Shown here piece by piece: positions 1-64,000 of a DNA stretch of 64,000 nt. The notes under the pieces are model-generated. The model did not search any database, had not been told where the DNA came from, and saw only the letters and a program-made list of their open reading frames with translations. A program made the position numbers and the translations under genes. The DNA lies in assembly GCF_003633725.1 (NCBI RefSeq), contig NZ_RBIJ01000005.1, positions 62,001 through 126,000 on the forward strand, read 5' to 3'. Source of the DNA: Brockia lithotrophica (GTDB taxonomy: Bacteria; Bacillota; Bacilli; Thermicanales; DSM-22653). How positions within the stretch are numbered: the stretch's first letter is position 1; every line of letters begins with the position of its first letter.

Positions 1-215
1 AAGGGCTCGCCGATGTAGAGCATCGGCGCCTCGTCGAGTTCTCCTTCGCCGATCACGACGACGCCGTCCATGGGAACCGTGTCGAACATGGCGCGCATCG
101 CCGTGGTTGCCGCGTCGTCCGCCTCGTTCTTCTTCCCCCGACCCATCCAACGCGCCGCGGCGATGGCCGCCGCCTCCGTTACGCGGACGAGTTCCAACGT
201 CAAACTCCGGTCCAC
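1..215 (-). CDS. glpX: Class II fructose-1,6-bisphosphatase GlpX (partial, C-terminus outside window)
   Basis: Reading leftwards from a GTG at 215, the frame stays open for 71 codons and leaves the window at base 1. The residues match the GlpX N-terminus: a segment beginning [11 protein letters not shown], then [15 protein letters not shown], then the metal-binding stretch [19 protein letters not shown]. GlpX dephosphorylates fructose 1,6-bisphosphate in gluconeogenesis and the Calvin cycle. A G-rich ribosome binding site precedes the GTG. It lies 112 bases downstream of the aldolase gene on the same strand, so the enzymes making and hydrolysing fructose bisphosphate sit together. In Bacillus subtilis glpX is further away, beyond tal and murAA. 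Confidence 0.9.
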
Positions 216-276
216 GGCCTCTCCCCCCTGCTTTCTTCCCTGCCCTGCGCGGATTTCTCGATGCGGGATGCGAAAG

Positions 277-300
277 GTCGCGCTCCCAGGGGAGCGCGAC
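277..300. terminator. Perfect hairpin between fba and glpX (intercistronic)
   Basis: GTCGCGCTCCC at 277-287 and GGGAGCGCGAC at 290-300 form an 11-bp perfect inverted repeat around two bases. On the minus strand it follows the fba stop and precedes glpX. Only CTTTC follows, not a real T-run, so it may be a weak terminator, an attenuator or an mRNA-stabilising stem. A role in setting the fba:glpX ratio is inference. Confidence 0.5.
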
Positions 301-327
301 GCACGCTCGCATCCGACTGGCCGTTGT

Positions 328-1179
328 TTACGCCTTGCCCGACGAGCCGAAGAGGCGCATCTTCGCCTTCACCACGGCCTTGATCGCCTCGCGACCGGGC
401 CCGAGGTACTTCCGCGGGTCGTAGAGGTCGGGTTGTTCCGCGAGCACGCGGCGGACGGCTTCCGTCATCGCCTGCATGTTTTCCGTGTTGATGTTGACCT
501 TCCCCACGCCGACCTCGATCGCCCGCCGAATCTGATCGTCGGGTACCCCAGAGGCGCCGTGCAGGACGACGGGCACGGGGATCTTTTCCGTCACGGCTTG
601 GATGATGTGGTGGCGGATGTTCGGAACGCCCTTGTACACCCCGTGCGCGGTGCCTACGGAAAGGGCGAGGGCGTCAACTCCCGTCTCCTCGTAGAAGCGA
701 ATTCCGTCTTCGGGACGGGCGAGGAGTTCCTCTTCGTTCGTAATCTCATCTTCCGTCCCGCCAATCGCGCCGACTTCCCCTTCTACGGAAACCCCCACCG
801 CACGGGCCATGCGCACGACGAGCTTGGTCTCGCGGATGTTCTCTTCGAGGGAGAGGTGGGATCCGTCGAACATTACGGAGGTAAACCCTGCCCGGATCGC
901 CTGCGCGCACTGCTCGAAGCTCGTCCCGTGGTCGAGGTGCAGGACGACGGGCACGAAGGTCCGTTCCGCGAGCGTTTTCGCGATCGCTACCGCGAGGTCC
1001 CACCCGCCCATGTACTTAATCGCACCTTGGCTCACGCCAAAGATGACCGGCGAACGTTCTTCCTCCGCGGCCTCGATAATCGCCTGGGCGAACTCGAGGT
1101 TGTTCAGGTTGAACTGGCCGACGGCGAACTTCTCCTTGCGTGCGCGCTGCATGAGTTCCGTCATCGATACGAGCGGCAT
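328..1179 (-). CDS. fba: Class II fructose-bisphosphate aldolase
   Basis: A 283-residue class II (zinc) aldolase that interconverts fructose 1,6-bisphosphate with dihydroxyacetone phosphate and glyceraldehyde 3-phosphate. Family marks visible are [11 protein letters not shown] (zinc ligand and active site), [24 protein letters not shown] and the late loop [11 protein letters not shown] followed by VGKVNINT. The frame extends upstream, but the ATG at 1179 has a good GAGGAGGG ribosome binding site and begins with the usual MPLVSM. It follows spo0F and precedes glpX on the same strand, an order resembling B. subtilis pyrG-spo0F-fbaA. With the RuBisCO operon elsewhere in the window it can serve the Calvin cycle as well as glycolysis and gluconeogenesis. 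Confidence 0.95.
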
Positions 1180-1227
1180 GCGGATCCCTCCTCGCAATTG
1201 CTCGGCCGCACAGGGCCACATCCTGTA

Positions 1228-1605
1228 TTATAGCAAAGAATTCGAAGAGGCGCCCCCTCGAAAACGGTCCAAAAGTTCCTTCAAATGCTCTATGTCAAAA
1301 GGTTTCGCCAGGAAGGCGTGCACGCCGAGGCGCTTCGCCTCTTCTTCGATGTCGCGCTCACCGTAGGCCGTCATGAGCACTACGGGAAGGTGGGGATGGG
1401 TCTCGCGGATCTTCCGCAGGAGCTCCAAACCGCTCATCCCCGGAAGCTTGACGTCAAGGAGGAGGAGGTCGGGCGGGCCTTCGGAAAATTTCTCTAAGGC
1501 CTCGCGCGCGTTCCCGGCAAGCACGACCTGAAAGCCCTGCTGCTTGACAACTTCCGCGAGCAAAGCGCGTATCCCGACCTGATCGTCGACGACCATCACG
1601 CGCAT
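1228..1605 (-). CDS. spo0F: Single-domain response regulator, Spo0F-like
   Basis: A stand-alone receiver domain of about 125 residues with no output domain. Counting from the GTG at 1611, the acidic pair is D9-D10, the phosphoacceptor D53 (LLLLDVKLPGMSG), the switch Thr T81 (MTAYGE) and the conserved K103 (AKPFD). Spo0F is the relay protein of the sporulation phosphorelay, taking phosphate from sensor kinases and passing it through Spo0B to Spo0A. Position between pyrG and fba is that of Bacillus spo0F. GTG 1611 is only three bases from the GGGGGG ribosome binding site while ATG 1605 is nine away, so I chose ATG 1605. The sporulation role is inferred from family and location. Confidence 0.85.
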   Translation of the reverse strand: MRVMVVDDQVGIRALLAEVVKQQGFQVVLAGNAREALEKFSEGPPDLLLLDVKLPGMSGLELLRKIRETHPHLPVVLMTAYGERDIEEEAKRLGVHAFLAKPFDIEHLKELLDRFRGGASSNSLL

Positions 1606-1740
1606 TTTCACAAACCCCCCGGAAAAGGATCTCTCGGCCCGTCTTTCGACCTCGCTTTTCCATTATAAGACAAGCTGGGGGGAGGAAAGTTCGGCCAGGG
1701 AAAAGTTGGAAAAAACGTCGCCTTCCTCACGAACGGGAAA

Positions 1741-1773
1741 GAAGCAAAAGAGCCCGAGGATGTCCTCGGGCTC
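1741..1773 (-). terminator. Rho-independent terminator of pyrG
   Basis: Stem GAGCCCGAGGA at 1750-1760 pairs with TCCTCGGGCTC at 1763-1773 around a TG loop. On the minus strand it is followed by TTTTGCTTC. It lies 11 bases beyond the pyrG stop and insulates pyrG from spo0F. Confidence 0.85.
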
Positions 1774-1783
1774 ATCGTGTTGC

Positions 1784-3409
<1,626 letters not shown>

Positions 3410-3446
3410 CTACACCCGCAAGCACCCTCAACCGCACACTCGACAA

Positions 3447-3475
3447 ATTCTAGACCGGGCATTCGTACCCGTCAA
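3447..3475 (-). promoter_or_regulatory. Sigma-A type promoter of pyrG
   Basis: Minus strand: -35 TTGACG (3470-3475), 17-bp spacer, -10 TAGAAT (3447-3452). The -35 hexamer overlaps the rpoE stop codon. The leader to the pyrG ATG is about 85 bases. It does not begin with the GGGC run needed for the reiterative-transcription control known for Bacillus pyrG. Confidence 0.85.
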
Positions 3476-3948
3476 GGGGTTTCTTCTTCCCCCTCGAACT
3501 CTCCGTCCTCCTCCTCGGGAAGCGGGAGCTCTTCGTCGAGCGGTTCCTCGGCGAGGAGATCCTTTTCCAGGTCTTCGAGCACGACCTCGCCTCCCTCCTC
3601 GTCGAGCCCCAGAGGAAGGAGGTCCTCCTCTTCCGCTTCGAGAAGATCTTCCTCGAGTTCGTCTTCTTCTTCGAAGGTGGGAATGAGTTCTTCGTACTTA
3701 TCGAAGGGATACCAGTCCCGAAGTCCCCACTGCCCTCCTCCTACGTGGACGAAGCGCCCGTCTACGTTGAGGGAGGTGTAAAGCTGAGCCATTCGAGCGA
3801 CGTCGTCCGGTGCATATCCCTTTTGCGCAAGGACGCGGGCGGCAATCTCTTCAAACGGCATGGGTTCGTGCTGGGAAAGGCCCACCAAAAGGCGGTACGC
3901 CAGTTCAACCATCGGCGTCTCGCGGACGTACTCCTCCTCCCAACCCAT
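3472..3948 (-). CDS. rpoE: DNA-directed RNA polymerase delta subunit
   Basis: 158 residues. The N-terminal half (about 1-95) is a HARE-HTH domain with METPMVELAYRLL-like sequence, AARVLAQKGY and the conserved end LYTSLNVDGRFVHVGGGQWGLRDWYP. The rest is a long Glu/Asp-rich unstructured tail, as in Bacillus delta. Delta binds RNA polymerase, speeds recycling and lowers non-specific DNA binding. It is typical of Bacilli and sits upstream of pyrG as in B. subtilis. Two ATGs are possible. The GGGAGGG motif abuts the first (3954) and lies six bases from the second (3948), so I chose 3948. A much longer open frame upstream is antisense to speB/speE and is not coding. Confidence 0.9.
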   Translation of the reverse strand: MGWEEEYVRETPMVELAYRLLVGLSQHEPMPFEEIAARVLAQKGYAPDDVARMAQLYTSLNVDGRFVHVGGGQWGLRDWYPFDKYEELIPTFEEEDELEEDLLEAEEEDLLPLGLDEEGGEVVLEDLEKDLLAEEPLDEELPLPEEEDGEFEGEEETP

Positions 3949-4016
3949 CCTCATCCCTCCCGAACGAAATCGACGTTCCCATTCTAGCCCAAAACCCACC
4001 CGGCGTCCCGTCCGCA

Positions 4017-4886
4017 CTACGGTCGGCCCTCGCCCGGAGAAAAGAGAAAGAGCAGTTCGCGTACCGCCTTGGCCGCAAGTACGGCGGTGATCCCCGTATC
4101 GTACGCAGGCGACACCTCGACGAGGTCTGCACCTACCAGGCGGACGCCGGCGCGGTAGAGACGTTCGACACCGGCATAAAACTCCTGGGGCGTGATGCCG
4201 CCCGGCTCGGGCGTCCCCGTTCCGGGTGCAAAAGAAGGATCGAACGCGTCGATGTCCAGGGTGAGGTATACGGGGCACCGGGCGAGACGATCGGCGAGTT
4301 CTTCGATCGCATCGCGGAAGACGAACGGTCGAAACACGAGGTGTTCCGCCGCCCAGGCCCATTCCTCGGCATCTCCGGAACGAATGGCAAGGCTGAAAAC
4401 GCGCTCCGAACCGATCTTTTCCGCAACGCGGCGAATCACCGTGGCGTGGGAAAGCTCTTCCCCTTCGTATACGGACCGAGCGTCGGCGTGGGCGTCTACG
4501 TGGAGGACGCACAGATCCGGAAACGCCGTATGCGCCGCCTCCACGAGGGGAAGGGTGAGGAGGTGCTCCCCGCCCAAGGCAAAGGGGTATTTCCCGCGCC
4601 GGTAGACCGTCTCCCCAAAGGCGCGAATGGAAGCGAGGGAGCGGTCGCGCGCGCCGTGCGGCAGCGGGAGATCGCCCACATCTGTGTAGGAAATTTCCCG
4701 AAGGTCGCGCCGTAGGTAGGGGCTGAAGGTTTCGAGAACCTGGGAGGCGGCACGGATCGCCTGCGGACCGAAGCGCGTGCCCGGCCGAAAGGAAGTCGTG
4801 AGATCGAGGGGGACTCCGAAGAGGAGGACGTCTCCTTCCGCCTGCGCCTCGAGAAAGGCGGGGAGAGAAGTGCCACCCAAGGTCAT
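4017..4886 (-). CDS. speB: Agmatinase (ureohydrolase)
   Basis: 289 residues of the arginase/agmatinase fold. Manganese-binding motifs are GGEHLLTLP, DAHADARSVYEGEELSHA (shortened here) and DIDAFDPSFAPG, followed by the conserved TPEPGG. The enzyme splits agmatine to putrescine and urea. The start ATG overlaps the speE stop by four bases (ATGA), so the two are translationally coupled. SpeE then adds the aminopropyl group to putrescine. The pairing makes agmatine to spermidine the likely route. Arginine decarboxylase is not in the window. Confidence 0.93.
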   Translation of the reverse strand: MTLGGTSLPAFLEAQAEGDVLLFGVPLDLTTSFRPGTRFGPQAIRAASQVLETFSPYLRRDLREISYTDVGDLPLPHGARDRSLASIRAFGETVYRRGKYPFALGGEHLLTLPLVEAAHTAFPDLCVLHVDAHADARSVYEGEELSHATVIRRVAEKIGSERVFSLAIRSGDAEEWAWAAEHLVFRPFVFRDAIEELADRLARCPVYLTLDIDAFDPSFAPGTGTPEPGGITPQEFYAGVERLYRAGVRLVGADLVEVSPAYDTGITAVLAAKAVRELLFLFSPGEGRP

Positions 4887-5725
4887 GCTTCCCCTCCTTC
4901 CCGGAGAGCCGTGAGGAGTTCGCGCGGAAGCGCAAAGGAGGCGCGGTGCACCTCCGGCGTGTAGTACCGCGTGGGGAGGGCCTCGGCGCGTGCGGCATCG
5001 AAGGTGAGGGGATCGGGACCGAGGCTACCCAAGGTGAAGCTCCACAACCCCGAGGGATATGTGGGGATCGACGCGAGGTACGTCCACACGCGCGGGAACG
5101 CACGACCTACAAGGTGGTGGGCGCGAACCACACGTTCGCGCTTGAGCCAGGGGTTGTCGGTCTGCGCCGCAAACAGCCCGTCCGTTCGCAGGGCGCTGCG
5201 CAGCTTTTCGTAAAAGGCGAGCTCGAAGAGCTGGACGGCCGGACCTACCGGTTCGGTGGAATCTACGAGGATGACATCGTAGTACGCCGTTCGGCCGTCG
5301 AGAAAGGCAAAGCCGTCGGCGACGTGCACATGTACGCGGGAATCCCGGAGGCACTTCCCGGCTTCCGGGAAAAACGCCTCCGCCACCCGAAGGACGGCGG
5401 CGTCGATCTCTACGAGGTCTACGCTTTGCACGGAGGCGTGGCGCAAAACCTCACACGCAACGCCGCCATCTCCGCCCCCCACGATGAGCACGCGTTCGGG
5501 ATGCGGATGCGTGACAAGGGGAACGTGGGCGAGCATCTCGCTGTAGACGTGGCCGTCGCGCTCCGTCGTCATGACCATGCCGTCCAGAAGGAGAACCCGA
5601 CCGTAGGCTTCCGTCTCCAGGACGTCTATCCTCTGGTACGGCGACACCTCGTGGTGCAGGCTCCGGCGGACCTTGAGGCTTAACGCAACTCCCTCGGCTT
5701 GGTATTCGGTAAACCAAAGTTCCAC
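4883..5725 (-). CDS. speE: Spermidine synthase (polyamine aminopropyltransferase)
   Basis: 280 residues. The N-terminal beta domain carries the family pattern ending QRIDVLETEAYGRVLLLDG, then YSEMLAHVPL. The Rossmann domain has VLIVGGGDGG (decarboxylated S-adenosylmethionine site), LVEID and the catalytic DSTEPVGP. The C-terminal part has the usual W-x-F-T segment (GLWSFTLGS). It transfers an aminopropyl group to putrescine. GTG start at 5725 with an AAGGGGA binding site. First gene of a speE-speB pair, with its own promoter in the divergent region shared with the penicillin-binding protein gene. Confidence 0.94.
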   Translation of the reverse strand: MELWFTEYQAEGVALSLKVRRSLHHEVSPYQRIDVLETEAYGRVLLLDGMVMTTERDGHVYSEMLAHVPLVTHPHPERVLIVGGGDGGVACEVLRHASVQSVDLVEIDAAVLRVAEAFFPEAGKCLRDSRVHVHVADGFAFLDGRTAYYDVILVDSTEPVGPAVQLFELAFYEKLRSALRTDGLFAAQTDNPWLKRERVVRAHHLVGRAFPRVWTYLASIPTYPSGLWSFTLGSLGPDPLTFDAARAEALPTRYYTPEVHRASFALPRELLTALREGGEA

Positions 5726-5769
5726 CCGGGATCCCCTTTCCCTTCCAGGATCGGCGACCTACCGGGACG

Positions 5770-5797
5770 ATTATACGCTTCTTACGCGGGAAGTCCA
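5770..5797 (-). promoter_or_regulatory. Promoter of speE-speB
   Basis: Minus strand -10 TATAAT (5770-5775), 16-bp spacer, -35 TGGACT (5792-5797, four of six consensus positions). It lies in the 140-base divergent region between speE and the plus-strand penicillin-binding protein gene. Confidence 0.65.
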
Positions 5798-5865
5798 GTC
5801 GACCGACGCAAGGTTTGGCCCCGTTCCCCCGGAACCCATACTGAGAGGAAGGGGAGGGAGGGCCC

Positions 5866-7854
5866 GTGTGGAGACAGATCGCACACGTCTTCTTCATCCT
5901 CATCGTCCTTCTCGTGGCAGGCACGACCGCACTTGCCGTCCTCGTGATCCTCACACCCCTTCCGTACGAACCGCGCGAGGAAATCCATCACCCAACGCTC
6001 CTCTACGACGCAAAGGGCCAGGCGTTTTCTCCCTTGGGAGGGAACATCTTTCAAATCCCCTTGCGAAAGGAGGACATCCCCCCGCTGGTCAAAGCGGCGA
6101 CGCTCGCCGTCGAAGACCGGAGGTTTTACCGCCACTTGGGCGTTGATCCCCTGCGCCTCCTCAAGGCGCTCTACGTCAACGCGCGTACGGGGGAAATCCG
6201 CGAAGGCGGAAGTACGATCTCACAACAGCTCGCGCGGAACCTCTACCTGAGCCACGAGCGCACATGGACGCGAAAGTTCAAAGAGCTCGTGTACGCCTTG
6301 CGCCTCGAACAGCGCCTGAGCAAGGAGGAGATCCTCGGCCTCTACCTGAACACGATTTACTACGGAAACGGGGCCTACGGGATCGAGGCGGCCGCGGAAC
6401 GCTACTTCGGAAAGGCAGCCAAGGACCTCTCCCCCGCCGAGGTGAGCTTCCTCGTCGGATTGCCCAAGGGTCCCACCCTGTACGATCCGTACCGCCACTT
6501 CGAACGAGCCCGTCAGCGACAGCGCGAGGTCCTCGACGCCATGGTTGCCGCGGGAGTCCTTACCGAGGACGAGGCCGCACGGGCGTGGAAGGAGGAAATT
6601 CGCCTTCTCCCTCATCCCGAAGAAGCGAGGACGGCGCCCTACTTCGCCCGCCAGGTCGAGACCTGGCTCGAAGAAACCCTCGGAATCGACGAAGGGACGG
6701 CCCGGCGGGCGGGGCTTAAGGTCTACACGACCCTGGACCCCCAGGCCCAGGCTGCGGCCGAAGAAGCCGTGCGCCGGCACATCCCGCCGGATGCCGACCT
6801 TGAAGCGGCGGTCGTCGTCGCCGATCCCCGCACGGGGGCCGTGCTCGCCCTCGTCGGCGGAAAGGACTTCGCAAAAAGCCAGCTCGATCGCACGCGCGCG
6901 CCGCGCCAGCCCGGATCGACGTTCAAACCCTTTGTCTATCTCACCGCACTCGAAGAGGGCTACACGCCCCTCACCTTGGGTCCGAGTCGGGAAAAGACGT
7001 TCGTCCAGGCGGACGGAACGCCGTACACCCCGAAAAACTACGGCGACCGGTACGCAAATGCGGACGTCCCCCTCGCGTACGCGATCCAGACGAGCGACAA
7101 CGTCTACGCCGTGGATACGATCTCCCGCCTCGGCCCGGAACGGGTCGCCGTCCGAGCCCGCGATGTGGGAATCGCCGAACCGCTCCTCCCCGTCCTCTCC
7201 CTCGCCCTCGGGACCTCCGAGGTGAGTCCGTGGTCCCTCACCCAGGCATACGCGACGCTTGCCGCGGGGGGCGTGTACCGCCCCCTCTACCTCGTAGAAC
7301 GCGTCGAAACCGCAGACGGGCGACTTCTCTACGCGCACCGTCCGGAAGAACGGCGGGTCGCCGGCCAGGATACGGTCTACGTCCTCACCCACCTCCTCGA
7401 ACGCGTTCTCGACGAGGGGGGGACGGGGCACCTCGTCGCCGCCCGCTTGAAACGTCCGGCGGCGGCGAAAACCGGAACGACCGCGGTGGACGGGTGGATG
7501 GCCGGGTATACGCCCTTTCGCGTCGTCGTCGCCCGAGTAGGGTACGACCAGGAACGCACGCTCGACAACCGGGAGGCCGCCCTCGCAAAGTTCATCTGGG
7601 CCGACACCTTGGAAGGGGCCTCACACGACCTTCCTCCCGAAGACTTTACCCCGCCTCCCGGAGTCACCTTCCTCTCCGTAGATCTGCGTTCGGGTTGGAA
7701 CACGGGCCGGTTTACGGAGGGAAGTACGCGCCTCGCCTTCGTACGGGGAAGCGAGCCTACGCTCCTCCCCGCGGCAAAGCCTACGCCTCCTTCTCCTGAG
7801 GGACCTTCGCTTTGGGAGCGCCTCAAAGACCTCTGGCCCCGCGTCCTTCCGTAA
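5866..7854 (+). CDS. Class A penicillin-binding protein (transglycosylase/transpeptidase)
   Basis: 662 residues. A signal anchor of about 22 hydrophobic residues starts near residue 9. A GT51 transglycosylase domain (about 45-240) follows with VEDRRFYRHLGVD, GGSTISQQLARNLYL and RKFKELVYALRLE. Then comes a transpeptidase domain with PGSTFKPF (SxxK), TSDNVYA (SxN) and KTGTT. It polymerises and cross-links peptidoglycan at the outer face of the membrane. The short basic/proline-rich tail resembles PBP1A-type enzymes. GTG start with a strong AGGAAGGGGAGGG binding site. It is one of two leftward-arm genes transcribed toward the origin, that is, against the presumed fork. Its 3' end overlaps the convergent ROK kinase by 32 bases with no terminator between. 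Confidence 0.93.
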   Translation: MWRQIAHVFFILIVLLVAGTTALAVLVILTPLPYEPREEIHHPTLLYDAKGQAFSPLGGNIFQIPLRKEDIPPLVKAATLAVEDRRFYRHLGVDPLRLLKALYVNARTGEIREGGSTISQQLARNLYLSHERTWTRKFKELVYALRLEQRLSKEEILGLYLNTIYYGNGAYGIEAAAERYFGKAAKDLSPAEVSFLVGLPKGPTLYDPYRHFERARQRQREVLDAMVAAGVLTEDEAARAWKEEIRLLPHPEEARTAPYFARQVETWLEETLGIDEGTARRAGLKVYTTLDPQAQAAAEEAVRRHIPPDADLEAAVVVADPRTGAVLALVGGKDFAKSQLDRTRAPRQPGSTFKPFVYLTALEEGYTPLTLGPSREKTFVQADGTPYTPKNYGDRYANADVPLAYAIQTSDNVYAVDTISRLGPERVAVRARDVGIAEPLLPVLSLALGTSEVSPWSLTQAYATLAAGGVYRPLYLVERVETADGRLLYAHRPEERRVAGQDTVYVLTHLLERVLDEGGTGHLVAARLKRPAAAKTGTTAVDGWMAGYTPFRVVVARVGYDQERTLDNREAALAKFIWADTLEGASHDLPPEDFTPPPGVTFLSVDLRSGWNTGRFTEGSTRLAFVRGSEPTLLPAAKPTPPSPEGPSLWERLKDLWPRVLP

Positions 7855-8779
7855 ACGCGAGGTACGCGGCTCCGAGGACGCCCGCATCCTCCGGATGCTC
7901 TCCTGGCAAGAGGAGGTCAGGAGAGAGAAACTCCGGCAAGGCGTACCGGGGAAGGGCCTCGCGGAGCGGGGCGAAGAGCACCTCTCCCGCGCGGCTCACC
8001 CCGCCGCCGACGACAACCCGTTCGGGGTTCAAGGCGTTCACGAGGCCGCCGACGACGAACGCCAGGGCTTCTGCCGCCTGCCCGAAAATCTCCCGCGCGG
8101 CGGCGTCTCCTCGACTCGCCGCCTCCGCCACGTGGCGGGCGGAAATCCGTCCCTCGCGGGCAAGAACTTCCGCGAGGTAGGGCGATCGCCCCGTTTCCGC
8201 CGCTTCGTGGCCGCGGCGGGCGATGGCGCGACCGGAAGCTTCCGCCTCCAGACAGCCGCGCTTCCCGCAAGAACACAAATCCCCGCCCTCGCGCCGAACG
8301 GGGATGTGGCCGAATTCGCCGGCAAAGCCGCGTGCCCCGCGGAGGAGCTTTCCTTCCGCAAGAATTGCCCCCCCGACCCCCGTTCCCAAGGCGAAAAAGA
8401 GGACCCACTCGGCTCCCCGAGCGGCTCCCCGCCAAAGCTCCCCGAGAAGGGCGACGTTTGCGTCGTTCTCTACGGCGACGGGGAGGGGAAGTGCGCGGGC
8501 GAGGCGATCCCGCAGGGGAACGTTCCGCCACCCCAGGTTCGGGGCGTGGCCGACCACCCCCGTTCGCCCGTCGACCCACCCCGGGACGCCGACCCCCACA
8601 ACCGCCACCCCCTCCCCATTCGTAAGAAGGGACCGAACGAGGTCTAGGAGCGCCTCGAAGACGGCTTCTCCTCCTTCCCGCGGCGTCGGCACGCTTCGAA
8701 AGCGGAGGATAGCCCCGTCTTCGCGGACGACCCCTCCCTTGATCTGAGTCCCTCCAACATCGATCCCCACGGCGTACAT
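7823..8779 (-). CDS. ROK-family sugar kinase (glucokinase-like)
   Basis: 318 residues. ATP-binding motif GIDVGGTQIKGGVV at the N-terminus, VENDANVALLGE with the catalytic Asp, GTGVGGAIL, and the ROK signature GEFGHIPV followed by the zinc cluster CSCGKRGCLE. The C-terminal helix segment GGLVNALNPERVVVGGG is typical. Best read as a cytoplasmic glucokinase that makes glucose 6-phosphate; other hexose substrates are possible. There is no helix-turn-helix, so it is a kinase and not a ROK repressor. It follows tmk by 34 bases on the same strand and is likely cotranscribed. Its 3' end overlaps the convergent penicillin-binding protein gene. Confidence 0.88.
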   Translation of the reverse strand: MYAVGIDVGGTQIKGGVVREDGAILRFRSVPTPREGGEAVFEALLDLVRSLLTNGEGVAVVGVGVPGWVDGRTGVVGHAPNLGWRNVPLRDRLARALPLPVAVENDANVALLGELWRGAARGAEWVLFFALGTGVGGAILAEGKLLRGARGFAGEFGHIPVRREGGDLCSCGKRGCLEAEASGRAIARRGHEAAETGRSPYLAEVLAREGRISARHVAEAASRGDAAAREIFGQAAEALAFVVGGLVNALNPERVVVGGGVSRAGEVLFAPLREALPRYALPEFLSPDLLLPGEHPEDAGVLGAAYLAFTEGRGARGL

Positions 8780-8813
8780 TCGCCGACCCCCCTCGTGCGT
8801 TCGTCTCAGGGCC

Positions 8814-9482
8814 TTAGGGCAAAGGCGCTTCGCCGGCCAGGTGTCGTGTTAGAATGGGGAGTGCTCGTCGGACGAGTTCATCGGGCGCGAGGCGCGCGTC
8901 GAGGCGGACGAAGCGGGGTTCGGAGCGAACGAGGCGTTCGTAGCCTTCCCGAACGGAGGCGTGGAATGCGGCGTCCAGACGGTCGAAGCGGCTGTAGACC
9001 CGCCCCTCGTCGCGCGTGAGGCGCTCGAGGGCCTCCTCCACGGGGAGGTCGAGGTAAAAGGTGAGAGAAGGCCACAACCCTTCGAGCACGACTTCGTTGA
9101 TCGCGCGTACCCGTTCTACCCCGGCTCCTCGAACCATCCCTTGATACACCAGACTTGAGTCGACGAAGCGGTCCACGAGTACGACGCGCCCGGCCTCGAG
9201 CGCCGGGCGAATCACGCGAACCACGTGCTCACGGCGCACCGCCGCGTAGAAAAGCGCCTCGGTCAGGGGATCGACGTCCGCAGACTCCTCGCTGAGGAGA
9301 AAGGTGCGCACCTGTTCTCCCAGGGGAGTCCCCCCCGGTTCGCGGGTGAACACGACGTCGTACCCGGAGGAGACGAGCTCCTCCCGAAGACGGAGGGCAA
9401 ACGTGGTCTTCCCGGACCCTTCCGGCCCTTCCACGGTAACCAGACGGCGTCGGAGGAGGGTAAGGAGCGTCTCTTCTCCCAC
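8814..9482 (-). CDS. tmk: Thymidylate kinase
   Basis: 222 residues. P-loop VEGPEGSGKTT, then FTREPGGTPLGEQVR, LVDRFVDSSLVYQG (dTMP site) and the LID-region segment RVYSRFDRLDAAFH. It phosphorylates dTMP to dTDP for DNA synthesis. The frame is open further upstream to a TTG at 9518. The GTG at 9482 has AAGGGG seven bases before it and gives a normal N-terminus, so I chose it. In Bacillus tmk lies near holB on the other side of the origin, without a sugar kinase neighbour. About 217 bases of divergent spacer with no convincing promoter separate it from the plus-strand kinase-like gene. Confidence 0.93.
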   Translation of the reverse strand: MGEETLLTLLRRRLVTVEGPEGSGKTTFALRLREELVSSGYDVVFTREPGGTPLGEQVRTFLLSEESADVDPLTEALFYAAVRREHVVRVIRPALEAGRVVLVDRFVDSSLVYQGMVRGAGVERVRAINEVVLEGLWPSLTFYLDLPVEEALERLTRDEGRVYSRFDRLDAAFHASVREGYERLVRSEPRFVRLDARLAPDELVRRALPILTRHLAGEAPLP

Positions 9483-9699
9483 GAAGATTCCCCTTCTTCC
9501 CCTAGATCGTCGTCGCAATCAACCCGAGGCGACGCAGCGGGCAGGGTACGTATTCCTAGGACAACAGGACCAATTTCCCGGTCTCGTTGGCCCAAGAAGC
9601 AGGAAAGTTCCTCGAAATTGCGGAAAGAATACCAGGGAAAGCGGTTTCGAGTACTAGTCTACGAGAACTACGGATTTACGCGTAGAAAGGGAAGCGTCC

Positions 9700-10965
9700 A
9701 TGCCGTCTTTCTTTCCGCCAAAAGACGAGGCAAGTTCGGGGTTCCCGATCCCATACCTCGATCTGTGGCGCGGATTTTTCGAACGGGGAGAGGAGAGGTT
9801 TCCCCGAGCCGAAGTCCGCGACCTCTGGCTTGCCTATCGCGATTCAAACCTTTCTCCCTACCGCGAACCGGAAATCTGGACCGTTCCCGAGGGAGGAGAA
9901 GGGCAAAAGGAGTGCCGCCGTGTCGTGGAATCCCTCGTTCGGGAACTCGTACGTGCCGGGGAGGCCGGGTTTCTCCTCGCGTGCGTAGAGGCGACGGGCG
10001 TCGCGTCGGCAACCGCGGCCGATCCGGAAGGGACCACGTTTTCCGAACGTCCGTTTGAAATTCGACCGGGAACCGTGCTCGCCTTCCCTCCCTATCCGCC
10101 CACGGCCTACGCCCTTGTGCGCCGTGGGGGAGCGGCGACCTGGCTCGTGGGCGCGGAGCACCCCCACGTGGCCTGGCACCGCTCTACGTCGTTGGCCGTA
10201 TCCCTTCCCGGATCGGCACACAGGACGCTGGTGGCCTTCTTCCGGGGCTACCCCCCCGTACGCCGGATCGCCACCGCGATCCTCGCCGCCCTTCCGCGCC
10301 TCTCTCCCTCCGGAAGTTCGGAACCTCAGCCGCGACCCCAGTCTTCGCCGTTTACGGCTCTGCGGCCGCTCTTTTCGTTTCTCGCCCACGAAATCTTCAA
10401 TCCCCTCACGCACATCCGCGGATTCCTCGAACTGCACGCGAAGGGTGGGGAGCGCGAAGCGCTTTTGCGTGACGCCACACACATCGAACGGACGCTCCGC
10501 GCCTTTCTCCTCCTTTCGGATCCCCAGGGCAAAGAGGGGGAGTCCGTGGTAGACTTCCGCGTCCTCCTGCGCACGGCCGTTGACCAGGCGGCCCGTATTT
10601 CCCCACTCGCCGTCGCCTTGCCGCAAAAGCCGCTCCTCGTACGCGGGGATCCGCTTCGCCTGGAAATCGGATTGCACCTCGCGCTCACCTGGCTTCAGAT
10701 GCTCGGCGACCCCTTCCCCTCCCTTGTAAGCGGAACGAAGGAAGAAGAGGCGTTTTTGCGGCTGGGAGGAACGGGCCCCGTGCCCCGGAGTGCGCCGCCG
10801 GGAGAATCGACGTTGGGGCAGGGTCTGGAGGCCGAGGAGGTCCTCTTTGCCCTCGCCACACGCCTCCTCAGCGAAGGTGGAGCCCGCGTCGACCCGCCGG
10901 AGGCCGAAGGGGAGGGGTGGCGCGTCACCGTACGTTTTCCCCTCGCGCAAAAGGCAAATCCCTAA
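9700..10965 (+). CDS. Degenerate sensor-kinase-like protein with intact H-box
   Basis: 421 residues, soluble, no membrane segment. The N-terminal 200 residues are not recognised. Residues 226-245 carry a histidine-kinase H-box (FLAHEIFNPLTHIRGFLELH, H230) of the type found in sporulation kinases. The expected ATPase domain follows but is eroded: LRLEIGLHLALTWLQ lacks the N-box Asn, no DxGxG motif is seen, and only a remnant of the final GGxRV..GEGWxVTVxFPL strands remains. It probably cannot bind ATP by itself. It could accept and pass on phosphate like Spo0B, whose ATPase fold is also degenerate; that is inference. Its stop overlaps the convergent M16 peptidase stop by four bases. Confidence 0.6.
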   Translation: MPSFFPPKDEASSGFPIPYLDLWRGFFERGEERFPRAEVRDLWLAYRDSNLSPYREPEIWTVPEGGEGQKECRRVVESLVRELVRAGEAGFLLACVEATGVASATAADPEGTTFSERPFEIRPGTVLAFPPYPPTAYALVRRGGAATWLVGAEHPHVAWHRSTSLAVSLPGSAHRTLVAFFRGYPPVRRIATAILAALPRLSPSGSSEPQPRPQSSPFTALRPLFSFLAHEIFNPLTHIRGFLELHAKGGEREALLRDATHIERTLRAFLLLSDPQGKEGESVVDFRVLLRTAVDQAARISPLAVALPQKPLLVRGDPLRLEIGLHLALTWLQMLGDPFPSLVSGTKEEEAFLRLGGTGPVPRSAPPGESTLGQGLEAEEVLFALATRLLSEGGARVDPPEAEGEGWRVTVRFPLAQKANP

Positions 10966-13865
10966 AAGCCCTTTCCCCCGGGCAAAAGGTTTGTGTGCCG
11001 AACAAACCGTCCGTGGGCGATGAGCGCGTCCTTAGGCCCTAGGGCGACGACGCGTCCTTCGCGGGCAAACGCTTCAAGGTAAGGTACGTACGCCCGCAGA
11101 TCTTTTGGCGTCGTCGCAAGGACTTCGGCCCGCCGTGCGTCGAGCTCTTCGGGCGTGATCCCCGAAAAGTATTCCGCATCGCCGCGTTCTCCTTGAAGGG
11201 GGGGGCTGAGGGGTTGGTCAAGGCGGGCGATCGTGCCCAAGATGAGGTCGTGCATGTCCTCGTCCCCGAGGTCAACCTCCCGGAGGAAGGACACCGCCTC
11301 ATCGTAGACGAGGATCGTCTCTTCGAGGTGGGGATCGCGGTACGAGCTCATCACGAGGCGGCCCAGACGGTCGATGCGGGCGAATGCACCGTATGCCCCG
11401 CCTTCTACGCGCACGCGGTTCCAGAGGTACTCGAGGCGGAGGAGCTGCTCGAGGACGTAGGCAGAACCGCGGTGCTCGTACCCAAGAGGTGCGAGGTCGA
11501 GCCCCTTGGCGACGTAAAACACGTCCGCGGCGGAAAGCAGAGCCTCGTCTGCGGCGGGCAAAAGCGCGGGAAGCACACCCTCCACCGGCTCTCGGTTCGG
11601 AAGGGAAGCGAGAAGGGGCGCAAACGCCGTCCGGACGGTGTCCACAAGGTCGGGGTCTGCCGTAAAGGAGACGACGGCGGGAACGCGGAAGAGCTCGCGG
11701 TAGACGCGCTCCGTTTCCCGGGCGGCTGCGGCGAGCGCCTCTTCCCCCTTTTCGAGGAGCGCCCGTAACCAGAGGATGTGTTCCACGCCGCCGGTCCGCT
11801 CCAAGACCGCGGCTGCAGGACTCATCTGCGCGAGAAGGCGCTGGGAGGCGACGAGGTGCCCGCGCGGAACGAGGTCGGATTCCAGTCGGGCGAGCCTCTC
11901 GCGTAGACGTTCGGCGAACTGGGGGAACGCGGAGATACGCGTCCCCGTGGCGATTTCCTCCATGAGCCCCGCCAAGCGGGGAAGCTCTTCGGCCAAGGCG
12001 CGGCCCCGGAGTGCCAGGTGAAGTTCTGGTTTCCCCTTCGCCCGTTCGTAGACCGCAATCGACGCGCTTACACCGCCCGTATGGCGATCGAGGAGTTCGG
12101 CCAGCGTCTCGGCGTCGTGCGCCTCCGTCGGCATGCGGCTGAGGAGAGAGGGAAGAAGGCCCGCGTAGAAGAGGTCCTCGGGGGCGAGCGAGGCGAGCGA
12201 CACGTACAGGGATACGTAGGCAATCCGTCGGGTAGGGATCGGGTGCAGGAGGATCACCCCGCCTCCTTCGCGGATGACCTCCGTAGGGACCTTAGGAGCG
12301 GATCGCGGTACGTCGTGGAGGGCGAGGCGGGGAAGGAGGGCCTTGGCTTCGGGCGGGTCCGGCGTCCGCTGCTTTTCCACAAGCTCGGCCGTGCGCCGAC
12401 GCAGTTCCTCCTGTGCGGATGGGGAAAGGCTCGCAAAGGAGTGGCGGAGGACGGAGGTAAGGGCCGCCTCCTTAGCCTGGGCGAGTCCGGGCTTGGGTTC
12501 GAGGACGACGAGCGCCTGATGCGTCCCCCGAAGGAAGAGTCGGGAGAGGAGGTCGGTAAAGAATCCCGTGGGGGTGCGCATGCGGATGTCTTCCAGCACG
12601 GCGGAGAAGTTGAGCGGTTCCAAGGGGTCGCCGTCGTACCGCCAACTCCGAAGCGCTTCGAGGAGGTAGACGAGTCCCTTCGGGTAGCTCCCCGTGTCGG
12701 CCTCCCGAAGCTCGAAGAGCTTGCGCGTGAGAGCCGCCTGAAGCAGCCCCAGGGGGATCTCCTCGCGGACGAGGCGCTCCACGGCGTCGCGCGCCGCGGC
12801 AAAAAAGGCAAAGGCTTGCCCTTCCGGTATTCCCTTGCCCACGAGGGCGAAGTAGGGCTGGCGAACGTCCGCCTCCACGTAGGCGTAGACGTCCTTAACG
12901 AGCCCGGTGCCGAGAAGGGCTTGCCGAAGCGGTGCGGCGGGACGGTTGACGAGGGCGTAGGCGAGGATTTCTAAGGCAAATACCCACAACGTGTCCCGTG
13001 CTTCCTCGCCGAGGACGCTCCCCCATGCGGCGTAGGTTTCCCCCTTTTCTTCGCCTTCCGGCAGGGGATAGGCTTCGAGAACCACCCGTGGGGTGGGGAA
13101 AGGAGGCTGTAGCGGGGGAAGGGGGGTCGGAGCCTTATGGGAAAAGTGGCGCAGCGCGCGATCCTCGAGAAACTCCAGCACTTCCTCCGCAGCCAAATCC
13201 CCGTATACGAGGAACAGGGCATTTCCGGGATGGTAGTGCTCTTCGTGGTAGCGGACGAAGGCTTCCTGCGTAAGGCCGGGAATTGCGTCCGGGTCACCGC
13301 CGGAGTCGAAGCGGTATACCGTATCGGGGTAAAGGGCACGTTCGAGGGCACGGGAAAGTCGGGCTTCCGGTTGGGAGTACGCCCCCTTCATCTCGTTGTA
13401 CACGACGCCGCGGATGTGCGGCTCGCCGTCCTCGACGTGCAGGTGCCACCCCTCCTGCATGAGGATGGTAGGGTCCTCGTGGAGGCGGGGGAAGAACACG
13501 CCGTCGAGGTAGACGTCCATGAGGTTGAAGAGGTCTTTGGCCACACGGCTCGCCACGGGGTAGACGGTCTTGTCCGGGTAGGTCATGGCGTTTAAAAAGG
13601 TGTTGAGGGACCCCTTGGCGAGGGCGACGAACGGCTCTTTCAGGGGAAACCGGCGCGAACCGTTGAGCACCGAATGTTCAAGGATGTGCGGAAGTCCCGT
13701 GTCGTCGGGCGGCGGCGTGCGGAAGGCGGCCGCAAACACCTTGTTGTCGTCGTTCGTTTCGAGGAAAAGAACGGGGGCACCCGTCGCTTCGTGGACGAAG
13801 ATCTTGGCCACGGCACCGATGTCTGCGGCACTTTCGTGCCTTACCTGCACGTACCCACGCGGCAT
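10962..13865 (-). CDS. M16C-family zinc metallopeptidase (presequence-protease type)
   Basis: 967 residues, the size of two tandem M16 repeats (four homologous domains). The inverted zinc motif is H60-x-x-E-H64 in GLPHILEH, preceded by PPPDDTG and followed by GSRRFPLKEPF and LNTFLNAMTYPDKTVYP. The distal Glu segment is GVVYNEMKGAYS. Such cytosolic peptidases degrade unfolded peptides; Bacillus-type homologues and organellar PreP belong here. ATG 13865 has GGGGGAG nine bases upstream; the open frame before it is antisense. It begins one base after the bactofilin stop, so it forms an operon with the M23 peptidase and bactofilin. The link to cell-envelope work is unproven. Confidence 0.9.
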   Translation of the reverse strand: MPRGYVQVRHESAADIGAVAKIFVHEATGAPVLFLETNDDNKVFAAAFRTPPPDDTGLPHILEHSVLNGSRRFPLKEPFVALAKGSLNTFLNAMTYPDKTVYPVASRVAKDLFNLMDVYLDGVFFPRLHEDPTILMQEGWHLHVEDGEPHIRGVVYNEMKGAYSQPEARLSRALERALYPDTVYRFDSGGDPDAIPGLTQEAFVRYHEEHYHPGNALFLVYGDLAAEEVLEFLEDRALRHFSHKAPTPLPPLQPPFPTPRVVLEAYPLPEGEEKGETYAAWGSVLGEEARDTLWVFALEILAYALVNRPAAPLRQALLGTGLVKDVYAYVEADVRQPYFALVGKGIPEGQAFAFFAAARDAVERLVREEIPLGLLQAALTRKLFELREADTGSYPKGLVYLLEALRSWRYDGDPLEPLNFSAVLEDIRMRTPTGFFTDLLSRLFLRGTHQALVVLEPKPGLAQAKEAALTSVLRHSFASLSPSAQEELRRRTAELVEKQRTPDPPEAKALLPRLALHDVPRSAPKVPTEVIREGGGVILLHPIPTRRIAYVSLYVSLASLAPEDLFYAGLLPSLLSRMPTEAHDAETLAELLDRHTGGVSASIAVYERAKGKPELHLALRGRALAEELPRLAGLMEEIATGTRISAFPQFAERLRERLARLESDLVPRGHLVASQRLLAQMSPAAAVLERTGGVEHILWLRALLEKGEEALAAAARETERVYRELFRVPAVVSFTADPDLVDTVRTAFAPLLASLPNREPVEGVLPALLPAADEALLSAADVFYVAKGLDLAPLGYEHRGSAYVLEQLLRLEYLWNRVRVEGGAYGAFARIDRLGRLVMSSYRDPHLEETILVYDEAVSFLREVDLGDEDMHDLILGTIARLDQPLSPPLQGERGDAEYFSGITPEELDARRAEVLATTPKDLRAYVPYLEAFAREGRVVALGPKDALIAHGRFVRHTNLLPGGKGF

Positions 13866-13866
13866 C

Positions 13867-14367
13867 TCACGAGACTCCCCCTTCGTTCGGCATCTCTGTG
13901 TCCGTACCTTCCTTTGCAACCTCCGATTCCTCGCGGTTCCGCCCGATGCGGCGCGCGTAAAAGTCGCCGGCGGTTCCAACGGGCGTACCCGCTTCCAAAG
14001 GTTCCTCTTCGAGGCGTTGGAACGTCCCGACGAGATGTGCCCCTTCTTCGACGACAAGGTCTCGATAGTGGAGCTCGCCTTCAAAACGAGATCCCCGGCG
14101 CAGGATTACGGTTCCCTCGGCAATGAGCTTTCCCCGAAACCGCCCCGAAATCTGCGCACCTTGCGCCCAAACGTCGCCCTCCACTTGACCGGAAGGACCG
14201 ACGATGAGCTCTCCTTGACAGTGAATGTCCCCGCGAAAGCTCCCGTCCATACGCACGGCCGCCTCGCTCGCGAGCGTACCCTCGACACGTGTCGAAGCGT
14301 CGAGGTACGTCACCCGTCCTTCCCCTGCGGGACGCTCAGTCGAGGGGCCTTTCTTCCGAGACAGCAT
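13867..14367 (-). CDS. Bactofilin (polymer-forming cytoskeletal protein)
   Basis: 166 residues. The central part is a beta-helical bactofilin domain with repeating short strands and Gly turns: LDASTRVEGTL, VRMDGSFRGDI, GELIVGPSGQVEGDV, AQISGRFRGKL, EGTVILRRGSRFEGEL. Tails on both sides are charged and probably disordered. Bactofilins self-assemble into filaments without nucleotide and place cell-wall enzymes; the adjacency of a bactofilin and an M23 endopeptidase is known (Helicobacter CcmA with Csd1). GGAGGTG lies seven bases before ATG 14367, so the in-frame TTG at 14382 is not used. The gene overlaps the M23 gene by 32 bases and is followed after one base by the M16 peptidase. Confidence 0.9.
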   Translation of the reverse strand: MLSRKKGPSTERPAGEGRVTYLDASTRVEGTLASEAAVRMDGSFRGDIHCQGELIVGPSGQVEGDVWAQGAQISGRFRGKLIAEGTVILRRGSRFEGELHYRDLVVEEGAHLVGTFQRLEEEPLEAGTPVGTAGDFYARRIGRNREESEVAKEGTDTEMPNEGGVS

Positions 14368-15397
14368 GGACCACACCTCCAAGGTAGGGAACCGGATCGA
14401 TCGGACGACCGCCGAGGCGCACCTCGTAGTGGAGGTGTGGCCCCGTGCTCCGACCCGTAGACCCCATGTAGGCGATGAGTTCGCCCTTCTTTACGCTCTG
14501 TCCTCGTTGTACGACCACCCGACTCAAATGCGCGTAAAACGTCTCCACGCCGTTCCCGTGGGCGATGCGTACGGTAAGCCCGTATCCCCCGACCCACCCT
14601 GTGTCGACGACGACGCCGGAGGCCGCCGCGTGAATCGGCGTTCCCGAAACGTTGGCGATGTCGACCCCGGTGTGCATTTGCAAGGCAAAGGTAAAGGGGT
14701 CGCGCCGCATCCCGAATCCCGACACAATCCTCCCATCGGCGGGCATGATGCTCGGCACGTGTTCGGCGATCTCTCCCAAAAGGGCGATCTTGTTTCCAAT
14801 CGCCGCTCCGCGCTCCTCGCTTCCGTTCAGGCGTTCGGCGAGGGAAAAGAAGAGCGCGGACGCATTCCCCGCCGTACCGCGGGGAGGTTCTTCCCCCACG
14901 AGGGAGGTGGGCCGAGGGCCGGACGTGGACGCAGAAAGCGGAGTGGTCTCTCCCCGGGCAATAGTGCTCTTCCCCGTAACCTGCGTCTCCAGCGCCGCGG
15001 CGAGCCCCTCGAGCGCGGAGAGCTTGCGTTCCGTCTCCGTGAGGCGGCCATCGAGCACCGTAACCCGCTGTTTCCAGCGCACGAGTTCGTCTTCCAGGGC
15101 GACGTTTTTCGCCCGCGACTCGCGGGCCTCCGCCTCTGCCTGCTCCTTGGCCTGCAGTGCGCTGTGGAGCTCCTCCCGCAGGTTTCCCGACGTTGCGTAC
15201 TGGTGGACGGCAAATCCCGTAAGCGCGGTGAGCCCGAACCCCGCCGCCGCCAGCGTCCCGTAAAAGGCGCGGCGGGAAACGCGCAGCGAACGGGCTTCCC
15301 CGCCGTCTAAGGGGATCAGCTGAAGGACAAAGGCGTCGGGGCGGGGATCCGATGTGAGATCACGCCACGACCGCTTGTCCCATCGCGTCTCCTTCAC
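14336..15397 (-). CDS. M23-family peptidoglycan endopeptidase, membrane anchored
   Basis: 353 residues. Cytoplasmic N-terminus of about 43 residues, one transmembrane helix (about 45-66), a coiled coil (about 70-140) and a C-terminal LytM domain. Zinc motifs are MHTGVDIA and GPHLHYEV, with GFGMRRDPFTF and the FYAHLS strand between them. It should cut peptide cross-links in the wall, or act as an activator if inactive, although its metal ligands look intact. GTG start with GGAGGGGG before it. First gene of an M23-bactofilin-M16 operon. Coupling to the bactofilin by a 32-base overlap suggests the filament positions this enzyme. Confidence 0.9.
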   Translation of the reverse strand: MKETRWDKRSWRDLTSDPRPDAFVLQLIPLDGGEARSLRVSRRAFYGTLAAAGFGLTALTGFAVHQYATSGNLREELHSALQAKEQAEAEARESRAKNVALEDELVRWKQRVTVLDGRLTETERKLSALEGLAAALETQVTGKSTIARGETTPLSASTSGPRPTSLVGEEPPRGTAGNASALFFSLAERLNGSEERGAAIGNKIALLGEIAEHVPSIMPADGRIVSGFGMRRDPFTFALQMHTGVDIANVSGTPIHAAASGVVVDTGWVGGYGLTVRIAHGNGVETFYAHLSRVVVQRGQSVKKGELIAYMGSTGRSTGPHLHYEVRLGGRPIDPVPYLGGVVHAVSEERPLD

Positions 15398-15509
15398 CGC
15401 CTTCCCCCTCCCGATCTCCCGCGTGTTCCCAAACTCCCAACCGTTTCTCGAAAATGCTCCCGGAAAAACGACGAACGGGCAATCCGCAGCGCAAAACCAG
15501 GCGCTTCAC

Positions 15510-15538
15510 ATTGTATCCCAACGAAAGAACTTACTCCA
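15510..15538 (-). promoter_or_regulatory. Possible promoter of the M23-bactofilin-M16 operon
   Basis: Minus strand -10 TACAAT (15510-15515), 17-bp spacer, weak -35 TGGAGT (15533-15538). It lies in the 175-base spacer downstream of deoD, about 110 bases before the GTG. No terminator stem was seen in this spacer. Confidence 0.4.
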
Positions 15539-15572
15539 CCGCGAATTCCGAAATCGGAAAATCGGCCGCCGC

Positions 15573-16298
15573 CTACTCCTTTTCTTCATCGGAGACGAGG
15601 GTTTCCAAGGCGAGGCGGATCATCGCCGTAAACGTCCGCTCGCGCTCCTCCGCTGTGGTCTCCTCCCGCGTCACGAGGTGATCGCTCACCGTGAGGATGG
15701 ACAGGGCGCGGGCCCCGTAGGCTTTGGCGATCGTATACAGCGCCGCGGTTTCCATCTCTACGCAGAGGGTCCCGTGTTCGGCGAGCTTTTTCTCGTAGGC
15801 TTCTTTGTCCGCGTCGCCGTAAAACCGATCGGTGGTAAAGACACCGCCTACGTGGACGGGGAGCGCGAGGCGCCGTGCCGTTCGGTAGGCGGCGTAGAGA
15901 AGGGAGAAGTCGGCCAGGGGGGCGTAGTCGATGCCCCGAAAGTGTAGGCGATTCATGTTCGAATCCGTAGAAGCACCCTGAGCGAGGACGACGTCCCTGA
16001 GGCGCACTTCGGGAAGAAAGGCGCCGCACGTCCCTACGCGGATGAGCGTGCGTACCCCGTACTCGCGCATGAGTTCCGTAGCGTAGATCGCCATGGAGGG
16101 CATGCCCATGCCCGTTCCTTGCACCGTCACCCGTTCCCCGCGGTACGTCCCCGTGTAGCCGTACATCCCGCGGACGGCGTTCACTTCCACGGCATCTTCG
16201 AGGAATTCGCGGGCGATAAACCGCGCCCGCAGAGGATCTCCCGGAAGCAGGACCTTGGGCGCAACGTCCTCCCTGCGAGCACCGATGTGCAGGCTCAC
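15573..16298 (-). CDS. deoD: Purine nucleoside phosphorylase DeoD
   Basis: 241 residues, hexameric trimeric-fold family. Begins [21 protein letters not shown] as DeoD proteins do. [18 protein letters not shown] and RVGTCGAF carry the phosphate-binding residues, VEMETAALY binds ribose, and [12 protein letters not shown] has the catalytic Asp. It cleaves purine (deoxy)ribonucleosides with phosphate for salvage. GTG start with AGGAGGT ten bases upstream. It follows hemY by 40 bases on the same strand. Confidence 0.95.
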
Positions 16299-16338
16299 GA
16301 CGGAACGACCTCCTCGCAGCTTCCGTTTTGCGCGCCGC

Positions 16339-17769
16339 CTACGGGCGCCTGGCCGAAACGGTGAGGTATTCGAGGACTTCCTCTGCCGCCCGCTCTCCTC
16401 CCGTGAGGCAGTCGGGGATCCCTACGCCGGTAAAAACCGCACCGCGAACCACGAGCGGAAGGCCAAAGTTGGCAAAGTAGGCGCGAATGCGGGCGAGGCG
16501 CTCCTTGTGGCCCACCGTGTACAGGGCAAGAGAGCGCTCGAAGCGGCTCACGAGGGCAAAGCGGACGGGGGGAAGGGGATTGCCAAAGAGGCGCACGAGG
16601 TCTTCCTCCACGGCTTCCCGAATTTCGGCGTCCGTCGAATACCGCTCTACAGAGCGCCGATCGACGAACACCCGTACGAGGGATTCTCCCGGGGGCACCG
16701 TATGCGGCCACTTCCGCGACGTGAAGGATACCGAACTTACGACGCGTCGCTCCCGCGGCGGGACGAGGATCGCCGCACCGGGGAAACCCGGGATCGGCGA
16801 AGCGGCGAAGCGAAACGCGATGTTGGCCGTGGAAGAATACGGAATTTCTTCGAGGAGGGCCGCACCGTCTTCCCGCCCCATCCCGCGCAAAAGGCGCGCG
16901 AGCTCCCACGCGGGAAGGGTGCTCACCACGACGGAAGCGGAAACGGTCTTCCCCGTGGAAAGCGTGAGTTTCCAGAGCCCGTCCTCCCAGGTGAGGGCAT
17001 CCACTCCCGTGCGCAGGTGGACGGCGTCGGAAGGCAGTTCCCGGGCAAGGCGACGGACGAGTTCTTCGAGACCCGAACGGAGGGTGACAAACTTCCCCGC
17101 TCCGGGCGCCTGCCCGGCGGGCCTCGGTCTTCCCTGCGGAGACGTGCGGGCAGACCGCCGCAACCCGAGGAGGACGCTTCGGTAGCGTCGCTCGAGCTCG
17201 CGGTATGTGGGAAACAAGGTATCGAGGCTCAGGATGTCCGCCTCGGCGCCGTACACCGTGCCTACGAGGGGCTCGATGAGCGCTTCGACCACCTCTTCTC
17301 CGAAGCGCCGGCGGAAAAATTCGCCTACAGAAACGTCCCCCGGAGCTTGCAACGGAGGAAGCACGAGGTCGAGCGCGGCGCGGAGTTTGCCCGCGGGGGA
17401 AAGAAGCGGAGTGCGGATCAGGGGGATAAGGCGCCGCGGAACTCCCATTTCCGTGCCCGGGGGGAGGGGGAGGAGTCGGCCGCGGCGGCATACGTAGGTC
17501 GGCCCTGCCTCCGGATTTTGCACGACGAGGTCGTCCTCGAGGCCAAGTTCGCGAAGCACGGCAAAGATCGCATCGCCCTTGGCAAAAAACGCGTCCGGAC
17601 CGCGCTCGATGATCGCTCCGTCTGCGACGTAGGTCTCCACTACGCCCCCGAGCCGCGGGGCCCGTTCGTACACGTCGACGCGCAGGTCGGGAGCGCGATC
17701 TCGGTTTCGCAGGAGGTAGTATGCGGCGGCAAGACCAGAAACGCCACCGCCCAACACGGCGACCCGCAT
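16339..17769 (-). CDS. hemY: Coproporphyrinogen III oxidase (HemY/CgoX)
   Basis: 476 residues. N-terminal FAD motif [18 protein letters not shown], then [15 protein letters not shown] and [13 protein letters not shown]. The C-terminal FAD segment [22 protein letters not shown] is conserved. In Gram-positives of this type the enzyme oxidises coproporphyrinogen III to coproporphyrin III in the coproporphyrin-dependent haem route; it uses oxygen in known members. ATG 17769 starts five bases after the hemH stop with GAGAAGGTG before it; the longer open frame upstream overlaps hemH and is not used. Last gene of hemEHY, the Bacillus arrangement. Its presence implies haem proteins, so respiration is likely. 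Confidence 0.93.
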
Positions 17770-17774
17770 TTCGC

Positions 17775-18716
17775 TCACACCTTCTCTCTCCCCGAGCGGC
17801 GTCCATCTTCCGCGTAGGCCCGCGCCTCGCGAAGTTCCTCCAAGACGAGCGCGGCGAGCATCCCGACAAAGGCCGCCGACGATCCCGGAAGGGGGAGGCG
17901 GTGGAAGGCGAGGCCGTGTTCTTCCGCCACCGCCCTCGCCTCCACGTCCAGGTCGTAGGCGACCTCCAGATGTTCGCTTACGAAGCCGATGGGAGCTACG
18001 AGAACTCGGCGCGCGCGGCGCGCGACCTCCGGAAGGACCTCCCCTACGTCGGGACCGATCCACGGAAGGCCCGGCCGCCCCGCACTTTGAAACGCGAGAC
18101 GGTACCTCCCTTCCGGGATCTCGGCCGTACGGGCGACGGCGGCGGCGAGGCGTTCCAGGCTTCGGACGTACGGGTCTTCCGGCGGAACGGGAAGGCTGTG
18201 TGCCGTAAAGAGGACGTACGAACCGTCGTCCTCCCAGGCACCGCGTACGACCTCCGCCCACCACGCCACAAGGCAAGGGTGGGTGCCGTAGTCCTCGACG
18301 ACGCGCACTTCGAGACCTAGCGGTTCGGCCGCACTCCGGACGCGCTCCGCGTACTCGACGTGGTGGGCTGGAGAATAGTGGGGAGCGAGGGGAAGGAGGA
18401 GGATGCTTTGGACGCCCTGAGCCGCCAACTCCCGAACCCCGTCTTCCAGGTACGGGGGCGCGTGGCGGTACGCGCTTACGAGCGGAAGATCGTCGGAAGG
18501 AAGAAGCGCGGAGAGTATCCGGCGTAGGGAGAACACCTGGCGTTCGGTCTCGCGGAGGAGGCGGTCGGTCCCGCCGACGGTCTGGTAGCGCCGGATGAGG
18601 TCGTCGAGTTCTTCGGGACTCGGAGGATGTCCGCGGCGGATGTGCGTGAAGTACGACGCGATCTCCTCCAAGCTGCGCGGCGCGCCGTAGGATGCGACGA
18701 GGACGCCCACCCTCAT
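17775..18716 (-). CDS. hemH: Coproporphyrin III ferrochelatase (HemH/CpfC)
   Basis: 313 residues. Begins VGVLVASYGAPRSLEEIASYFTHIRRG, the family N-terminus, then YQTVGGTDRLL and MRHAPPYLEDG-like sequence (AYRHAPPYLEDGV). The metal-handling His is in LFTAHSLPV, and FQSAGRPGLPWIGPDV plus PIGFVSEHLEVAYDLD complete the active site. It inserts ferrous iron into coproporphyrin III to give coproheme. The start ATG overlaps the hemE stop (ATGA), and hemY follows five bases downstream, so hemE-hemH-hemY is one tight operon. Confidence 0.94.
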   Translation of the reverse strand: MRVGVLVASYGAPRSLEEIASYFTHIRRGHPPSPEELDDLIRRYQTVGGTDRLLRETERQVFSLRRILSALLPSDDLPLVSAYRHAPPYLEDGVRELAAQGVQSILLLPLAPHYSPAHHVEYAERVRSAAEPLGLEVRVVEDYGTHPCLVAWWAEVVRGAWEDDGSYVLFTAHSLPVPPEDPYVRSLERLAAAVARTAEIPEGRYRLAFQSAGRPGLPWIGPDVGEVLPEVARRARRVLVAPIGFVSEHLEVAYDLDVEARAVAEEHGLAFHRLPLPGSSAAFVGMLAALVLEELREARAYAEDGRRSGREKV

Positions 18717-19819
18717 GGAGATCCCCCTTTGGCCTGCGCGCGTCTGCGTGCGGCCGACGTCGTGCGGACAAAATCCGTAAGGTGCTTGAGCTTTCCCAAA
18801 TCGACTTCCGGGAAGAGGCCGTGTCCGACGTTGAAGATATGGCCGGGGGTTTGTTCCCCCTCTTCGAGGACACGTTCGGCGTAGGCCTCGAGAAGGTTCT
18901 CGGGGGCGAGGAGCCACGAGGGGTCGTAGTTCCCCTGAAGGACGAAGCGACCCCGGGTACGTACGGCGGCCTCGGACAGAGGAACGCGCCAGTCCACCCC
19001 GAGCACGTCCACGGAGAGATCGGAGAGCAGCGGCAAAAGTTCTCCCGAAGAAACTCCCGGATAGTAGACGAGCACGTGCCCCGGATTTTCCCGACGGAGC
19101 CCTTGGAAAAGCCGTCGCACGTACGGAAGGACGTACTGTTCGTAGTCCCAAGGGGACAGAGCCCCCACCCAGCTGTCGAACAACATGAGTACATCCGCAC
19201 CAGAGCGGGCTTGGTACGTGAGATAGTCCACCGTCAGGTCGACAAGGGCCTCCAGAAGCTCGTGCCAAAACGCAGGGGCGGAAAGGTAGGCCGCCTTCGT
19301 ACGGCGGAACTCCCGCGTCGCCCCGCCTTCCAAGAGGTAGCTCGCCACGGTAAACGGCGCCCCGGCAAAGCCGATGACGGGGACGGGAGCATCTCGCAGG
19401 GCAGACAAAATCTCGCCCACAAAGGAAACGCGTTCGGGCGCAAAGGCGCGCAGGCGCGCGACGTCCTCATCTCCGCGCACGGGCGGATCGATCACGGGAC
19501 CTTTCCCTTCGATAAACCGCACGTCGAACCCTGCGCCGGCGATCGGGGTGAGGATGTCCGCGTAGAGGATCGCGGCGTCCACCCCGAGCCGATCTACGGG
19601 CAGAAGGGTGATCCGCACCGCGGTCTCCACGTCGCGACTCGCCGTAAGCAGATCGCGCTCGCCCTTCAAGGCGTGGTACAACGGGTCGTACCGTCCCGCC
19701 TGCCGCATGTACCACACCGGCACTCGCTCCACTGCTTCGCGACGCGCGGCGCGCACAAAGAGGTCGTTCCTACGCCGATTGGGAGGGGGGATCTCTTCTC
19801 CCCCTCGTTTGGGCCCCAC
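18713..19819 (-). CDS. hemE: Uroporphyrinogen III decarboxylase
   Basis: 368 residues. Signature VPVWYMRQAGRYDPLYHAL near the N-terminus (the conserved Arg pocket), then LYADILTPIAGAGFDVRFIEGKGP, GFAGAPFTVASYLLEGG, FDSWVGALSP, the GVDWRVPL loop and FNVGHGLFPEVD. It converts uroporphyrinogen III to coproporphyrinogen III. GTG start with GGGGGAGAAGAG upstream. First gene of hemEHY. The 84 bases between it and the upstream-coordinate phosphohexomutase stop hold only a weak short hairpin and no clear promoter. Confidence 0.95.
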   Translation of the reverse strand: MGPKRGGEEIPPPNRRRNDLFVRAARREAVERVPVWYMRQAGRYDPLYHALKGERDLLTASRDVETAVRITLLPVDRLGVDAAILYADILTPIAGAGFDVRFIEGKGPVIDPPVRGDEDVARLRAFAPERVSFVGEILSALRDAPVPVIGFAGAPFTVASYLLEGGATREFRRTKAAYLSAPAFWHELLEALVDLTVDYLTYQARSGADVLMLFDSWVGALSPWDYEQYVLPYVRRLFQGLRRENPGHVLVYYPGVSSGELLPLLSDLSVDVLGVDWRVPLSEAAVRTRGRFVLQGNYDPSWLLAPENLLEAYAERVLEEGEQTPGHIFNVGHGLFPEVDLGKLKHLTDFVRTTSAARRRAQAKGGSP

Positions 19820-19903
19820 CTCTTCTCCCCCTTACCCCCGCGCCCCGCCCGGGATTTTCGCCCTTCCCTGGGAAGCGCTTACGCCTTCCGCCAAAGGAAA
19901 GGG

Positions 19904-21673
19904 TTACGCACCCGTTCCTTCTTCGGGACGGGAAAAGTGTTCTGCGATGAAGTCTTCGAGCAGCGCGAGCTTCCGCTCAGCTTCGCCTTCGTCCGCTCCC
20001 ACGACACCTAGGTATACCTTAAGCTTCGGCTCCGTTCCCGAAGGCCGTACAGCAAGCCACGACCCGTCTGCAAAGATCCAACGCACGACGTCGGAACGCG
20101 GGAGCGCCAAAGGCGTCTTTTCTCCGGTCTGCACGTCCGTGGCCGCGCGCTCCAAATAGTCCTCTCGCCGGACGAGGGGAAGGAACCCTACGGCTTCCGG
20201 CGCAAGGCGGCGAAAGGCGGCCATTTTCTTCTCCCGAACGACTTCACCGCTCGCCCCGGGATAGGTGTAGGAGAGGAGCCTTTCGCGGTGAACGCCGTAC
20301 TGCCCTTCGATTTCCCGGAGGAGATCCCACGCCGTACGCCCTTGGGCGCGGAGTTCGGCGACCAACTGGGACACGAGAAGCGCGGCCTGAACGGCGTCCT
20401 TGTCGCGCACAAACGAACCGGCTAGGTAACCGTAGCTCTCCTCAAACCCGAAGACAAACGTGTGCGAGCCGGTCGTCTCGAACTCCAGGATCTTTTCCCC
20501 GATAAACTTGAACCCCGTGAGCACATCGAAGACGCTGAGTCCGTACGCCTCGGCGATCTTTCGCCCGAGTTCTGTGGTGACGATGGTCTTCACCACCGCG
20601 CCGTTGGGCGGTAGAGTTCCCTCCTCTTTCCGCCTGCGCAGGATGTAGGCGAGGAGGAGAACGCCGAGCTGATTTCCCGTAAGGCGCCGGAGGATCCCGT
20701 CGGACCCACGGACGAAAACGCCGAGCCTGTCGGCGTCGGGATCGGTCGCGAGGACGAGATCGGCCTCGAGCCTGTTGGCCCAATCGAGCGCCAGGCGAAA
20801 GGCCTCTTCCTCTTCGGGGTTAGGAACGCGTACGGTGGGGAAGTTCCCATCCGGCTCCCGCTGTTCCGGGACGAGGAAAAGCTCGGAAAACCCCTTCCGC
20901 CGGAGCACCGTCTCCACGGGCTTGCCCCCCGTCCCGTGCAGGGGAGTGTAGACGATGCGCACGGAAGCCGCACTGCGCTGACCTTCGGGAGTGAGGGGGA
21001 GGAGGTCGAGGACGCGCGCGTAGTACGCCTCGTCTACGGCCTCACCGACGTACTCCACGAGGCCGCGCGCCTGGGCTTCGGCAAGGGGAAGCATGGGCAC
21101 TCCGAAAGGATCGGCGATGTGCTTCATCTCCCGTGTCAGGGCTTCGGCAAACCGCAGGGTGATCTGCCCTCCGTCCTCGCCGTACACCTTGTATCCGTTG
21201 TACTCCGGCGGATTGTGGCTTGCCGTGATCACGATCCCGGCAAGGGCCCTGAGGTGCCGTACGGCAAAGGAGAGCTCCGGTGTCGGGCGTACGTCGTCAA
21301 AGAGGTACGCGCGCACCCCCGCAGCGGTGAGAACGCCCGCGGCCTCTTCGGCAAACAACCGCGAGTTGCGGCGAGAATCGTAAGCGATGACCACACCCCG
21401 CGCCCCGTCGCCGTACGTCCCCAAAAGGTAGCGGGCCAAAGCCGCAGTAGCGCGCCGGACCACGTACCGGTTCATGCGCGCCGTACCTGCGCCCATGATG
21501 CCGCGCAGTCCTCCCGTGCCGAAGGGAAGGTCGCGGTAGAACCGGTCGAGGATCTCTTCAGACGTGAGCCGGCGGAGTTCCCGAGCCGTGTCTTCGTCCA
21601 CGGGAGCCGCCAACCACCGCGCGTATTCCCGCTCGGCGCGCTTTTCCCATTCGGCGAGAGCGCGTCCTTCCAC
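19904..21673 (-). CDS. Phosphoglucomutase/phosphomannomutase (alpha-D-phosphohexomutase)
   Basis: 589 residues, the size of Bacillus PgcA. Motifs in order: FGTGGLRGIMGAG near the start, the catalytic Ser loop TASHNPPEYNGYK, the magnesium loop DPDADRLG, the sugar-binding GFEESYGY and the phosphate-binding RPSGTEPK. It interconverts hexose 1- and 6-phosphates for envelope and storage sugars; preference between glucose and mannose is not fixed by sequence. Two in-frame GTGs exist. AAGGGGG lies eight bases before the one at 21673, which I use; the frame further upstream overlaps the promoter. It has its own extended -10 promoter just after htrA. Confidence 0.92.
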   Translation of the reverse strand: MEGRALAEWEKRAEREYARWLAAPVDEDTARELRRLTSEEILDRFYRDLPFGTGGLRGIMGAGTARMNRYVVRRATAALARYLLGTYGDGARGVVIAYDSRRNSRLFAEEAAGVLTAAGVRAYLFDDVRPTPELSFAVRHLRALAGIVITASHNPPEYNGYKVYGEDGGQITLRFAEALTREMKHIADPFGVPMLPLAEAQARGLVEYVGEAVDEAYYARVLDLLPLTPEGQRSAASVRIVYTPLHGTGGKPVETVLRRKGFSELFLVPEQREPDGNFPTVRVPNPEEEEAFRLALDWANRLEADLVLATDPDADRLGVFVRGSDGILRRLTGNQLGVLLLAYILRRRKEEGTLPPNGAVVKTIVTTELGRKIAEAYGLSVFDVLTGFKFIGEKILEFETTGSHTFVFGFEESYGYLAGSFVRDKDAVQAALLVSQLVAELRAQGRTAWDLLREIEGQYGVHRERLLSYTYPGASGEVVREKKMAAFRRLAPEAVGFLPLVRREDYLERAATDVQTGEKTPLALPRSDVVRWIFADGSWLAVRPSGTEPKLKVYLGVVGADEGEAERKLALLEDFIAEHFSRPEEGTGA

Positions 21674-21730
21674 GCTTCGCACCCCCTTTTTGCCGGCCCT
21701 CCGTGTTCTCGCACGCACGTTCTGCGAGCC

Positions 21731-21739
21731 ATTATACCA
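21731..21739 (-). promoter_or_regulatory. Extended -10 promoter of the phosphohexomutase gene
   Basis: Minus strand TGGTATAAT, a consensus -10 with the TGn extension, five bases after the htrA stop. No good -35 is visible, as often in extended -10 promoters. About 58 bases separate it from the GTG start. Confidence 0.6.
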
Positions 21740-21744
21740 GAATC

Positions 21745-22887
21745 TCACTCCTGCTTGGCCTTTTCCGCGTCCATGCTCCCGAGTTCCACCTCCGCCTCCG
21801 ACCTCTCTTCGCCGCGCAAGAACTCGATGCGTACCCGCTCTCCGGGACGATGGCGGGAGTAGAGGACGGCCCGTAGGTCCGCCGCATCGTTCACGGGTAC
21901 GCCGTCGACGGCGACGATCACGTCTAGGGGGCGAAGTCCCGCTGCGTCTGCCGGACCACCGGGGAGGACGTCTACGAGCACCACGCCGCGCGTGGGCCTC
22001 TCGGGCAGGTGGAGGGTGTGCGCCTGCTGTTCTGCGGGGATTTCCCAGGTGTTTTTGGGCTGCACTCCGAGGTACGGACGAACCACACGCTCCCCGCGGG
22101 CAAGGGCCTCGAGAATCGGCTTCGCCACGTGGCTCGGAATGGCAAATCCGATCCCTTCCACGCCGACGGCGGAAATCTTTGCACTCGTAATCCCCACAAC
22201 CTCTCCCGCCCGGTTGAGGAGGGGACCGCCGGAATTTCCCGGGTTAATCGCCGCATCCGTCTGAATGACGTCGAGTTCCCAATCGACCTTCCCGTCTCCG
22301 CTCAGGTCGTAGGGGATCGTGCGCTTGGGCGCGCTGATCACCCCGGCGGTGACGGATCGAAAGTAGAGAAGCCCCAAAGGATTGCCGATGGCCAAAGCGG
22401 GTTCGCCGGCGCGCAGCCGAGTCGAATCTCCGAAGGGGAGAAGGGCGTAGGCGACGTCGGGCCTGGGAAATACGAGCACGGCGAGGTCGCTCGGGGGATC
22501 GGCTCCGACGAGGCGAGCCTTTCGCCTTTGGCCGTCGGAGAGTACGACGTCGATTTCTTCTGCCCCCGCCACGACGTGGTGGTTCGTGGCGACGTAGAGA
22601 GAGCCTTCCTTTTCGGAAAAGAGGATCCCCGAGCCCGTGCCTACGGGAACGGGTCGGGGATTTCGTTCCCACAATCCGGGAGCGCGGGAGAGGTTGACAA
22701 CCCCGACGACACCCAAGGCCGCCCGCTCAGCAACCTGGGCGAGGTCGTCGGAAAGAAGGGCTCCGACGGGCGCGGGGGGACTCGAGGGCACGGGCGCCTC
22801 CTTCGGATCGGGCCGAAAGAGAAAGAGGACGAGGGCAACGAGAACCGCCCCAAGAAAAGGGAAACGGGCAAGCGGGCGCAAACGCAC
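21745..22887 (-). CDS. HtrA/DegP-type membrane-anchored serine protease
   Basis: 380 residues. One N-terminal transmembrane helix, a trypsin-like domain with the triad in VATNHHVV, SDLAVL and NPGNSGGPLL, and a single C-terminal PDZ domain (GVVLVDVLPGGPADAAGL...). It degrades or refolds damaged exported proteins. The start is decided by AAAGGAGGG, which lies six bases before GTG 22887; the ATG at 22908 lies upstream of that motif and would be an unusual choice. It occupies the place of htrC at the end of the walRK-yycHI cluster. The metallo-hydrolase gene walJ (yycJ) that normally separates yycI and htrC is missing; only 105 bases of spacer remain. Confidence 0.9.
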   Translation of the reverse strand: MRLRPLARFPFLGAVLVALVLFLFRPDPKEAPVPSSPPAPVGALLSDDLAQVAERAALGVVGVVNLSRAPGLWERNPRPVPVGTGSGILFSEKEGSLYVATNHHVVAGAEEIDVVLSDGQRRKARLVGADPPSDLAVLVFPRPDVAYALLPFGDSTRLRAGEPALAIGNPLGLLYFRSVTAGVISAPKRTIPYDLSGDGKVDWELDVIQTDAAINPGNSGGPLLNRAGEVVGITSAKISAVGVEGIGFAIPSHVAKPILEALARGERVVRPYLGVQPKNTWEIPAEQQAHTLHLPERPTRGVVLVDVLPGGPADAAGLRPLDVIVAVDGVPVNDAADLRAVLYSRHRPGERVRIEFLRGEERSEAEVELGSMDAEKAKQE

Positions 22888-22992
22888 GCCAAACCCTCCT
22901 TTCGCCATGCGCTCTCGTTGCCCTTAGCGTGCCCGACCCGGCCCTCCTTTAGCGGGAAAATCGCCCGAGCGGAGGTGAGCAAAGGTCTTCCC

Positions 22993-23712
22993 TCAAGGTT
23001 GCAGACGGGGGGTTCCTTGCTGCAGGAGGAGGCCGAGAAACCCGCTTACGTCGTACACTTGGTCTCCGACGGTCGCTCGCCATACGGGGACGATCAGGCG
23101 GAGGGGGTCCTTTTCCCCGTAGGGCACGAGGCGGAAGCCAGCTTCGAGCCGATCGATCTTCTTTCCCGGGGGGAGGACTCCGGCATCCGCAAGCACTTGG
23201 GCGACGCTTTCCGGAGGGATGAGGAGTCGTGGTGGCCCCTTTTCCCGCGGCACGACGGGGTGGAGGTGGACCGTCCTTCGGTCTTCCTCGACCTCCACCC
23301 ATCCGTCGAAGACGGGATACCCGTCGAGGAGTTGGCGGTAGACCGTCCTTCCGCCCGCCTTACCCACCAAGCGGAAACTGCGCGCGTAGGGGAAGTATTC
23401 GGCGAGCGCAACCTCTTCTCTTCCCTCGGGCAGAGGAGTCGGAAGGAGAGCGGTCCACTCTCCCCGGCCTTCCGCTACGAGCCGAACTTCGGGAAGCGCG
23501 AGGTTTGCGTACGTCTCGTCTACCGTCCAATAGGAGAGGTACGGCTGGTCCCGCCCGATCCCCGCGGGAAGTCCAGCGGTCCGCGTATCCCCGGGGAGGA
23601 GGGGGCGAAGACCCTCGTACACGAATCGCTCCCCGAGCCAGAGGACGAGGAGGAAAGCGTCGAGGACGAGAAAGAGGACGAGGAGGTAAAGGAGCGGTTT
23701 CGCCTCTCTCAC
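22993..23712 (-). CDS. yycI: WalK-associated regulator YycI
   Basis: 239 residues. A single N-terminal membrane helix (LLYLLVLFLVLDAFLLVLWL, positions 7-26) and an extracytoplasmic domain. The sequence is divergent from Bacillus YycI, and the assignment rests on size, topology and position after yycH. The GTG start overlaps the yycH stop (GTGA). In Bacillus, YycH and YycI bind WalK through their membrane helices and tune its activity. Confidence 0.8.
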   Translation of the reverse strand: MREAKPLLYLLVLFLVLDAFLLVLWLGERFVYEGLRPLLPGDTRTAGLPAGIGRDQPYLSYWTVDETYANLALPEVRLVAEGRGEWTALLPTPLPEGREEVALAEYFPYARSFRLVGKAGGRTVYRQLLDGYPVFDGWVEVEEDRRTVHLHPVVPREKGPPRLLIPPESVAQVLADAGVLPPGKKIDRLEAGFRLVPYGEKDPLRLIVPVWRATVGDQVYDVSGFLGLLLQQGTPRLQP

Positions 23713-24941
23713 GACCCTCCCCCCCTTCCTTCAGTGGGGACAAACCGACGCGTCTGCGGCAACCACCAGTATGCGCGCGGACGGGCGATTCCCTGTCCCG
23801 GCGTGTCGCCTTCGACGAACTCGTAGGCGACGAGCCAAAGGGCATCCGGGGTCGGCCTCTGGATCTCCCCACTCGGGGGAGGCAAGGTGACCGCCTCCGG
23901 GAGCACTTCGAGGGAGACACGCTTCCGCAGGGGCCATCGTCCCTCCACGACCTGCGGTCCGTTCATCCGGAGCTCGATCTCCCCGAAGGGAACAGGGCCG
24001 GTCGGCCCCGGCACGAGAAGGGGAAATCCCTCCACGTGCTCGACGAGATGGAGGATCACGTCGCCGCCTTCGCGTTCCTCACCAACGAAAGCCGCGGGGA
24101 AGAGGAGTCCCCCGTGGCGATTCAAAAACACCGCCGCAGAAGAGAGGGGGGAGGGGTGCGTGCCCTCGTCTCGCCGTAGGGCCGGAGCGAAGTACGTAAC
24201 CTGACCGTCCCGTCCGAAGCGTACGCTCTCCACCCCGTTCGTGAAGATCTGGGCGCCCGTTCGCTCGCGAAAGGCGCGAAAGTTGGGTGCGTCGAAAAAG
24301 AGGCGCGAGAGGAGCTCTTCGGGAGAAGGGGTTTCGTAGGCGAGGCGGTAGACAGGGAGGCGGATTTCCGAGGTGGGAACTACAAAAGGCACCCGTCCTT
24401 CCCCTCGGGGAAACTCACGTGCGGGCACGCTTCGGTCGAGGTACGGCGTGAGGGGCGTCCAACCTTCGGGGACCGCCTCTCCGACGTACAGCGTCTGTCC
24501 GGCGCGGAGAAAGCTCCCTCCGCGCGCCGGACGCTCCGCGAGCGGAAGATCTTCCCAAAGACCGAATTCCTCAATTTCTCCTGCTTCGACGCCGGCAAAA
24601 GGAAGCGAAGGGGAAGAGGGAAAGGGCGACAAAGGGGTAAAGGTGAACGTGCGGTAGGGGGAGGGTAGGAGGGATCCTTCCCGCCAAGGGCCGCGTACGG
24701 CAGAGGCGAGAGAGCCGATCGGTAGTCCGTAGACGATCCGTACGTCGTCTCCTACGCGGTAGATCCCAACCCCCCACAGGAAGTCCGCAGGAGTAAGCTG
24801 CCCCTCCTTCTTGGGAGCGGGTTCGACGGCGCGGGCATAGGGAAGGAGGGGAGGTTCTTCCTGCCAAATTCGGTACGTGAGAAACACGCTCACCCCCACG
24901 AGAAAGCCAAGGAGGATGCCGAAGAGGCGTTCAGCGCGCAC
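23709..24941 (-). CDS. yycH: WalK-associated regulator YycH
   Basis: 410 residues. One N-terminal membrane helix (LFGILLGFLVGVSVFLTYRIW) and a long extracytoplasmic part ending in WLVAYEFVEG with ARAYWWLP-like sequence. Low sequence conservation is usual for YycH; position between walK and yycI supports the call. GTG 24941 has GGAGGTGGGGATT before it and lies inside the walK end, an 11-base overlap. It should act with YycI to control the WalK sensor at the membrane. The gene is tightly packed between walK and yycI. Confidence 0.82.
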   Translation of the reverse strand: MRAERLFGILLGFLVGVSVFLTYRIWQEEPPLLPYARAVEPAPKKEGQLTPADFLWGVGIYRVGDDVRIVYGLPIGSLASAVRGPWREGSLLPSPYRTFTFTPLSPFPSSPSLPFAGVEAGEIEEFGLWEDLPLAERPARGGSFLRAGQTLYVGEAVPEGWTPLTPYLDRSVPAREFPRGEGRVPFVVPTSEIRLPVYRLAYETPSPEELLSRLFFDAPNFRAFRERTGAQIFTNGVESVRFGRDGQVTYFAPALRRDEGTHPSPLSSAAVFLNRHGGLLFPAAFVGEEREGGDVILHLVEHVEGFPLLVPGPTGPVPFGEIELRMNGPQVVEGRWPLRKRVSLEVLPEAVTLPPPSGEIQRPTPDALWLVAYEFVEGDTPGQGIARPRAYWWLPQTRRFVPTEGRGGGS

Positions 24942-26736
24942 AATCCCCACCTCCGGGGAGGTAGAGCGTGACCGTCGTCCCCGCACCCTCCTGAGAGTGG
25001 ATGGAGATATCCCCGCCGTGCAGGCGGACAATTTCCCGGGAAATAGCGAGGCCGAGCCCCGTTCCTCCAGGGTTCCGAGTGCGCGAGCGGTCTACGCGGT
25101 AAAAGCGTTCGAACACGTAGGGGAGATCGGCGGCCGGGATTCCCACGCCCGTGTCGGATACGGAGATGCGCAGTCGCCCGCCTTCTTCCCCTACCTCGAG
25201 GCTCACCTTCCCTTGGGAAGGGGTAAACTGCAGGGCATTGTCCAAGAGGTTGTCGAGCACGCGGTTCATGCGCTCCACGTCCAGAAACACGCAAAGCTGG
25301 CGTTCGGGGAGACGGTACGTAAACTCCACGTCCTTTTGGCGAAAGCGCATGGCAAAGCGCTCGACGACCTCAGCAATCCACAGTCGGACGTCCGTAGGGG
25401 CGAGGCGGAGGGTCATCTCGCCGGCGTCGATGCGGCTCAAGGTGAGGAGGTCCGCGATGAGGCGCTCCATCCTCCGAGCCTCCCGCAGGGCTACGGTGAG
25501 GAAGTGCCGCGCGTTCGGCGAAAGTTCTTCCTCCTCGGCCGCCTCCAAGTACGCCCGGATGGCCGTGAGGGGCGTCCGCAGCTCGTGCGACACGTGGGCG
25601 ACGAACTCCTTCTGCCGCGCCTCGCGCCGCATTTCCTCCGTGACGTCCGTGACGGCCACGACGACGCCACCGTCGGGCAGGGGGTTCGTCTTGATCCGGA
25701 GGTTTCGGTTTCCCCTCTCCAGGAGAAACGCCCCCGCTTCGCTAAAGAGGTTTCCGAGGTCCTCGTCCGACGGGAGGGCAAAGAGCTCCGAAAGCGTACG
25801 TTCCTCAGCCTGGGAAACACCCAGGAGGTCGAGGGCTACGGCGTTCGCCGCGTAGACCCGACCGCGGTCGTCGGCGGCGAGAATCCCTTCCGCCATGTGG
25901 GCGACGACCGCCGCGAGGCGACGGCGTTCCGCTTCTAACGTGTGAAGGGCATCGCGAAGTGCCTCGGCCATCCGCACGAACGCGCGGTCGAGACGGCCGA
26001 GCTCATCGGCCTCCTCGCTCGGCCTGCGCGAGGGAAACTCGCCGCGCGACAGGGCTTCCGCTTCCGCCGTAAGGGCGACGATGGGAGCCGATATCCCCCG
26101 GGCAAAAAAGAGGACGACAAGGGCGCTCACCCCGAGGGCGATGGCCCCCGAGGTAAAGAAGAGCCTCCGCAGGTCGGCGATGAGCCGAAACGTCTCGGCG
26201 GCCGGGACGTCCATGACCACCGCACCGACGACGTTCCCCTGATCGCGGATGGGAAAGGCGGCTACGCGAAAGACCTCCCCTTCCTCGCCGCGGACGAACG
26301 GACCCACCGTGGCCACTCCCTCCAGGGCGCGTTCGACCCCCTCGTGGCGCAACTTGTGCCCCACAACCCGCGCGTCGGACGGAACACTCGCGACCACAAA
26401 GCCGCGGTTGTCCACCACGTAGACGCGCCCGCTCGTCAGCGGGGTGAAGTTGCGAACGATCGTCTCGATGTCTTCGAGGAGGACGTCCTCCCGGGCGGGG
26501 AATTCCGCGGAAAGGTAAGGGGCGAGGTAAAACGCCAAGAACTCCCCCTCCACGCGCACAGCGTCGTCCAGGCGGCCGACGTAAAACGCCTTCAGGTTCG
26601 TAGCGAAAAGCGCGCCCACGAGCTCGAGGGTGAAGAGGAGGAGAAGGGTAAAGATGAGCGTGAACTTGAGCCACAGCGGTGTGCCGCGGGCGTGAACCGT
26701 CCGGGAAAACCACCTACGTACGTTCGTCATCTTCAT
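24931..26736 (-). CDS. walK: Sensor histidine kinase WalK
   Basis: 601 residues. TM1 about 23-46, an extracytoplasmic sensor domain of about 140 residues, TM2 about 188-212, a HAMP domain, a PAS domain (MAEGILAADDRGRVYAANAVALDLLG), the phosphoacceptor box FVAHVSHELRTPLTAIRAYLE, then an ATPase with the N-box LDNLLDNALQFTP, DTGVGIP, FERFYRVDRSRTR and GTGLGLAI. WalK phosphorylates WalR to control cell-wall hydrolases and is usually essential in Bacilli. ATG 26736 overlaps the walR stop by 23 bases; ATG 26730 is an alternative. A perfect Noc-site-like palindrome lies within its 3' part. Confidence 0.94.
   Translation of the reverse strand: MKMTNVRRWFSRTVHARGTPLWLKFTLIFTLLLLFTLELVGALFATNLKAFYVGRLDDAVRVEGEFLAFYLAPYLSAEFPAREDVLLEDIETIVRNFTPLTSGRVYVVDNRGFVVASVPSDARVVGHKLRHEGVERALEGVATVGPFVRGEEGEVFRVAAFPIRDQGNVVGAVVMDVPAAETFRLIADLRRLFFTSGAIALGVSALVVLFFARGISAPIVALTAEAEALSRGEFPSRRPSEEADELGRLDRAFVRMAEALRDALHTLEAERRRLAAVVAHMAEGILAADDRGRVYAANAVALDLLGVSQAEERTLSELFALPSDEDLGNLFSEAGAFLLERGNRNLRIKTNPLPDGGVVVAVTDVTEEMRREARQKEFVAHVSHELRTPLTAIRAYLEAAEEEELSPNARHFLTVALREARRMERLIADLLTLSRIDAGEMTLRLAPTDVRLWIAEVVERFAMRFRQKDVEFTYRLPERQLCVFLDVERMNRVLDNLLDNALQFTPSQGKVSLEVGEEGGRLRISVSDTGVGIPAADLPYVFERFYRVDRSRTRNPGGTGLGLAISREIVRLHGGDISIHSQEGAGTTVTLYLPGGGDCAR
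25031..25044. promoter_or_regulatory. Candidate Noc-binding site inside walK
   Basis: ATTTCCCGGGAAAT, a perfect 14-base palindrome identical to the Bacillus Noc-binding consensus as I know it. It encodes Ile-Ser-Arg-Glu-Ile, a conserved kinase stretch, so chance through coding is possible; both Ile codons are ATT, which is uncommon here. A noc gene is in the window. Confidence 0.5.
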
Positions 26737-27418
26737 GGGGGATGTAGTACCCCGCCCCCCTCCGCGTACGCACGATTTCCGGCCGCGCGGGGTCGCGCTC
26801 TACCTTTTCCCGCAGGCGGCGAATCGTTACGTCTACCGTGCGCACGTCGCCGGTGTATTCGTATCCCCACACCTCGCGCAGGAGTTCCTCCCGCGACACT
26901 ACGTTGCCCCGCCTTAGGAGGAGGTACGTAAACACCTCGAACTCCTTTTGCGTCAGAGGAAGGACCTCATCGCCCCGGCGCACGACGAGAATTCCCAGAT
27001 CCACCGTGAGGTCGAACACGCGAAGGATTCTCTTCGGCTCCTCCCGCCGCTGCCCTTGTACCCGACGAAGGTGAGCTCGCACGCGGGCAATGAGCTCTCT
27101 TCGGCCGAATGGCTTGGTCACGTAGTCGTCTGCCCCAAGTTCGAGTCCGAGGACCTTGTCGAGCTCCTCGCCCTTGGCCGTGAGGATGAGGACGGGTACG
27201 TCGCGCACCCTCCGCAGCCGCCGAAGGAGTTCGAAGCCGTCGAGCTTGGGAAGCATGAGATCGAGGATCACGAGATCTACAGGGGCTTCCAAGGCTAGGC
27301 GCAACCCAGTTTCTCCGTCGTATGCGGTGAGCGTGCGGAACCCTTCCTTTTCCAGGTGGTACTTTACGATCTCGGCGATCGCCTCTTCGTCTTCTACGAT
27401 GAGGATGGTCTCCGCCAT
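26714..27418 (-). CDS. walR: Response regulator WalR
   Basis: 234 residues. Receiver domain with DEEAIAE acidic patch, the phosphoacceptor in DLVILDLMLPKLDG, the LTAKGEELDKV switch and YVTKPF. The C-terminal OmpR/PhoB winged helix has FEVFTYLLLRRGNVVSREELLREVWGYEYTGDVRTVDVTIRRLR-type sequence (in shorter conserved pieces). It binds DNA to switch cell-wall metabolism genes. ATG preceded by GGAGGGATGGGAA. A consensus -10 TATAAT (27439-27444) lies 20 bases upstream but I see no good -35. First gene of walR-walK-yycH-yycI-htrA. purA, which precedes walR in B. subtilis, is not here. Confidence 0.96.
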   Translation of the reverse strand: MAETILIVEDEEAIAEIVKYHLEKEGFRTLTAYDGETGLRLALEAPVDLVILDLMLPKLDGFELLRRLRRVRDVPVLILTAKGEELDKVLGLELGADDYVTKPFGRRELIARVRAHLRRVQGQRREEPKRILRVFDLTVDLGILVVRRGDEVLPLTQKEFEVFTYLLLRRGNVVSREELLREVWGYEYTGDVRTVDVTIRRLREKVERDPARPEIVRTRRGAGYYIPHEDDERT

Positions 27419-27484
27419 TTCCCATCCCTCCGAGCTCCATTATACCTTGCGCCCGATTGCCGTACGGAGACCGCCCCGTACCGA

Positions 27485-27514
27485 ATAAAAAACCCCGGGC
27501 CTTTTGGCCCGGGG
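27485..27514 (-). terminator. Terminator after the LysM/M23 gene
   Basis: Stem CCCCGGGCC (27493-27501) with GGCCCGGGG (27506-27514), TTTT loop on the plus strand; on the minus strand it is followed by TTTTTTATT. It lies just after the stop at 27529 and before the walR promoter region. Confidence 0.92.
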
Positions 27515-27528
27515 AAGGACGCAGACGG

Positions 27529-29268
27529 TCAGCGCGCCCGATAGTAGCTCAGAGGGTTCGTGGGCGTTCCGTTCTTCCGAATTTCGAAGTGGAGGTGAAT
27601 GCCGGTGGCATACCCCGTCATGCCCATGATCCCAATCTTTTGCCCCTGTTCCACGCGTTGACCTGCGGAGACGAGAATCTGCGCCAGGTGGGCGTAGTAC
27701 GTGGAATACCCGTTCCCGTGGTCGATGATCACGAGGTTCCCGTACCCGGACATCCAGGCGGCGTAGACCACGGTCCCCCGGTCGGCTGCGACGATCGTTC
27801 GATCCTGCACACCGGAGATGTCGATCCCCGTGTGGAACCCGCCCCACCTGGGGCCGAACGGACTCGTCACGTAGCCGCCCATCGTAGGCCAGATGAAGTT
27901 CCCGGTACCTTCGTACACGGGGTATCCGCCTTGGGGCGTGAATGAGTACGCGACCTTCGTCCCGATCGCGACAACCTCATCGACCGGAGGCTCGAGGACT
28001 TCCTCTCGAAGCACTTCCTGCTCCTTGAGGAGCCCGTTTTCCATGACCACGCGATACACCAGGCGCTTCTTACCGGGTTGCCCCTTCACCTTGACGACCC
28101 GCTTTCCGGCAGGGAGCGAATCGTCCTTTACCTCTTTCGTTCCGTAGGGGATGTCCACCTCGACCGTCTGCGTCGACTCTTCGCGCACGGTGAGGAGTGC
28201 CTTCGGACGCCCCACGTTGAGCTGCTGACCCGGGTGGAGGACGTCGTCGGCGGAAAGCCCCGGGTTCAGGCGGACGAGGTCGTCCACGGTGATCCCGAAT
28301 TTCTGCGCCACTCCCCACAAGGTGTCTCCCGGCTGAATCTGGTAGAGTTCGGGCTCGCTCCCGGAAAGGAGAAGCGCCTCCACCGCAGACGGTTCTGCGA
28401 GTTCCTCCGGGGAAACGATGGTGGGGACGACTTCGACCGATTCTTTGAGCTGGATGTTCTTCTCGGGTTCGGAGGAGCTCCCTTCTGCCGGAGCCGCGAG
28501 CGGGACGACGTGGACGGAGGGTTCACCCGTGTACACGAGTTTCGTCCCGCCGAGCTTGCTCAACGCATCGGACAGAAGGGCACGCGCTTGTTCTTCGCTT
28601 GCGAGGTAGGCGATGTGCTGGCCGTTCACCCGGAGCGCATACGCATGCACTCGGACGGCAATACGGTCGCCCAAGCGTTCGAGGACGGCATCGTCTTCCG
28701 CCGAACCGCGGAACACCTTCACCCGTTCCAGGGCGATGGGCGTCACCGCAAAGGCCCGGCCACCCGCTGCATGCCCAATGCGTTCGAGGCGATGGACGAG
28801 GTAGTCCTGCACGACGGAAGCGGAAGATGCGTATCCGAGCGGTTCGCCGTCCGCATAGACACGGACGAGTTCGACCGTTTGGCTGCGGACGAACGCCCAC
28901 GCACCGCCCGCTAAGGCGACTGCGGCGATTCCCGCAGCCGTGGAGTACCTGACCTGCGGCGGTAGGGCGCGAAGGCGATGGACCGTTTCTCGGATGCGCA
29001 AGCGAACGAGGAGTGCGCGCGCTTTCCTTCCGGCTTCCGGAAGGCGATGGGTGAACGCTACCACCCGTTCCCGAACGTTCGGCCACCGGGAAAGGAGACC
29101 CAACATTGCGGCACGTACGCGCAGCACTCTCTCCGTCGCCAAACCCATCCCCTTCGGGAGGGAAAGCGACAGTCGCACGCTAAGCTCTTCCTTCTTCCGA
29201 TTCCATGCTTCCCGCAACCGCTCCCACCCAGGGCGCGGCGCGGATGAGCGCGACGTAGGATCCTGCAT
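27529..29268 (-). CDS. LysM-G5-M23 cell-wall endopeptidase
   Basis: 579 residues. A long basic cytoplasmic stretch (about 1-105), one membrane helix (about 110-127), an extracytoplasmic linker region, a LysM domain (about 310-355, IQPGDTLWGVAQKFGITVDDLVRLNPGL), a G5 domain (about 365-435, DIPYGTKEVKDDSLPAGKR...), and a C-terminal M23 peptidase with GPRWGGFHTGIDIS, YYAHLAQ and IHLHFEIR. It should bind and cleave peptidoglycan. ATG 29268 with GAGGGAGG upstream. It sits between dnaB and walR with its own promoter and a strong terminator, so it is monocistronic. Proximity to walRK suggests WalR control, which I cannot show. Confidence 0.9.
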   Translation of the reverse strand: MQDPTSRSSAPRPGWERLREAWNRKKEELSVRLSLSLPKGMGLATERVLRVRAAMLGLLSRWPNVRERVVAFTHRLPEAGRKARALLVRLRIRETVHRLRALPPQVRYSTAAGIAAVALAGGAWAFVRSQTVELVRVYADGEPLGYASSASVVQDYLVHRLERIGHAAGGRAFAVTPIALERVKVFRGSAEDDAVLERLGDRIAVRVHAYALRVNGQHIAYLASEEQARALLSDALSKLGGTKLVYTGEPSVHVVPLAAPAEGSSSEPEKNIQLKESVEVVPTIVSPEELAEPSAVEALLLSGSEPELYQIQPGDTLWGVAQKFGITVDDLVRLNPGLSADDVLHPGQQLNVGRPKALLTVREESTQTVEVDIPYGTKEVKDDSLPAGKRVVKVKGQPGKKRLVYRVVMENGLLKEQEVLREEVLEPPVDEVVAIGTKVAYSFTPQGGYPVYEGTGNFIWPTMGGYVTSPFGPRWGGFHTGIDISGVQDRTIVAADRGTVVYAAWMSGYGNLVIIDHGNGYSTYYAHLAQILVSAGQRVEQGQKIGIMGMTGYATGIHLHFEIRKNGTPTNPLSYYRAR

Positions 29269-29328
29269 GCACGGCCTCCCTCGATCGCGCTCCGCAGGCC
29301 GGGGCTCTCTCTGTCTATCTAGGAAGCA

Positions 29329-29358
29329 AGTCTAGCACATCTCGCGTGTGTTCTACAA
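29329..29358 (-). promoter_or_regulatory. Promoter of the LysM/M23 gene
   Basis: Minus strand -35 TTGTAG (29353-29358), 18-bp spacer, -10 TAGACT (29329-29334) with a TGC extension. It lies in the 128-base spacer after dnaB. Confidence 0.6.
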
Positions 29359-29396
29359 GACTTTCTTTCTTTTCCCGTCGCATTTCCGCCCGTCCG

Positions 29397-30746
29397 CTAA
29401 GCATGCGGGGCGAGCGAGACGAACTTGCTGAAGCTGCGCAAAAACCCAAGAACCACCTTTCCCGTGGGGCCATTGCGGTGTTTCTTTACCAGAACCTCGA
29501 CCTTCCCGGCAGCCTCCGTGCTCTCGTTGTAGTAATCCTCACGATAGAGGAAGGCCACGACGTCGGCGTCCTGTTCGATGCTCCCGCTTTCCCGCAGGTC
29601 CGAAAGTTCGGGGCGTTTGTTTTGCCGCTGCTCCACGGCACGGGAAAGCTGGGAGAGGGCGATGAGCGGGACTTCGAATTCCCGGGCGATGGCCTTTAGC
29701 CCTCGGGAAATCGCGCTGATCTCTTGTTGGCGGTTTTCGTAGGCCCTGCGGCCCGCCTGCATGAGTTGGAGGTAGTCTACGACGACGAGGCCGAGGGGCC
29801 CCACCTCGCGCGCGAGGCGGCGCAGGCGGGTGCGCATGTCGATCAGCGTCAGGCCCGGAGAGTCGTCGACGTAAAACGGCGCTTCGGAAAGTTTGCCCAT
29901 GGCGAGGGTGAGCTTGTCCCAATCCGCGGGGCCGAGTTCCCCCGAGCGAAGGAGTTGCCCGTCGAGATTGGCCTCGGCGGACAGGAGGCGCAGAGCGAGC
30001 TGCTCCGCGGGCATCTCCAGGCTGAAAAAGGCAACCGGCTTGCGCGCCCGGAGGGCTACGTGGTGGGCGATGTTCAGGGCAAAGGCCGTCTTCCCCACGG
30101 AAGGACGGGCGGCGATGATAATGAGGTCGGAACGGCGAAGCCCTGCGAGCAGTCGGTCCAAATCGAGAAAGCCTGTAGAGAGGCCGCGGACCTCCTTTTC
30201 CCCTTGGGCGAGGCGTTCCAACGTCTGATAGAGTTCGACGAGCACGTCCTGCAGACGTCGAAACCCTTCCTCCGGCCGAGATTCCACGAGCGTGGTGATT
30301 AGCCTCTCGGCCTCTTCCAAAACCTCGCGGGCCGAGCCCCCCGTATAGCCGTGGGCGGCAATCGCCTCGGCCGCGTCGATGAGCTTACGGAGGAGAGCCT
30401 TTTCCTGAATGACTTCGGCGTAGTACAGAGCGTTCTTGGGCGAAGGGACACTCGCCGCGAGGTCGAAGAGGTAGGTGTCCCCTCCGACATCCTCCAAAAT
30501 CCCCTGCTCGCGGAGCTTGGCGGCTACGGAGACGACGTCTACGGGCTCTCCGTTCTCGGCAAGGGCGAGCATAGCTTCGTAGATGCGCCGATGCCCTTCG
30601 CGGTAAAAGTCTTCCGGCGCGAGAATTTCAGAAGCCCCCAGGAGGACTTCGGGGTCGAGAAAGATCGACCCGAGGAGCGCCTGCTCCGCCTCCACGCTGT
30701 GCGGCGGCACGCGAAGTGTGCCGCTCTCCTCTCCGAGAAACGTCAT
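29397..30746 (-). CDS. dnaB: Replicative DNA helicase
   Basis: 449 residues. N-terminal DnaB domain (PPHSVEAEQALLGSIFLDP...EDFYREGHRRIYEAM), linker, and RecA-fold C-terminal domain with RPSVGKTAFALNIAHH (Walker A), FFSLEMPAEQLALR, VVVDYLQLM (Walker B), ALSQLSRAVEQR and the late motif DLRESGSIEQDADVV. It is the ring helicase that unwinds DNA at the fork (named dnaC in B. subtilis). ATG 30746. It follows rplI by 31 bases; rplI-dnaC adjacency is the Bacillus order. It probably shares transcripts with the ribosomal genes upstream. Confidence 0.97.
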   Translation of the reverse strand: MTFLGEESGTLRVPPHSVEAEQALLGSIFLDPEVLLGASEILAPEDFYREGHRRIYEAMLALAENGEPVDVVSVAAKLREQGILEDVGGDTYLFDLAASVPSPKNALYYAEVIQEKALLRKLIDAAEAIAAHGYTGGSAREVLEEAERLITTLVESRPEEGFRRLQDVLVELYQTLERLAQGEKEVRGLSTGFLDLDRLLAGLRRSDLIIIAARPSVGKTAFALNIAHHVALRARKPVAFFSLEMPAEQLALRLLSAEANLDGQLLRSGELGPADWDKLTLAMGKLSEAPFYVDDSPGLTLIDMRTRLRRLAREVGPLGLVVVDYLQLMQAGRRAYENRQQEISAISRGLKAIAREFEVPLIALSQLSRAVEQRQNKRPELSDLRESGSIEQDADVVAFLYREDYYNESTEAAGKVEVLVKKHRNGPTGKVVLGFLRSFSKFVSLAPHA

Positions 30747-30777
30747 GCCCTACACCCCCGGCCCTCCCCCGCCCGAC

Positions 30778-31239
30778 TCAGCGACCTTCCCCTTCCGGCA
30801 CGACCTCGATGCGCAGCTCTGCGGTGATCTCTGCGTATAGCTTGACGGGGACGACGTACGCCCCGGGGTGGCGGATGGGATTCTCGAGGAGGATCTGCCT
30901 CTTTTCCACGTCGATTCCCCGCTCCCGCAGGAATTCTGCGATCATCTGCGAGGTCACCGCCCCATGGAGGCGCCCCGACTCCCCCAGGCGGACGGGAATG
31001 CGCAAGGTGAGAGACTCCAAGGCCTTCTTCCGTTCGAGGGCCGTTTTGCGCTTGCGCGCTTCCCCTTGCGCGTGCTTTTCCTTCTCGTGGGCGAGGTGGC
31101 GCAAAACCCCTTCCGTTGCCGGTTCCGCCAACTTCCGCGGAAAGAGAAAGTTGCGGGCAAACCCGTCGCTTACGTCCTTTACCTCGCCCTTGCGCCCGTG
31201 GCCGGGAACGTCCGCGAGAAAGACGACCTTCACGTCCAT
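30778..31239 (-). CDS. rplI: Ribosomal protein bL9
   Basis: 153 residues. N-terminal domain MDVKVVFLADVPGHGRKGEVKDVSDGFARNFLFPRKLA-type sequence, a long charged helix, and the C-terminal domain with GAVTSQMIAEFL. It binds 23S rRNA at the L1-stalk side. ATG 31239 has GGGGAGGGG immediately upstream. A terminator lies between rpsR and this gene, so it may be transcribed by readthrough or an unseen promoter. The gdpP phosphodiesterase gene that precedes rplI in B. subtilis is absent. Confidence 0.96.
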   Translation of the reverse strand: MDVKVVFLADVPGHGRKGEVKDVSDGFARNFLFPRKLAEPATEGVLRHLAHEKEKHAQGEARKRKTALERKKALESLTLRIPVRLGESGRLHGAVTSQMIAEFLRERGIDVEKRQILLENPIRHPGAYVVPVKLYAEITAELRIEVVPEGEGR

Positions 31240-31264
31240 CCCCCTCCCCTTCCCTCGGTCCGAG

Positions 31265-31299
31265 AAGAAAAGAAAAGGCGAACGGGCCTCCCGTTCGCC
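31265..31299 (-). terminator. Terminator between rpsR and rplI
   Basis: Stem GGCGAACGGG (31277-31286) with CCCGTTCGCC (31290-31299), three-base loop. On the minus strand it is followed by TTTTCTTTTCTT. It lies inside the rpsF-ssb-rpsR-rplI-dnaB cluster and would reduce expression of rplI and dnaB relative to the genes before. Confidence 0.88.
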
Positions 31300-31315
31300 C
31301 AAAGTGCGGCCGCGT

Positions 31316-31543
31316 TCACACGTCGGTCGTAAAGGGCAAGAGCGCGAGGTGGCGGGCGCGCTTGATGGCCCGCGTGAGCATGCGCTGGTAACGAGCCTTC
31401 GTCCCCGTCACCCGGCGGGGGAGGATCTTCCCCCGCTCGTTGATGAACTTCCTGAGGAGCTCGACGTCCTTGTAGTCGATGCGGTCGATCTTGTTCACCG
31501 TAAAGTAGCAGACCTTTTTCTTCTTCCGGCTCCTGCGCGCCAA
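31316..31543 (-). CDS. rpsR: Ribosomal protein bS18
   Basis: 75 residues, basic, with [38 protein letters not shown] in pieces typical of bS18 and the end RQ-like [16 protein letters not shown]. It binds bS6 in the 30S platform. GGAGGT lies seven bases before TTG 31543; the GTG at 31552 overlaps that site, so TTG is the start. Third gene of rpsF-ssb-rpsR. Confidence 0.94.
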
Positions 31544-31597
31544 GGTTTCCACCTCCGTAAATCGAATTTCCCCTGAGCCGTCGCCTGCCGATGTCCT

Positions 31598-32029
31598 TTA
31601 GAACGGGAGGTCGTCTTCGCTCAAGTCCACTTCTTCCGCGTCGAAGAACGGATCGACCGAACCGCCCGCCGCAGGGGCAACCTCTGCCTCCCCGTCCTCC
31701 CGCCGTCCGCGCGGCGAGTCGAGGAAGAGGATGTTGTCCGCAACGACCTCCGTGACGTACACCCGCTGCCCGTCGCGGTTGTCGTAGCTCCGGGACTGGA
31801 GCCGCCCTTCTACGGCGACCTGCCGCCCCTTTTTCAGGTTTTCCCCTACGATCTCCGCGAGCTTCCGCCAGGCGACGATCGAAATGAAGTCCGCCTTTCG
31901 GTCTCCGTCTGCACCTACGAACGGGCGGTCTACGGCAAGTGTGAACGTCGTCACCGCGACGCCGTTTTGCGTGTACCGCATGTTCGGATCGCGCACGAGA
32001 CGGCCAACCAAAACGACCCGGTTGATCAT
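31598..32029 (-). CDS. ssb: Single-stranded DNA-binding protein
   Basis: 143 residues. OB fold (1-105) beginning MINRVVLVGRLVRDPNMRYTQNG, with GRQVAVEGRLQSRSY, then a short acidic linker and the protein-docking tip EDDLPF. It coats single-stranded DNA and recruits repair and replication proteins. The linker is shorter than in Bacillus SsbA. GGCGGGGGAGG abuts the ATG with almost no spacing, so translation may lean on coupling from rpsF, which ends 51 bases upstream. Standard rpsF-ssb-rpsR order. Confidence 0.96.
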   Translation of the reverse strand: MINRVVLVGRLVRDPNMRYTQNGVAVTTFTLAVDRPFVGADGDRKADFISIVAWRKLAEIVGENLKKGRQVAVEGRLQSRSYDNRDGQRVYVTEVVADNILFLDSPRGRREDGEAEVAPAAGGSVDPFFDAEEVDLSEDDLPF

Positions 32030-32080
32030 CCTCCCCCGCCCCTCTCCACGCGCAGACCTTCGGGAAGAAGGCCCTTGCGC

Positions 32081-32374
32081 TCAGTCCTCGTCCGTGCGGA
32101 CGATGAGGTGGCGGATGATCGACTCGTTGAGGCGGATGACGTGTTCGAGCTCGTACGCCGCCTTGGGCGGGGCGGTAAACTCGAACACGGTGTAGATTCC
32201 TTCGCGAAACTTATTGATCTCGTAGGCGAGGCGCCTCTTCCCCCACGGGTCGACCTTCGTCACCTCTCCTCCGCGCTCAACGATCGCGGAGACGATGCGG
32301 TTGCGTTCCTCGGCAACTTCTTCGTCGCGAAGGTCGGGTCGGTGGATCGTCACGAGCTCGTAACTCCGCTTCAT
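32081..32374 (-). CDS. rpsF: Ribosomal protein bS6
   Basis: 97 residues. bS6 fold: YELVTIHRPDLRDEEV, VTKVDPWGKRRLAYEINKFREGIYTVFEF and RLNESIIRHLIVRTDED at the end. It pairs with bS18 in the 30S platform. ATG 32374 has AAGGAGGG with good spacing; the in-frame ATGs upstream overlap the promoter leader. First gene of rpsF-ssb-rpsR with its own promoter and a leader of about 70 bases, which could hold the known bS6:bS18 autoregulatory element, though I cannot confirm that structure. Confidence 0.95.
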   Translation of the reverse strand: MKRSYELVTIHRPDLRDEEVAEERNRIVSAIVERGGEVTKVDPWGKRRLAYEINKFREGIYTVFEFTAPPKAAYELEHVIRLNESIIRHLIVRTDED

Positions 32375-32449
32375 CGATACCCTCCTTTTGGACATCTGGC
32401 CCCTTTCGGAGCAAGGAGTCGGACGCGAGGTCCGAACGGACGTCATCGT

Positions 32450-32479
32450 ATTATACCAGAGTTCTTTTCTCATACGCAA
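32450..32479 (-). promoter_or_regulatory. Promoter of rpsF-ssb-rpsR
   Basis: Minus strand -35 TTGCGT (32474-32479), 18-bp spacer, -10 TATAAT (32450-32455) with TGG extension. It starts immediately after the terminator of the DUF1641 gene. Confidence 0.75.
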
Positions 32480-32509
32480 GAAAGGCGGCCGTCCCCTTCG
32501 GCGGCCGCC
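32480..32509 (-). terminator. Terminator after the DUF1641 gene
   Basis: GGCGGCCG (32484-32491) pairs with CGGCCGCC (32502-32509), ten-base loop. On the minus strand TTTCTT follows, and those bases run straight into the rpsF -35 box. T-run is short, so efficiency is uncertain. Confidence 0.65.
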
Positions 32510-32527
32510 GCGAACGATTCTCCCCGT

Positions 32528-33031
32528 CTACGCCGAATGCCCGGACGAAGGAGCGCCCTCGCCGCGCCGGGAGCGGGCGAGTTCCCTTCCCAAGGCCTTG
32601 AAAAAGAGGAGAAAAAACGTCATCCCCTCCCGCACCTCCGGGTCCCAGAGCATGCGCAGCGCCCCCATGGGGGTGAGGGGTTCCTTGAGTTCGGCCCGCG
32701 CCTCGCGCGCGGCGCGCAGGGCGGAAACCGCACTTCCCGCCAAATCCCCCGCTCCTGCCTGCAGGGCGTCGTCCAAAAACTCGACCCCTCGGACGGCCCA
32801 GCCCGTATACTCGGACATCATCTCCGCCGTAAAGCTCGTCTTGAGGGTGGCGAGAAACTCGGAGATCTCGATGAGGACGCGAAGCATCCCATACTCCTGC
32901 ATCTCCGCGAGGCCCGACAGAGCCTCTCTGAGCCCTTCCGACGCCGTGGGCAGCGTCCGCAACACCTCGAGCACTTCCGGAGTGAAAATCTCGTCCAGCG
33001 ACGCCGCGGTCCGGCGTTCTCCCTCGCTCAC
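32528..33031 (-). CDS. DUF1641 protein paired with a flavin oxidoreductase
   Basis: 167 residues, mostly helical, no membrane segment. The C-terminal part holds the DUF1641 pattern TPMGALRMLWDPEVREGMTFFLLFFKALG. Function unknown; members occur next to formate dehydrogenases and to sulfide:quinone-type flavoproteins. AGGAGG lies eight bases before GTG 33031, which I take as the start; the GTG at 33040 overlaps that site. It starts 23 bases after the flavoprotein stop, so the two are one operon, and it probably serves as a membrane or redox partner of it (inference). Confidence 0.8.
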   Translation of the reverse strand: MSEGERRTAASLDEIFTPEVLEVLRTLPTASEGLREALSGLAEMQEYGMLRVLIEISEFLATLKTSFTAEMMSEYTGWAVRGVEFLDDALQAGAGDLAGSAVSALRAAREARAELKEPLTPMGALRMLWDPEVREGMTFFLLFFKALGRELARSRRGEGAPSSGHSA

Positions 33032-33054
33032 GGGTGCCACCTCCTGAATCTCCG

Positions 33055-34191
33055 TTAGAGAAGTCCGCGTGCGGTGAGCCAGTACATTTCGTTGTACATT
33101 CCCTTGAACCAGTAGAGGAGTTCGGTGGACGGGATGGGCCGCGGAGGCGTGTTGTAGTCACAGCCGATGAAGCTCGACTCGTGGAGGTCGGAGACGAGGA
33201 AACAGGCGAGTTTCCCGTCGTAGCGCGCCGTCTCCGGAAGGCCCCGCAGGCGGTGGACGATGTTGTTTACGAGGGACTCCGCCTGGTAGTGCGCCGCCGA
33301 TCCCGCCTTGCTGATCGGGATGTTTGTGGCATCTCCAATCACGTACACGTCGTCGCGTCCCGCGAGCTTCAACGTGTAGCGGTCGGTGGGCAAAAACCCG
33401 AGCGTGTCCCCCAATCCCGACGCCTCGATCACCGGAGCACCGCGGTGCTTCGGTATAGCGATGAGGAGGTCGTATTCGTGCGTTTCCCCCTTTTCCGTGC
33501 GCACGACGCGTTTCTGGGGATCGACCTCTACGACGCGTACTTCAGGAAGAAAGGTGTATCCCCGGGCGGCAAAGCGCTTGGCGATGAATTCGGCGATCCC
33601 GGGTTCGTGGTGTAGTTGGGGGGAGGGGTGGCTGTAGATGAGTTCGACGTTCTGCCGCCGGCCTTGGGAACGTAGGTAGGCGTCGATGATAAAGAAAATT
33701 TCGATAGGCGCTACAGGGCACTTGAGGGGCAAGTCCTGGACGATGAGGATGCGCCCCTTCTCGAAGTTCGCGAGGGCGTCGCGCAGGCGAAGCGAGCCTT
33801 CGACCGTGTAGAAGTTGTGGGCCCCTTCGCGCATTCCCGGAACGAGGTCGAAGTCCGGACGCGCCCCCGTGGCGAGGACGAGGATGTCGTAGGAATACGT
33901 GTTGCGCGCCGTACGCAGCTGTTTCCGCTCGACGTCGATGCGCTGCACCTCTTCCATGAGGAGGCGGACGCCCCGGCGCACGAGCGATTTCTGCGGCCGC
34001 GTGTAGTGCTCGATCTCGTGCTCTCCCGTGACGACGAAGAGAAACCCCGGCTCGTATACGTGGACCTCTCGGTTGGCGAAGAGGAGGAGCTGGACCTCGT
34101 GGTCTTCGATCTCGCGGGCGAGGCGGCGGGCGAGGCGGTTTGCGAGGAGGGTGCCCCCCGCACCTCCCCCGACTATGGCTACGGTCTTCAC
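33055..34191 (-). CDS. FAD-dependent oxidoreductase, sulfide:quinone oxidoreductase-like
   Basis: About 378 residues. FAD motif KTVAIVGGGAGGTLLANRLARRL, then LFANREVHVYEPGFLFVV, LVLATGARPDFD, and the second FAD contact DVYVIGDATNIPISKAGSAAHYQA. A Cys in LPLKCPVAPIEIFF (near 157) sits where sulfide:quinone oxidoreductases hold a redox Cys; further Cys lie in GKLACFL (near 329) and FIGCDY (near 343). The C-terminus (YWFKGMYNEMYW) has amphipathic, membrane-binding character as in this family. Likely oxidises sulfide or a related donor into the quinone pool; NADH dehydrogenase type II is the alternative. GTG 34191 is nine bases after GAGGGG, while ATG 34200 abuts it. Confidence 0.75.
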   Translation of the reverse strand: MKTVAIVGGGAGGTLLANRLARRLAREIEDHEVQLLLFANREVHVYEPGFLFVVTGEHEIEHYTRPQKSLVRRGVRLLMEEVQRIDVERKQLRTARNTYSYDILVLATGARPDFDLVPGMREGAHNFYTVEGSLRLRDALANFEKGRILIVQDLPLKCPVAPIEIFFIIDAYLRSQGRRQNVELIYSHPSPQLHHEPGIAEFIAKRFAARGYTFLPEVRVVEVDPQKRVVRTEKGETHEYDLLIAIPKHRGAPVIEASGLGDTLGFLPTDRYTLKLAGRDDVYVIGDATNIPISKAGSAAHYQAESLVNNIVHRLRGLPETARYDGKLACFLVSDLHESSFIGCDYNTPPRPIPSTELLYWFKGMYNEMYWLTARGLL

Positions 34192-34264
34192 GACGTTCAT
34201 CCCCTCGCTTGTATGGGATTCCGAAAAAATACGGCGGAGGCAGACAGGATTCCCTTTCGCTCCC

Positions 34265-34273
34265 ATTCTACCA
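34265..34273 (-). promoter_or_regulatory. Extended -10 promoter of the flavoprotein-DUF1641 operon
   Basis: Minus strand TGGTAGAAT (-10 TAGAAT at 34265-34270 with TGG extension) about 73 bases before the GTG. A TTGCCC lies 15 bases upstream as a weak -35. Confidence 0.5.
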
Positions 34274-34330
34274 CTTCATACCTCCGGGCAACCCCGGTGG
34301 AGTGCGGATACGATTGGGGATGTCGCCGTC

Positions 34331-35431
34331 CTACACGTGGAAGCGGAAGAGGATCACGTCCCCGTCCTGAACAACGTAGTCGCGCCCCTCGAGACGGACG
34401 AGCCCCTTCCGGCGTGCCTCCTCCATGCTTCCGGCACGGACGAGATCTGCGTACGCGACGACCTCCGCGCGAATAAACCCCCGTTCAAAGTCGGAGTGGA
34501 TCACGCCGCCGGCTTGGGGGGCCTTCGTCCCCTCGCGAATCGTCCAGGCGCGGGCCTCCTTTTCCCCCGCCGTAAAGAACGTGATCTGCCGAAGCAGCCG
34601 GTAGGCCGCCGCGATGAGGCGGTCGAGCCCCGGCGCCGGAAGTCCGTAGGCCTGGAGAAACTCCCGCCTCTCCTCCGGAGGTAGAGACTGGAGTTCGGCC
34701 TCCAGGGCCGCGGAAAGCACAACGACTTCCGCCCCCTCTTCGTCGGCACGGGCGCGCACCGCGCGGACGAGCGGGTGGTCTTCGGGATTTTCCGCGAGCA
34801 TCGCCTCGGAGACGTTGGCGACGTAGAGGACCGGCTTCGCGGTGAGGAGGTGGAGTTCGGCGAGGAGGTCTGCACATTCCTCGGGTTTCCACATGCGTGC
34901 CGGTCTTCCCTCTCCAAGGTGCGCCGCCAATTCTTCGAGGCAAGCGGCTTCCTTGTGCGCCGCTTCTTCGCCTACGCGCGCCCTCTTCCCCACCCGTTCC
35001 AGGCGACGCTCCACGGTTTCGAGGTCCGCAAGGAGAAGTTCGGTGTTCACGATCTCGATGTCGCGCGCGGGATCTACCCGTCCGGCGACGTGCACGACGC
35101 CCGGATCTTCGAAGGCGCGGACGACGTGCACGATGGCCTCCACCTCGCGAATGTGGGCGAGGAAGCGATTCCCCAGCCCCTCCCCCTTGCTCGCCCCAGC
35201 CACGAGGCCGGCGATGTCTACGAAGCGAACGGTTGCGGGGATTTTTTCCCGCGAACGGAACATTTCCGCCAGAACGTCGAGGCGCGGGTCGGGAACGGGG
35301 ACGACTCCAACGTTGGGATCGATCGTGCAAAAGGGAAAGTTTTCCGCTGCGGCCCCCGCCTGCGTCAGGGCGTTGAAGAGCGTGGATTTCCCGACGTTCG
35401 GCAAACCGACGATTCCTGCGCTTACCGCCAC
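34331..35431 (-). CDS. ychF: Redox-regulated ATPase YchF (Obg-like)
   Basis: 366 residues, the normal length. G1 GIVGLPNVGKSTLFNALT, FPFCTIDPNVG, DIAGLVAGASKGEGLGN (G3), and in place of the GTP-specific NKxD a VLYVANVSE segment, the known reason YchF prefers ATP. The C-terminal TGS domain ends GDVILFRFHV. It associates with ribosomes and responds to oxidative stress. GTG 35431 has GGAG seven bases upstream. Order rpsF, ychF, DUF951 follows B. subtilis rpsF-yyaF-yyzM, but here the flavoprotein operon is inserted between rpsF and ychF. Confidence 0.95.
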   Translation of the reverse strand: MAVSAGIVGLPNVGKSTLFNALTQAGAAAENFPFCTIDPNVGVVPVPDPRLDVLAEMFRSREKIPATVRFVDIAGLVAGASKGEGLGNRFLAHIREVEAIVHVVRAFEDPGVVHVAGRVDPARDIEIVNTELLLADLETVERRLERVGKRARVGEEAAHKEAACLEELAAHLGEGRPARMWKPEECADLLAELHLLTAKPVLYVANVSEAMLAENPEDHPLVRAVRARADEEGAEVVVLSAALEAELQSLPPEERREFLQAYGLPAPGLDRLIAAAYRLLRQITFFTAGEKEARAWTIREGTKAPQAGGVIHSDFERGFIRAEVVAYADLVRAGSMEEARRKGLVRLEGRDYVVQDGDVILFRFHV

Positions 35432-35498
35432 TCCGCTTCTCCTCTCTTGAGGTGAACTCCGATCCGACAAGGAAACCCGCCGACGAGGCGGTACGAAG

Positions 35499-35711
35499 TC
35501 AACGCCCCGACGGCGGGAAGAAGTTTCCTTCCGCGATGACCTCGCGGAGCTTTCGTTCCAACTCCCAACGGGGAAGAAGGAGGATTCGCCCGCACGTCGT
35601 ACAACGCAGGCGCACGTCCGCACCGACAAAGAGGACCTCCCACGTGTCTCCGCCGCACGCGTGGGGCTTTTTGAGCCTCACCCGATCGCCTACCCGAAGT
35701 TCGGAGATCAC
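35499..35711 (-). CDS. DUF951 small zinc-ribbon-like protein (YyzM family)
   Basis: 70 residues. Conserved RVGDRVRLKKPHACGGDTWEV and RCTTCGRILLLPRWELERKL. Single Cys in HACGG and a CxxC suggest metal or nucleic-acid binding, which is not established. GTG start overlaps the plsC stop (GTGA). The family usually lies beside ychF in Bacilli, as here. Confidence 0.9.
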   Translation of the reverse strand: MISELRVGDRVRLKKPHACGGDTWEVLFVGADVRLRCTTCGRILLLPRWELERKLREVIAEGNFFPPSGR

Positions 35712-36361
35712 GTTTTCGCCCCCCCGTGGTTCGGCCTGGCCTCGTCTTCCCCCGCCTCCGTCCGCCCTTCTCCCTCGCGGTAGAGCTCGGTGAGGGCTTC
35801 CTTAATCCGCGCGGCAAACCCCTCCGCATCCTCGCCACTGCGCGGAAAAAGAGGACGTCCGTATACGAGGACCACCCGAGCCGGCCGGATAAAGCGCGCC
35901 CCCTTGGGAAACGCGCGGCCCGTTCCCACGAGGGCAACGGGAAGCACGGGGATCCCCGTCTTAAGGCTCACAAAGGCCGCCCCGTGCTTGAGGGCTGCTT
36001 CCGCAAGTCGCGGGTTGCGCGTGCCTTCCGGAAAGATCCCGACGTTTTTTCCTTCCTGGAGAAGCCGGAGTGCCCGGCGCACGGCGCCGATGTCGTACGC
36101 CTCGCGGTTTACGGGAAAGGCGCCGAAGGCGCGGACGAGCGGCCCCAAAACGGGAGAGGCGAAGAGTTCCTTCTTCGCCATGAAGTAGATGGGCCTGGGG
36201 AAAAACGCGTCGAGATACACCGGATCGAGGGCGCTCTCGTGGTTGCCCACGACGACGTACGTCCCAAGCGGATCGAAGCGCTCCCGCCCTACGATGCGGA
36301 CGCGGTGGTAGGCGCGGATGAACTCGCGCACGAGCGGCCGCAGAAGGTAGAAGTACCACAC
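35708..36361 (-). CDS. plsC: 1-acyl-sn-glycerol-3-phosphate acyltransferase
   Basis: 217 residues. Acyltransferase motifs NHESALDP (block I, the NHxxxxD type), VNREAYD, FPEGTRNP (block III) and IPVLPVALVG (block IV). It acylates lysophosphatidic acid to phosphatidic acid at the membrane. One hydrophobic N-terminal helix. GTG start with GGAGGGG. It lies just downstream of the diacylglycerol kinase homologue, so two phospholipid enzymes are adjacent. In Bacillus plsC is elsewhere. Confidence 0.9.
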   Translation of the reverse strand: MWYFYLLRPLVREFIRAYHRVRIVGRERFDPLGTYVVVGNHESALDPVYLDAFFPRPIYFMAKKELFASPVLGPLVRAFGAFPVNREAYDIGAVRRALRLLQEGKNVGIFPEGTRNPRLAEAALKHGAAFVSLKTGIPVLPVALVGTGRAFPKGARFIRPARVVLVYGRPLFPRSGEDAEGFAARIKEALTELYREGEGRTEAGEDEARPNHGGAKT

Positions 36362-36390
36362 GGAGAACCCCTCCGGAGCCCCTCTTTTCC

Positions 36391-37356
36391 CTAGGGAAGC
36401 ATCGCCATGGGTTCGGGAACTTCCTCGGAAATCCGCAGTTCCTCACGCCCTCGGGGAACGAAGATCCAAAGTCGCCTCGGCTCGACCGTGAGACGAAGGG
36501 GTTCCTCGCCGAGAATCTCCCCGTCTGCCTGCACGGGAAAGGACGCCAGACGAAACCGTACGCGCACGTTTCGACCGCGTAGGACGGTGACGTACGGCGT
36601 CCGCGTGTGCAATCCCGTGTATACGAGGGGAAAGATGAGGAGAAACGGGAGCCGTCCGACGCGGTGGACGACGCACACGTCCACCAATCCGTCTTCTGGA
36701 CTCGCCCCCGGACAAATCCGCATCCCCCCAGCAAAGAAAGGGTGGTTGGAGGCGACGACGAGCCACACGCGGTGAAAGAGGTAGACCCGATCGTCGACGA
36801 CGATCCGGGCGCTCCGCGGACGAAACCGAACCCACTTCGCGAGAAGGAGAAGGACGTACACGAACTTGGAAAGGGAGGTCGGCCAACGTCCGCTTCCCTT
36901 CAGGCGATTTGCCGCGTCGGCGACGACGCCGTCGATTCCCACCCCTGCGGCGTTGAGAAAGTACCGTTCACCTAAACGCCCTACGTCCGCCCTGCGGACG
37001 GTACCCTGAAGAACCGCCTCGAGCGCCGCCTCCCAGGAAGAAAAGCCAATCCCGTGGGCGAGGTCGTTCCCGGATCCCGCGGGGATCACCCCGAAGGGGA
37101 GAGAGGGCGCCGTCCGCAAGAGGGCGTTCACGACTTCGTTTGCCGTTCCGTCGCCCCCTACGGCGACGACGGCGCGGTAACGTCCGGTGCGCAGGACGCG
37201 AAGGGCTGTGTCGTATCCATCGGCCTCGGGGGTCGTAAAGACGGCTTCGTACGCGGTTTGGGACGCACGGAGCCGCCCTTCGACCGCCTTCCAAATCCGC
37301 TCGGCCCGCCCGCTTCCCGCGCGGGGATTTACGACGAAGAGCAGAGGACGCTGCAT
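36391..37356 (-). CDS. Diacylglycerol kinase-family lipid kinase (DgkB/YegS type)
   Basis: 321 residues. VVNPRAGSGRAERIW, the catalytic GGDGTANEVVNALL, and PAGSGNDLAHGIGF are the family marks, with the C-terminal beta domain ending near LTVEPRRLWIFVPRG. It likely recycles diacylglycerol to phosphatidic acid, though the exact lipid is not fixed. ATG 37356 with GGGGGG upstream. It sits between a DUF554 membrane protein and plsC on the same strand with short gaps, likely one transcript. Confidence 0.88.
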   Translation of the reverse strand: MQRPLLFVVNPRAGSGRAERIWKAVEGRLRASQTAYEAVFTTPEADGYDTALRVLRTGRYRAVVAVGGDGTANEVVNALLRTAPSLPFGVIPAGSGNDLAHGIGFSSWEAALEAVLQGTVRRADVGRLGERYFLNAAGVGIDGVVADAANRLKGSGRWPTSLSKFVYVLLLLAKWVRFRPRSARIVVDDRVYLFHRVWLVVASNHPFFAGGMRICPGASPEDGLVDVCVVHRVGRLPFLLIFPLVYTGLHTRTPYVTVLRGRNVRVRFRLASFPVQADGEILGEEPLRLTVEPRRLWIFVPRGREELRISEEVPEPMAMLP

Positions 37357-37372
37357 ACCGATCCCCCCGGCC

Positions 37373-38068
37373 CTACACGAATAGAGCCAACAAGCCTGCG
37401 ACGACCAAGGCGGGCAACATGTTTGCCACGCGCAGGCGCGTGAGCTCGAGCAGGTTGAGTCCGATGGCGAAGATGAGAACCCCCCCGACGGCGCTCACCT
37501 CTGCGGTGATCCTGAGAAGGAGGTCCTCGGAAACCGCGCGCGTAAGCCAGCGTGCGGAAAGCGCTATCGTCCCTTCGTAGAGAAACACGGGAACGGCGCT
37601 CAAGGCGACTCCCGGACCCAACGTGCCCGCAAAGAGGACGGCCGTAAACCCGTCGAGAAACGCCTTGGTGTACAACACATGATGCTCGTTTCTGAGCCCG
37701 CCGTCAAGAGCGCCGACGATGGCCATCGACCCGACGACGTACACGAGAGACGCGGTCACGAAGGCATTGGCTACACCCCCCCGCCTTCCCGCGCTCAGCC
37801 GCGCCTCGAGTTCCCTTCCCAAGGCTTCGAGTTTCCCGTGAAGGTCCCACCGCTCCCCGAGGAGCGTGCCCGAGGCGAGACTCGCGACGACGACGAGGAA
37901 GTGCGGGGACGCGAGAACCATCTGAATCCCGAGGATGGACACGGCGAGGGCGATGCTGCGAAGAACGGCGTCTGCCGTGGACGCCGAGAGGCGAAAGACG
38001 CGCACGCCGAAAAGCGTACCGACGAGTATGGCTGCCGTGTTCACGACGGTGCCCCAAAGTGCGCTCAC
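37373..38068 (-). CDS. DUF554 family membrane protein
   Basis: 231 residues with about six hydrophobic segments. Family features: N-terminal GTVVNTAAILVGTLFG, IQMVLASPHFLVVVASLASGTLLGERWDL, VGSMAIVGALDGGL and KAFLDGFTAVLFAGTLGPGVALSA. Function is unknown. GTG start overlaps the parB stop (GTGA). B. subtilis has other small membrane genes (yyaB-yyaD) in this position. Confidence 0.85.
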   Translation of the reverse strand: MSALWGTVVNTAAILVGTLFGVRVFRLSASTADAVLRSIALAVSILGIQMVLASPHFLVVVASLASGTLLGERWDLHGKLEALGRELEARLSAGRRGGVANAFVTASLVYVVGSMAIVGALDGGLRNEHHVLYTKAFLDGFTAVLFAGTLGPGVALSAVPVFLYEGTIALSARWLTRAVSEDLLLRITAEVSAVGGVLIFAIGLNLLELTRLRVANMLPALVVAGLLALFV

Positions 38069-38937
38069 CGAGCCCCGCCCTTCCCCACGAGGAGTTCGGC
38101 GATGCGCTCCAGGTCCTCGCGATCGAAGAAGGCGATCTCTACCGCCCCCGCCGCACCGGAAGCGCGGATCCGCACGGGTGCGCCGAGCGCTTCGGACAGT
38201 TCCCGCTCGAGAACCGCGTATTCGGACGGGCGTCCCGCCGTTTCCTCACGCCGCACAGTGCTGCGACTTCCCCGCCTCTGTCTGCGGAGGAATTCCTCGA
38301 GCCTGCGCACGCTCCAGCCCTCGCGCACGACGCGATCCGCGAGCTCGCCGATCGTCCGGGGGTCTTCGAGTCCCGCGAGCATCTTCGCGTGTCCCATGCT
38401 GAGCGTTCCACGTGAAACATATTCCTGAACCCGCTCGGGAAGGGCGAGAAGGCGGAGGTAGTTCGCCACGAGCGAGCGGCTCTTCCCCATCTTGCGCGCG
38501 ACCTCGTCCTGCGTGAGGGAAAAGCGTTCCATGAGCGCGCGGTACGCGCGGGCGATCTCGATGGGGTCGAGGTCTTCCCGCTGGACGTTTTCGATGAGCG
38601 CGACCTCCATCATCGTCGCGTCGTCAAAGGAGCGAAGGACCGCCGGAATCCGCTCCAGTCCCGCCAATCGCGCGGCGCGCACGCGGCGCTCGCCGGCGAT
38701 GATCTCATAGGCCTCACCCCCCGCGAGTGGCCGCACGAGGATGGGCTGAAGGACGCCGTGCTCGCGAATGGAAGAGGCGAGTTCCTCCAACGCCTCGGCG
38801 TCGAACGTGCGCCTGGGCTGGTACGGGTTGGGCCTTAGGGAATCGAGGGGAATCTGGACGACTTCCTCTCCCTCACGTACTTCGAGGGTGGGAAGGAGCG
38901 CGTCAAGGCCGCGCCCAAGGGCCGACTTTCTTTTCAT
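38065..38937 (-). CDS. parB: Chromosome partitioning protein ParB (Spo0J)
   Basis: 290 residues. Starts KRKSALGRGLDALLPT, then PLDSLRPNPYQPRRTFD, the CTP-binding GERRVRAARLAG, ENVQREDLDPIE, and the helix-turn-helix FSLTQDEVARKMGKSRSLVANYLRLL. It loads on parS as a CTP-dependent clamp and recruits SMC near the origin. ATG 38937 lies inside the soj 3' end (35-base overlap) with GGGAGG about 12 bases upstream. A parS-like site lies within the gene, as in B. subtilis spo0J. Confidence 0.95.
   Translation of the reverse strand: MKRKSALGRGLDALLPTLEVREGEEVVQIPLDSLRPNPYQPRRTFDAEALEELASSIREHGVLQPILVRPLAGGEAYEIIAGERRVRAARLAGLERIPAVLRSFDDATMMEVALIENVQREDLDPIEIARAYRALMERFSLTQDEVARKMGKSRSLVANYLRLLALPERVQEYVSRGTLSMGHAKMLAGLEDPRTIGELADRVVREGWSVRRLEEFLRRQRRGSRSTVRREETAGRPSEYAVLERELSEALGAPVRIRASGAAGAVEIAFFDREDLERIAELLVGKGGAR
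38404..38419. promoter_or_regulatory. parS site within parB
   Basis: CGTTCCACGTGAAACA matches the consensus TGTTTCACGTGAAACA at 14 of 16 positions. It lies in the coding part of parB, the same place as a B. subtilis parS. Confidence 0.85.
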
Positions 38938-39694
38938 GTTGTTCGAGCACCTCCCGCGCAAGCTCTACGTACTGTTCGGCTCCCTTGGAACGCGGATCGT
39001 ACACGGTGATCGGAAGCCCGTGGCTTGGAGCCTCGCTCAATCGGACGTTGCGCGGAATGATGGAGCGGTACACCTTTTCCTTGAAGTAGCGCTTCACCTC
39101 TTCTACGACCTGAATGCTCAGGTTCGTCCGCGCGTCGAACATCGTGAGGAGCACGCCTTCGACGGTGAGCTGCGGATTGAGGTGCTTTTGCACGAGGCGA
39201 ATCGTGTTGAGGAGCTGACTCAGCCCTTCGAGGGCATAGTACTCACATTGAATGGGAATGAGAACGCCGTCCGCCGCCGTGAGGGCGTTCACCGTGAGCA
39301 AGCCCAGGGACGGCGGCGAGTCGATGTACACGAACTCGTAGGCGTCCCGAATTCGCTCCAGGGCGCGCCGAAGGCGAAGCTCGCGCGACATGGTGGGAAC
39401 GAGTTCGATTTCCGCCCCGGCGAGCTGAATCGTAGAGGGAAGGACGTCCAAGCCTTCCACCGCCGTGGGGCGCACGACCTTCTCGGGGGGCACTTCGTTG
39501 ATGAGGACGTCGTACACGTCGAATGTGACGTCCGCCTTGCTCACGCCTACCCCACTCGTCGCGTTCCCCTGAGGATCCATGTCCACGAGGAGGACGCGCT
39601 TCCCGAGCATCGCGAGGGCGGCCGAAAGGTTTACGGCGGTCGTCGTCTTGCCCACTCCACCCTTTTGGTTTGCGATGGCGATTACCCGCCCCAC
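38903..39694 (-). CDS. soj: Chromosome partitioning ATPase ParA (Soj)
   Basis: 263 residues. Deviant Walker A ANQKGGVGKTTTAVNLSAAL, LLVDMDPQGNATSG, YIDSPPSLGLLTVNAL and the late ARTNLSIQVVEEVKRYF. It forms ATP dimers on DNA, is stimulated by ParB and, in Bacillus, controls DnaA. GTG start with GGGAGGAAGC. It follows noc by 17 bases; noc-soj-parB order is the Bacillus one. Confidence 0.96.
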   Translation of the reverse strand: MGRVIAIANQKGGVGKTTTAVNLSAALAMLGKRVLLVDMDPQGNATSGVGVSKADVTFDVYDVLINEVPPEKVVRPTAVEGLDVLPSTIQLAGAEIELVPTMSRELRLRRALERIRDAYEFVYIDSPPSLGLLTVNALTAADGVLIPIQCEYYALEGLSQLLNTIRLVQKHLNPQLTVEGVLLTMFDARTNLSIQVVEEVKRYFKEKVYRSIIPRNVRLSEAPSHGLPITVYDPRSKGAEQYVELAREVLEQHEKKVGPWARP

Positions 39695-39711
39695 GCTTCC
39701 TCCCTACCTCT

Positions 39712-40563
39712 CTACGCCCGTTTTCGCAACACGACGCGGAGGACGACCTGTCCCTCCTCGACGTGTTCTTCCACCTCCGCGTCGATCCCGGCCTCCCGCA
39801 CCATCTCCACCGCTCGTCGCAAGGTATTCAAGGCAATGCGCAGATCGCGAGCGACACCGCGCGTATTCCCGCGAAATACGCCCTTTGCCCCCTTCCGCGA
39901 CGTTCCCCGCTTTCCCTCGACCAGTGCCCGCACGCGTGCTTCCGTCTCTTTGACCGTGAGCTCGCGCTCCGTGATTTCCGCCAAAAGCCTGCGCAGCGCC
40001 TCCTCGTCTGTCACGGCGAGAAGCGCCCGGGCGTGGCGCTCGGAAATCCTGCGCTCCGCGAGCGCCTCTTGCACGAACTCCGGCAGGGATAAGAGCCTGA
40101 GCTTGTTGGCGATCGTCGATTGGCTCTTTCCGAGCTCCCGGGCGAGGGCCTCTTGCGTCAGGCCGTGTAGCTCCATGAGTTTCTGGTAGGCGATCGCTTC
40201 CTCAATCGGCGAAAGCGACTCGCGCTGCAGGTTTTCGATGAGGGCGAGGGCCGCCGCCTCGCGATCGCCGAGCTCGCGCACGATGGCAGGGATCGTGGGA
40301 AGTCCTAGGCGCTTCACCGCCCGAAGGCGCCTCTCCCCGGCGATGACCTCAAATCCCTCCCCGACCGGCCGGACGACGATGGGCTGGATGAGGCCGTGGC
40401 GGCGAATCGTCTCCACGAGTTCGTCGATTCCCTCGTCGGAAAAAACGCGCCTCGGTTGGTACGGCCCGGGAAACACCTTGTCCACAGGGAGTTCCTGTAC
40501 GCGCTCCGCGGGAACTCGGTCCCCGCCCGACTTCCCCCAGAGTCGCCTAAGCGGTCCGGACAT
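39712..40563 (-). CDS. noc: Nucleoid occlusion protein Noc
   Basis: 283 residues, a ParB-family protein. It has a membrane-targeting N-terminus with PLRRLWGK, PYQPRRVFSDEGIDEL, GERRLRAVKRLG (CTP site) and the helix-turn-helix LTQEALARELGKSQSTIANKLRLL. Its recognition helix region (QSTIANKLRLL) is the Noc type, different from parB of this window. It binds dispersed Noc sites and stops Z-ring assembly over DNA. ATG 40563 with GGCGGAGGAAG. Noc is a Bacilli marker. A perfect candidate binding site lies in walK. Confidence 0.93.
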   Translation of the reverse strand: MSGPLRRLWGKSGGDRVPAERVQELPVDKVFPGPYQPRRVFSDEGIDELVETIRRHGLIQPIVVRPVGEGFEVIAGERRLRAVKRLGLPTIPAIVRELGDREAAALALIENLQRESLSPIEEAIAYQKLMELHGLTQEALARELGKSQSTIANKLRLLSLPEFVQEALAERRISERHARALLAVTDEEALRRLLAEITERELTVKETEARVRALVEGKRGTSRKGAKGVFRGNTRGVARDLRIALNTLRRAVEMVREAGIDAEVEEHVEEGQVVLRVVLRKRA

Positions 40564-40652
40564 CTTCCTCCGCCCCTACCGATCACCAAGTGTACTCCTT
40601 CTCTTTGTTCTCCTCGGGATCGGCGCTTTCCTGCCGGCCCCGCACCCGAAGG

Positions 40653-40668
40653 CGTTTCACGTGAAACA
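40653..40668. promoter_or_regulatory. parS site between rsmG and noc
   Basis: CGTTTCACGTGAAACA matches 15 of 16 positions of the parS consensus. It lies four bases past the rsmG stop in the 109-base rsmG-noc spacer, about 6 kb left of oriC. Confidence 0.92.
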
Positions 40669-40672
40669 TCGA

Positions 40673-41362
40673 TCAACCTCGCTTTTCGGGCCGCCGCCGG
40701 AACCAGAGGAGGACGCGTTCGCCAAATCCCTCGGGGAGAGAGAGCGTCTCTTCCCCGAAGAGATCCCAGAACGCCTCGATTTCCGTCCGTGCTGCGGGGA
40801 TCTCTTCCCGAACCCCGGGACCTTTCATGGCCAAAAAAACTCCCCCCGGAGACAAAAGGGGACGCACCCAAGGGAGCAGACGCGCGAGCGGCGCAACAGC
40901 CCGGGCTACCGCGAAGCGGTGCCGTTCCGGGTGCGACCGGGCGTAGTCCTCAACTCGCGCGTGCAGGACCTCGACCCCTTCGAGCCCGAGGCGTCGGACG
41001 ACCTCGCGGACGAAGAGCACGCGCTTCCGCGTAGCCTCGAGACCCAAAATCCGGAGGGAGGGCCGGAGGATCTTCATGGGGAGGGAGGGAAACCCGGCTC
41101 CCGTCCCCACGTCCACCAAGAATTCCTCCTGCGGAAAGTAAGGCGAAAAGAGGGGGGTAAGGGAATCCCAAAAGTGCTTGACGTATACCCCGAGGGGATC
41201 CGCAATCGCCGTGAGGTTGACGCGTTCGTTGGCGCGAACGAGGAGGGTGTAGTAGGTGCGAAAGGCCTCGCGACGCCATCCGTCCAATTCCACCCCACGG
41301 GCAGCCAGAAGCGCGGCGAGGAGTTCCTCGCTTCGTTGGAGCTCCTGGGAAACGTCGTTCAC
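40673..41362 (-). CDS. rsmG: 16S rRNA (guanine527-N7) methyltransferase
   Basis: 229 residues. AdoMet motifs [17 protein letters not shown] and [14 protein letters not shown], with [20 protein letters not shown] and [13 protein letters not shown]. It methylates G527 of 16S rRNA. GTG start overlaps the mnmG stop (GTGA). Standard mnmG-rsmG pairing next to the origin. Confidence 0.95.
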
Positions 41363-43257
41363 CGCGTCGCCTCCTTCCGCCGCTCCCGCTGCGCGAGGTA
41401 GACGAGGAGGGCCGAGACATCTGCCGCATGCACCCCGGGCACGCGGGCCGCTTGCCCCACCGTAAGGGGACGAACGCGGCGGAGCTTTTCCCGCGCCTCT
41501 TGCGAGAGGCCTGGAACGGCGTCGTAGTCCAAGTCGGGGTCGAGGCGTTTGTCCTCCAGGCGGCGCATGCGCGCGACTTCCTGGGCCTCCCGCGCGATGT
41601 ACCCTTCGTACTTTGCCTCGATCTCCACAGCCTCGGCCACGTCGCGCGGAAGCGGAGAAGGCGGGGGCAGGACCCGAAGGAGGTCGGTGAACGAAACGTC
41701 GGGCCGTCGGAGGTACTCGTAGGCCGAGAGCGGTTCCCGCGGAACGGGAAGGCCGTGGGCGCGGAGCACCTCCTCGTCCCCCGGACCGACGCGCAGGGTG
41801 GTTAGGCGGCGTCGCTCGGCCTCGATCGCTTCGACCTTTGCGAGGTAGGCGCGATAGCGCTCCTCGGACACGAGCCCCACCCGGTAGCCGACGGGAACGA
41901 GGCGGCGATCTGCGTTGTCGAACCGGAGGAGGAGGCGACGCTCCACGCGCGACGTGAGCATGCGGTACGGTTCGTCCACGCCGCGCGTGACGAGGTCGTC
42001 GACGAGGACGCCGATGTATGCCTGGTCGCGCCCCAAGACGAGTGGCGGCTCCCCAAGAACGAAGCGGGCGGCGTTGATCCCCGCGAGGATTCCCTGGGCG
42101 GCCGCCTCTTCGTACCCAGAGGTCCCGTTAATCTGCCCAGCGGTGAAGAGGCCACGCACACGCTTCGTCTCGAGGGACGGCCAGAGCTCCAAAGGGTCTA
42201 CGGCGTCGTACTCGATCGTGTAGCCGACGCGGAGGATGCGCGCGCCTTCCAATCCGGGAATGGTTCGCAAAAGTTCCCGCTGTATGTCTTCCGGAAGGCT
42301 CGTAGAAAGTCCCTGCACGTACACTTCGTACGTATCTGCACCGTCAGGCTCGAGAAAGATCGGATGGCGTCCGCGGTGGGGAAAGCGCACGATCTTTTCC
42401 TCGATCGAAGGGCAGTAGCGGGGCCCTACGGCGTCCATGGCCCCGGAAACCTGAGGTGCCCGATCGAGGTTGAGACGGACAATTTCGTGCCCCGGAGGGG
42501 TCGTGTACGTGAGGTACGTGGGAAGCCCCGCGCTCGTAAGCCCTTCCTCCGCCCGCGACGTGTAAGAAAAGTAAGGGGCATCGGGATCGGGATCTTGCCG
42601 TTCGAGGCGCGAAACGTCGATCGTCCTTCCGTCGAGACGGGGCGACGTGGACGTCTGAAGCCGGAGCACGCGAAAGCCAAGCCGAACGAGTTGCTCCCCC
42701 AAGGCGCGCGCCGCGGGCAGGTTCTCCGGACCGCTCGGGGTGCGGCGTTCCCCAACGATGACCACGCCGTTCAAAAACGTCCCCGTGGCAAGGATGACGG
42801 CCGCCGCCTCGTACACGGCTCCCGTATCCAAACGCACCCCGCGGACGCGCCCGTCGGCGACGTCGAGTGCCACCACCGCCCCTTGCCGCAGGTCGAGTCC
42901 CGGCGTTTCCTCGAGGACGCGCCGCATGTACCGCGAATACGCCGCCCGGTCGACCTGGGCGCGGAGCGCGCGAACGGCCGGACCCTTACTCGTGTTGAGC
43001 ATCCGCCTCTGAAGGGCGGTCCGATCGGCCGCCCGGGCCATCTCCCCTCCGAGGGCATCCAGCTCTCGAACCATGTGGCCCTTTCCGGGGCCACCTATCG
43101 AGGGATTGCAAAACATCCGGGCGATGAAGTCCAGGTGCAACGTGACGAGGAGCGTACGTCGACCGAGGCGCGCAGAGGCGAGGGCAGCCTCTACGCCGGC
43201 GTGCCCCCCTCCTACGACGATCACGTCGTACGCTCCTGCCCAAAAGCCTTCCGCCAC
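41359..43257 (-). CDS. mnmG: tRNA uridine-34 5-carboxymethylaminomethyl modification enzyme MnmG
   Basis: 632 residues, normal length. FAD motif [55 protein letters not shown], the FAD-contact block [21 protein letters not shown], and the C-terminal helical MnmE-binding domain. With MnmE it modifies wobble uridine in several tRNAs. The open frame extends far upstream into mnmE, but GTG 43257 has GGGGGG with six bases of spacing and gives the usual short N-terminus. It follows the mnmE stop by 17 bases. Confidence 0.96.
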
Positions 43258-43274
43258 CCGCTCACCCCCCACTT

Positions 43275-44678
43275 TCACTTTCCCACGCAAAATCGAGAGA
43301 AAATCTGGCGTACGAGGTCCTCGCCGACGTCGATCCCGAGGATCGCCCCGAGTCGCTCGGACGCCACGCGCAGGGGCAGGGCCACGAGGTCTAAGGTCGC
43401 CCCACTCCGCATCGACGCCTCCGCCTCGGCCAGCGCCGCCTCCGCCTCCTCCGCCAGACGGAGATGCCTCTCGTTCACGAGAAGAACTCCCTCCCAACCC
43501 CCGTCCCCGAGAACCGAAAGCCGAAGCCGATCTTCCAACTCCTCCAGTCCTTCCCCCGTGGCCGCCGACACAAAGACGATCGGCGAACTCGGCACAAGTT
43601 CGGCCAAACGCCGGTCTTCGAGTCGTCGGGGCAGGTCCGACTTGTTCACGACGACGATCGTCGGAACGGACAACGAGGCGACATACCGCGCGATCTCTTC
43701 ATCCTCCTCGTCGAGAGGTGAGCTTCCGTCTACGACCAAGAGGACGAGATCCGCCTCGCGCAGCGCCTTCCGCGCGCGCGCGACACCGATGCTTTCCACC
43801 GGATCCTCCGTGGCGCGCAGCCCCGCAGTATCCAAAAGGCGAAAGCGGAAGCCCGCGAGCTCCAGCTCCCCCGTGACGACGTCGCGCGTCGTCCCCGGAA
43901 CGGGTGTCACAATCGCCCGCTCTTCACGCAACAAGGCGTTGAGGAGGGAGGATTTTCCGACGTTGGGACGTCCCGTAAGCACGACCGCCGGTCCTTCGCG
44001 CACGAGACGGGCGAGAGCCTTTCCCCGAAGGAGGTCTCCGACACGCCGGCGGAGGACTTCCAAGCGCCGAAGAAATTCCTCTCGATCGATCTCCCCTTCG
44101 TCGTGCTCAGAAAAGTCGAGTTCGAGCTCTACCTGCGCCCTCAGGGCCTGCGCCTCTTCGAAAAGCCCGCGAACCACCTGCGATACGTCGCCCGCAAGCT
44201 GGCGCAACGCGAACCGGCGTGCGTGTTCCGTCCGCGCGCGGATGAGGTCGAGGACGGCCTCCGCCTGGGCGAGGTCCAGCCGACCGTTGAGGAAGGCGCG
44301 AAGCGTAAATTCCCCGGGCTCCGCAAGGCGCGCCCCGGCAGAGAGGACAGCCCGAAGTACGCTCCGGAGGACGAAAAAGCCGCCGTGGCCCTGAATCTCC
44401 ACGACGTCTTCGCGGGTAAACGTGCGGGGCGCCCGCATCACGAGGACGAGGGCTTCGTCGAGCACTTCCTCCGTACGCGGGTCTACGACTCGCCCGTAGT
44501 GTACGGTATGGGAGGGGGCGTGGGCGAGGCGGACGCGGCCGCGAAAGACCTTGTCCGCGACGGCTACGGCCTCGGGCCCCGACAGGCGAACGATGCCGAT
44601 GCCGCCCTCCCCCGGCGGGGTGGCGATGGCCGCGATCGTGTCGCCCCGTACCACCGCAGCTTCGGCGCTGTCCTTCAC
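43275..44678 (-). CDS. mnmE: tRNA modification GTPase MnmE
   Basis: 467 residues. N-terminal folate domain [25 protein letters not shown], helical domain, and G domain with [17 protein letters not shown], the loop [15 protein letters not shown] and NKSD, ending with the functional C-terminal FCVGK. It works with MnmG on U34 of tRNA. GTG start overlaps the yidC stop (GTGA). The jag (khpB) gene that lies between yidC and mnmE in most Firmicutes is missing. Confidence 0.96.
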
Positions 44679-45490
44679 GCCTCCCGCTCCCCCCCCTCCT
44701 TCGGAGACCCCTTCTCCCGGCGGCGTCGGAGGAGGAGGAGTTCGTAGATGAGGTACGTCTGGAAGAGGGAGAAGAGGTTCGTCATCACCCAGTAGAGGGA
44801 AACGGCGCTCGGCAGACTCAAGGCGAAGAAGAAAATGAGCGCCGGAGAGAGGTAGAGCATCCCCCGCTGCATCGCGAGCTGTTCCTTCGGCAGCTTTACG
44901 GGGGAAACCTTTTGGGTGTAGCGAAATTGAACTTCGCTCATCACCAAGGTGACGAGGCCCGCAAGCACCGGCAGGATGTACAGAGGATCAGGCGTTCCGA
45001 GAGGAAACCAGAGAAAGCTCGCCCCGTGGATGTGCGGGCTTCTGCGAATTGCGTCGTAGAGGCCGATGATCACCGGAAACTGCAAGAGAAGCGGAAGGCA
45101 ACCCGACGCCGGGTTGATGTCATGCTCGGCGTAAAACTTCACGAGTTCCTGGCGCAGCCGCTCCGGATCCTTGCGGTACTTTTCTTGGATCTTTTGGATT
45201 TCAGGTTGAAACTCCTGGATCCGCATCGAGTTCTGGTACTGCTTGGCGGCAAAGGGAAGAAGGAGGAGGCGCACGACGACCGTCACAGCGAGGATGGACA
45301 ACCCGTACGAACCCCACAAAATCGAGGCAAACCAGTCGAGGAGGAGGTAGATCGGGTAGACAAAGAACGCGTCCAAAAACCCGTTGCGCGGATCGGGAGG
45401 GACGTTCACGGGGGCACCGCATCCGCCCAAGAACGCCACCCCAAAGAGCACGAGCGCCAGAAGCGCACGGCGTGTCGACGACCTCCGCAT
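44675..45490 (-). CDS. yidC: Membrane protein insertase YidC (Oxa1 type, lipoprotein)
   Basis: 271 residues. Lipoprotein signal with lipobox FLGGC (C24), five membrane segments and the insertase core: VVVRLLLLPFAAKQYQNS with the groove Arg, PASGCLPLLLQFPVIIGLYDAIR, and LYWVMTNLFSLFQTYLIY. It inserts proteins into the membrane alone or with Sec. The C-terminal tail is short and basic. It follows yidD by 18 bases in the rpmH-rnpA-yidD-yidC cluster. Confidence 0.95.
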   Translation of the reverse strand: MRRSSTRRALLALVLFGVAFLGGCGAPVNVPPDPRNGFLDAFFVYPIYLLLDWFASILWGSYGLSILAVTVVVRLLLLPFAAKQYQNSMRIQEFQPEIQKIQEKYRKDPERLRQELVKFYAEHDINPASGCLPLLLQFPVIIGLYDAIRRSPHIHGASFLWFPLGTPDPLYILPVLAGLVTLVMSEVQFRYTQKVSPVKLPKEQLAMQRGMLYLSPALIFFFALSLPSAVSLYWVMTNLFSLFQTYLIYELLLLRRRREKGSPKEGGEREA

Positions 45491-45508
45491 TGCGCTTTGT
45501 TCACTCCT

Positions 45509-45718
45509 CTACGGAACCGGATCGTACCCACCGGGGTGGAAGGGATGGCAACGCGCGACCCGCTTGGCCCCCAACACAAGCCCCTTGACGACCCCGTACT
45601 TTTCCACGGCCTGGACCGTGTACTCCGAGCACGTCGGATAAAAGCGGCACGAAGAAGGTTTCAGGGGGGACACGTACCTCTGGTAGGCGCGGAGTGTTCC
45701 CAAAACAATCCTCCTCAC
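45509..45718 (-). CDS. yidD: Membrane protein insertion efficiency factor YidD
   Basis: 69 residues. Conserved [24 protein letters not shown] and [20 protein letters not shown] in pieces, with three Cys. A small amphipathic membrane-associated helper of YidC. GTG start three bases after the rnpA stop. The rnpA-yidD-yidC order is common in bacteria, although in B. subtilis yidD is elsewhere. Confidence 0.95.
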
Positions 45719-45721
45719 GCC

Positions 45722-46144
45722 TCATCCCTCCGATTCTTCGCCTTCCGCGCCACGCGTTTCCGGAGCGCCTTCCTCCCCTCCGGAAGGCAGAACACCCTCG
45801 TCCTCCCGCCAGAGGTTTGCCCGCTTGAGGAGGCGTACGAGCGATGCCTCGAGCTCGGAAAACTCTGCCCCGATTCCGCCGCGACGCACGAGGACGACGA
45901 GATTGTATCCCGGACGGATGTGGGGAAGTGCGCGCCGCAGGATTTCCCGCAACTTGCGCTTGTAGTGGTTGCGCAACACCGCATCCCCCAACCGCCGCCC
46001 CACGGAAACCCCAACGGCCCGTCCCCCGTCGTCTCGCCTCTCATAATAAACAACGAGGCGGGGATCGGCTACCGATTTCCCGCCCGTGATCACGCGCTCA
46101 AAATCTTCGTTCTTTCGCAGGCGATCCTTTCGGGAGAGGCCCAC
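45722..46144 (-). CDS. rnpA: Ribonuclease P protein component
   Basis: 140 residues. GLSRKDRLRKNEDFERVITGGKS, the central cleft, and the signature RNHYKRKLREILRRA (RNR motif). It binds RNase P RNA and pre-tRNA leaders. The last 30 or so residues are an extra acidic tail not usual in the family. The start is GTG 46144, nine bases after AAGGAG; an ATG one frame off overlaps it. It follows rpmH by 13 bases. Confidence 0.94.
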   Translation of the reverse strand: MGLSRKDRLRKNEDFERVITGGKSVADPRLVVYYERRDDGGRAVGVSVGRRLGDAVLRNHYKRKLREILRRALPHIRPGYNLVVLVRRGGIGAEFSELEASLVRLLKRANLWREDEGVLPSGGEEGAPETRGAEGEESEG

Positions 46145-46157
46145 ATCCCCCAACTCC

Positions 46158-46307
46158 TTAACGCCGCTCTGTAACGGCGAGGCGCTTCCGTCCCTTCCGG
46201 CGGCGCGCCTTGATGATCTTTTGCCCAGACTTCGTCCGCATCCGAACGAGGAAGCCCAGCGTCCGCTTCCGCCGCCGCTTGCTCGGGTTGTATGTCGGTT
46301 TCCCCAT
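46158..46307 (-). CDS. rpmH: Ribosomal protein bL34
   Basis: 49 residues, about five longer than the 44-residue Escherichia and Bacillus proteins, through extra residues at both ends ([18 protein letters not shown], and ...VTERR). The basic core is typical. ATG 46307 with GGGAGGG before it. First gene of the leftward rpmH-rnpA-yidD-yidC-mnmE-mnmG-rsmG cluster starting at the origin. Confidence 0.95.
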
Positions 46308-46337
46308 CGTGCGATCCCTCCCGTGAAATCGTACCCA

Positions 46338-46366
46338 ATTATATGGCGCCCACCCGCCCCCGTCAA
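46338..46366 (-). promoter_or_regulatory. Promoter of rpmH
   Basis: Minus strand -35 TTGACG (46361-46366), 17-bp spacer, -10 TATAAT (46338-46343), near consensus. It faces left, back to back with oriC and the dnaA promoter. About 25 bases lead to the rpmH ATG. Confidence 0.92.
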
Positions 46367-46384
46367 GAAATCCCGAACATAGGG

Positions 46385-46574
46385 TTTTCCACAGAGGAAT
46401 CCGCAGTCCACCCACATGTCCACAGGATCCACATTTTTCGCCGCACGGCTTGTGGATTCTGTGGATTGGGCGCGGGGATCGTTGAACCGTTCTATCCTCC
46501 TTTGCTAAGATGGACTCACCCTCAACTGTGGACGAGCGGCGTCATCCACAAATCTATCCACAGGGTGTGGATAT
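46385..46574. other. oriC, left half: DnaA-box cluster upstream of dnaA
   Basis: At least nine DnaA-box-like 9-mers against TTATCCACA, all with the CCACA core or complement. Best are TTTTCCACA (46385-46393), TCATCCACA (46542-46550), CTATCCACA (46554-46562) and the reverse TGTGGATAT (46566-46574), each one mismatch. Weaker: 46416-46424, 46425-46433, 46451-46459, 46460-46468 and 46527-46535. Both orientations occur. The last group lies between the dnaA promoter and its ATG, so DnaA probably represses its own gene. Gene direction switches here, which fits the origin. Confidence 0.9.
46482..46511 (+). promoter_or_regulatory. Promoter of dnaA
   Basis: -35 TTGAAC (46482-46487), 18-bp spacer, -10 TAAGAT (46506-46511) with TGC extension. 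The -10 covers the in-frame ATG at 46510, which therefore cannot be the dnaA start. Confidence 0.78.
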
Positions 46575-46575
46575 C

Positions 46576-47946
46576 ATGTCGCACACAATGCACAACCTTC
46601 CCCGCTGGTCGGCGGGGGTATCTCCGGCCCAGGAACTCTGGGACCTCGTCCTCGGGCGGTTGCAGTCGCGGCTGCCGAAACCCAGCTTCGACACGTGGTT
46701 TCGCGATACGCGGGCCCTCCGCTTGTCGGAAAACACGCTCGTCGTCGAAGCACCGAATCCGTTCATCAAAGATTGGCTCGAAGAACACTACCAAACGGCC
46801 TTGGAAACCCTCCTGTCCGACATCGGAGGAAAACCCTTGCGCCTTCGCCTCGTGACCGAAGACGAACTCGAACCGCCGCCAAGCGCTCCACCCGGCAGCA
46901 CGTTTGAAAGCTCTCCCCTCAACCCCAAGTACGTCTTCGAGACGTTCGTCGTGGGCAGCGGCAACCGCTTCGCCCACGCCGCTTGCCTGGCCGTTGCCGA
47001 ACGTCCAGCTTCTTCGTACAACCCCTTATTCATCTACGGCGGAGTGGGGCTCGGGAAAACCCACCTCCTGCACGCCATCGGACACCACGTACGCCGCCAC
47101 CACCCCCACATGCGCGTCTTGTACATCTCTACAGAAAAGTTCACGAACGAGTTCATCGCTGCCATCCGCGACAACCGCGCCGAACAATTTCGGCAAAAAT
47201 ATCGAACGATCGACGTCCTGCTCATCGACGACATTCAGTTTCTTGCGGGAAAGGAGCAGACGCAGGAAGAATTCTTCCACACGTTCAACACGTTGTACGA
47301 GGCGAGCAAGCAGATCGTAATCACGAGCGACCGGCCGCCCAAGGAAATCCCGACGCTCGAAGACCGCCTCCGTTCCCGCTTCGAGTGGGGCCTCATCACG
47401 GACATCCAACCGCCGGACTTAGAGACGCGAATCGCCATCCTTCACAAAAAGGTTCGTGCGGAACAACTCGAGATCTCCGACGAAGTGATCGCCTTCATCG
47501 CCCGGCAGGTGCAGACGAACATCCGCGAACTCGAGGGCGCGCTCACCCGTGTTCTCGCCTACGCGTCCCTGATCAACCGAGATATCACCGTAGACCTAGC
47601 GGAAGAGGCCCTGCGGGACCTCGTCCAGACAAACAAATTGCAAAAGCACCTCACCATCTTCGACATCCAAAAGGTCGTAAGCGACTACTTCGGGATCCGC
47701 CGCGAAGACCTCGTCGGAAAAAAACGCACCCGCAACCTCGTCCTCCCCCGGCAGATCGCCATGTACCTCGCACGCGAACTCACCGAACATTCGCTTCCCA
47801 AGATCGGCCAGGAATTCGGCGGTAAAGACCACACGACGGTGATCCACGCCCATGAAAAGATCCGTAGGGAAATCCAAAGGGACAAAAACCTCGCGCGCAT
47901 CGTGAACGAACTCAGGGAGCGCCTCAAGGTATTCACAAGTGGATGA
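46576..47946 (+). CDS. dnaA: Chromosomal replication initiator protein DnaA
   Basis: 456 residues. Domain I (helicase/SirA contact) begins [22 protein letters not shown]; a short linker follows; the AAA+ domain has [23 protein letters not shown] (Walker A) and [26 protein letters not shown] (Walker B); domain IV ends with the DnaA-box reader [32 protein letters not shown] in pieces. It binds oriC and opens DNA. ATG 46576 is chosen because the upstream ATG lies in the promoter. The ribosome binding site is poor (GGGTGTGG), overlapping a DnaA box. ATG 46588 is an alternative. Confidence 0.96.
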
Positions 47947-48080
47947 CCGTGCCCAAAGAAATCCACAGGCCACTCCCTTGGGAATTCGTGGTCGGACACG
48001 TTGTCCACAGGTTCCACGGACTATGACGGGTACGACGTCTTTCTTTTTCACGAGAAGAAGAGAAAGGATGCGTATCCTCC
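47947..48080. other. oriC, right half: dnaA-dnaN intergenic DnaA boxes
   Basis: Two DnaA boxes, AAATCCACA (47959-47967) and TTGTCCACA (48001-48009, one mismatch), with GGTTCCACG just after. A comparatively AT/purine-pyrimidine-rich patch follows (about 48038-48066, TCTTTCTTTTTC then GAGAAGAAGAGAAAG), a candidate unwinding element. With the cluster upstream of dnaA this gives a bipartite origin like that of B. subtilis. The dnaN ribosome binding site lies at its right end. Confidence 0.75.
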
Positions 48081-49187
48081 ATGCGGCTTCACGTCGAACG
48101 GGAAGTGCTCTTTCCCGCCGTGCAACGGGCGATCCGCGCTGTCGACGCGCGCGTCGCCTTGCCGATCCTTGCAGGACTTTATCTCGAAGTTGCGGACGAC
48201 CGCCTCGTAGTTGCCGGCGCGAGCGGCGAGTTGTACGTACGCGCATGGGTCCCCGTGGACCTCGCCGCCGAAGAGGGACGCACGGTGGTCCCTGCGCGCT
48301 TTTTCTTTGACCTCCTCCGCCGCCTACCTTCGGGTCCTGTGGAAATCGCCCTCGAAGAGGAACGCGTACGCGTCCGACAGGGCGACGTGGAGTTTCGCAT
48401 AAGCCCCATGGATCCCGAGGACTTCCCCCCCTTTCCCGAGGAAGTCGAGGCAGTGAGCCTTCCCCTCGCCGGCGAAAGGTTGGAGCGGGCCCTAAGGAGT
48501 GTGCTCTTTGCGGCCAGTTCGAGCGATACGCGTCCCATTCTCAAAGGCGTTCGCTGGCGTGCGGCCGACGGGGAACTCGTCTTCGTCGCCACGGACAGCC
48601 ACCGGCTTGCCCGACGGGTGCTCCCCCTCGAAGTGCCTGTAGACGCTCCCGTCGAAGCGATTCCCCCTGCCTCCCGCCTGGAAGACATCCTCCCTCTCTT
48701 AGACGAAGCCGATCTCTGGCGGATCACCTTCGGGAAGAGCACCCTTGGCCTTCGGAGCGAGGGATTGGAGATCGCCATTCGCCTCCTCGAAGGGGTGTAT
48801 CCGGAAACGGACAACCTCCTCACCTTGGAGGCCCAGACGACCTTCTTCGTGGCCGTAGAGCCGTTTCGCGAGGCGCTTGAACGCGCGGCCCTCGTGGTGC
48901 AGAAGAGCGCCCAGCCTACGGTTCGGCTCGATGCCGAAGGCGGAGCCCTCGTCCTGAGTGCCAACCACCCCGAGCTCGGAAGCTACCGGGAGATCCTTCC
49001 CGTAGAAGGGTTCGAAGGCGAAAAGCTGACCATCTGGTTCAACGTGCGCTACCTCCTCGAGGCGCTCAAGGGTTGGGAGGAAGAAAGGGCCGTCCTTCAA
49101 TTCAACGGATCGTGGAAGCCGTTCCTCGTGCGTCCCGAGCTCGATCCCGGGTGGGTTCACCTCATCGTCCCCGTGAAGATCCCGTAA
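48081..49187 (+). CDS. dnaN: DNA polymerase III beta subunit (sliding clamp)
   Basis: 368 residues in three similar clamp domains: MRLHVEREVLFPAVQRAIRAV..., the central SSDTRPILKGV and FVATDSHRLARR, and the C-terminal end VHLIVPVKIP in place of the usual LxPxRx finish. The ring holds the polymerase on DNA. The AAAGGA site lies about 12 bases before ATG 48081, wider than usual, so expression may depend on readthrough or coupling. yaaA, usual between dnaN and recF, is absent; recF begins 24 bases later. Confidence 0.96.
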   Translation: MRLHVEREVLFPAVQRAIRAVDARVALPILAGLYLEVADDRLVVAGASGELYVRAWVPVDLAAEEGRTVVPARFFFDLLRRLPSGPVEIALEEERVRVRQGDVEFRISPMDPEDFPPFPEEVEAVSLPLAGERLERALRSVLFAASSSDTRPILKGVRWRAADGELVFVATDSHRLARRVLPLEVPVDAPVEAIPPASRLEDILPLLDEADLWRITFGKSTLGLRSEGLEIAIRLLEGVYPETDNLLTLEAQTTFFVAVEPFREALERAALVVQKSAQPTVRLDAEGGALVLSANHPELGSYREILPVEGFEGEKLTIWFNVRYLLEALKGWEEERAVLQFNGSWKPFLVRPELDPGWVHLIVPVKIP

Positions 49188-49211
49188 CGCGGATTCGGGC
49201 AGGGGTGACGC

Positions 49212-52326
<3,115 letters not shown>

Positions 52327-52375
52327 GAATTGCGGAGCCGTGTTTGGGATCCCCGCGATCTAAGGAGGGGTAGAC

Positions 52376-54829
52376 GTGGCTTTGCATTCCCGCATCGAGC
52401 CGGTGGACATCGCCCACGAGATGCGGCAGTCCTTTCTCGACTATGCGATGAGCGTCATCGTGAGTCGCGCCCTTCCCGACGTTCGGGACGGGCTAAAGCC
52501 CGTGCAGAGGCGGATTCTGTACGACATGCTCGAGGAGGGTCTCACTCCCGACAAACCGTACCGGAAGTCCGCGACGATCGTGGGTACCGTGTTGGCGCGG
52601 TACCACCCGCACGGGGATGCGGCCGTATACGAGACGCTCGTACGCATGGCGCAACCCTTTTCCTACCGCTACCCCCTCGTAGACGGCCAGGGAAACTTCG
52701 GTTCCGTGGACGGGGATTCGGCGGCGGCGATGCGGTATACGGAGGCGCGCCTCTCCCCCCTCGCTCTCGAGCTCTTGCGCGACATCCACAAAGACACGGT
52801 GGACTTTCGCGACAACTTCGACGCCTCGCGCAAGGAGCCCGTCGTCCTCCCCGCCCGGTTTCCCAACCTGATCGTGAACGGGTCGCAGGGAATCGCCGTC
52901 GGGATGGCCACGAACATCCCGCCGCACAACCTGGGAGAAGCCATAGACGCCGTACTCCTCCTCATGGAGCGGCCCGATGCTTCTCTCGCGGAGATCCTCG
53001 AGCGCCTCCCGGGTCCGGACTTTCCCACGGGCGGTGTGATCCTCGGGCGTGAGGGAATTCGGAAGGCCTACGAGACGGGGCGCGGGACGATCCGCATCCG
53101 TGCACAGGCGGAGATCGAAGGGCTCTCCGGCGGGCGGTCGCGCATCGTCTTTACGGAAATTCCTTACCAGGTGAACAAGGCGAAGGTGGTAGAACGGATC
53201 GCCGAACTCGTCCGCGACAAGGTTCTCGACGGCGTGACGGACGTCCGCGACGAGTCGAGCAAGGGGAAAATCCGCGTCGTCGTGGAGGTCCGAAAAGGTG
53301 CCGATCCGCGGGTAATCCTCAACCAGATCTACCGCCACACGGCCTTTCAAACTTCTTTCGGGATCATCTTTCTCGCCCTTGTCGACGGACGACCGGAAAT
53401 CTTGGGGATCCGCGAACTCCTCCTTCACTACATCGCCCACCAGCGTGAGGTCGTACGTCGGCGAACGGCGCACGACCTCGAGAAGGCGGAAGCGCGCCTT
53501 CACATCGTGGAAGGGCTCATGCGCGCCGTCGACCTCGTCGACGTCCTCGTGCACCGGTACGGTCCGATTCGCAGTGCCCGTGACCGTAAGGAGGCTCGGG
53601 CGAACCTCTGTGCGCCTACCTTCGTCCTTGAAGGTAGGACGTACGAGATGGGCTTCACGGAGGCCCAAGCCGACGCCATCTTGGACATGCGCTTGGAGCA
53701 GCTTACTGGACTTTCCATCGAAAAGTTGGCAGACGAAGAAAGCTCGCTGCGCCGCACGATTTCCGACCTCCGGGCGATCCTCGAATCGCCGGCGCGTCTC
53801 GACGAAGTGGTGCGCAAAGAGCTCCTCGACGTGCGGGAGAAATTCGCCGACGAGAGGCGTACGCGGATTCTCGACGAAGACGGTTCGTTTGAGGCTACGG
53901 ACCTCATTGCCGACGAACCCTTCGTCGTCACGCTCAGCGAAGGGGGGTATCTGCGGCGCACGGATCCGAGCACGTACCGCGCTCAGCGGCGCGGGGGCAA
54001 GGGAGTGCTCGGCGTTCGCGTTCGGGAAGACGTGATCGTGCACGTCGTCCACGCGAACGCGCACGACACGCTTCTCTTCTTCACGAACCGCGGCCGCGTG
54101 TATCCCCTCCTCGTACACGAGATTCCCGAACAAGGACGGACGACGCGCGGTTCGCACCTCGCCAACTTCCTTCCCCTTGCGCCGGAGGAGCGTGTGACAG
54201 CTCTCCTCCCCTACCGCGCTTCCGAACCTGGGGACCTCGTCTTCGCTACCCGGTTGGGGTTCGTAAAGCGCACGCCGGCGGAGGAATTTCGTTCTCTGCG
54301 GCGAAGCGGCCTCGTCGCCCTCTCCCTCGAACGGGGTGACGAGCTCGTGGGGGTACGGAAGCTCGGGACGGGGCAAGAAGACGTCCTCCTCGTCACGCAG
54401 GGAGGCATGGCCATCCGTTTCCCCGTGCGGGATGTCCGGGAGATGGGGAGGCAGGCGCGCGGGGTTCGCGGCATTCGCCTCAAGGCGGGGGATTTTGTAG
54501 TTGCTCTGGAGAACGTCCGCGATGGAGATGAGCTCCTCTTCGCCACAGAACTGGGGTACGGGAAGCGTACGCCTGCGGCGGAGTTCCGCCTTCAAAGTCG
54601 CGGTGGCCAGGGGATTCGCGCCGTTTCGCGGCAGGCGGGCTCGCTCGTCGCCGCGGTCGTGGTACGGGAAAACGATGACCTCCTCCTCGTCACCCGGCAG
54701 GGACAGGTGATCCGCATGCCCGTGCGCGAGGTTCCCGTGCTCGGTCGGACGGCTCGAGGCGTTCGCCTCGTGCGTTTGGAAGAGGGGGACGCGCTTCAGA
54801 CTTTGGCCCGCATTCCCGCAGAGGACTGA
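52376..54829 (+). CDS. gyrA: DNA gyrase subunit A
   Basis: 817 residues. Winged-helix and tower domains with [21 protein letters not shown], catalytic Tyr121 in [11 protein letters not shown], then six-bladed C-terminal pinwheel containing the gyrase-specific GyrA box QRRGGKG, so it is gyrase and not topoisomerase IV. In the quinolone-contact segment [11 protein letters not shown], Ala82 replaces the usual Ser (E. coli S83) and Glu86 matches the acidic D87. GTG start with AAGGAGGGG six bases before. A strong bidirectional terminator follows. Confidence 0.97.
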
Positions 54830-54859
54830 CGCAAGGCGGTGTTTTCCACACACACGACG

Positions 54860-54895
54860 AAAAGGCGACCCCGAGGAGGGGTCGCCTTTTTCTTT
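54860..54895. terminator. Bidirectional terminator between gyrA and the CO2-fixation operon
   Basis: Stem GGCGACCCC (54864-54872) with GGGGTCGCC (54878-54886), loop GAGGA. T-rich on the plus side (TTTTTCTTTT) and AAAA on the other side, which is TTTT for the minus strand. It ends gyrA and, from the other side, tktN. Confidence 0.92.
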
Positions 54896-54931
54896 TCTGG
54901 CACGGATTTCGGGATGCTGAGAACCCGACCG

Positions 54932-55792
54932 TTACAATTCGAGCGGAATTTCCTGGACGTTTACGCCGAGCTCTTCGAGTGCGCGCAGCGCGTCTTCGCG
55001 GGTGAGCACTTCGGCGTGCCAACGGCTTTCGTTTTCCATGAAGGAAATCCCTTTTCCCTTTACCGTCCGGGCGAGGATGAGGGTTGGCTTTTGCGCGTAC
55101 CCTACGTTTTCCAACGCGGGGATGAGTTCTTCGAAGGAATGGCCGTCGACGGGGATTACCGACCAGCGAAAGGACTCCCATTTGGCGACGATCGGTTCGA
55201 GGGCGACGACCTCCTCCGTATCGCCTCCGTGTTGAAGGCGGTTGCGGTCCACGATGGCCACGAGGTTGTTTAGGCGGAAGTGCCCCGCAGCAAGGGCCGC
55301 CTCCCAAACCGCCCCGTCTTGGAGCTCCCCGTCTCCGAGGAGGACGAAGACGCGTACCCCGCTCTTCCGCCGCTTCGCCCCGAGCGCCATGCCCACGGCG
55401 ACCGCGAGCCCCTGTCCCGGAATTCCCGTGCTCATGTCGATCCCGGGAATTGCACGCATATCAGGAAAGGAAGGGATTCCTTCGGGAGAGCGAGCGAGGA
55501 GGTCTTCTAGGGAGAAAAAGCCCCGTTCGGCAAGCGTCGCGTAGAGGGCTACGGCCGCATGGCCTTTAGAAAGGACGAAACGGTCGCGTTCTGGATCGTG
55601 GGGACGTTCCGGGTCGACGTGCAAGACGCGGAAGTAGAGGGCCGTGAGGATGTCCACGGCGGAGAGGGCGCCGCCCACGTATCCCTTTCCCTGGCGGAGG
55701 AGAAGGCGAATCACGTCTTGACGTACCTTCCGGGCCTTTTCCTCGAGCTCGCGGTAGCCACCCGCTGCCGAAAGCTGCCTGTTACCCGACAA
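54932..55792 (-). CDS. Transketolase, N-terminal (thiamine-binding) subunit
   Basis: 286 residues, the N-terminal half of a transketolase. Residues bind thiamine diphosphate: LSKGHAAVALYATLAERG, DMSTGIPGQGLAVAVGMALGAK and GDGELQDGAVWEAALAAGHFRLNNLVAIVDRNRLQ (GDG...N motif), ending in the WHAEVLTREDALRAL region. The pyrimidine-binding C-terminal half is not in the window, so a separate partner must exist. In the Calvin cycle it regenerates pentose phosphates. TTG 55792 has AAGGGGG seven bases upstream and overlaps the prk stop by 11 bases; this start makes the protein normal in length. Last gene of rbcL-rbcS-prk-tktN. Confidence 0.88.
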   Translation of the reverse strand: MSGNRQLSAAGGYRELEEKARKVRQDVIRLLLRQGKGYVGGALSAVDILTALYFRVLHVDPERPHDPERDRFVLSKGHAAVALYATLAERGFFSLEDLLARSPEGIPSFPDMRAIPGIDMSTGIPGQGLAVAVGMALGAKRRKSGVRVFVLLGDGELQDGAVWEAALAAGHFRLNNLVAIVDRNRLQHGGDTEEVVALEPIVAKWESFRWSVIPVDGHSFEELIPALENVGYAQKPTLILARTVKGKGISFMENESRWHAEVLTREDALRALEELGVNVQEIPLEL

Positions 55793-56693
55793 CGGAACGC
55801 CCCCTTCCTTCGAAGGTCGCGTCGAGTTCTTGGCGGATGGCTTCGAGGCGCGAGGCGAGGATGGCCAACGCGAGCTGGTACGGCATGACGAAGGGGGCAT
55901 GGGTGATCTTTCCGAGAATCGCCCCTCCCCGCGGTCCCATGTGTTCCAGGAGGACGTGCGCTGTGGAGACAGGCATCGCCTGCGAGAACGAAAGGGAGAG
56001 GAATTCCCGTCCGCCTATCCAATCGCGCTTGGGCTGAACGGAAATTTCCGAGATCTGCTCGAGCTTTTCCTTGAGCCACGGGTTGTCCGCGGGCTCCTTA
56101 AATTCCACACCTACGGCGTCGGGGCGTTCGTCCTCCAAGGGGAAGAGCTTTACGACGGTATCCGCCATGGCGAGTTGTGGTTCTACGAAGTTGCGGATGT
56201 CCCACTGGCGCTTCCGGATCTCTGCGAGGACCTCTTCGACCGTGTACCCGCGGGCTGTGGCGTCGCGCAGGATCTTCCACCGAACCTTGAGCTCTTCGTG
56301 CGTGTCGTAGTAGATCTTGAGGTCGTACATGTCTGCAGCGACCTGAAAGAGGAAGGGGTGAAGCCCTTCCACGATCACGTACGGCCGTGGCTCTACCCAC
56401 ACCGGGTCGTCGAAGTCTCCCGTATCGTGGTTGTACACGGGCCGGAGCACCTTCTCGCCCCTGCGCAGGCGGTAGAGGTGGTCGATGAACAACCCGAGGT
56501 TGTTTGCCCGCGGGTGAAGGGCGGTGATGTTCACCGCCTTGCGTTCTTGGCGGTTCAGGGAATGGTACCCATCGAGTTCGATGACGCTCACGCGATCGTT
56601 CCCGAGGAGCTTTGCAAGTTGGGCTACGAGGGAGCTCTTTCCGGCCCCACTGTCGCCGGCGATGCCGATGAGCACGGGACGAACCGAATGCAT
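55782..56693 (-). CDS. prk: Phosphoribulokinase
   Basis: 303 residues. P-loop GIAGDSGAGKSSL, ELDGYHSLNRQERK (substrate region), ITALHPRANNLGL, DTGDFDDPVWVEPRPYVIVEGLHPF. It phosphorylates ribulose 5-phosphate to ribulose 1,5-bisphosphate, the RuBisCO substrate, and has no other known role than the Calvin cycle. Sequence is the bacterial/hexameric-octameric class, short and lacking the plant redox Cys pair. ATG 56693. It follows rbcS by 262 bases containing a stem and palindromes and overlaps tktN. Pairing with RuBisCO makes a working CO2-fixation pathway very likely. Confidence 0.94.
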   Translation of the reverse strand: MHSVRPVLIGIAGDSGAGKSSLVAQLAKLLGNDRVSVIELDGYHSLNRQERKAVNITALHPRANNLGLFIDHLYRLRRGEKVLRPVYNHDTGDFDDPVWVEPRPYVIVEGLHPFLFQVAADMYDLKIYYDTHEELKVRWKILRDATARGYTVEEVLAEIRKRQWDIRNFVEPQLAMADTVVKLFPLEDERPDAVGVEFKEPADNPWLKEKLEQISEISVQPKRDWIGGREFLSLSFSQAMPVSTAHVLLEHMGPRGGAILGKITHAPFVMPYQLALAILASRLEAIRQELDATFEGRGRSVVG

Positions 56694-56856
56694 CGCGGTC
56701 GCCTCCTTCGCGCGTTTCGCGCGGATGTGGAATTGGGCGGACGCAACACCCCTTCACGAGCGGAACGACCGGTGACGGTGGGGGTAGGGAGATTCTGTCC
56801 GATCTTTCGATTTCCACTAGATTGACAGAAGGGGAGTATGCACGGAAATTCCGCGT

Positions 56857-56868
56857 TGTACTAGTACA
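56857..56868. promoter_or_regulatory. Palindrome TGTACTAGTACA, candidate operator
   Basis: A perfect 12-base palindrome, four bases from a second one, CGGAAATTCCG (56843-56853). Both lie in the rbcS-prk spacer. A regulator-binding role is inference; LysR-type CbbR sites (T-N11-A) do not obviously match. Confidence 0.35.
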
Positions 56869-56911
56869 GAGGTGCGTACACTCCGCTTTATACGGAAATG
56901 TATGCGGGGAA

Positions 56912-56935
56912 GGGGGTACGCGCTCCCGTACCCCC
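56912..56935 (-). terminator. Strong stem after rbcS (attenuator or mRNA stabiliser)
   Basis: GGGGGTACG (56912-56920) pairs with CGTACCCCC (56927-56935), six-base loop. On the minus strand TTCCCC follows, so it lacks a T-run. It may protect the rbcL-rbcS 3' end or lower prk transcription. Confidence 0.5.
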
Positions 56936-56955
56936 GTTTACCCCCGTTTCTTCGC

Positions 56956-57354
56956 TCACTCTACCGGACGTACCGCGTAACGCTGCGTAAAGCCCGGCCC
57001 TACCGTACGCTCGAGCGTGGACCCGCGTTCTACCTTGGGGCGTTGGACGAGGAAGGTGAGGCGGGTCGTCTGCTTCCCGTAGCTTCGGTCGTAGGCGTTG
57101 ATCCGGATGTACGCGTCCGGGTGCTCCCGGCGACAGGCTTCGAGTTCCGCCAGAATCGCGTCGCTGTCTTTGGCGTCAAAGAAGGGGATCTTCCACATGT
57201 CCCAGTAGACGTTTCGCGGATGGGGGTCGTAGGTGAACTCGATGTTCACGGCCCAGCCGTTTGCGAGGGCGTAGGCGATTTGCTTTTTGATCTCCTCGTC
57301 CGTAAGCGGGGGCAAGTACGAAAAGGCTCCGTGTCGAAGCACGAAGTTTCCCAC
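56956..57354 (-). CDS. rbcS: RuBisCO small subunit (form I, red type)
   Basis: 132 residues. LPPLTDEEIKKQIAYALANGW, VNIEFTYDPHPRNVYWDMWKIPFF, then ELEACRREHPDAYIRINAYDRSYGKQTTRLTFLV-type sequence. The red-type marks are the short loop between strands A and B and the C-terminal extension after QRP (here about 28 residues), which forms a beta-hairpin in form IC/ID enzymes. Eight copies cap the L8 core. GTG start with GGAGGAG. It follows rbcL by 30 bases. No cbbX activase gene, usual with red-type RuBisCO, is in the window. Confidence 0.93.
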   Translation of the reverse strand: MGNFVLRHGAFSYLPPLTDEEIKKQIAYALANGWAVNIEFTYDPHPRNVYWDMWKIPFFDAKDSDAILAELEACRREHPDAYIRINAYDRSYGKQTTRLTFLVQRPKVERGSTLERTVGPGFTQRYAVRPVE

Positions 57355-57384
57355 GGCGATCTCCTCCTTCCCGTTCGTAAGGGG

Positions 57385-58818
<1,434 letters not shown>

Positions 58819-58887
58819 TCACCTCGCGCGTGGTGTGCTTTCGCCGTTCGGCGGCGAAGCCGAATTAGGCCATCCTTTGTGCGGTCC

Positions 58888-58916
58888 AGTATACCAGGAC
58901 AAAATCGAAAGTTCAA
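58888..58916 (-). promoter_or_regulatory. Promoter of the rbcL operon
   Basis: Minus strand -35 TTGAAC (58911-58916), 17-bp spacer, -10 TATACT (58888-58893) with TGG extension. The leader of about 70 bases has two overlapping hairpins, TTCGGC/GCCGAA and TTCGCCG/CGGCGAA, that cannot form together. Confidence 0.85.
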
Positions 58917-59003
58917 TACCCAAAACACAGGTGAAGCGTTTTCATCCCTGTACTATAACATGGGGGACCGAAGGGATTCCCCCCCGCGTCGGGTGAGTCA
59001 GAC

Positions 59004-59037
59004 GTAAAAACTCCCCCGCGGTCTTCGCGGGGGAGTT
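59004..59037 (-). terminator. Terminator of serS
   Basis: AACTCCCCCGCG (59009-59020) pairs with CGCGGGGGAGTT (59026-59037), five-base loop; on the minus strand TTTTTAC follows. It lies 26 bases after the serS stop and isolates serS from the rbcL operon. Confidence 0.93.
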
Positions 59038-59063
59038 GGACCGTGATCCCTCTCGTGCGGCGT

Positions 59064-60326
59064 CTAACCGATGTACGCCTTTCCGCCCACGTAAGGGCGC
59101 AGGGCTTCGGGGATCCGAATTCTTCCGTCCTCCATCTGGTGGTTTTCCAGAAGGGCGATGAGGATTCGCGGTGAGGCGATGGCGGTGTTGTTGAGCGTAT
59201 ACGCGTAGGCGAGAGAGCCGTCGGACTTCCGGTAGCGGATCTTGAGACGCCGCGCCTGGAAGTCGTGGAAGGTAGAGCAGGAGTGCGTTTCTCCGTAGGC
59301 GCCGCGCGAGGGCATCCACGTCTCAATGTCGTGTTTTCGAACCTGCCCTTGACCCATGTCTCCCGTGGCGATTTGCACGACGCGGTAAGGAAGTTCGAGG
59401 CGGCGGAGGAGTTCCTCCGCGTTTTCCAAAAGCTCCATGTGCAGCTGGTAGGAAAGTTCCTCGTCCGCCGGTGCGAGGATGACCTGCTCCACCTTGGAAA
59501 ATTGGTGGACGCGGTAGAGACCGAAGGTATCCCGTCCTGCCGAACCGACCTCGCGCCGGAAGGCCTCGGAGATCCCCGCATACCGAAGGGGGAGATCCTC
59601 TTCGCGGAGAATTTCCTCCGCGTGGTAGGCCACGAGGGACACTTCGGCCGTGCCTACGAGGTACTTTTCGTCTTCCGGAATGTGGTACGCTTGCTCGCGT
59701 CCGAGCGGAAAGTAGCCGGTTCCTTCCATGGCAAAGGCGTTCACGAGGACGGGGACGTACATGAGGGTAAACCCTCGTTCCCGAAGCAGGTCCAACGCGA
59801 GTCGGAGCACGCCGAGGTGGAGGAGCACGCCATCGTTCTTCAAAAAGTACGAACGGCTGCCCGCCACCTTGACCCCCCGTTCCACGTCGAGCATGTCGTG
59901 CAGGAGCATGAGCTCCACGTGGTTCTTCGGGGGAAAGGGAAAACTCGGGGGTTCGCCGACCCGCTTCACCTCGCGGTTTGCGCTCTCGTCGCCTACCGGG
60001 GTATCGGGGGAAGGGGGGTTGGGGACGAGGAGCATGAGCGCGTGAAATTCCTCGAGCACGGCGGCGAGTTCTGCCTCTTTTTCCCGGATGGTTTCGCCCA
60101 AACGCCGGGTTTCTTCGCGGAGACGTTCCCGTTCGTCTGGCGGGAGCTTCGGAATGCGCCGCGAATTTTCGTTGCGTCGCTGCTTGAGCGCTTCAACTTC
60201 CTGGAGGAGTTCCCTTCGCCGTTCGTCGACCGCCAAGAGGCGGTCGATGTCCACCTCGATCCCCTTCAGGCGCGCCGCCTCTTTGATGCGGTCGGCGTGC
60301 GCACGGATGAAGCGGATGTCGAGCAC
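59064..60326 (-). CDS. serS: Seryl-tRNA synthetase
   Basis: 420 residues. N-terminal coiled-coil tRNA arm (about 1-105, rich in Arg/Glu), then class II catalytic core: motif 2 FRREVGSAGRDTFGLYRVHQF, motif 3 with GVLRLALDLLRERG earlier and the end TAIASPRILIALLENHQMEDG-type sequence (NTAIASPRILIALLE), GSRSYFLKNDGVLLHLG. It charges tRNA-Ser. No T-box leader fits in the 83 bases upstream. In B. subtilis serS follows pdxST on the leading strand; here the same order is inverted. Confidence 0.97.
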   Translation of the reverse strand: MLDIRFIRAHADRIKEAARLKGIEVDIDRLLAVDERRRELLQEVEALKQRRNENSRRIPKLPPDERERLREETRRLGETIREKEAELAAVLEEFHALMLLVPNPPSPDTPVGDESANREVKRVGEPPSFPFPPKNHVELMLLHDMLDVERGVKVAGSRSYFLKNDGVLLHLGVLRLALDLLRERGFTLMYVPVLVNAFAMEGTGYFPLGREQAYHIPEDEKYLVGTAEVSLVAYHAEEILREEDLPLRYAGISEAFRREVGSAGRDTFGLYRVHQFSKVEQVILAPADEELSYQLHMELLENAEELLRRLELPYRVVQIATGDMGQGQVRKHDIETWMPSRGAYGETHSCSTFHDFQARRLKIRYRKSDGSLAYAYTLNNTAIASPRILIALLENHQMEDGRIRIPEALRPYVGGKAYIG

Positions 60327-60409
60327 CGAAATCTCCCTCTCCTCCGCTCACGAGGAGCGATCGTTCGCCAAATGTAGTGGGCGACCAGGAAGGTCGTCCC
60401 TTCCCGTCC

Positions 60410-61303
60410 TCACAACCCCCGTTCGGCCATGAGCTGTTCGGGCGAAAGAGCCCGTACGTCGATCCCGGGCATCGCCGCTCCCAACCCTTTGGAAACGTAC
60501 AGGATCCGCTCGTAGTCTTCCGGGTGTTTTACGGCTTCTACGATTGCCCGCGCGGTCTTTTCCGGGTTTTCGGACTTAAAGATCCCCGAGCCGACGAACA
60601 CGCCGTCCGCTCCGAGGTGGATCATGAGCGCCGCGTCTGCGGGCGTAGCGACACCGCCTGCTGCGAGGTTTGGAACGGGGAGTTTCCCGTGCTCATGCAC
60701 GTAGGCGAGGAGCTCGAGGGGAACTCCGAGCTTCCGCGATTCCGCCACGAGCCCTTCCTTCGGGAGCGCGCGCACTTCCTGGATTTGCCTGTTGATCCGG
60801 CGCAGGTGGCGCACAGCCTCCACGATGTTCCCCGTACCCGCTTCTCCCTTCGTGCGAATCATGGCCGCTCCCTCGGCAATCCTCCGAAGGGCTTCTCCCA
60901 GGTCACGGGCGCCGCAGACGAAGGGCGTGCGGAAGGTGGTCTTGTCGATGTGGTATTCCTCGTCTGCCGGGGTCAACACTTCGCTTTCGTCGATGAAGTC
61001 CACGCCGAGGGCTTCGTAGACGCGCGCCTCCAGAAAGTGGCCGATCCGCACCTTTGCCATGACCGGAATCCGGACGGCGCGCATGATCTGCTCCACGAGG
61101 GCGGGGTCCGCCATCCGCGCTACACCGCCCGCCGCACGAATGTCCGCGGGAACGCGCTCCAGGGCCATTACGGCGCTTGCGCCGGCAGCCTCAGCGATTT
61201 TCGCCTGCTCTACCGACGTGACGTCCATGATCACACCGCCGCGGAAACGCTCCGCCACCGCGATTTTTTCCGGCGAGAGCACGCGTTCCAGGGACCAACT
61301 CAT
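60410..61303 (-). CDS. pdxS: Pyridoxal 5'-phosphate synthase subunit PdxS
   Basis: 297 residues. [17 protein letters not shown] (catalytic Asp), [30 protein letters not shown] (Lys of the Schiff base), [19 protein letters not shown] (second Lys), and [19 protein letters not shown]. It builds PLP from ribose 5-phosphate, glyceraldehyde 3-phosphate and ammonia. The ammonia normally comes from the glutaminase PdxT, whose gene follows pdxS in Bacillus. Here 83 bases lead straight to serS, so pdxT is absent from its usual place. PdxS can use free ammonia in vitro; that it does so here is inference. A clear -10 lies upstream. Confidence 0.95.
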
Positions 61304-61368
61304 GTTCCGTCGCCTCCGGTACCATCGAATCCCGTACGCGGAAACGGTCCGCGCAGGTTCACCGAGCT

Positions 61369-61374
61369 ATTATA
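61369..61374 (-). promoter_or_regulatory. -10 box upstream of pdxS
   Basis: Minus strand consensus TATAAT, about 65 bases before the pdxS ATG, in the 152-base spacer after dacA. The best -35 candidates are poor. Confidence 0.45.
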
Positions 61375-61455
61375 GAGCTACGGGCCCGAAGGTGCACGTT
61401 TCGATGTGGAATTGGGTTTTCCGCATCGGATCCGACTTGCGGTTACGGAGGGGTC

Positions 61456-62787
61456 CTACGCGCGGTTCAGCACGGAAAGGGCAAGACGGTAGGCGTTCGC
61501 AAAGAAATCCCCGACGGCCGCAAAGAAAATTCGCCACCAAGGAGCTTTGGGTACGTCCTCTCCGGCAACGAGCGGGATATCGGGCGTTCCTTCGAGGAGC
61601 GGGTAGGGGCTTTCCACGCGGAGCTCGCCCACCTTTTGTCCCTTTTGCACGGGGGCGAAGAGGTCCGGGACAGAAGTCCAGGTCACGCGTACGTCTTCCT
61701 CGTGGCCGACCGGGACGACGTCGACAATGTCTGCCGCGGGAACCGCGGGTACGTTATCCTTCGTCCCACGGCGTACGGAGACGTCGCCGACAGGTTGGCC
61801 TGCCGGGGCGAGGACCTTACGCGCGAAGTTTTGAAACCCGTAGTTGAAAAGGGCGTGGGCGGCGAGGAAACGGTTTTTGTCGGGTTCCGGTCCGGGGGCG
61901 GGTTCCGCACCCATGACGACGGCGATGAGGCGCATATCCCCTCGCTTTGCTGTGGCGGTGACACAGTACTTCGCTTCGTCCGTGAACCCCGTCTTCAAAC
62001 CGTCCGCTCCTTCATAGGCGAAACGGAGGCCGGGAAGGAGTTTGTTCCAATTTTCCATGGCGATTTCCTGCTTCCGGTTGGCCCCCGGAGGGAAGTTTGC
62101 CCGGACGATGGAGGTAAAGGAGAGGATTTCCGGAGTATCGAGGAGGAGGTGGCGGGCGAGAATTGCCGCGTCTCGCGCGGACATCACGTTCTTATCCCCG
62201 TTGGCCTTTACGAAGGGAGCAAGTTCTTCTTCTGGGTAGCCGTGGCACGTCACGAAGTGCGTGTGCACCATACCCAGAGATTTGGCCGTTTCATTCATGA
62301 GAGATACAAAGGCTTCGCGGGATCCGGCTACCTTCTCTGCCAACGCCGCCGTTGCGTCGTTTGCCGAGTACACGGCCATCGCCGTAAAGAGTTCCCGTAC
62401 CGTGCGGGTTTCTCCTTCTTCGAGGAACACGCGCGACCCCTTATCCCTTCCCAGAAATCCCGGGTATACGCCGATCGTTACGGGGTCTTCCCAGCGAAGC
62501 TTTCCTTCGCGTACGGCCTTGAGCACGAGGTATTCGGTCATCATCTTCGTCATGCTGGCCGGTGGGAGCGGTTCCTCGGCGTTGTAGGCGTAGAGCACGC
62601 GTCCGCTTTCGAGCTCCACGAGGATCGCCGAGCGTACGCCGAGCCGAAGCGGGTCCGTTCCGGAGGGGGATGTGCCCTCCGCCCACGCCGGATGCTGTCC
62701 GAGGAGAATTCCGAGAGCGGCGCCGATGAGAATCAAAGGGCGCGCGAGGCGGCGGAGCGCACTCCGCAGCGAACGGGGTTTGTGCAC
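61456..62787 (-). CDS. dacA: D-alanyl-D-alanine carboxypeptidase DacA (PBP5)
   Basis: 443 residues. Signal peptide at the N-terminus ending near HPAWAEG, catalytic SxxK in PPASMTKMMTEYL, SxN in VYSANDATAAL, and KTG in GADGLKTGFTDEA, then the PBP5 C-terminal beta domain and an amphipathic anchor (FFAAVGDFFANAYRLALSVL). It trims terminal D-Ala from peptidoglycan stems. GAGGAGGAG lies five bases before GTG 62787, so the GTG at 62808 upstream is not used. Between guaB and pdxS as in B. subtilis. Confidence 0.94.
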   Translation of the reverse strand: MHKPRSLRSALRRLARPLILIGAALGILLGQHPAWAEGTSPSGTDPLRLGVRSAILVELESGRVLYAYNAEEPLPPASMTKMMTEYLVLKAVREGKLRWEDPVTIGVYPGFLGRDKGSRVFLEEGETRTVRELFTAMAVYSANDATAALAEKVAGSREAFVSLMNETAKSLGMVHTHFVTCHGYPEEELAPFVKANGDKNVMSARDAAILARHLLLDTPEILSFTSIVRANFPPGANRKQEIAMENWNKLLPGLRFAYEGADGLKTGFTDEAKYCVTATAKRGDMRLIAVVMGAEPAPGPEPDKNRFLAAHALFNYGFQNFARKVLAPAGQPVGDVSVRRGTKDNVPAVPAADIVDVVPVGHEEDVRVTWTSVPDLFAPVQKGQKVGELRVESPYPLLEGTPDIPLVAGEDVPKAPWWRIFFAAVGDFFANAYRLALSVLNRA

Positions 62788-62829
62788 CGGAGCTCCTCCT
62801 CTCTTCACCCAAAGGCGGCGCGGTTTTCT

Positions 62830-63900
62830 CTAGGAGAGTTCCGAACGCAGGTAAATGTCGTGAGGATGGCTTTCTCGCAGGCCGTTTCCCGTGATTCGGA
62901 CGAACTGCCTCCGTTCCCACAGGTCGGGAATCCTCCGCGCTCCCAGGTACCCCATGCCGGAGCGAATCCCACCGATGAGTTCGAAGACGACATCGGCGAG
63001 GGGGCCCTTGTAGGGGACGTACCCCTCTACTCCCTCGGGGACGAACTTGCCGGCCCCTTCTTGGAAGTAGCGGTCGCTCGACCCCTCCGCCATCGCCCCT
63101 GCAGATCCCATTCCCCGGTAGGCCTTCATTTTCTTTCCGCCGACGGTCACCAGGTGCCCCGGAGCCTCGTCGGTTCCCGCGAAGAGCGAACCAAACATGA
63201 GGGCGCTCGCTCCTGCGGCCAGGGCTTTCACGGCGTCACCCGAATGGCGCATGCCGCCGTCGGCTACGAGCGGTACACCCGCAGCATGGGCCGCACGGGC
63301 GGCCCACAGGATGGCCGTGAGCTGGGGAACGCCGACGCCCGCGACGATCCGCGTCGTGCAGATCGAACCCGGGCCTATCCCCACCTTAACGCCGTCTGCC
63401 CCCGCTTCGATCAACGCGCGTGCTCCTTCTTCTGTGGCGATGTTTCCCGCGAGGACGTCCGTACGCGGGTGGCGCCGTTTGAGCGTAGCGACCGTTTCCA
63501 ACACGCGTTTCGAATGTCCGTGCGCCGTGTCGACGACGAGGATGTCGACGCCCGCTTCCACGAGAACGTCGGCGCGCCTTACGTGAGTTTCTCCCGTCCC
63601 CACGGCGGCGGCGGCCAGAACACCTTCGCGCTTCACGCGCGTGACCGCTTCCGCCTGCTTAACAGGATCCATATTTCGGTGGAGGACGCCGAGCCCACCA
63701 AGTTTTCCGAGGGCTACGGCCATTTCCCAACCCGTTACGGTGTCCATGGCGGCGCTCAATACGGGGATGTCCAGTCGGTGGTTGCGCGTGACGTACGTTG
63801 CGAGTTCCGCCTCCTTGGGAATTACTTCGGAATATCGGGGAACGAGCAACACGTCGTCGAACGTGAGCGCTTCGGTCCACGCATCGGCAGAAAATTCCAT
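62830..63900 (-). CDS. guaB: IMP dehydrogenase lacking the CBS (Bateman) module
   Basis: 356 residues, against about 485 in most bacteria. The catalytic barrel is complete: [74 protein letters not shown] with the active-site Cys181, [18 protein letters not shown], and the flap [21 protein letters not shown]. The two CBS domains that normally interrupt the barrel after about residue 90 are gone; RVKREG runs directly into [10 protein letters not shown]. The enzyme converts IMP to XMP for GMP synthesis. Loss of CBS domains removes allosteric control by nucleotides; activity is expected to remain. ATG 63900. Borrelia has a similar natural form. Confidence 0.95.
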
Positions 63901-64000
63901 GGTTAGGCATCCTCCCGTAGGTGATGGTATGAAACGTAGATTGGAGGTACGGATGGATGACGATGAACGTTCCTCTGATACGTCCCGAATTCCTTCTCAC

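Follow-up and report, generated by a model that had tools for sequence, protein, structure and literature searches.

A predicted histidine pseudokinase with an AcoR/DhaR-type GAF domain at a conserved locus of Brockia lithotrophica and its relatives

To our knowledge, few natural examples of histidine pseudokinases have been described. DivL keeps its catalytic (CA) domain, with a tyrosine in place of the phospho-acceptor histidine. In the excerpted text of PMC9491836, DivL requires neither its ATPase domain nor a phospho-residue, and a ChrS pseudokinase acts without a histidine of its own; an excerpt of PMC12826061 presents Spo0B as possibly descended from a kinase stripped of its sensor and ATP-binding domains. 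No description of a histidine pseudokinase in the Spo0 phosphorelay was found in our searches of the open-licence literature. Brockia lithotrophica, a spore-former according to an excerpt of PMC10215811, carries a gene whose predicted product is a cytosolic histidine pseudokinase, a known kind of protein with an unexpected metabolic sensor. This gene, hereafter X, lies in the window, the whole stretch of 64,000 nucleotides that was analysed, between two genes that serve as synteny anchors:

8814-9518, minus strand: divergent neighbour of X, which we take to be a thymidylate kinase gene (tmk)
9700-10965, plus strand: gene X, 421 aa, ATG start, predicted AcoR-type GAF, DHp and pseudo-catalytic domains
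10962-14084, minus strand: convergent neighbour of X, presumably a large PreP-like Zn-protease homologue

Like DivL, RetS and the CA-frameshift form of ChrS, X has the architecture of a histidine kinase without kinase function and is probably a modulator; it differs from them in keeping the histidine in four of five orthologues, in the apparent loss of the ATP site and in its input domain. With KinA to KinE it shares the H-box pattern HExxNPLT..RGF and the status of an orphan gene, and in the window's genus four of six recognition residues, a level that two paired kinases also reach; unlike these kinases, it has no ATP-binding boxes, and an AcoR-type GAF domain stands where they have PAS domains. 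Spo0B likewise joins a histidine-bearing DHp to an ATP-blind CA-like domain, whereas X carries a sensor domain, resembles kinases in its recognition residues and lies at another locus, in a genome that holds a Spo0B-type gene besides.

X is a real open reading frame, as judged from the ORF call and from orthologues and synteny in four of the five other genomes of the order: a congener of the window's genus (probably Brockia), Hydrogenibacillus sp. Bu13, H. schlegelii MA 48 and Ca. Carbobacillus altaicus AL32. The order tmk - X - PreP-like protease recurs there within a block, speB-speE-PBP-ROK-tmk-X-PreP-bactofilin-M23 by the names that we presume for its genes, which is kept in all four genomes; the remaining genome, G005, from another family of the order, has no X orthologue. 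An antisense frame at 9844-10950 was rejected as the true gene, having no Pfam match where the plus-strand frame has orthologues. X shares 4 bases (10962-10965) with its convergent PreP-like neighbour where their stop codons meet, as it does in the congener. A search for plasmid or viral relatives of X found none. Upstream of X no sporulation promoter was identified; a sigma-H or Spo0A-box candidate, judged by eye, was discarded for its wrong spacing, and a search for a sigma-70-type site found none.

The protein is 83% identical to that of the congener and 23-28% identical over the full length to the three others (24-33% in the five-row alignment). In comparison with the congener, dN/dS is 0.18 for the whole gene (tmk, 0.100), and by part it is 0.235 in the GAF domain, 0.69 in the linker, 0.092 in the DHp and 0.084 in the C-terminal domain. 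X is under purifying selection and is not decaying, since the ratio is 0.18 overall and 0.084 even in the degenerate C-terminus. The confinement of X to one bacterial family, its strong divergence across genera and the loss of both H and E in H. schlegelii would fit a kinase relic on its way out; we nevertheless consider a relic very improbable, given a frame that is open at the same locus in all five family members and a constraint of 0.08-0.09 in the DHp and C-terminus, similar to that of tmk.

The catalytic half of the protein begins with the helix pair that carries the H-box:

10363-10539, plus strand: DHp (HisKA) two-helix segment, residues 222-280, from HisKA matches, alignment, family profile and model
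10387-10401, plus strand: H230-E-I-F-N234, with the phospho-acceptor His, E (H+1) and N (H+4)
10540-10962, plus strand: residues 281-421, predicted pseudo-catalytic (CA) domain in which the N, G1, F and G2 boxes are missing, dN/dS 0.084

We read E (H+1) and N (H+4) as the HisKA phosphatase motif, a meaning that we assume. The H-box HEIFNPLTHIRGF is intact, with the H230 codon CAC at 10387-10389; its sequence reads LAHEIFNPLTHIRGFLEL, in which the His is residue 230. The only Pfam match of X is HisKA (residues 224-274, E 1.7e-4, under the gathering score), and the same family is matched in all five members (best E 4.4e-8). The solved structure that best matches the family profile is Geobacillus KinB (3d36, E 1.5e-5, in the H-box region), so that the conserved HExxNPLT box pointed out in an earlier note on this DNA is borne out as a helix of the sporulation-kinase type. 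That note had also taken the His as retained, which proves not to be universal. The phospho-acceptor His stands in an HExxN/TP context in four of the five orthologues, together with E at H+1, and N at H+4 occurs in all five; in H. schlegelii (L005) the box is ADRLRNPLAT, with D-R replacing H-E while the Asn stays. Phosphotransfer therefore cannot be the function common to all five proteins.

Downstream of the DHp, Pfam gave no HATPase_c match in X at E<=10, and none of the 13 HATPase_c places in its own genome (1.87 Mb, 12 contigs) corresponds to X. When the five orthologues were aligned with 8 canonical histidine kinases, out of nine sought, the Mg-binding Asn of the N-box, the G1 Asp, the F box with its lid and the G2 glycines were absent from all five, which upholds the claim that the N, G1 and G2 boxes are lost and extends it to the F box. 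X thus appears, from its sequence, unable to bind ATP. The CA fold is read from a low-confidence orthologue model, since none of the five post-DHp pieces matched a histidine-kinase profile at E<=10. That model depicts the Hydrogenibacillus orthologue (mean pLDDT 44); among the matches listed, its residues 330-462 resemble histidine-kinase CA domains, the best with Z 9.7 over 114 residues at 3.3 A; neither Spo0B nor ChpT is named among the Foldseek and VIA matches listed, which is uninformative. The C-terminal domain seems to have kept the CA fold and lost the ATP site. That X is still active as a kinase through a highly unusual ATP site is hardly credible: the fold retained in the low-confidence model would allow it, and the Mg-binding Asn, the G1 Asp, the F box and the lid are missing in five of five. 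What we found, a histidine-kinase fold (from the low-confidence orthologue model) without catalytic residues and under selection, is one part of what defines a histidine pseudokinase, and we propose that X is a cytosolic one, composed of an AcoR-type GAF, a DHp and a pseudo-catalytic domain.

The N-terminal half was said earlier to match nothing familiar over its 200 residues; it proves recognisable by profiles, hhalign, reverse search, Foldseek and VIA:

9751-9849, plus strand: residues 18-50, N-terminal helical segment in which P18, W23, F26-F27, R36 and W43 are invariant
9880-10314, plus strand: predicted AcoR/DhaR-type GAF domain, residues 61-205, from profile, hhalign, reverse search, Foldseek and VIA
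10150-10164, plus strand: residues 151-155, GAEHP, a motif that all five orthologues share unchanged and the counterpart of xEH in AcoR-type GAFs

Residues 18-50 match the lead-in W..F.......VR.E.L.SW.R of AcoR-type activators, and the core motif VGAEHP....H..T..A of the GAF domain is invariant in all five proteins, unlike the H-box, than which it is better conserved across the family. When the full-length family profile was searched against 299 genomes of the class, the matches listed outside the family were mostly kinases, matched at the H-box; at least two of those listed matched in the N-domain, L012 (E 2.4e-11, model positions 26-202) and a protein of genome G054 (E 1.3e-7), both sigma-54 activators of AcoR/DhaR layout. 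Comparison of the X family with AcoR-type activators by hhalign gave 96% over columns 25-180. The reverse search with the N-domain of L012, run in six genomes with E-values for one genome each, returned the congener (5.4e-5), the window's X (1.8e-3) and H. schlegelii (9.9e-3), plus true activators. A profile of activator N-domains (35 loci taken, 32 with a sigma-54 ORF, 29 used) scored all five X proteins above 5000 shuffles, the window's X narrowly so (5.9 bits, best shuffle 4.7). The homology runs along the whole N-domain, beyond the motif, and is weak in the window sequence taken by itself. A family-only N-domain profile searched against the PDB returned no DhaR and nothing meaningful (best E 0.75); a DhaR match at E 4.1e-7 was set aside as independent support, the profile behind it having contained two sigma-54 activators. 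In the structure model of X, of low confidence (mean pLDDT 44), Foldseek ranks three E. coli DhaR(N) chains (4lrx, 4lrz, 4lry) highest, and VIA places DhaR(N) at Z 11.9-12.0 over 152-153 residues alongside effector domains of the IclR type, which reach Z 12.3. It is the profile matches, the reverse search and the DhaR(N)-like low-confidence model, taken together, that lead us to assign the N-terminus as a divergent AcoR/DhaR-type GAF.

The homology to AcoR/DhaR-type sigma-54 activators covers the N-terminal lead-in helices and the GAF domain with its EH motif. In contrast to these activators, X has neither the AAA+ sigma-54 interaction domain nor the Fis HTH, its GAF is joined to a core of histidine-kinase type, and their GTN is replaced by PPT (PVT in L003). 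No other copy of an AcoR-type GAF was seen in the window's own genome or in that of the congener. Elsewhere the domain is promiscuous: it is fused to HD-GYP in L120 and L121 and to a LuxR-type HTH in L122, L124, L133 and L134, all six without sigma-54 domains and with outputs named by eye. A similar layout is that of L142 (positions 705-3575, minus strand, in G015, a genome from elsewhere in the Bacilli), which likewise sets an AcoR-type GAF N-terminal to a sporulation-kinase-like core, with recognition residues TSGFQF; unlike X, it has 956 aa, three PAS domains before its HisKA and an HATPase_c with intact ATP boxes. Three kinases of another family (L013, L017, L019) have an N-terminal region of about 200 aa with an EHPW motif (L013) or a similar one, whose likeness to AcoR-type GAFs by eye did not beat shuffles.

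A Spo0F-like regulator had been placed 8 kb from X, and the window indeed holds one:

1228-1611, minus strand: Spo0F-like single receiver protein of 127 aa, a lone receiver domain about 8.1 kb from X

It is likely a phosphorelay component. X itself is solitary, the nearest response-regulator gene being 8 kb off. The genome also carries Spo0A (TIGR02875, 352.8 bits) and a SPOB_a protein at the canonical site between the L27 (rpmA) and obg genes, the locus signature for Spo0B in the part of PMC6136694 that deals with it. A Spo0B-type gene occupies this locus in five other genomes of the order as well; the SPOB_a cut-off of Pfam is passed in five of the six genomes, and H. schlegelii (G003) falls just under. 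In four genomes of the order (L073, L074, L077, L078) the L27 and Spo0B-type genes flank a small opposite-strand ORF with the motif (D/N)P.LPL.LYP.LV, which was not seen in the two of the window's genus. A receiver-like protein with an apparent Fis-type HTH at its end, L072 (781-2004, plus strand), has no kinase match nearby.

The earlier note had suggested a Spo0B-like phosphotransferase or a phosphatase or scaffold. A role other than that of a kinase stands, and a phosphatase or scaffold is plausible; the Spo0B part is weakened by the genome's own SPOB_a gene, by the recognition residues and by the loss of His. No match of X to SPOB_a (PF14689) was obtained up to E 10, where other genes match, and X lies between tmk and the PreP-like gene and not at the L27-obg locus, which another gene fills; membership of Spo0B was accordingly rejected. 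A forward relay from Spo0F~P through X~P to Spo0A would suit the Spo0B layout, a DHp with His followed by an ATP-blind CA fold as in X, and is nonetheless very improbable beside a Spo0B-type gene already in place in this genome and five others, recognition residues that agree with Spo0B at just two of six positions, and an H. schlegelii protein without His.

The six residues that distinguish sporulation kinases from Spo0B are those of Table 1 in PMC6136694, as excerpted, and their offsets (H+7, 8, 11, 12, 14, 15) are our own, from aligning TAGFQL to the H-box. On this scale the window's X reads THGFEL, four of six to the tabulated B. subtilis sporulation kinases and two of six to Spo0B; the orthologues read THGFEL, TTGYAH, ATGYAA and TAGYAW, those of other genera agreeing with the kinases at one to three positions of six, and the genome's own Spo0B reads QLGYAL. 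Agreement at four of six is weak, non-discriminating evidence, because two kinases paired with response regulators (L051 and L056) reach it too. The orphan kinase L002 has TAGFQL, as the same table gives for KinA and KinE. This orphan PAS kinase (1057-2148, plus strand) lies on the same contig, about 7 kb past the end of the window, and by its sequence it is the strongest candidate in this genome for a Spo0F kinase.

The DHp of the X family was scored pairwise against 8 of the 13 HATPase_c places of the genome (2 orphans and 6 paired with response regulators). The comparison omits L057-L061, of which L057, L058, L060 and L061, some of whose frames may be wrong, showed no HisKA-type H-box, and L059 has 203 aa. 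For the window's X both orphans rank first and second (z 15.9 and 10.7), L002 being the nearest, ahead of all six paired kinases, and likewise for the congener. Among the same eight kinases, one orphan ranks first for Bu13, L002 ranks first for Carbobacillus with two paired kinases almost equal, and a paired kinase ranks first for H. schlegelii.

We tentatively propose, with somewhat less than even confidence, that X is a ligand-gated pseudokinase that engages the sporulation phosphorelay by competing for or draining Spo0F. Having no apparent ATP binding and the input domain of a metabolic regulator, it probably tunes the signalling chain rather than starting it. Binding of a protein or a small metabolite to the GAF domain would switch the DHp between states that do and do not engage the phosphorelay; X, unable to phosphorylate itself, would lower or time the flux to Spo0A by occupying or draining Spo0F or Spo0F~P. 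Where H, E and N are all present, in four lineages, X could in addition accept phosphate back from Spo0F~P or dephosphorylate it. The H. schlegelii protein, with neither H nor E, would be left with binding alone, so that the common function would be ligand-gated partner engagement and not forward phosphotransfer. This proposition is supported by KinB as the best solved match, by the orphan-like DHp, by the presence of Spo0F-like, Spo0A and Spo0B-type genes, and by a constraint on the DHp and C-terminus (0.092, 0.084) that resembles that of tmk (0.100). The two points that suggest a link between X and Spo0F are their distance and the residue similarity. Sequence and models establish the domain make-up, the loss of the ATP boxes in all five proteins, the conserved locus and purifying selection; the ligand, the partner and the direction of effect are what we infer.

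The proximity of the window and congener DHp to orphan kinases would also suit a protein that acts like RetS or DivL, binding or heterodimerising with an orphan kinase (L002 or L054) and switching it on or off without touching Spo0F. Such a mode has precedent in the excerpts of PMC9491836, and the kinase regions of RetS and DivL are among the listed CA-fold matches of the orthologue model, as any CA fold would give; the similarity being generic, we regard this as rather unlikely. A target outside sporulation, either another response regulator or a metabolic enzyme in the way that DhaR binds DhaK or DhaL, has a limited probability. It would agree with recognition residues that fall to one to three of six outside the window's genus, with the paired kinase that scores best for H. 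schlegelii, and with the matched DhaR(N) structures, which by their titles are complexes with DhaK or DhaL; against it stand the two orphan kinases that rank first in the window's genus and KinB as the best solved relative.

Within our proposal that X engages the phosphorelay, a narrower and doubtful version is that of a metabolite-gated brake, in which the AcoR-type GAF on an ATP-blind sporulation-kinase core would signal a carbon or redox metabolite directly to Spo0F with no ATP-dependent step. If so, the GAF domain would have been transplanted from metabolic sigma-54 control, and genomes of the window's genus would retain no AcoR-type domain besides it. Among thermophilic spore-formers the X family keeps to a single locus and has a metabolic sensor domain that can be recognised, and one species has lost the His; in this natural series one can ask what a kinase must retain once the ability to phosphorylate is gone.
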